Part shown: positions 1 through 21,614 of the stretch, piece by piece | Numbering within the stretch: position 1 is the stretch's first letter | Layout: the number at the start of each line of letters is the position of its first letter | Origin: a virus | Direction: 5' to 3' (one strand) | Length of the DNA stretch: 21,614 bases | Virus record (IMG/VR): IMGVR_UViG_3300025759_000822 | Span: 1-21,614 of that record | Program-made: the position numbers and the translations under genes | The notes under the pieces: generated by a model | Database searches by the model: none | The model's input: the letters and a program-made list of their open reading frames with translations, nothing else | What the model was told of the DNA's origin: nothing

Positions 1-1103
1 TCTTAGTATTGCTTACCTACGAAAAAGGTCATAGAATATTATTTACTCGTTATACAATGACTTCGGCAGGAATGTCAATTATACCTGAGTTTATAGAGAA
101 GTTAGAGTTAATGGGAATACTTGACCAGTTCACTGTAACTAAAACAGAAATCATAAACAATTTAACAGGGAGTTCAATATACTTTAGTGGTATTAGAACG
201 TCAAGTGGAGACCAAACGGCAAAGCTTAAATCTATTCAAGGGGTTAGTTCATTTGTATTAGATGAGGCAGAAGAGCTTACAGATGAAGAGAGTTTTGATA
301 AGATTGATTTTAGTATTAGAGCAAAAGGAGTTAAGAATAGATGTATATTAATTCTAAACCCTACTACAAAAGAGAATTGGATATATCAAAGGTTTTTTCA
401 GAATAGAGGAATACCAGACGGATTCAATGGCACAAAAGAAAACATTACTTACATTCATACAACTTACTTAGATAACTTAGAACATTTATCTGAATCGTTT
501 GTAAGACAGATTAATGATATGAAAGTAAGAAGACCACTTAAGTATAAGCATCAGATAATGGGTGGTTGGCTACAAAGAGCAGAAGGAGTTATATTTACTC
601 ATTGGAATATAGATAAATTCAATACGGAAATAGATTCAATATTCGGTTTGGACTTTGGATTCTCTGTTGACCCCTCAGCTTTAATAGAAGGTGCTATTGA
701 CAAAACTAGAAAAATTATTTGGTTTAAAGAACATTTATATAAAAAAGGTTTGACTACCTCACAAATTTATGATACTTGTATTAGAAAGGCAGGTAAGAAT
801 TTAATTGTGGCTGATAATAGTGAACCCCGTTTAATTAGTGAATTAAAAACAAAAGGATTAAACATTGTGCCTACAATAAAAAAGAAAGGTAGCATCTTGT
901 CAGGAATAGCATTGATGCAAGATTATCAAATTGTAATTGATAGCAATTCAATAAATCTAATTCGTGAATTTAATAACTATTCTTGGAAGCTTACAGGTTC
1001 TATTCCTCAGGATAATTTTAATCATGGAATAGACTCCTGTCGTTATCTGGTTCAGTACCTACTTACTAGGTCTGTACCTCATGGTAATTACTTTATTAGG
1101 TAA
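1..1103 (+). CDS. terL: Phage terminase large subunit, 5' truncated by the window edge
   Basis: This is the ATPase/nuclease motor that packages DNA into the prohead through the portal. The frame is open to the window edge (codons TTA GTA precede the first TTG), so the Walker A part lies outside and the TTG at base 9 is not a real start. Counting from that TTG, a Walker B motif FVLDEAEEL lies at residues 82-90 and the coupling motif LNPTTKENW at about 116-124. The nuclease domain follows: GLDFG (D215), VADNSEP (D269) and HGIDSCRY (D342), the three-acid RNase H-like pattern of the Terminase_3/PBSX type. The fold assignment rests on these motifs. The nearest structural genes in this window start over 6 kb downstream, so terminase is separated from portal and capsid. 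The small subunit is not seen and may lie upstream. Confidence 0.93.
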   Translation, partial: LVLLTYEKGHRILFTRYTMTSAGMSIIPEFIEKLELMGILDQFTVTKTEIINNLTGSSIYFSGIRTSSGDQTAKLKSIQGVSSFVLDEAEELTDEESFDKIDFSIRAKGVKNRCILILNPTTKENWIYQRFFQNRGIPDGFNGTKENITYIHTTYLDNLEHLSESFVRQINDMKVRRPLKYKHQIMGGWLQRAEGVIFTHWNIDKFNTEIDSIFGLDFGFSVDPSALIEGAIDKTRKIIWFKEHLYKKGLTTSQIYDTCIRKAGKNLIVADNSEPRLISELKTKGLNIVPTIKKKGSILSGIALMQDYQIVIDSNSINLIREFNNYSWKLTGSIPQDNFNHGIDSCRYLVQYLLTRSVPHGNYFIR

Positions 1104-1104
1104 A

Positions 1105-1122
1105 TTGTTACATTTGTAACAA
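1105..1122. repeat. Perfect inverted repeat just after the terminase stop
   Basis: TTGTTACATTTGTAACAA forms an 8-bp perfect stem with a 2-nt centre, beginning two bases after the terL stop codon. It is followed by A residues rather than a T tract, so it is not a + strand intrinsic terminator. The top strand also contains TACATTTG, which fits the Bacteroidota -7 box TAnnTTTG, but no TTTG lies at the right distance upstream. An operator or an mRNA 3' end structure are both possible. Confidence 0.45.
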
Positions 1123-1154
1123 AAAATATTTAATTTGTTATATTTCTACATTTA

Positions 1155-1185
1155 TTTGTCAGTTGGAGAATTAATTACTATATTG
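1155..1185 (+). promoter_or_regulatory. Promoter P1 with phage box TCAGTTGGA
   Basis: TTTG at 1155-1158, 20 nt, then TATATTG at 1179-1185, close to the Bacteroidota consensus TTTG-N19-TAnnTTTG. The box TCAGTTGGA follows the -33 element directly (1159-1167). The same box recurs upstream of 1587, 4142 and 7425. Transcription would begin near 1192 and serve the gene starting at 1230. Confidence 0.7.
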
Positions 1186-1229
1186 AACACAGTTCATTGA
1201 AATATTGTTTAACCCATAAAATTGAAAAC

Positions 1230-1484
1230 ATGGAAAAATTAAAACTAGAGAAAGTTAACTCTAAAAAACAACTAGAAGCTCAAGGTTATTTTAAAATAGA
1301 TTTAAACAAAGGAGTTTGGGATTTTTGTTGGGGGAAGTATGTTATAACTAGCACCAGACAAAACGAAAGTTCAGTTCTTTATTTTGGTGGTGACATTTTA
1401 TCACAAACACCTGTTGAGTCAATAAAAGAAGCTTTGTACCTGTACAATACTTATCATTACAGTTGTCCAGAACACTACTTATAA
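1230..1484 (+). CDS. Hypothetical protein, 84 aa
   Basis: Function not recognised. The protein begins MEKLKLEKVNSKKQL and is rich in aromatic residues (GVWDFCWGKYVI near residues 29-40). It has no signal peptide or membrane segment and ends in a Cys/His-containing tail (YHYSCPEHYL). I chose ATG 1230 over the TTG at 1197: the TTG extension would start only about 5 nt after the predicted transcription start, and the ATG has the A-rich leader typical of this genome. The gene is a single-gene transcription unit, with promoter P1 upstream and an intrinsic terminator starting 7 nt after its stop. That arrangement suggests separately controlled expression, perhaps early. Confidence 0.72.
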   Translation: MEKLKLEKVNSKKQLEAQGYFKIDLNKGVWDFCWGKYVITSTRQNESSVLYFGGDILSQTPVESIKEALYLYNTYHYSCPEHYL

Positions 1485-1490
1485 GGAGTA

Positions 1491-1514
1491 GGGGAGGGTA
1501 AAACCTCCCTTTTT
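1491..1514 (+). terminator. Intrinsic terminator
   Basis: GGGAGG-GTAAAA-CCTCCC (1492-1509) forms a 6-bp GC stem with a 6-nt loop, followed by five T (1510-1514). It ends the unit of the 84-aa gene, and promoter P2 begins 10 nt later. Confidence 0.85.
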
Positions 1515-1523
1515 AAAAAAAGA

Positions 1524-1555
1524 TTTGGTCAGTTGGAAATAATTCACTATATTTG
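1524..1555 (+). promoter_or_regulatory. Promoter P2 with phage box TCAGTTGGA
   Basis: TTTG at 1524-1527, 20 nt, then a perfect TATATTTG at 1548-1555. The box TCAGTTGGA is at 1529-1537. It lies directly after the terminator and 31 nt before ATG 1587. It probably drives the long run of small genes up to about 4049, in which I see no internal terminator. Confidence 0.8.
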
Positions 1556-1586
1556 TTAATAATTAATAATTAAAACAAAGAAAACT

Positions 1587-1763
1587 ATGAAAATTTACAA
1601 ACAGTACAAAGATGAATCTTTTAAAACACTAACACCATTAAAAAAGTTTATAGAACTTACAGAAGGCAAAGGTTATTACAAAAAAGATACAGCATTACAA
1701 ACACTAAAAAAGTGTGGCATGATTCAAACTAATTGGGCATGGTACACATTAACTAAAGATTAA
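1587..1763 (+). CDS. Small hypothetical protein, 58 aa
   Basis: Not recognised. It is a basic, soluble peptide (MKIYKQYKDES at the N-terminus) with LTPLKKFIELTEGKGYYKK followed by a short helical stretch and a Trp-rich end (NWAWYTLTKD). The spacing of hydrophobic residues would allow a small winged-helix-like fold, but this is speculation. The start follows the leader aaagaaaactATG, 31 nt after the -7 box of P2, making this the first gene of the operon. The next gene starts 4 nt after its stop. Confidence 0.68.
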   Translation: MKIYKQYKDESFKTLTPLKKFIELTEGKGYYKKDTALQTLKKCGMIQTNWAWYTLTKD

Positions 1764-1767
1764 AACA

Positions 1768-1887
1768 ATGAAAGAAAACAAAAAGATTATCCCAAAACAT
1801 TTTAAGATTAACGAGGATTGGATACAGAAATCTAATCAGAATCTAGTAATGGATTTATTAAGAAAACAATTTAAAACAAACAAATAA
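1768..1887 (+). CDS. Small hypothetical protein, 39 aa
   Basis: Not recognised. A very basic peptide (MKENKKIIPKHFKINEDW at its start) with no visible motif. Its last stop base is shared with the first base of the next start codon (TAATG), and it starts 4 nt after the previous gene. This tight packing is the main support for its being real. Confidence 0.55.
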   Translation: MKENKKIIPKHFKINEDWIQKSNQNLVMDLLRKQFKTNK

Positions 1888-2084
1888 TGATAGTAAAATT
1901 AGCAGTTCATTATGAACAAGAAAGAACAGATAAAAAAGATAACAACAATGGTTTGTTGTATGGTATATATCATTATGATGTTCCTAAAAATGATTTAGAT
2001 ACAGACAATATGTTTAACAATGATGTTGTTCATGTTGAATGGTATAAAACAAAATTAGAAAGAAATAAACAATTAAAATTATAA
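1887..2084 (+). CDS. Small hypothetical protein, 65 aa
   Basis: Not recognised. It starts MIVKLAVHYEQERTDKK and continues with an acidic, aspartate-rich middle (DVPKNDLDTDN). The alternating hydrophobic and aromatic residues suggest beta strands (GLLYGIYHYDV; VVHVEWYKTKL). No membrane segment or catalytic motif is visible. It is translationally coupled to its upstream neighbour through a TAATG overlap, and the next ATG follows 4 nt after its stop. Confidence 0.7.
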   Translation: MIVKLAVHYEQERTDKKDNNNGLLYGIYHYDVPKNDLDTDNMFNNDVVHVEWYKTKLERNKQLKL

Positions 2085-2088
2085 AATT

Positions 2089-2241
2089 ATGAGCAAAGTA
2101 AACGCATTTGAGAACGAGATATTTGACCATTACAGAAAAAGAGTAAATCAAATAGAAAAATCAATTAACCTATTAAGAAGTCATGGCTACACTGTTGTAG
2201 ATTTAGAAGGCAAAATAATAGAAGAAGAAGTTAAACAATAA
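2089..2241 (+). CDS. Small hypothetical protein, 50 aa
   Basis: Not recognised. The first 30 residues look helical (FENEIFDHYRKRVNQIEKSI), followed by a short strand HGYTVVDLEGKII and an acidic tail. It starts behind the leader ataaaattATG and shares its stop with the next start (TAATG). Its length and charge suit a small regulatory or host-modulating peptide, but there is no direct evidence of function. Confidence 0.62.
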   Translation: MSKVNAFENEIFDHYRKRVNQIEKSINLLRSHGYTVVDLEGKIIEEEVKQ

Positions 2242-2411
2242 TGGAAGACATCATTGAAGAGTTAGAAGCTGAAATAAAAAGTTTACAATACGACATTGAA
2301 TGGCAAAACCATTATATGAAATACTTAGAAGACAAGAATTGTGAATTAGATAACGAAGCTACTGTTTACGCTAATTATATGATGAACTCAACAAAAACTT
2401 ACGAAATATGA
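2241..2411 (+). CDS. Small coiled-coil protein, 56 aa
   Basis: Not recognised by family. The N-terminal 35 residues are strongly helical and charged with a heptad pattern (MEDIIEELEAEIKSLQYDIE), so a short coiled coil or helical hairpin is likely. The C-terminus has YANYMMNSTKTYEI. It overlaps its neighbours at both ends: TAATG upstream and ATGA downstream. A second short coiled-coil gene lies in the same operon (3002-3172), and the two might interact, though this is only an inference. Confidence 0.62.
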   Translation: MEDIIEELEAEIKSLQYDIEWQNHYMKYLEDKNCELDNEATVYANYMMNSTKTYEI

Positions 2412-2671
2412 CACTCAAAGAAAAAATCAAAGATTTAGAAAAGCAATTAGAAGTTGCTAAAAGACACACCTATGTTTATGACACAATTCAAATACATTGT
2501 AATGACGGAGAACTCTATATTTATTATGGAGACGATAAATGCGTTGTGTTTGACGTTAACGATATGTTTGATGACTTACCCTTCATTATAAGTCAAGTCG
2601 TCAAAGAACAAGCTAAAATACAGGAATGGAAGCTTGATAGCATTAAGGAATCATTAAAAGAAATCAAATGA
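2408..2671 (+). CDS. Hypothetical protein with N-terminal coiled coil, 87 aa
   Basis: Not recognised. Residues 1-20 form a charged helix (MTLKEKIKDLEKQLEVAKR). Next comes a beta-rich core with acidic turns (IQIHCNDGELYIYYGDDK; VVFDVNDMFDDLP) and a final amphipathic helix (VVKEQAKIQEWKLDSIKES). The gene is coupled on both sides by ATGA overlaps, at 2408 and 2668. The layout of helix, small strand domain and helix is typical of small phage accessory proteins, but no function follows from it. Confidence 0.72.
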   Translation: MTLKEKIKDLEKQLEVAKRHTYVYDTIQIHCNDGELYIYYGDDKCVVFDVNDMFDDLPFIISQVVKEQAKIQEWKLDSIKESLKEIK

Positions 2672-2805
2672 GAAAGTGTAACAAATGTTCAGCAATAATA
2701 GAACAGAAAGGAAAACAATTATTCTGTTATAGTTGCAAAGGGTATAAGATGCCCTACGAAACTTATAAATTTTATTCACTATCAAATCAATTTAATAATA
2801 AATAA
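2668..2805 (+). CDS. Small zinc-ribbon protein, 45 aa
   Basis: Two CxxC knuckles, CNKC at residues 4-7 and CYSC at 20-23, separated by 12 residues, make a compact zinc ribbon likely to bind one Zn ion. The remaining 20 residues are aromatic and polar (YKMPYETYKFYSLSNQ). Such mini-ribbons in phages often bind nucleic acid or a host protein such as RNA polymerase; that is general family knowledge, not shown here. It overlaps the upstream gene by ATGA and is too short to be found by length alone. The Cys pattern is the main support. Confidence 0.7.
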   Translation: MRKCNKCSAIIEQKGKQLFCYSCKGYKMPYETYKFYSLSNQFNNK

Positions 2806-2807
2806 TT

Positions 2808-3005
2808 ATGAAAGTAAACAGAGTATATAAAACAGTACGCCCAATGCGAAAGTTTGGCAATTTAATAAGAGATTTATTTATGCCAAAGCAATCTAATCAT
2901 TTTTGGATTAGAGTAAAAGAAGTTGCTGAAACGCAAGAAGAAAAAGAAGAGCAAATATTTGCTATAATAGAATTATTAAATAACAGAATAGATATTAAGA
3001 TATGA
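2808..3005 (+). CDS. Hypothetical protein, 65 aa
   Basis: Not recognised. It has a basic N-terminal half (MKVNRVYKTVRPMRKFGN, then LIRDLFMPKQ) and an acidic helical C-terminal half (VKEVAETQEEKEEQIFAIIELL). This charge split is common in small nucleic-acid-binding or adaptor proteins, but no motif is diagnostic. It starts behind taataattATG, 2 nt after the zinc-ribbon gene, and overlaps the next gene by ATGA. Confidence 0.68.
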   Translation: MKVNRVYKTVRPMRKFGNLIRDLFMPKQSNHFWIRVKEVAETQEEKEEQIFAIIELLNNRIDIKI

Positions 3006-3172
3006 CACACACAGAAGATTTAAACAGAATAGAGATTAATCATTTAAGAGAGATGCTTAGATATGTTAAGGAAGAGAATGAGAATTTAAAAGATATGAAT
3101 CGAACACTCAAAGCAAAGAATGAATTATACTTGCAACAATTAGAATCAGAATATAGAAAAAGTAAAGTATAA
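3002..3172 (+). CDS. Small coiled-coil protein, 56 aa
   Basis: Almost the whole peptide is one predicted charged helix with leucines at heptad-like spacing (LREMLRYVKEENENLKDMN, then AKNELYLQQLESEYRKS). It probably oligomerises or binds a helical partner. It overlaps the upstream gene by ATGA. A 16-nt gap with an A-rich leader precedes the ParB-like gene. No family recognised. Confidence 0.65.
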   Translation: MTHTEDLNRIEINHLREMLRYVKEENENLKDMNRTLKAKNELYLQQLESEYRKSKV

Positions 3173-3188
3173 ACAAAAACAGAAAACA

Positions 3189-3902
3189 ATGAAAAAATTT
3201 GAGATATTCGAAACTAAAAACTATGGCTTGTTCAAATATCTAACATTTAACAGAGATGTAGATAAAAAGCATGTTGATTTACTTTGTAATTCAATTACTA
3301 AATTTGGCTTAGTTGTACCGATAATTGTAACTAATGATAATTACGTTATTGATGGTCAACACAGGTTAGAAGCGTTAATTCAATTACAAAAACCTGTATT
3401 TTATGTAATAAACAATAACGTAAATAAAGATTGTGTTGTTGATATAAATACTAATCAAAGAGGTTGGAAAGTTATAAACCACATCAAATCTTATGCAGTT
3501 AAAGGTAATCTGGAATATAAAAGATTATTAGAAATAATTGATGATTTTATTGATGATTTTACGCTATCTGGAATTACAGATGCTTTCAATTCAAAATTAA
3601 ACAAAGGTTCTACCTCTTTAATTAAAAAAGGGATTTATGAATTGAATGAGGATTTAGGGGAACAGGTTTTGGAAAATTGCTTAAGTTTAAAAGATGTCAT
3701 AGGAAAAAACGCCATATCTACTAAATTCGTTAGGGCATTAAAAAAGATAATGTTTAAGAATGAACATTTTGATGTTGACAGATTAATCAAGAATTGTAAA
3801 AGCGTTAAAAAGATTTATATTTATAATAATGAATATGATATTATACAAGAGATATTAGACGTTTATAATTACAAACTTAGAAGTAATAAATTAGAAATTT
3901 AA
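3189..3902 (+). CDS. ParB/sulfiredoxin-fold domain protein, 237 aa
   Basis: Residues 8-70 look like a ParB-like N-terminal domain: LCNSITKFGLVVPIIVTNDN followed by YVIDGQHRLEAL, with the DGQHR motif at residues 55-59. In this fold that motif binds nucleotide or phosphate. The C-terminal two thirds (about 75-237) are helical and basic (KSVKKIYIYNNEYDII near the end), with no clear helix-turn-helix. In plasmids ParB acts with ParA, but no ParA is in the window. Stand-alone versions in phages are often annotated as ParB-like nuclease or DNA-binding proteins and their role is usually unknown. It is the largest gene of the P2 operon and could act in DNA modification or regulation, or have nuclease activity. 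The domain call is fairly sure and the function open. Confidence 0.8.
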   Translation: MKKFEIFETKNYGLFKYLTFNRDVDKKHVDLLCNSITKFGLVVPIIVTNDNYVIDGQHRLEALIQLQKPVFYVINNNVNKDCVVDINTNQRGWKVINHIKSYAVKGNLEYKRLLEIIDDFIDDFTLSGITDAFNSKLNKGSTSLIKKGIYELNEDLGEQVLENCLSLKDVIGKNAISTKFVRALKKIMFKNEHFDVDRLIKNCKSVKKIYIYNNEYDIIQEILDVYNYKLRSNKLEI

Positions 3903-3905
3903 TAG

Positions 3906-4049
3906 ATGAGAGTTCTAACGTTTGAAATAAAAGAAGTAGGGGAAGAACCTTACGTTAAGCAATTCAATACGGATAGGTCAATTCAATGGACGGTTAAACA
4001 ATATTCAAGACATAGAGCAATTCAATATATGAATTTAATAACGAAATAA
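3906..4049 (+). CDS. Small hypothetical protein, 47 aa
   Basis: Not recognised. It begins MRVLTFEIKEVGEEPYVKQF and reads like a small beta-alpha peptide with SIQWTVKQYSRHRAIQYM toward the end. It lies 3 nt after the ParB-like gene and is the last gene before promoter P3. Its 3' end (from 4019) carries the first copy of a 22-bp direct repeat that recurs at 4660, so this end may be a recombination junction. Confidence 0.6.
   Translation: MRVLTFEIKEVGEEPYVKQFNTDRSIQWTVKQYSRHRAIQYMNLITK
4019..4040 (+). repeat. 22-bp direct repeat, copy 1
   Basis: Matches 4660-4681 at 21 of 22 positions (AATTCAATA, then TATG versus CATG, then AATTTAATA). Together the two copies flank promoter P3 and the gene at 4142-4660. 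See the cassette finding. Confidence 0.65.
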
Positions 4050-4087
4050 ATAAAAAATAATTTAATAAAAAAATAATTTAAATATAT

Positions 4088-4118
4088 TTTGTCAGTTGGA
4101 AATATTGTTGTATGTTTG
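4088..4118 (+). promoter_or_regulatory. Promoter P3 with phage box TCAGTTGGA
   Basis: TTTG at 4088-4091, 19 nt, then a perfect TATGTTTG at 4111-4118, with the box TCAGTTGGA at 4092-4100. ATG 4142 follows 23 nt after the -7 box. This is the best consensus match in the window. Confidence 0.82.
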
Positions 4119-4141
4119 ATATAAATTTAAAATAAAAAACA

Positions 4142-4660
4142 ATGAGAACAATAGAAATTCAAGCTTATCAATTTGATGAATTAGATAAGCAAACGCAACA
4201 AAAAATTATTAAAAATCATTATGATATAAATGTACACCATGATTGGTGGGATTTAGTTTACGAGGAATTTAAACAAGTAGAGATTATAATAAAAGGTTTT
4301 GATTTATTCAGAAGAGAAATTGAAATTGAAATTTATAGCTCTTATGAGGAAACTGCAAATTTAATTATGTCTTATGGATTTAATACAACAGAACAAATTT
4401 ATATTGCTACAAAGAAGTTTTTAAAACACAGAGATAATCTATTTAAAAAACATGGTGAAAATGATAAAATAAAAGAAGAATTTTATAATGATTATGATAG
4501 TGAAATTGACTCGATTGAACATGATTTTCATTGTAGTTTACAAAATGAAATATTAAGACAATTAAATAATGAATACGATTATTATTCAAGTGATGAGGCA
4601 ATAAAAGAAACTATTATAGTTAATGAATATGAATTTAAAAAAGATGGTGAAAGATTATAA
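4142..4660 (+). CDS. Conserved phage-type hypothetical protein, 172 aa
   Basis: The N-terminal signature YQFDELDKQTQQKIIKNHY followed by DWWDLVYEEFKQ and then IIIKGFDLFRREIEIEI resembles a widespread phage/plasmid hypothetical family (a short F-x-E-L helix, a W/Y-E motif, then beta strands around GFD). I know no established function for it. The rest is acidic and helical, rich in Asp, Glu and Tyr. The gene stands alone between promoter P3 and the terminator at 4734 and is flanked by direct repeats, so it looks like an independently expressed accessory (moron-type) gene. The similarity is from memory of the motif, not from a search. Confidence 0.8.
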   Translation: MRTIEIQAYQFDELDKQTQQKIIKNHYDINVHHDWWDLVYEEFKQVEIIIKGFDLFRREIEIEIYSSYEETANLIMSYGFNTTEQIYIATKKFLKHRDNLFKKHGENDKIKEEFYNDYDSEIDSIEHDFHCSLQNEILRQLNNEYDYYSSDEAIKETIIVNEYEFKKDGERL

Positions 4661-4718
4661 ATTCAATACATGAATTTAATAGAGTAGATTATAAATTCAA
4701 TATACACAAATTTAATAG
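4652..4718 (+). repeat. Partial tandem duplication at the gene end, with second copy of the 22-bp repeat
   Basis: The gene end AGATTATAAATTCAATA (4652-4668, including the stop codon) is repeated at 4686-4702, and both copies continue into AATTTAATAG. The first copy contains a perfect 7-bp inverted repeat, AAATTCA-ataca-TGAATTT (4659-4677), and matches the upstream repeat at 4019-4040 over 21 of 22 bases. The duplication and the remote copy suggest past recombination at this junction. Confidence 0.6.
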
Positions 4719-4733
4719 TTGTTTGTTTGTTTG

Positions 4734-4762
4734 CCCTCTGTAAATTTTACAGGGGGTTTTTT
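4734..4762 (+). terminator. Intrinsic terminator
   Basis: CCCTCTGTAA pairs with TTACAGGGGG (4734-4756; about 10 bp with one G-U pair and a 3-nt loop), followed by six T (4757-4762). It ends the unit of the 172-aa gene. A GTTTGTTTGTTTG run precedes it. Confidence 0.87.
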
Positions 4763-4912
4763 GTTGGATAACTTGCAAAGCTAAAAACAAATAAAGCAAC
4801 AAAGCAAATTAATTTTCTTATTTAGAATTAATATAAATTGTCATGTGGGGTTGACTTGTATTATTTTATTAACTAATATTGTGAATAATTATTAACTAAA
4901 TAAACAAACAAT
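4763..4912 (+). promoter_or_regulatory. Intergenic region with a probable promoter at 4838-4881
   Basis: After the terminator lies about 75 nt of A-rich sequence with nothing clear in it. Then TTG-TCATGTGGGG (4838-4850) resembles the TTTG-TCAGTTGGA box with changes. TTGAC at 4851, 20 nt after its TTG, then TAATATTG (4874-4881) gives an acceptable -33/-7 pair. ATG 4913 follows 31 nt downstream. The -7 matches P1 in lacking one T. The promoter is needed because the upstream terminator is strong, but the exact elements are uncertain. Confidence 0.5.
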
Positions 4913-5062
4913 ATGAAACAAATTTGGCAACACAAAACATTTTTAACAGAGGAAAGAGCAAGAAATTTTGAAGCTTTTTGTATTTCATCTGGTTTTATTA
5001 CAGACTTTATATTTATAGAAAATGGGTTCAAGGTTGAATACAAAAAAAAACAAACATTATGA
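4913..5062 (+). CDS. Small hypothetical protein, 49 aa
   Basis: Not recognised. It begins MKQIWQHKTFLTEERARNFE and continues with a hydrophobic stretch CISSGFITDFIFIENGF and a Lys-rich end. The pattern (a labelled strand, a helix, then two strands) could be a small alpha/beta peptide; it is not a convincing membrane protein. First gene of the unit after the 4734 terminator, overlapping the next gene by ATGA. Confidence 0.6.
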   Translation: MKQIWQHKTFLTEERARNFEAFCISSGFITDFIFIENGFKVEYKKKQTL

Positions 5063-5169
5063 AAAACACATTACACAAAATAATTATTAAAACATTTATA
5101 ACGCTATCTTTTATTAGCGTTGCTTTTGTTATTTATGCTTCAATTAACATTTTAATCAATTTATTTTAA
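5059..5169 (+). CDS. Small membrane protein, 36 aa
   Basis: A short basic head (MKNTLHKIIIK) is followed by one hydrophobic helix of about 22 residues (FITLSFISVAFVIYASINIL), so it is probably an inner-membrane single-pass peptide with the N-terminus inside. It overlaps its upstream neighbour by ATGA and is followed 2 nt later by another gene with a membrane helix. A pair of tiny membrane proteins in an accessory block could serve in superinfection exclusion or lysis control, but nothing in the sequence settles this. Confidence 0.58.
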   Translation: MKNTLHKIIIKTFITLSFISVAFVIYASINILINLF

Positions 5170-5171
5170 TT

Positions 5172-5357
5172 ATGAAAAAACAAAGAATTAACGAACTCAA
5201 CAACCTTTATGCAGTGCCAATAGGCAAAGAGATAAAGATTAAGAGAAACGCCTTAAAAAGCATCTTAAAACGCTTTATTTTAAGCGATATATTTATCAGG
5301 GTATTTGTTTATGCAAGTGCCTTAATTTTAACCTTATTATTAACCCTAGAAATATAA
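5172..5357 (+). CDS. Small membrane protein, 61 aa
   Basis: The first 40 residues are strongly basic and polar (MKKQRINELNNLYAV; IKIKRNALKSILKRF), followed by one C-terminal hydrophobic helix (IFIRVFVYASALILTLLLTL, about residues 40-59) that ends the protein. This is a tail-anchored arrangement with the basic domain probably in the cytoplasm. It lies 2 nt after the 36-aa membrane protein. No holin signature and no neighbouring endolysin are visible, so lysis is not supported. Confidence 0.68.
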   Translation: MKKQRINELNNLYAVPIGKEIKIKRNALKSILKRFILSDIFIRVFVYASALILTLLLTLEI

Positions 5358-5361
5358 AACA

Positions 5362-5517
5362 ATGGAAACAAAAGCAAAGGAAATGTCTAACTTACAAAAA
5401 TACTTCGGTACTTATGAAGTTAATTTAATTTTAGGCGACTTTAGAAGTTATAAACAACTCAGAGAACTACATACTTACAAGGAAATATTTAACGAAATTA
5501 ATAACCTTATAAAATAA
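5362..5517 (+). CDS. Small hypothetical protein, 51 aa
   Basis: Not recognised. Soluble and helical (METKAKEMSNLQKYFGTYEV at the start; YKEIFNEINNLIK at the end). Starts behind ataaaacaATG, 4 nt after the membrane protein, and is followed by another gene 5 nt after its stop. No motif seen. Confidence 0.6.
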   Translation: METKAKEMSNLQKYFGTYEVNLILGDFRSYKQLRELHTYKEIFNEINNLIK

Positions 5518-5522
5518 AAACA

Positions 5523-5750
5523 ATGAAAAAAATATACTTACCACTATTAAAAGAACAGAAAAAAAGAGGTGTTTATTTTTCCTCTACTTTATCGCCTTAT
5601 AGATTTGAGGCACTTGACACAACAAGACATGAAATAACACATGAACAATATAAAAACAATTATAAGGAAGCCGAAGCAACCGAACAACGCTTAAAAAATG
5701 ATAGCTTCTTTAATAATTCACATTTTAACTTTAATATAATAAGACAATGA
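5523..5750 (+). CDS. Hypothetical protein, 75 aa
   Basis: Not recognised. It has a basic start (MKKIYLPLLKEQKKRGVYFS), an acidic/His-containing middle (TTRHEITHEQYKNNYKEAE) and an Asn/Phe-rich tail (FFNNSHFNFNIIRQ). It shares an ATGA overlap with the next, larger gene, so the two are probably translated together and may act together. Confidence 0.68.
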   Translation: MKKIYLPLLKEQKKRGVYFSSTLSPYRFEALDTTRHEITHEQYKNNYKEAEATEQRLKNDSFFNNSHFNFNIIRQ

Positions 5751-6253
5751 AAACAAACAAAGAAACAATTAAAACGTATTTAGAACAAGAGAAAACACAC
5801 GGACAAAGTGCAAATGTATTTTTTGAATATTCCAATATTTATTCATACGGTTATCACTATTTGTTAGGGAAATTCCTTGATGATGATTTATTAATCATAA
5901 ATGACACGGGATACAGTGCCACTACATCAAAGCATATACACTTATTAAGAAACACGGCAAACGAAATGAATATAACTAATTTCAGTACATCAAACGTTGA
6001 TACAATAAGCGTATACAATGAAATTAAGTATTTAGAAGGTAAATTGCATAAGGCAAGAAAACCAGAAATCTGGTATAACAGAATAAATAATTTATATATT
6101 AAGTGGTATGATTTCACAAAAAAATATGGTGCTTTAAATATGAAAGGTGCATCCATTAAATTAGGTTTTAATAATAAATCAAATGACATTCAAAAGATAA
6201 TGATTAGAATTGAGCAATACTATACAACATTAACACTTAATTTAAACGTATGA
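5747..6253 (+). CDS. Conserved phage-type hypothetical protein, 168 aa
   Basis: The segment NIYSYGYHYLLGKFL followed by LLIINDTGYSATTSKHIHLL (about residues 31-66) matches a pattern I associate with a widespread phage family (an IYSYG-H strand pair, then G-YS-TT-KH). I know of no established biochemical role. The C-terminal part is helical and basic (RKPEIWYNRINNLYIKWYD). The gene is coupled upstream and downstream by ATGA overlaps, between the 75-aa protein and a zinc-ribbon protein. An ORF in antisense covers part of it but has no support. Confidence 0.78.
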   Translation: MKTNKETIKTYLEQEKTHGQSANVFFEYSNIYSYGYHYLLGKFLDDDLLIINDTGYSATTSKHIHLLRNTANEMNITNFSTSNVDTISVYNEIKYLEGKLHKARKPEIWYNRINNLYIKWYDFTKKYGALNMKGASIKLGFNNKSNDIQKIMIRIEQYYTTLTLNLNV

Positions 6254-6411
6254 AAACAGCACAAAGAAAGTATTTTATAAATGATGTTATTAATGCAGGT
6301 TTTAATATTGAGCCGTTAACCTGCTTAAATTGTAATAGTCAAGAGGTTACATTTAACCAATATATAGGGGACGCACATTGCTCAGAGTGTGGAACATGGC
6401 AAACTGAATAA
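6250..6411 (+). CDS. Small zinc-ribbon protein, 53 aa
   Basis: CLNC at residues 25-28 and CSEC at 44-47, separated by 15 residues, form a C-terminal zinc ribbon, preceded by a short helical N-terminus (RKYFINDVINAGF). It is the second mini zinc ribbon in the window. The two have different layouts (CxxC at the N-terminus in one and at the C-terminus in the other), so they are not obvious duplicates. Coupled to the 168-aa gene by ATGA. Confidence 0.72.
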   Translation: MKTAQRKYFINDVINAGFNIEPLTCLNCNSQEVTFNQYIGDAHCSECGTWQTE

Positions 6412-6427
6412 ATTAAATTATATAATT

Positions 6428-6577
6428 ATGAAAAACTTTAAAACATTTGATAATTGGTTAAAATGGTTAAATAAAAAAGATATTTCAATAAGTATTGAAC
6501 ATGAATATTTTAGAGAACACTATAACAATTTAGATAGTTTTGAAAATAATCTAAAATTATTTAATTATATAAATTAA
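6428..6577 (+). CDS. Small hypothetical protein, 49 aa
   Basis: Not recognised. It begins MKNFKTFDNWLKWLNKKD and ends NLDSFENNLKLFNYIN; rich in Asn, Lys and aromatic residues, probably helical. A longer frame begins at ATG 6389 inside the zinc-ribbon gene, but ATG 6428 has the usual leader (ataattATG) and avoids a 23-nt overlap, so I prefer it. Last gene before the terminator at 6614. Confidence 0.6.
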   Translation: MKNFKTFDNWLKWLNKKDISISIEHEYFREHYNNLDSFENNLKLFNYIN

Positions 6578-6613
6578 AATATATTAATCTTTTATCGTCT
6601 TTTATTAAAAATT

Positions 6614-6638
6614 AACCTCCTTTTTAGGGGGTTTTTTT
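6614..6638 (+). terminator. Intrinsic terminator, possibly bidirectional
   Basis: AACCTCC (6614-6620) pairs with GGGGGTT (6627-6633, one G-U), loop TTTTTA, with T residues through 6638. On the other strand the same stem is followed by a T-rich stretch (TTAATTTTTAAT), so it may also stop leftward transcripts. It closes the 4913-6577 unit. Confidence 0.75.
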
Positions 6639-6973
6639 ATTCCTTACATTTTGTTAGATTCTTAACATTCAGTTAGTTATGATTAATTAAATAGTCAATA
6701 TCTATAATTCTTTATCTTAATCAGCTATAAACATAGCCATATTAAGCAATTTAAGCACCTTTTTAGCTAGTTTCACACCCTTTCTGGTATGTACCCCTCA
6801 TTTTAATTTAATAAGCCCTTAAAACGCCTCTAATTTAATATTTAGTTTTATGTAGGTTATAGATAAGGGGTACTCTGCCTGTTTGCAAACGCTCTGTGTA
6901 TATTACCCCACTCTCTCTACACTTCATACTTTCCATCTGACACTTGTATATCCTTTATGAATTCAATACCTTT
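6639..6973. other. 335-nt non-coding region with reversed strand composition
   Basis: No convincing gene on either strand. The + strand is pyrimidine-rich here (for example CCCCACTCTCTCTACACTTC near 6907-6926), opposite to the purine-rich + strand of every gene around it. It holds an 8-bp inverted repeat, GTACCCCT (6791-6798) and AGGGGTAC (6866-6873), spaced by 67 nt, and a 10-bp palindrome GTTTGCAAAC (6881-6890). A CCTTTATGAAT motif occurs twice, at 6952 and 6970, the second at the likely start of the next gene. It could be a leader RNA, an antisense transcript or part of an origin. Confidence 0.5.
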
Positions 6974-7222
6974 ATGAATCTAATGGGTAGAAAGAAACTT
7001 GTTCGATATGACAAAAACTATTTAAAGGCAATATCTTATTGCATAGACAACAACATTAAGATATATGCTGTGCCAAAGACACAACGTGAGTATTATGTTG
7101 AGGTAAATGACAATGGTCAAATAATACGTTCACCTGAGGCATATAATCTAAATGAATGGAGTGATAAAATAGTTGAACTATATACATTCTACTACTACAA
7201 ACATAACCCAACCGCCAAATAG
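6974..7222 (+). CDS. Hypothetical protein, 82 aa
   Basis: Not recognised. A basic start (MNLMGRKKLVRYDKNYLK) leads into a helix and beta strands (YCIDNNIKIYAVPKTQREYY; VEVNDNGQIIRSPEAYNLNEW). ATG 6974 is chosen; ATG 6983 (MGRKK) is an alternative, and the frame opens from a TTG at 6944 with poorer context. It is the only gene in the control region, with non-coding DNA before it and a repeat array 26 nt after it. A DNA-binding protein acting on that array would be reasonable, but no helix-turn-helix is clear. Confidence 0.68.
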   Translation: MNLMGRKKLVRYDKNYLKAISYCIDNNIKIYAVPKTQREYYVEVNDNGQIIRSPEAYNLNEWSDKIVELYTFYYYKHNPTAK

Positions 7223-7248
7223 TCAGATTATATATATTATATATATAT

Positions 7249-7335
7249 ACATAGTGTATTATATTACATAATGTATTATATTGCATAGTGTAATATATTA
7301 CACAGTGTATTACATAGTGTAATACATAGTATGTA
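7249..7335 (+). repeat. Tandem array of three 17-bp and three 12-bp units
   Basis: Three 17-bp units follow one another at 7249, 7266 and 7283: ACATAGTGTATTATATT, ACATAATGTATTATATT, GCATAGTGTAATATATT. Three 12-bp units follow at 7300, 7312 and 7324: ACACAGTGTATT, ACATAGTGTAAT, ACATAGTATGTA. The short units lack the last 5 bases. The core ACAyAGTGT is a near-palindrome (perfect in unit 4: ACAC-A-GTGT). There are no unique spacers, so this is not CRISPR. Iterons of an origin or a multi-site operator are the best readings. Confidence 0.8.
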
Positions 7336-7360
7336 ACATATACATATATAATACATATAT

Positions 7361-7401
7361 AACTGACATATATTCAGTTGGAATATAGTAAAGTACAAAA
7401 T
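7361..7401 (+). promoter_or_regulatory. Promoter P4 (late?) with phage box TCAGTTGGA and inverted repeat
   Basis: TCAGTTGGA at 7374-7382 is the fourth exact copy of the phage box. Here the upstream TTTG is ATAT, and the -7 position (12 nt after the box) is TACAAAAT, so the sigma-consensus parts are weak. Unlike P1-P3, the box is half of an inverted repeat AACTGA-catatat-TCAGTT (7361-7379). It sits 43 nt before the first structural gene and may need an activator. Confidence 0.55.
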
Positions 7402-7424
7402 CAAATAAAATTATTAATTATAAT

Positions 7425-8141
7425 ATGGCACTAAAACAAATCGAACTAGAAGTACCAACAACTCTATCTGACATTAAACTTTGGCAATATCAAAAGTATA
7501 TGAAAGTCATAGAGCAGAACAAAACAGAAGATGCCGAAGATGAAGAACAAATAAACGATTTCTTAAATATGAAACTCGTAGAAATATTCTGTAATGTTTC
7601 ATTAAGAGATGTTAGTAGAATACCTTTAAAGGAATATAAAAAAGTATTAGAAATATTAAATAAGGCATTTGAAGAAAAACCTAAATTAATACAGAGATTT
7701 GATTTGTTAGATGTAGATATGGGATTTATACCAAAGCTTGATGATATAACGCTTGGTGAATATGTAGACATAGAAACTAATATTGCTGATTGGCAAAAAA
7801 TGCACAAAGCTATGGCTGTATTGTATAGACCAGTTAATTTTAATGCACAAGATAAATACACTATTGCTCCTTATAAAGTAAATGAAGAGATACAAGAATT
7901 AATGAAAGAAATGCCTTTAGATGTAGCAATTAGTTCAATGGTTTTTTTTTACGCTTTAGGGAAGGAGTTGCTGGGAGCTATACCGAAATATTTGGAGCAA
8001 AATCTGAAGAAAGAGGATATGCTACAGCTAGAGATGCATTTGCACAAAAATGGGGGTGGTATCAATCAATTTATGCACTTGCTAAAGGAGATGTCAGAAA
8101 CTTCAATACAGTTACCGAGCTTCCACTCTACCAGTGTTTAA
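7425..8141 (+). CDS. Tail assembly chaperone-like protein, short (0-frame) product, 238 aa
   Basis: The first 175 residues fit a family seen in Bacteroidota siphoviruses: LSDIKLWQYQKYMKVI, then MGFIPKLDDITLGEYVDIE (about residues 100-118), then WQKMHKAMAVLYRP (about 125-138), and MPLDVAISSMVFFYALGKEL near 164-183. Tail chaperones bind the tape measure and tube subunits during assembly and often come in two forms made by frameshifting. The gene starts at ATG 7425 after promoter P4 and opens the structural cluster. In the 0 frame it stops at 8141, leaving a 67-nt gap before the next gene; a -1 frame runs from the T9 run to that gene. The chaperone role is inferred from family look and the frameshift arrangement. 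Unusually, five genes separate it from the tape measure gene. Confidence 0.7.
   Translation: MALKQIELEVPTTLSDIKLWQYQKYMKVIEQNKTEDAEDEEQINDFLNMKLVEIFCNVSLRDVSRIPLKEYKKVLEILNKAFEEKPKLIQRFDLLDVDMGFIPKLDDITLGEYVDIETNIADWQKMHKAMAVLYRPVNFNAQDKYTIAPYKVNEEIQELMKEMPLDVAISSMVFFYALGKELLGAIPKYLEQNLKKEDMLQLEMHLHKNGGGINQFMHLLKEMSETSIQLPSFHSTSV
7942..7950 (+). other. T9 slippery run, probable -1 frameshift site
   Basis: Nine T residues follow GTT TTT TTT in the 0 frame, giving the slippery heptamer T TTT TTT. The -1 frame is closed by TAG at 7931-7933 just before the run and open from there to TGA 8212. A slip here would therefore give a long product. A sequencing indel in the homopolymer would look the same. 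Confidence 0.6.
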
Positions 8142-8212
8142 ATTATTTGGCATTTGAAAAAGAAAAAGTAGATATAGAACAACAAGAATTAAAAAAAGCA
8201 TATAGACAATGA
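7949..8212 (+). CDS. -1 frame extension of the tail chaperone-like gene (long product about 262 aa)
   Basis: In the -1 frame this segment encodes about 87 residues including FAQKWGWYQSIYALAKGDV and then LPLYQCLNYLAFEKEKVD, a pattern I associate with the C-terminus of related phage chaperones or their fusions. Third codon positions are AT-rich as in the rest of the genome, whereas the 0 frame across the same bases uses many G-ending codons. The TGA (8210-8212) overlaps the next start codon at 8209 in an ATGA, the coupling used repeatedly here. It would be translated as 7425-7949 joined to 7949-8212. A true frameshift and a homopolymer sequencing error cannot be told apart from this sequence alone. 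Confidence 0.68.
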   Translation, partial: LRFREGVAGSYTEIFGAKSEERGYATARDAFAQKWGWYQSIYALAKGDVRNFNTVTELPLYQCLNYLAFEKEKVDIEQQELKKAYRQ

Positions 8213-8700
8213 CAAGTTTTTACGACATACTAGACAAGCTTAAAACCTACCTTCAAGGCAACACTAATGTAAATTCAGTTACGTTTGGAGATATATTTGA
8301 AGTTGACCTAGCTAAACAAACCATATTTCCTTTATCACACATAATTGTAAATGGATGTACATTTCAAGACCATGTAGTTCAATTCAATCTACAAGTTATA
8401 TGTATGGATATTGTCAACGAAACCAAAGAAGACAAGAAAGATTTAAACAACTATTTTCACGACATAAACAATAAACAAGATGTGTTAAACACACAGTTTG
8501 CTGTAGTCAACGGTTTACAATCGGCACTTAGAAGAGGAGAATTGTTTACTGATTTATATCAAATAGATACAGATTATACTGCCAATATGTTTGAAGATAG
8601 ATTTGAGAACTTACTTGCTGGTTGGAGCTTAGATATATCAATCACAGTGGCAAACAATGAAATATCGGATATTAATGCTAACGGTCAATCTCCTTGCTAA
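8209..8700 (+). CDS. Tail terminator/completion-like protein, 163 aa
   Basis: Contains LDKLKTYLQGNTNVNSVTFG (residues 8-27), FEVDLAKQTIFPLSHIIVNG (about 30-49), VICMDIVNE, DVLNTQFAVVNGLQSALRRG and RFENLLAGWSLDISI. The arrangement resembles a family found next to the gp10-like gene in flavobacterial phages, in the position expected for a tail terminator that caps the tail tube at the head side. The functional name is an inference from layout and fold impression. Start and stop are coupled to both neighbours: ATGA upstream and TAATG downstream. Confidence 0.7.
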   Translation: MTSFYDILDKLKTYLQGNTNVNSVTFGDIFEVDLAKQTIFPLSHIIVNGCTFQDHVVQFNLQVICMDIVNETKEDKKDLNNYFHDINNKQDVLNTQFAVVNGLQSALRRGELFTDLYQIDTDYTANMFEDRFENLLAGWSLDISITVANNEISDINANGQSPC

Positions 8701-9281
8701 TGAGTTTTAAGTTTAAAAATACAGAAGCATACTTGACTAATTATACAAAAAAAATTATTGTATTAACCAGACAAGAAATACTTAATCCACAACAAAGAAC
8801 ATATAGAAGTAAATTATTTGGTAACAGAACAATAAATTCACCATTAAACTCTAGTGGTAGTTTAAGAAATAGCTTGCGATTAAAGAAAGTAATAAAAAAC
8901 ACTGTTAGCGAAAAAGGATTTAAAGCAACACAATCATTTAGGGTTATGGGTAATGCTTATGGCGAAATATTAGACGAGGGTGGAACACCAAATAAAGTCA
9001 ACGCTACAGAATCTAAATTAGAAAACTGGATTACAACAAAGCCTGTTACTTTAGAAAAAATAAAAGACAAAACCAAAGCCGCACAATACATGAAAAGAAA
9101 GATTGATAGATATGGTGTTCAGGGCACTGGCTTTTTACAGAAAATTGTTAACAAACAGTTTGATACTGTTTTAGGAGTGATACCAAGTTTGGTAAAAGAT
9201 ATAGAATTTAACCTAGAAGATATGTTTATAGCTTTAGGTTGGGATAAACAGGGTCAAGATACATTTGTAAGAAAAATATAA
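8700..9281 (+). CDS. HK97 gp10-like head-tail/neck protein, 193 aa
   Basis: Basic alpha/beta protein. SSGSLRNSLRLKKVIKN near residues 55-71, then SFRVMGNAYGEILDEGGTPN (about 80-99) and WITTKPVTL (about 108-116). An aligned stretch of Gly-rich substrate-like turn and basic helices of this type is typical of HK97-gp10-like proteins, which link the connector to the tail. ATG 8700 is preferred to the TTG at 8694 because it overlaps the upstream stop as TAATG. Next gene starts 1 nt after the stop. Assignment is moderate, because the family diverges strongly. Confidence 0.66.
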   Translation: MSFKFKNTEAYLTNYTKKIIVLTRQEILNPQQRTYRSKLFGNRTINSPLNSSGSLRNSLRLKKVIKNTVSEKGFKATQSFRVMGNAYGEILDEGGTPNKVNATESKLENWITTKPVTLEKIKDKTKAAQYMKRKIDRYGVQGTGFLQKIVNKQFDTVLGVIPSLVKDIEFNLEDMFIALGWDKQGQDTFVRKI

Positions 9282-9282
9282 T

Positions 9283-10650
9283 ATGAGCACAATAATTAAC
9301 ACAAGAAGTCCATTTTACTTTAAAGTATCTAATGCAGATTTAAGCTCTGTTAAATTAGAACTATATATTTGGACTGGAACGTATGCACAAAGAAATGCAT
9401 CCTATAAAAGATATACTTTAACAAAAGAACAGTTATTAGACGAGCTAGATAGAGGAACAACTACTGCTACTACAGCTAACAAATTAGTTGATAGCACACA
9501 AAACTTTCAGACTACAGCTCAAGTAGGCAGTTTCATAAAGAATACAACAGATTCAACAACAGCAAGTGTTACTGCTATTGATAGCGACACAACTTTATCT
9601 ATAAGCTCCGACATTATGGCTACAGGTGAAAATTATATATTATTTGCTAAACCTTATGTTGTATTTGAATTAAGTGAGCTTGCAAGAGACTTTATGGAAA
9701 CAGAGTATAACAACTACGCAACTGACACTTTATGGATAGATGCAGATATTACTATTTATGATTCAACAGGAACTATTGTTCAGGTAAACTCTCAAGACAC
9801 AAACACATCTAGTTTCTTAGGCATAGATGGTTATGGTTACTTTGAAGATGGCACTAATCCTAGAAGTGTTCAATATACAACACCTATGGTGCTTCAACAC
9901 AATACTACAGTTTATTATAATGATGGTGCTGATATAAAGATTCCTATATACGCAGAAGCAGAAACCGTAACAGCAACTTTAACAAGTTCAGCAGGAGCAG
10001 ATATTTATTGGGATAATGCTGATGATTTTTGGGATACTTATAATGTAACTTGGGGTTCAGGACAAACTCCTGTAGTAATTACTGACAATGGAAACACTAA
10101 TCAAAAGATACAATACTTAATTATTACTGATAGTGAGGATTTAAACGATGGAGATTTTGTAACTATATCTAGTAATAATGCTTCTTATTCAGATGTAGTT
10201 ATAACGCTTAAAAAAGTATGTGAGCCTAAATACACGCCACTAAATGTAATATTCTATAATAAATTTGGAGCACTACAAAACCTATGGTTCTTTAAGAAGT
10301 CTATGACTAATATTAATATTACTTCACAACAGTTTAAAAATAATATTTTAGATATAGAGAATTCTGGTGGAGCACCATCTTATGCATTAAGTAAGCATCA
10401 AGAAAAGAAGTTTATGGCAAATGGAAAAGAATCAATAACTGTTAATTCAGGGTTTTATAGTGAAGACCATAATGAGGTTGTAAGAGAAATGTTACTTGCA
10501 GAACAAGTTTGGATTTATAATGGAACAAACACTTTACCTATAAATCTTAAATCTAATACACTTCAATTCAAAAAGTCAGTTAATGATAAACTTATTAGTT
10601 ACACCTTGTCCTTTGATTACGCTTACGATAAAATAAACAACATTCTATAA
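9283..10650 (+). CDS. Tail/baseplate structural protein, 455 aa
   Basis: Large beta-rich protein. The N-terminus (residues 1-55: RSPFYFKVSNADLSSVKLEL, then YKRYTLTKEQL) continues at about 124 with PYVVFELSELARDFMETEY. Between them, about residues 58-123, lies a Thr/Ser-rich block with TANKLVDSTQNFQTTAQVG and SDTTLSISSDIM, a module type often found in phage fibres and linkers. The middle (about 220-330) looks like Ig-like strands. The C-terminal part has FGALQNLWFFKKSMTNINI and the NSGFYSEDHNEVVREMLLAE region. Position beside another large structural gene suggests distal tail or baseplate, perhaps host-contact. No enzymatic motif seen. Coupled to the next gene by TAATG. Confidence 0.72.
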   Translation: MSTIINTRSPFYFKVSNADLSSVKLELYIWTGTYAQRNASYKRYTLTKEQLLDELDRGTTTATTANKLVDSTQNFQTTAQVGSFIKNTTDSTTASVTAIDSDTTLSISSDIMATGENYILFAKPYVVFELSELARDFMETEYNNYATDTLWIDADITIYDSTGTIVQVNSQDTNTSSFLGIDGYGYFEDGTNPRSVQYTTPMVLQHNTTVYYNDGADIKIPIYAEAETVTATLTSSAGADIYWDNADDFWDTYNVTWGSGQTPVVITDNGNTNQKIQYLIITDSEDLNDGDFVTISSNNASYSDVVITLKKVCEPKYTPLNVIFYNKFGALQNLWFFKKSMTNINITSQQFKNNILDIENSGGAPSYALSKHQEKKFMANGKESITVNSGFYSEDHNEVVREMLLAEQVWIYNGTNTLPINLKSNTLQFKKSVNDKLISYTLSFDYAYDKINNIL

Positions 10651-12878
10651 TGCAAAAAATAGTATTATACATAAAAAATAATGATGATGTCTATAAAAGG
10701 GTAGATATGTTTAATGATGAAACTATTTCATTAACATCTAAAATACAAGATGTAAGAGACATACAAAAAGTATTTACTGACTTTAGTCAAACATTTACAT
10801 TACCTGCCTCTAAAACAAATAATAAACTATTTCAACATTGGTATAATTATAATATTGATAATGGTTTTGATGCAAGAAGCAGAAAAGATGCCGTAATGGA
10901 ATTAGATTTCTCTCCATTTAGAAGAGGTAAGATTTCTCTTAATAATGTTAAGATGAAAGACAACAAACCTTTTTCTTATGAGGTTGTTTTTTATGGCAAT
11001 ACTATAAACTTAAAAGATTTGCTTGGAGATGACGAATTAAGTACTCTTGGTCAACTAGATGATTATACACATGATTACACAAGTTCTAATGTTAAGAATG
11101 GATTACAAACAGGATTATCTTCTGGTAAAATAATATATCCTTTAATATCACACACAAAAAGATTTTATTATGATTCGGCTCAATCGAGCCCTAATTATAG
11201 TGGTAATTTATATTACAACACATCACAAAACGGTATTGGTTTAGAGTTTGATGATTTAAAACCTGCTGTTAAATGCCTAACTATAATAGAAGCTATAGAA
11301 GACAAATATACTACGGCTAACGGATATTCTTCTAATGTTGTGTTCACTAGAGATTTCTTTAGCTCAACTGAATTTAGTAATCTATTTCTTTGGTTAAGTA
11401 GAAACAAAGGAGCTATAGGAGGAGACGAAAACCAAGAAGAAACATTAAGTCGTATATGTGGTGCATGGGGGTACTCTTCTGGTGACTTAGGTTTTAATAT
11501 AACTGGAGATACTTGGACTGTATCAACTTCAGGGCATACAAGACGTTATGATGCACAATTAACAATAACTACAACAGGTGCAGACCAAACTAAACCTTAT
11601 AGTGTAAAAGCTATAGATTATGTTACTGGAAATACACTAGGACAATTAGCTTTAGGTGCAGGAGCTTCAAGAGATTTCACTGTTCAATTAATATCAACAT
11701 TTGAACTTGTTAATTATCAAATCAAATGGATTGTTGAATCTAATGAAACTTTATCGTTTACTCCTACATTAAACATGACAGAGTATATACTTAATCCAAT
11801 AACACAAACTCCTATAGGTACAAACACTGCTGTATTTAATATAGGAGGAACTGGAGCAAGTATATCTACAACAAGTGAGATTATAATAACAGACAATGTG
11901 CCTAAAATAAAAACTATTGATTTTCTTACGGGATTATTTAAGATGTTTAATTTGACAGCATATTATATTGACGATGTAGCTGATGCAGACTTTGGTAAAA
12001 TATATGTAGATACTTTAGATAACTTTTATTTAGATGCAGCAAACAATCCGTCTGAAGGTAGTTATGATATAACAAAACATATAGATACAAAAGAATTAAC
12101 TATAGACAGGGCTTTTGAATTTAATCAAATTAATTTTGAGTATGAAGAACCCTCTACTTTATTATCTATAAATCATCAAGAACAATTTAATGAGATATTT
12201 GGCAACGAAGAAGTAAGACCTACGTTTGTTGATAGAGGAACTAAATACGAAGTTAAAGTACCTTTTGAGCACATGAAGTTTGAAAGAATAATCGACACTA
12301 ATCAAACAGGAACAAGTCCTTATTCAGCAATTACATCTCCTTCGCCATACATAACAGACATTCTTTGTGGTTATTCAGCAGATGGTGACTTCGAATCTAA
12401 AACAGATGTAACTCCAAATACTGGTAATTATTCTCCAGTACTAACGAAACCTTTAGTGTTTTATGCTATACAAGAATCTGGATTATCTTCTGGAACAGGA
12501 ATCAAATGGATTTCAGATGGAACTCCTGTAGAAATAACACAATACTATAGACCTTCTAACACTAATGAAGACGGAACAACGTCAACTGCGGCTGCTTTTA
12601 CTATTAACTTTGATGATGAAATAGATGAGTGGAATTTAACTAATTATGATGGAGGCACTAACTCTTTGTTTAAAAAGTTTTACGCTAATTATATTAACGG
12701 AATCTTTGAAGAAAAGAAAAGAATATATAAGTTAAAAGGATACTTGCCAACAGATATATTAGTTAATTATAGATTAAATGATGAGCTTGTGATACAAGAT
12801 AGAACATTTACGATTAATTCTATAAGCACAAACTTTAAAACTGAAGTAAGTCAATTAGAATTACTAAACAAATTATAA
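10650..12878 (+). CDS. Large tail/baseplate structural protein, 742 aa
   Basis: The largest protein in the window. The N-terminal section TDFSQTFTLPASKTNNKLFQ (about residues 43-62), PFRRGKISLNNVKMKDNKPF and VFYGNTINLKDLLGDDELS resembles a distal-tail or baseplate-hub family in Bacteroidota phages. The C-terminus GYLPTDILVNYRLNDELVIQ and FKTEVSQLELLNKL also recurs in that family, by my recollection. The middle is Thr/Ser-rich beta sequence. It probably forms part of the tail tip that binds receptors or links the tube to fibres. No lytic domain motif is seen. It is coupled by TAATG to the preceding gene and followed 2 nt later by a small gene. Confidence 0.72.
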   Translation: MQKIVLYIKNNDDVYKRVDMFNDETISLTSKIQDVRDIQKVFTDFSQTFTLPASKTNNKLFQHWYNYNIDNGFDARSRKDAVMELDFSPFRRGKISLNNVKMKDNKPFSYEVVFYGNTINLKDLLGDDELSTLGQLDDYTHDYTSSNVKNGLQTGLSSGKIIYPLISHTKRFYYDSAQSSPNYSGNLYYNTSQNGIGLEFDDLKPAVKCLTIIEAIEDKYTTANGYSSNVVFTRDFFSSTEFSNLFLWLSRNKGAIGGDENQEETLSRICGAWGYSSGDLGFNITGDTWTVSTSGHTRRYDAQLTITTTGADQTKPYSVKAIDYVTGNTLGQLALGAGASRDFTVQLISTFELVNYQIKWIVESNETLSFTPTLNMTEYILNPITQTPIGTNTAVFNIGGTGASISTTSEIIITDNVPKIKTIDFLTGLFKMFNLTAYYIDDVADADFGKIYVDTLDNFYLDAANNPSEGSYDITKHIDTKELTIDRAFEFNQINFEYEEPSTLLSINHQEQFNEIFGNEEVRPTFVDRGTKYEVKVPFEHMKFERIIDTNQTGTSPYSAITSPSPYITDILCGYSADGDFESKTDVTPNTGNYSPVLTKPLVFYAIQESGLSSGTGIKWISDGTPVEITQYYRPSNTNEDGTTSTAAAFTINFDDEIDEWNLTNYDGGTNSLFKKFYANYINGIFEEKKRIYKLKGYLPTDILVNYRLNDELVIQDRTFTINSISTNFKTEVSQLELLNKL

Positions 12879-12880
12879 CT

Positions 12881-13027
12881 ATGATTAAGAATATATTTGA
12901 TTTACTAAACGCTTCTGATTGGTATGGAGCAGGAGAAAATATAGAAATTGCAAAAGGCAAACATTTAGCTGTAAAAGACTTTAAACAAATGAAAGAACAA
13001 CTTAAAAGATTAAGATATGGCAAGTAA
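12881..13027 (+). CDS. Small hypothetical protein before the tape measure, 48 aa
   Basis: Not recognised. It begins MIKNIFDLLNASDWYGAG and ends in a basic helix (FKQMKEQLKRLRYGK). Its 3' end overlaps the tape measure start by 11 nt in another frame, so translation of the two is probably coupled. Position between baseplate and tape measure genes suggests a small tail assembly factor, but the sequence itself does not show that. Confidence 0.65.
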   Translation: MIKNIFDLLNASDWYGAGENIEIAKGKHLAVKDFKQMKEQLKRLRYGK

Positions 13028-14840
13028 AAAAATACTTATTCAAGTTGACGTAACAACTAAATCAGCAGAAGTACAGATTAATAAAGTTGTTGATTCTATG
13101 AAAAGACTTGAAGGAGCTACAGTAAAACAATCTGTAGCAACTAAAAAGTTAAAAACTGACACTGGATTAAATAATGCTATACTTTTAGAAACAGGTCGTT
13201 TAGCTTCAGATGCTTCTTATGGGTTTGGTGCTATTGCAAACAACTTAGGTCAATTAATAACGTTATTTCAATCTTCTGCAAAAGCTTCAGGCGGTGTTAC
13301 AAAAGCTCTTGGTAGGTTATTTCGTATACAAAGTTTATTTATAATTGGTATACAATTATTAATATCTTTTATGCCGAAAATAATTAAAAGATTTCAAGAT
13401 AAAGCAAAAGCAGCTAGAGCCGTTAAAGATGCTTTGATAGAAGGAACACAAGCTGTACAAGGTCAAGTTAAAGCACTGGAAAGTTATCAAGAAATGTTAA
13501 ATTCCAACAACCTAAGTTTAACAGAAAAACAAAAACTATTAGACAAGGTTGCTAAAGAACAAAAGCTAGATAACTTAGAATTAGATGAAAACAATAACTT
13601 ATCTGAAGAATCAAACAAACTTATAAAAGATAAAATAAGGTTATTGGTTTTAGAATCTCAAGCCAACACTATTAAAAGTCAAATACAAGAAGAGCTAACT
13701 AAAAGAGCTAAAGCTTTAGCACAAGTAGAGGAAGATGTAAACTCACAAATATCTAAAGGAACTGATTTTGTTGACAGAAACACAAAAGGTTTACAAAATA
13801 ATGTTAAAGTTGGTGTTTCAGCAGTTAAAACTATAGTAAACAATACTAACGCTTTTGCTGGGTTAAAGAAAGCTATTGGATTAGTGTCAGCTCCTTTTAA
13901 AGCATATAATGATGATGTAAATAGTGCAGAAGCTATACAGTCAAGAAGAAATAAGGCAGATGCAGAATCTAATAAAATTACAAAAGAAAGTGAAAATAGG
14001 CTAAATGTGCTTATAGAAAAGTTTAAATCCTTAACCACAGAAATGCTTTCTCTCACTGACGCTAATGAACAATTAAAAGAAAGTCAAATAGATGAAGGAT
14101 TGTTTGAAAGAATTGAAAGGGATAATATTAAATTACAAAATATTACTGCAAAGTATAACGCAAAAAGTATTGAAGATGATTTTGCTAGAAAAGATGCAGA
14201 ATTAAAAGCAGAAGAACAATATCAAATTGACGCTATAAATTCTACAGAAGCTTATGAAACAGAAAAAGAATCAGCTAGATTAGCTGTTCAAATATATTAT
14301 GCTAAACAAAGACAGGATAACAGAGAAAAAGAAGAGGATGCTATAAAAGCGTCACAATTATCAATAATCAGTATTTATGCTAAAGCTATTGGTACTATGG
14401 GCAAATTGTTTAAACAAGGAAGCGATGCTTCAAAAGCTGCTGCTTTAACTGAAATAGCAATAAACACTGCTGTTGGATATGTGCAAGGTTTAGATATTGC
14501 ACAAAAATCAGCTAAAGGAACTGGGGCTTTAGCCGCTTTTTCTTTTCCTGTTTTTTATGCACAACAAGTTCTTGCTGTATTAGGTGCGGCTGCTCAAGCT
14601 AAACAAATATTATCTAGCGGTGGAAAAAGCACACCCTCAAGCTCTATTTCTGGAACAAGCACACCAACAACAATAGAAGCTCCTGACTTTAATGTAGTCG
14701 GTGCTGGGGGTGTAAGTCAATTAGCAACCACATTAGCAGGTGTAACAGGGCAACCATTAAAAGCATTTGTTGTTAGTAAAGAAATATCATCAGCTCAAGA
14801 ATTAGAAAGAAATATTACAACTACAGCATCAATAGGTTAA
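13017..14840 (+). CDS. Tail tape measure protein, 607 aa
   Basis: The tape measure sets tail length and is ejected with the DNA. The features fit: long charged helical coiled-coil stretches (about residues 125-460, e.g. ALESYQEMLNSNNLSLTEKQ), one strong hydrophobic helix near residues 103-119 (RIQSLFIIGIQLLISFMPKI), and a second hydrophobic region near 477-530 with TEIAINTAVGYVQGLDIAQK and VFYAQQVLAVLGAAAQAK. The Gly/Ser/Thr-rich tail after it is also typical. At about 1.5 angstrom per residue, 607 residues would give a tail around 90 nm (family rule, not measured). No peptidase or lysozyme motif seen. It overlaps the 48-aa gene by 11 nt. Confidence 0.8.
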   Translation: MASKKILIQVDVTTKSAEVQINKVVDSMKRLEGATVKQSVATKKLKTDTGLNNAILLETGRLASDASYGFGAIANNLGQLITLFQSSAKASGGVTKALGRLFRIQSLFIIGIQLLISFMPKIIKRFQDKAKAARAVKDALIEGTQAVQGQVKALESYQEMLNSNNLSLTEKQKLLDKVAKEQKLDNLELDENNNLSEESNKLIKDKIRLLVLESQANTIKSQIQEELTKRAKALAQVEEDVNSQISKGTDFVDRNTKGLQNNVKVGVSAVKTIVNNTNAFAGLKKAIGLVSAPFKAYNDDVNSAEAIQSRRNKADAESNKITKESENRLNVLIEKFKSLTTEMLSLTDANEQLKESQIDEGLFERIERDNIKLQNITAKYNAKSIEDDFARKDAELKAEEQYQIDAINSTEAYETEKESARLAVQIYYAKQRQDNREKEEDAIKASQLSIISIYAKAIGTMGKLFKQGSDASKAAALTEIAINTAVGYVQGLDIAQKSAKGTGALAAFSFPVFYAQQVLAVLGAAAQAKQILSSGGKSTPSSSISGTSTPTTIEAPDFNVVGAGGVSQLATTLAGVTGQPLKAFVVSKEISSAQELERNITTTASIG

Positions 14841-14859
14841 TTATTAAAATAAATTCAAT

Positions 14860-16359
14860 ATGAAAATAGTAGAATTAATTATAGACGAAGAACAAGAATT
14901 ATCTGGAATAGAAGCAATCTCTATTGTAGATGAACCAGCAATAGAAGAAAACTTTATTGCATTATCTAAACAGCATGAAATAAAACTAGCTGAAGTAGAT
15001 AAAGAAAAGAAAATATTAATGGGTGCTGCTTTAGTTCCTAACAAGAATATTTACAGACGTAACGGAGAAGACGAGTATTATATATTCTTTAGTGAAGATA
15101 CTGTTAGAAAAGCATCTGAACTATTCTTAATGAGAGGCAATCAAAATAAATCTACATTAGAGCATCAAGCTGAATTGTATGGGTTGTCTGTAGTTGAATC
15201 ATGGATTATAGAAGACGATGTACACGATAAATCAAGAAAGTATGATATGGATTTGCCTGTAGGTACTTGGATGGTTTCTATGAAAGTAAACAACGATGAA
15301 GTTTGGGATAACTACGTTAAAACAGGTTTAGTAAAGGGATTCTCTATAGAAGGTTATTTTACAGATAAAATTGCTATGAGTAAAATACAAGAAGTTAATG
15401 AGGAAGAAGAGGCAAGAGAAATACTATTGGAGATTGCCAATTCAATACTAGACAATAAGTATGAACTTAAAACTTATGGTGATTACGGAAGTGGTGTTAG
15501 AAACAATGCTAAAAGAGGTATTGAGCTTAACAAGAAAGTAAATAATAAATGTGCCACAAGCGTAGGAAAAATAAGAGCTCAGCAGTTGTCAAGAGGTGAA
15601 AAATTGAGTGTGTCAACAATTAAGAGGATGTATTCTTATTTATCAAGAGCAGAAACGTATTATGATGCTGGAGACAGTAAAGCTTGTGGAACTATATCAT
15701 ATTTATTATGGGGTGGTAAAGCGGGATTAAACTGGTCAAGAGGCAAGCTAAGAGAACTTGGTGAATTAAAAATGGCATCAATGGTTGTGGATAAAGACCA
15801 CGCAATTATAAATGATAGATTAGCTTATTCAAGTAAAGAAAAAGCTGAAGAAATGGCAAAAGATTTAGATTGTAAAGGAATACACGAACACGACCTTGAA
15901 GGTAAAACTTGGTATATGCCTTGTGAACAACATTTTTTAGCAGAAGTAGGTGAAGACGGAGTAATAAGAAAAAGTCCTAAAGCACCTAAATCCGACACCC
16001 CTAATCCTAATCCTAAAGGTGAAGGAACGGCAAAAGGAGATGCTTCTGGCAAAAGAGGTGCTAAGGTGTCAGAAAAAGATAGAGCTGCTCTTAAAAAGAA
16101 AGCAGATGATTTTAATGAAAAATATAAAGAAAAATTAGGTTATGGTATAACTGTTGGTATGCTAGCTTCGGTATTTCAAAGAGGTCTTGGAGCATACAAC
16201 ACAAGTCATTCGCCAAATGTTAAATCACCTTCACAATGGGCACACGCTAGAGTAAACGCCTTTATGTATTTGGTAAGAAACGGAAGACCAGAAAATGCCA
16301 AATATACTACTGATTATGATTTATTGCCAACTAAACATCCTAAAAGCAGTAAGAAATGA
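14860..16359 (+). CDS. XkdF-like prohead protease fused to extra domains, 499 aa
   Basis: Residues 1-175 match the XkdF-type phage head protease: AISIVDEPAIEENF (19-32), a catalytic-type His in STLEHQAELYGLSVVESW (H102), and PVGTWMVSMKV then KGFSIEGYF with the likely Ser162. It would cut the scaffold or capsid during maturation. Residues about 205-300 (SGVRNNAKRGIELNKKVNNK, then IRAQQLSRGEKLS and ISYLLWGGKAGLNW) form a second domain of unknown role. A third segment has KGIHEHDLEGKTWYMPCEQH (339-358). After a Pro/Gly/Lys linker, the end (about 405-499) has FQRGLGAYNTSHSPNVKSPS and ARVNAFMYLVRNGRPENAKY. These parts resemble domains seen in other phage proteases, but I cannot name their function. 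Overlaps the next gene by ATGA. Confidence 0.82.
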   Translation: MKIVELIIDEEQELSGIEAISIVDEPAIEENFIALSKQHEIKLAEVDKEKKILMGAALVPNKNIYRRNGEDEYYIFFSEDTVRKASELFLMRGNQNKSTLEHQAELYGLSVVESWIIEDDVHDKSRKYDMDLPVGTWMVSMKVNNDEVWDNYVKTGLVKGFSIEGYFTDKIAMSKIQEVNEEEEAREILLEIANSILDNKYELKTYGDYGSGVRNNAKRGIELNKKVNNKCATSVGKIRAQQLSRGEKLSVSTIKRMYSYLSRAETYYDAGDSKACGTISYLLWGGKAGLNWSRGKLRELGELKMASMVVDKDHAIINDRLAYSSKEKAEEMAKDLDCKGIHEHDLEGKTWYMPCEQHFLAEVGEDGVIRKSPKAPKSDTPNPNPKGEGTAKGDASGKRGAKVSEKDRAALKKKADDFNEKYKEKLGYGITVGMLASVFQRGLGAYNTSHSPNVKSPSQWAHARVNAFMYLVRNGRPENAKYTTDYDLLPTKHPKSSKK

Positions 16360-16562
16360 AAAAAACAAATGAAACTGTAGGAAACGCTGTTCCAAGCGGT
16401 AGTAGAAGAGGTTGTATGTGTAAAGATGGTACATACTCAAGAAAGTGTTGTGATGGAACTTTAAGAAGTCAAGGTGTCGGAAGAATATCAGGTGTAGGTG
16501 TTTTATTATTAGAATCAGGAGGAAATATATTACAAGAAAACGGTCAAAATATAAAATTATAA
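16356..16562 (+). CDS. Small Cys-rich phage protein, 68 aa
   Basis: The centre reads RRGCMCKDGTYSRKCCDGTL, a compact four-cysteine motif (residues about 19-32) that could bind metal, followed by Gly-rich GVGRISGVGVLLLESGGN. The CxCxDGTYSxxCCDG pattern resembles short proteins seen beside head genes in flavobacterial phages. Function is unknown. It overlaps the protease gene by ATGA, and a fibre-like gene starts 3 nt after its stop. Confidence 0.72.
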   Translation: MKKTNETVGNAVPSGSRRGCMCKDGTYSRKCCDGTLRSQGVGRISGVGVLLLESGGNILQENGQNIKL

Positions 16563-16565
16563 ATA

Positions 16566-17012
16566 ATGTCAAAAAAAATATCACAATTAGATTCAATATC
16601 ATCAATACAGGAAACTGATTTAATAGCTGTAGTACAGAGTGGTTCAACACAAAAAGCTACAATAAGTCAAATTGAAAACTATTTAATTCCTACTAATTTA
16701 ACTATGTCTGATGGAGACACAATAAATCTTTCAGATTCAACTTACTCGGATTCTATGCTTATTAGGTTAACTTGGAGTGGAGGAGCTGGAAATGCAACTT
16801 TAAACCTACCTTCAGCATCAAGCAATACAAATAGAATTATGAGGTTTATCTCTAATGGGGGATTTGCTGTTTCTACAAGAGTAAATTTAACTCCTATAGG
16901 TTCTGACACTTTAGATGGCTCTACAGATGCTTATGTTATAAATATAACTTATGAAGGTATACAGGTATGGTCAGATGGTGTTGAATGGTTTATAATACAG
17001 AAAAAAGCATAA
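16566..17012 (+). CDS. Fibre- or decoration-like structural protein, 148 aa
   Basis: The N-terminus KISQLDSISSIQETDLIAVV followed by QSGSTQKATISQIENY is a recurrent virion-attachment-type start of phage fibre and appendage proteins (an S-x-L-x(n)-DLI-AVVQ-G-T-KAT pattern). The rest is beta-rich and Ser/Thr-rich (TINLSDSTYSDSMLIRLTWS; VNLTPIGSDTLDGSTDAYVI). Position between protease and scaffold genes suggests a head decoration or head fibre protein rather than a tail fibre, but this is an inference. Non-coding 65 nt follow, with no terminator. Confidence 0.65.
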   Translation: MSKKISQLDSISSIQETDLIAVVQSGSTQKATISQIENYLIPTNLTMSDGDTINLSDSTYSDSMLIRLTWSGGAGNATLNLPSASSNTNRIMRFISNGGFAVSTRVNLTPIGSDTLDGSTDAYVINITYEGIQVWSDGVEWFIIQKKA

Positions 17013-17077
17013 AAATCTAACAAGGTTTTTATATACAGTTAATTAAGTAAGATAAATTAATTTATAAATCGAAATTT

Positions 17078-17608
17078 ATGGAAAACACTAAAGCTACATC
17101 AATTTTGAACGACATCATGGAAAAACTATCATTAGTTAAAAAAGATGAAGTAAAAGAAGTTGAGGTGAATCAAGAAGTAAATCTTTCGGAAGAAGTTAAA
17201 GAAGAAGAAAAACTATCTCAAGAACTTACTGAGCTTGCTTGTCAAGAAGAAGTAAAAGAGGAGTTGTCTTCTGAAGAAGTTGTTTCTGAAGAGTTACAAG
17301 AGGAAGTTCCTGTAATAGAGGAAGCCTCTGAAGAAATTGAGATGGATGAAATGAAATACGTTAGTAAAGACGAATTTGATTCTAAAATCTCAGAATTAAA
17401 AGGAATGATTGAAGAAATGAAATTAGGTTACAAAGAAGAAAAACTATCTATGGAAAAAGAAATAGAGAAGTTATCTGCTGAACCAGCTTCAGAACCAATC
17501 GCACACAACCCTGAAGGGGAAGTAAAACAAAACTTTAAGTCTTTTGGTCAAAACAGAGTTATGAACACTAGAGATAGAGTAATGAACAGAATTGCTAATT
17601 TAAAATAA
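17078..17608 (+). CDS. Probable scaffolding protein, 176 aa
   Basis: Strongly acidic, repetitive Glu/Ser/Val sequence (EEVKEEEKLSQELTELACQ and similar) with a coiled-coil middle (YVSKDEFDSKISELKGMIEE; residues about 93-130) and a basic, Arg-rich C-terminus (RVMNTRDRVMNRIANLK). An acidic helical body with a basic C-terminal capsid-binding tail, placed 25 nt before the major capsid gene, is the usual look of an internal scaffold. It is probably cut by the upstream protease. The 65 nt before it hold AT-rich leader sequence and no clear promoter. Confidence 0.78.
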   Translation: MENTKATSILNDIMEKLSLVKKDEVKEVEVNQEVNLSEEVKEEEKLSQELTELACQEEVKEELSSEEVVSEELQEEVPVIEEASEEIEMDEMKYVSKDEFDSKISELKGMIEEMKLGYKEEKLSMEKEIEKLSAEPASEPIAHNPEGEVKQNFKSFGQNRVMNTRDRVMNRIANLK

Positions 17609-17633
17609 ACTAAAAACTAAAATTAATTAAAAA

Positions 17634-18593
17634 ATGGCTACTACTACATCAATTACAAGTACTTATGCTGGCGAATTTGCAGGCAAGTACATTTCTGCTG
17701 CTTTATTATCAGGTGTTACACTTGATAGAGGTGGTATTGAAATCAAACCAAATGTAAAGTTCAAAGAAGTAATCAAGAAAATTGCTACTGATGCTAACGT
17801 AATCAAAGACGCAACTTGTGATTTCACTGACACTGCAACTATTACATTAACTGAAAGAATCCTTCAACCAGAAGAATTTCAAGTAAACCTAGAGCTTTGT
17901 AAAAAAGACTTTAGAAGTGACTGGGAAGCTGTACAAATGGGATACTCTGCTTTTGACAACCTACCTCCAAAATTCTCTGACTACTTAATTGGTCACGTTT
18001 CTGGATTAGTTGCTGAAAAAACAGAAAACAACATTTGGAAAGGTGTTAACGGAAATGCTGGTGAATTTGATGGATTTACAACTTTATTAGCTGCTGATGG
18101 TGACGTTATTGACGTTGCTGCTGCAACTGTAACATCTTCAAACGTTATTGCTCAACTAGGAGCTATTGTTGATGCTATTCCTTCTTCACTATACGGAAAA
18201 GAAGATTTATACATCTATGTATCTCAAAACATTGCTAGAGCTTATGTAAGAGCACTAGGAGGATTTGGAATCTTAGAAAATGCTGCTGGTACTGAAAACG
18301 TATCTAGCATTGGAGCAAATGGTGTATCTAATCAAGGTACTATGTGGTGGCAAAATGGAGCATTATCTTTTGATGGTGTAAAATTATTTGTTGCTAACGG
18401 ACTTGCTGACAATAGAGCTGTTGCTGCTCAAAAATCTAACTTATTCTTCGGAACAGGTCTTTTATCTGACCACAACGAAGTTAAGTTAATCGATATGGCT
18501 GACCTAGATGGTTCTCAAAACGTAAGAGTTGTTATGAGATTTACTGCTGGAGTTCAGTACGGAATAGGGTCTGATATTGTACTATATTCTTAA
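17634..18593 (+). CDS. Major capsid protein, 319 aa
   Basis: Shell-forming protein, presumably HK97-fold. The N-terminus TTTSITSTYAGEFAGKYISA leads to IEIKPNVKFKEVIKKIATDA, then TLTERILQPEEFQVNLELC and CKKDFRSDWEAVQMGYSAFD, then SSLYGKEDLYIYVSQNIARA and LIDMADLDGSQNVRVVMRFT, a layout I associate with flavobacterial phage capsid proteins. Support also comes from context: scaffold 25 nt upstream, strong terminator downstream, and heavier use of C-ending Asn, Asp and Phe codons than neighbours (by eye, Asn AAC about 13 to AAT about 7), as expected for a highly expressed gene. No 5' delta domain is visible, matching a separate scaffold. Confidence 0.88.
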   Translation: MATTTSITSTYAGEFAGKYISAALLSGVTLDRGGIEIKPNVKFKEVIKKIATDANVIKDATCDFTDTATITLTERILQPEEFQVNLELCKKDFRSDWEAVQMGYSAFDNLPPKFSDYLIGHVSGLVAEKTENNIWKGVNGNAGEFDGFTTLLAADGDVIDVAAATVTSSNVIAQLGAIVDAIPSSLYGKEDLYIYVSQNIARAYVRALGGFGILENAAGTENVSSIGANGVSNQGTMWWQNGALSFDGVKLFVANGLADNRAVAAQKSNLFFGTGLLSDHNEVKLIDMADLDGSQNVRVVMRFTAGVQYGIGSDIVLYS

Positions 18594-18615
18594 TAAATTA
18601 AATTAACCAAAAATT

Positions 18616-18651
18616 AGGGTAGGTGGGTAAATGCCTACTTACCCTTTTTTT
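18616..18651 (+). terminator. Intrinsic terminator after the major capsid gene
   Basis: An 11-bp stem, GGGTAGGTGGG (18617-18627) with CCTACTTACCC (18634-18644; two G-U pairs), loop of six bases, then seven T (18645-18651). The next gene starts only 17 nt later with no promoter-like sequence in between, so it should be partly leaky or act as an mRNA 3' stabiliser. Confidence 0.87.
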
Positions 18652-18668
18652 ATAAAAAATAATAAACT

Positions 18669-19217
18669 ATGGCTTGCGATTTATCATTAGGTAGAAAAGA
18701 ACCTTGTAAAGATGTTGTTGGTGGCATAAGAGCAGTTTATTTTACTGATTTTGGAGATTTAGGTACAGTTACACAAACTGATGATGAAATAACAGATTTA
18801 TCTGGAACTTTCACTGCCTTTAAATATGAAGTAAAAGGAAACTCGTCTTTTGAACAAAACATTACATCATCAAGAGAAAATGGAACTACATTCTTTGAAC
18901 AAACATTAAATTTAACACTACATAAGCTTTCTAAAGAAGACAATAAAGAATTAAAATTGTTAGCTTACGGAAGACCTCATGTTGCTGTTGAAGATTACAA
19001 TGGTAATGTATTTTTAATGGGATTACAGCATGGAGCTGATGTATCAGGAGGAACTATAGTTACTGGTGCTGCTATGGGAGATTTAAGTGGTTATACACTT
19101 AGTTTATCTGCTATGGAAGTAAAACCAGCTAACTTTGTAGCATCGCCTACATCTGCTGACCCATACGCTGGAATGTCTAGTGCAACTGTTACAGTAACAG
19201 TAGGTACTAATTCATAA
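18669..19217 (+). CDS. Probable major tail (tube) protein, 182 aa
   Basis: Begins with MACDLSLGRKEPCKDVVGGI (residues 1-20, two Cys), followed by a beta-rich body: FTAFKYEVKGNSSFEQNITS, NGTTFFEQTLNLTLHKLSKE, then ELKLLAYGRPHVAVEDYNG and GYTLSLSAMEVKPANFV. The starting pattern L-x-GR-x-PCKD-x-VGGI and the FEQ-x(n)-L-KL repeat remind me of a tube/major tail family of Bacteroidota phages; a head decoration role is the alternative. It sits between two terminators, as a separately tuned, highly expressed gene would. No insertion or signal sequence seen. Confidence 0.7.
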   Translation: MACDLSLGRKEPCKDVVGGIRAVYFTDFGDLGTVTQTDDEITDLSGTFTAFKYEVKGNSSFEQNITSSRENGTTFFEQTLNLTLHKLSKEDNKELKLLAYGRPHVAVEDYNGNVFLMGLQHGADVSGGTIVTGAAMGDLSGYTLSLSAMEVKPANFVASPTSADPYAGMSSATVTVTVGTNS

Positions 19218-19242
19218 TAACTAAATTTAATTGGGTTAAATT

Positions 19243-19269
19243 AAGGGATGCTTCGGTATCCCTTTTTTT
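19243..19269 (+). terminator. Intrinsic terminator with UUCG loop
   Basis: AAGGGATGC-TTCG-GTATCCCTT (19243-19264): 9-bp stem with one G-U pair closed by a C(UUCG)G tetraloop, then a T tract to 19269. It lies 26 nt after the tail-tube gene and 36 nt before the next start. Confidence 0.9.
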
Positions 19270-19305
19270 ATGAAAACAAATTAGCAATTATTTGTTACTT
19301 ATAAT

Positions 19306-19641
19306 ATGGTAGTATTAACAACATCAACAGATGCTCAGAGTTTTAAGGTAATTCCTAGAAGTGCACAAAGCTCAGTTACGTTTGAACTAACTGATAAATC
19401 TAAAAGAACTACAAGTGCTATTAGCGTTTCTGTAACTAATTCAAATGGGTATATGACTGTTACAGGTAGTTTTTCATTAGTAGAAGGTAGATTTTATTCA
19501 TTTGCAATTAAAAATGGTGCTGTAATTATATATAGAGGCTCTATTTTTTGCACAGACCAAACTAATTTTAATACCTTTGATGTACATTCTGGAGAATACA
19601 CTACAGAAAACACATACGATAACGATTTTGTAATAATATGA
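19306..19641 (+). CDS. Virion-associated hypothetical protein, 111 aa
   Basis: Beta-rich small protein: AQSFKVIPRSAQSSVTFELT (residues 10-29), SLVEGRFYSFAIKNGAVIIY (about 57-76), then RGSIFCTDQTNFNTFDVHSG (77-96). This pattern (P-x-R strands, a FYSF-hairpin, IYRGxIFCTxQ) recalls a small protein found next to the portal in Bacteroidota phages, with no settled function. Its stop overlaps the portal start (ATGA), suggesting coupled translation. The promoter is unclear, so it probably relies on readthrough of the UUCG terminator. Confidence 0.7.
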   Translation: MVVLTTSTDAQSFKVIPRSAQSSVTFELTDKSKRTTSAISVSVTNSNGYMTVTGSFSLVEGRFYSFAIKNGAVIIYRGSIFCTDQTNFNTFDVHSGEYTTENTYDNDFVII

Positions 19642-20885
19642 GAAAAGTAAATAAAATGGCAAAAAAAAGATATAATAGTAAACCGTTGCCAAAAGTAGAA
19701 AAAGGAAAGATACATATAGTCAATATGTCTTCTTACACAAGACCTGAAATTAAAGAACAATATAATAGAGATTGGGTAGAATATGGAGATGACAATAATT
19801 ATTTTAGTTATTTAATAGACAGATATAATGGCAGTCCTACAAATAACGCTGCTATTAATGGTATTGCTGAAATGATATATGGAAAAGGAATTGATGCAGT
19901 TGATAGTAAAGAAAAAGAAGCTGATTACCTAGAGATGAAAGAACTCTTTACTAAATCTTGTATGAAAAAAGTATGCTACGATTACAAAATGATGGGTCAA
20001 GCTGCAATTCAAATAATTTATTCTAAGGACAGGAAAAAGATTGTGCAAGTAGAACATATACCTGTAGAGACGTTAAGGGCAGAGAAGGCAAATAACAAGG
20101 GTGAAATACAAGGTTATTACTATGCTAAAGATTGGTCAGACGTTACTTTTAAAACACAACCTAAAAGAATACCTGCATTTGGAACTAGCAAGTCAGGATT
20201 AGAAATACTATATATTAAACCTTATAGAGCTGGATTTTATTACTATTCACCAGTAGATTATCAAGGAGGATTACAATATGCAGAGTTAGAAGAAGAGATA
20301 GCGAACTATCATATAAATAACATACAGAATGGTCTTGCACCAAGTATGCTTATAAACTTTAATAATGGTGTGCCTACAGAAGAACAGAGAAGTTTGATTG
20401 AGCAAAACATACAAGAAAAGTTTAGTGGGTCTTCTAATGCTGGTAGATTTATATTGGCATTTAACGATAGCAAAGAGCTTTCTGCAAGTATTGAGCCAGT
20501 TATACTAAGTGATGCACATGAACAATATAAATTCTTGAGTGATGAATCTATGAGAAAGGTAATGGTATCACACAGAATTGTATCGCCTATGCTTGTAGGT
20601 ATAAAAGATAATACTGGATTAGGAAATAATGCTGAAGAATTACAAACAGCATCTTTACTTATGGATAATACAGTTATTAGACCAATGCAAGTTACTATAC
20701 TAGATGAACTAGAAAAAGTATTAATGTACAACGGAATTGAATTAGATATATACTTTAAAACATTACAACCTTTAGAATTTACTGATTTAACAAATGCTAT
20801 TACAGATGCAGAGATAGAAAAAGAAACGGGAATAAAAAAGGAAGATAGTGAAGAAATAGAAGAACAAATAAATATAGAAGAATAA
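19638..20885 (+). CDS. Portal protein, 415 aa
   Basis: The dodecameric portal at the head vertex, through which terminase pumps DNA. Signature features of the portal family are visible: NAAINGIAEMIYGKGID (about residues 72-88), KVCYDYKMMGQAAIQIIYSK (about 111-130), a stem region IANYHINNIQNGLAPSMLIN (about 219-238), and SHRIVSPMLVGIKDNTGLGN then NAEELQTASLLMDNTVIRPM near 315-355. The C-terminal end is acidic (EEIEEQINIEE). Two starts fit: ATG 19638, which overlaps the previous stop as ATGA, and ATG 19656 (MAKKRYN). The family assignment is firm from the pattern and the neighbours. Portal lies after capsid here, against the usual order. Confidence 0.85.
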   Translation: MRKVNKMAKKRYNSKPLPKVEKGKIHIVNMSSYTRPEIKEQYNRDWVEYGDDNNYFSYLIDRYNGSPTNNAAINGIAEMIYGKGIDAVDSKEKEADYLEMKELFTKSCMKKVCYDYKMMGQAAIQIIYSKDRKKIVQVEHIPVETLRAEKANNKGEIQGYYYAKDWSDVTFKTQPKRIPAFGTSKSGLEILYIKPYRAGFYYYSPVDYQGGLQYAELEEEIANYHINNIQNGLAPSMLINFNNGVPTEEQRSLIEQNIQEKFSGSSNAGRFILAFNDSKELSASIEPVILSDAHEQYKFLSDESMRKVMVSHRIVSPMLVGIKDNTGLGNNAEELQTASLLMDNTVIRPMQVTILDELEKVLMYNGIELDIYFKTLQPLEFTDLTNAITDAEIEKETGIKKEDSEEIEEQINIEE

Positions 20886-21388
20886 TGGCAACAGCACTAT
20901 TTATAAAAAGGTCAGATTTAGTTAAAAATACTGCATTAAATTCAAATGTAGATACAGATAAATTTATACAGTTTATTAGTTTGGCACAAGAGATTCATGT
21001 ACAAAATTATTTAGGCACAGATTTATATGATAAAATAAGTGCTGATATAATAGCAGGAACATTAACTGGAGATTACTTGTCTTTAGTTAATGACTATATA
21101 CAACCAATGCTTATACATTTTGCTATGGTAGAATACTTGCCATTTGCAGCTTATTCTATATCAAATGGTGGTGTATATAAGCACAATGCTGAAAATAGTC
21201 AAATAGCAAATAAAGAGGAAGTAGATTTCTTAATTCAAAAGGAGAGAGATTTTGCTGAGTATTATGCTCAAAGATTTATAGATTATATGACTTATAATGC
21301 ACCGTCTAAATTTGACGAGTATTATAGTAATTCAAATCAAGACATTTATCCAGATAAAGATACAGGGTTTCACGGATGGGTATTATAA
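20885..21388 (+). CDS. Head-tail connector/adaptor-like protein (possibly DUF6712), 167 aa
   Basis: Alpha-helical: FIKRSDLVKNTALNSNVDTD (residues 6-25), KFIQFISLAQEIHVQNYLGT (26-45), LYDKISADIIAGTLTGDYLS (47-66), a YIQPMLIHFAMVEYLPFAAY helix (about 71-90), and KHNAENSQIANKEEVDFLIQ. The layout of I-x(n)-AQE-IHVQNYLG-DLY and LPFAAY is one I associate with a Bacteroidota phage neck family, placed right after the portal. It probably joins portal to tail. The DUF number is from memory and not checked. Overlaps the portal stop as TAATG. Confidence 0.74.
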   Translation: MATALFIKRSDLVKNTALNSNVDTDKFIQFISLAQEIHVQNYLGTDLYDKISADIIAGTLTGDYLSLVNDYIQPMLIHFAMVEYLPFAAYSISNGGVYKHNAENSQIANKEEVDFLIQKERDFAEYYAQRFIDYMTYNAPSKFDEYYSNSNQDIYPDKDTGFHGWVL

Positions 21389-21492
21389 AGAAAAACTACA
21401 AACCTAAAGAGGTTAACGTAAAAAAATTATTAACTTATTTAAAAAAGAAAGATAATGGCAAACACAATAAATTGGGCAGAGATATACTGTAG
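21376..21492 (+). CDS. Small basic protein, 38 aa
   Basis: Not recognised. Very basic (MGIIKKNYKPKEVNVKKLL at the start). Its start lies 13 nt inside the 3' end of the connector gene, and its 3' end overlaps the next small ORF by 38 nt in another frame. Overlaps of this size are rare here, so either this ORF or the start I chose may be wrong. It is the weakest gene in the late region. Confidence 0.45.
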   Translation: MGIIKKNYKPKEVNVKKLLTYLKKKDNGKHNKLGRDIL

Positions 21493-21562
21493 CACTAATT
21501 TTGGTGATACAGCAAACGAGAGTACTTTACATATTGATTCACAACCAACTTGTTTTGAATAA
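21455..21562 (+). CDS. Small phage protein, 35 aa
   Basis: MANTINWAEIYCSTNFGDTA begins it; the pattern NWxEIYCSTxxGD followed by ID-S-P-C (residues 28-33) is one I recall from tiny proteins next to fibre or appendage genes in flavobacterial phages. Function unknown. Its TAA is shared with the next ATG (TAATG), which supports it. Confidence 0.62.
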   Translation: MANTINWAEIYCSTNFGDTANESTLHIDSQPTCFE

Positions 21563-21614
21563 TGGCTACACTTTCAGGAAATAAAATAAAAGATACTTAT
21601 CAGTCGCTTGTAAA
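21562..21614 (+). CDS. Start of a probable tail fibre/appendage gene, truncated at the window end
   Basis: The first 17 codons read MATLSGNKIKDTYQSLV. In other Bacteroidota phages a protein starting with this A-T-L-S-G-N-K-I-K-D-T-Y-Q-S-L motif is a structural appendage, often tail fibre. Only the start lies in this window, so length and domains are unknown. Coupled to the 35-aa gene by TAATG. Confidence 0.6.
   Translation, partial: MATLSGNKIKDTYQSLV

Follow-up and report, generated by a model that had tools for sequence, protein, structure and literature searches.

Palindromic site clusters before the structural genes and beside an initiator-like gene change in step in uncultured marine phages

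RESULTS

Gene organization around the repeat array

The window analysed here is the whole stretch of 21,614 bp of the IMG/VR virus record IMGVR_UViG_3300025759_000822, which is AT-rich and carries nearly all of its genes on the + strand. The terminase large subunit gene lies at the left end, followed by a block of small genes and, from 7425 onwards, by the structural genes. Its nearest cultured relatives by protein comparison are the Nonlabens phages P12024S/L (about 31% identity), and the phage is of an uncultured marine Bacteroidetes type. Comparison of the array region with phage records at the DNA level, and of the tail gene with genome contigs, gave no match.

The upstream small-gene block ends at an intrinsic terminator-like hairpin with a T run (6614–6633, + strand); three terminator-like sites were found against 0.2 expected. 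A small gene encoding 79 amino acids (6983–7222, + strand), which belongs to phrog_5945 and is of unknown function, directly precedes the array in all clades. It is followed by a 202-bp gap (7223–7424) that contains the array, and by a tail-region gene (7425–8141, + strand), the first structural gene and a relative of P12024S/L proteins. The structural and lysis genes downstream of the array extend over about 20 kb on one strand. An earlier note had called the array-bearing gap the only large non-coding stretch of this region, which does not hold, as a larger gap of about 400 bp (6578–6982) lies just upstream, before the small gene.

Two further features of this region were observed. A TTTTTTTTT run occurs near 7943 in the tail-region gene, and an overlapping frame stays open to 8212 (7930–8212). 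The gene probably undergoes a frameshift at this run into the frame ending at 8212, and the frameshift would likely be a programmed one as in tail assembly chaperones. In addition, a GAATTCAATA/GAATCTAAT pair with a distance of 17 bp lies just before the small gene (6959–6985, + strand). This GAATTYAATA element occurs in pairs about 13–17 bp apart at 4659–4717 and 6959–6985 of the window, and also in early-region gaps of the relative G003. These pairs are a second repeat element separate from the array, and possibly serve as operators for another phage regulator.

Structure of the array

The array (array 1, 7249–7335, no strand assigned) consists of six head-to-tail dyad sites in units of 17, 17, 17, 12, 12 and 12 bp. 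Direct reading of the sequence gave 3 × 17 + 3 × 12 = 87 bp, which fills this interval exactly, so that the layout described in the earlier note was correct to the base. The 17-bp units start at 7249 (ACATAGTGTATTATATT), 7266 (ACATAATGTATTATATT) and 7283 (GCATAGTGTAATATATT), and the 12-bp units at 7300 (ACACAGTGTATT), 7312 (ACATAGTGTAAT) and 7324 (ACATAGTATGTA); their cores are centered at 7253, 7270, 7287, 7304, 7316 and 7328, respectively. TRF reported a 17-mer array at 7242–7312 (score 105) and a 12-mer array at 7296–7330 (score 56). At one offset, 41 of 48 columns matched each other; dinucleotide shuffling of the 202-bp gap (500 shuffles) never gave more than 34, and shuffling of the whole window (40 shuffles) never more than 31.

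Regarding the core that all units had been said to share, the six units are indeed related, but the exact core ACATAGTGT is present only in units 1 and 5; the other four are off by one base, and the degenerate unit 6 has lost its dyad. Most of the cores are dyads of the form TACA-Y-N-R-TGTA, which read the same on both strands. The full site, as found in a second cluster described below, is a near-perfect 17-bp palindrome, TAATACATAGTGTATTA, and thus the 17-bp period is about equal to the palindrome length. When a mononucleotide background was used, the motif search settled on TATA sequence, and it was replaced.

To the left of the array lies an AT-only, TA-rich stretch (7229–7249, no strand assigned), a possible unwinding element that is not the only region of such AT-richness. 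The GC content of the array 1 gap is about 17%, and that of both cluster gaps 15–17%, against 30.5% for the genome (relative G003), but other gaps are similarly AT-rich. A DnaA-box origin was rejected, as no DnaA box (TTATNCACA) was found at array 1, the nearest ones in the window being at 4888 and 11063. The cumulative GC skew, which had been proposed as a check, was uninformative for an origin: with practically every gene in the same orientation, it rises almost monotonically.

Conservation of the array in relatives

By using the gene after the array as a query, 80 viral contigs were obtained. Where these contigs reach far enough upstream, a repeat cluster again separates the small gene from the tail gene, with an irregular arrangement in clade D. 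The number of sites ranges from 2 to 8 and their spacing is mostly 15–18 bp with a mode of 17 bp: clade A2 has 16 bp throughout, several relatives have 17 bp without any 12, and 12-bp steps appear only now and then. The 17-to-12 grading is common to the closest relatives (L004, L006, L007, L009 and L017). It is one allele and not a design, and the 12-bp units look as if slippage had removed 5 bp between TATAT and TACAT. The idea of a protein reading the core at 1.5 and then at 1.1 helical turns is unsupported, since relatives vary in spacing. A pattern scan of IMG/VR detected the array only in the same gene neighbourhood, apart from three hits (L126, L131 and L137) that turned out to be unrelated repeats. 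The terminase gene of P12024S/L is immediately followed by the tail gene, and neither such a gap nor an array is present there.

Contig ends were also recorded around this gap. Among the 80 contigs (loci L003–L082), 23 end 5–944 bp upstream of the tail gene, whereas only 2 of the 80 end as close to it downstream. A physical genome end at array 1 was rejected, and no cos site is claimed, because the ends are spread and share no base. They may reflect a genome end, a packaging start or an assembly break at a hypervariable gap.

A second cluster beside an initiator-like gene

The window is an incomplete contig that stops short of the region encoding an HTH_36 protein and a primase-helicase; in complete relatives, the HTH_36 gene lies about 12 kb away from array 1. 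When relatives with complete or nearly complete genomes were scanned for tandem repeats, a second cluster of the same dyad emerged (cluster 2). In G003 (33,971 bp, circular), the exact sequence TACAYNRTGTA occurs seven times, four times in array 1 (542, 559, 593 and 605) and three times in cluster 2 (22312, 22339 and 22356), and nowhere outside both clusters in the whole genome; dinucleotide shuffles of G003 gave a mean of 0.3 and a maximum of 2 exact dyads. In G003, the HTH_36 and primase-helicase genes are separated by a gap of 86 bp that holds cluster 2, 12.2 kb from array 1, and the distance between the clusters is 11.5–12.7 kb across relatives. The two-cluster pattern was also observed in G001, and in clade C each cluster of G007 and G008 holds four sites, with one or two strays elsewhere in these genomes.

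Cluster 2 occupies the HTH_36/primase-helicase gap in G001, G003, G007, G008, G010 and dozens of further contigs, directly after the HTH_36 gene in all clades. It usually has fewer sites than array 1, and one of its sites is inverted in clade B. The gene that follows it is Toprim primase-helicase-like, the helicase part being judged from sequence. Also encoded in the genome are an annealing protein of the ERF type (PF04404, E = 4e-35) and a protein of the PDDEXK type (DUF3799, E = 1e-14); a helicase-loader gene was not identified.

Co-variation of the two clusters

The spelling of the sites differs among clades: ACATAGTGT in A and A2, ACATAAAGT/ACATAGAGT in B, TACAATGTA/TACATTGTA in C, TACATGTTA in D1, ATACATTTTAAGAT in D2 and TACACTTAGTGTA in E. 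In degenerate form, the clade spellings include ACATARAGT and, for clade C, TACAWTGTA. Both clusters of one genome are spelled alike. Matched pairs of clusters had many non-trivial 8- and 9-mers in common, whereas clusters from mismatched clades shared few or none. When six clades were represented by one genome each, none of the other permutations among the 720 scored as well as the true pairing, whether 8-mers or 9-mers were counted, with D2 adding little to the score. The half-sites TACA/TGTA are mostly fixed, and the central spacing is 0, 1, 3 or 5 bp depending on the lineage, in step at both clusters.

Because the two clusters change their spelling in step, one sequence-specific protein very probably reads both of them. 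Whole genomes are expected to share ancestry, but ancestry alone would not make two non-homologous gaps 12 kb apart change alike, whereas a common reader would. The proposal of iterons or a cooperative operator was thus right in kind, given the palindromic dyads and a second, co-varying cluster beside an initiator-like gene.

Candidate proteins for site recognition

Presence in all clades was taken as the criterion for the reader. Three proteins are present in all clades: the HTH_36 protein, a sigma-factor-like protein and the small phrog_5945 protein. The HTH_36 protein is a winged-helix protein of 101 residues (Pfam HTH_36, E = 2.8e-10). Its family matched phrog_428 ('replication initiation protein'), phrog_270 and the DnaD-like phrog_186 in 7 of 7 members, and matches to the O-like families phrog_391 and phrog_678 were obtained for seven and five members, respectively. 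It comprises the DNA-binding domain only; a helicase-recruiting part as in lambda O or SPP1 gp38 was not seen in it. We consider the HTH_36 protein the most likely reader of both clusters because of its initiator-type DNA-binding domain and its position beside cluster 2. The HTH_36 matches in G011 (20908–21186) and G030 (14233–14511) were reported to run over one TAA, which is probably just the regular stop codon of the gene.

The sigma-factor-like protein (24381–24947 in G003; 49–78% identity among clades) matched phrog_1740 in 6 of 6 cases and is a candidate for late transcription. Its predicted structure was too poor for use (pLDDT 53).

Other DNA-binding proteins were rejected as readers. 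A ParB-like protein (window 3189–3902) has no relative in G001, G003, G005, G007, G008 and G010, and a ParB/parS-type centromere was likewise discarded, as this partner is not found in all carriers of the sites. Its gene is missing even from close relatives and is perhaps a recent gain. A protein with a weak match to the helix-turn-helix DnaA domain IV (Pfam E = 0.019) is encoded in clade A by a gene that precedes the terminase genes (27078–27548 in G003); it had no match in G005, G007 and G010. A very weak relative was noted in G008.

A conserved promoter-like element downstream of array 1

The earlier note had also placed a structural promoter directly after the array. A consensus sigma-70 scan gave nothing above chance, but a conserved promoter-like element, TGACATATATTCAGTTGG-N10-AAGTACA (7364–7400, + strand), is indeed present between array 1 and the structural genes. 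When 26 representatives were aligned, drawn from clades A, A2, B, C and D, the element TGMCATA-N3/4-CAGKTG...AGTACA appeared before the tail gene in clades A to D, its right end being weaker in clade C. In clades A, A2, B and C, it starts 33–60 bp past the last site and 51–61 bp before the start of the tail gene.

The element has CAGTTGGAA in common with sigma-A-type promoters of the same phage. The window promoters at 1160, 1530 and 4093 have CAGTTGGA in common, along with a −33 TTTG and a −7 TAnnTTTG or a sequence near it, the latter being the Bacteroidetes sigma-A −7 consensus (PMC9723704). A conserved spacer, GTCAGTTGGA, was observed between their −33 and −7 boxes, and the same CAGTTGG is shifted by 5 bp towards the −7 box in clades C and D. 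The element after array 1 has neither the −33 TTTG nor the −7 TAnnTTTG box, and for this reason it is probably a late promoter that would need another factor.

DISCUSSION

Comparison with known replication systems

In phage SPP1, the initiator binds direct repeats at oriL, within its own gene, and at oriR, in a non-coding gap of the late region between transcription signals; the two origins are 12–13 kb apart and both are AT-rich (PMC6316719, PMC3485210). In SPP1, oriL serves as the start of replication, which is believed to halt at oriR with its bound initiator and thereby to turn into concatemer synthesis (PMC6316719, PMC3485210). The present phages resemble SPP1 and its initiator gp38 (G38P) in having the same repeats in two distant clusters, with none elsewhere in G003 and a few strays in clade C, in the association of one cluster with an initiator gene, here that of the HTH_36 protein, in the location of the other in a late-region non-coding gap, here downstream of the terminator-like hairpin and the small phrog_5945 gene, and in the distance between the clusters and the presence of recombination genes for concatemer formation. 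On the other hand, cluster 2 comes after the initiator gene and not inside it, the putative initiator is a lone winged-helix domain, a primase-helicase gene comes next with no loader identified, the sites are palindromic, and the late cluster lies just upstream of a promoter-like element.

The origin iterons of lambda and Stx phages are 19-bp imperfect inverted repeats beside an AT-rich stretch (PMC7466680). The O protein of these phages is an initiator with a winged-helix DNA-binding domain, a domain also present in the HTH_36 protein with its matches to O-like PHROGs, and in both cases inverted-repeat sites lie near an AT-rich stretch. Lambda, however, has only one cluster, which is located within its O gene. 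A lambda-type single origin in the initiator gene was rejected for the present phages, which have two clusters 12 kb apart, both in gaps and neither within the gene. Phage P4 has one initiator, alpha, a primase-helicase-initiator fusion, and the same short repeats at ori and crr, both of which are needed for replication. Service of two separate repeat regions by one initiator would be a common feature with P4, whose sites are short and not palindromic, unlike those found here. In iteron plasmids such as mini-F, a distant iteron cluster (incC) is bound by the same initiator for copy control, possibly by handcuffing; the likeness to the phage genome studied here would lie in the distant second iteron cluster and not in copy control.

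Possible roles of array 1

On balance, we favour the reading that array 1 is the second iteron cluster of an SPP1-like two-site replication system, most likely read by the HTH_36 protein, as judged from sequence and from analogy with SPP1. Array 1 would then be a set of palindromic sites for one phage DNA-binding protein. This protein would initiate replication at the cluster next to the gene that encodes it, and array 1 would act as a second origin or roadblock at which replication of the circle would turn into recombination-driven concatemer synthesis. The ERF and PDDEXK genes fit recombination-dependent replication. Binding at array 1 may serve an origin, a fork block or a late-promoter switch, and array 1 may possibly also gate the promoter-like element just downstream. 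The larger number of sites usually present at array 1 than at cluster 2 counts against the favoured reading, as do the restriction of the HTH_36 protein to a DNA-binding domain, the failure to identify a loader gene, the similar AT-richness of other gaps and the irregular array of clade D. An operator explains this number and the promoter-like element better than an origin would, and service of array 1 to the late promoter, alone or in both roles, is nearly as likely as the SPP1-like reading. For array 1 to be purely an operator, by which the HTH_36 protein would repress or activate a single late promoter and cluster 2 would be the only origin, is a possibility that we hold tentatively. Late transcription would then follow replication or the level of initiator. 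The position of the array 33–60 bp upstream of a conserved element, before the long run of structural and lysis genes, speaks for such an operator, as do the lack of sigma-A boxes in this element, which probably needs help, and the absence of any visible TAnnTTTG promoter between cluster 2 and the primase-helicase gene; however, the distance to the element is variable without a clear helical phase, the number of sites varies from 2 to 8, and the conserved sigma-like factor could serve the late promoter alone. Somewhat more doubtful is the proposal that one small initiator-like protein might recognise the same sites both where replication begins and at the sole late promoter, and would thereby gate late expression directly.

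It is unlikely that the phrog_5945 protein or another protein reads both clusters with the HTH_36 protein as a bystander. The phrog_5945 gene is located immediately before array 1 in all clades, and its product was predicted by AlphaFold2 to adopt an alpha-beta-beta-beta-alpha fold (pLDDT 85) with weak likeness to nucleic-acid-binding dsRBD folds in a PDB fold search (best E = 0.04, TM about 0.45). However, it has no recognised DNA-binding domain, cluster 2 adjoins the HTH_36 gene instead, and its relatives in Flavobacterium columnare phages lie in packed gene clusters with no adjacent gap for an array. That the dyads act as hairpins in RNA transcribed by read-through of the small gene is very improbable: the gap folds at −50.6 kcal/mol compared with −36.1 kcal/mol for shuffles (z = −4.0), but any cluster of DNA palindromes folds likewise, the clade C site TACAWTGTA leaves no room for a loop with a full stem, and the inverted site in clade B cluster 2 indicates that orientation does not matter. 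We give even less credence to a neutral or decaying tandem repeat with no function. The unit number and spacing vary and 5-bp slippage can yield 12-bp units, as such a repeat would allow, but array 1 is kept in place across clades, it is palindromic, and independent neutral repeats would not co-vary with a cluster 12 kb away.

Implications for phage biology

The analysis describes a putative two-cluster initiator-site system with clade-specific, co-evolving palindromes in an uncultured marine phage group. The paired clusters constitute a natural co-evolution experiment, in which six lineages have different sites and homologous reader candidates, and this set allows residue-by-residue mapping of specificity. 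It also suggests a way of finding phage origins from sequence only, through repeats that co-vary with a second cluster beside an initiator gene. Neither the gap nor the array is present at this position in the closest cultured relatives, P12024S/L. In this widespread group of uncultured marine Bacteroidetes-type phages, the two clusters point to a testable control of replication and late expression that may tie genome copying to late growth.
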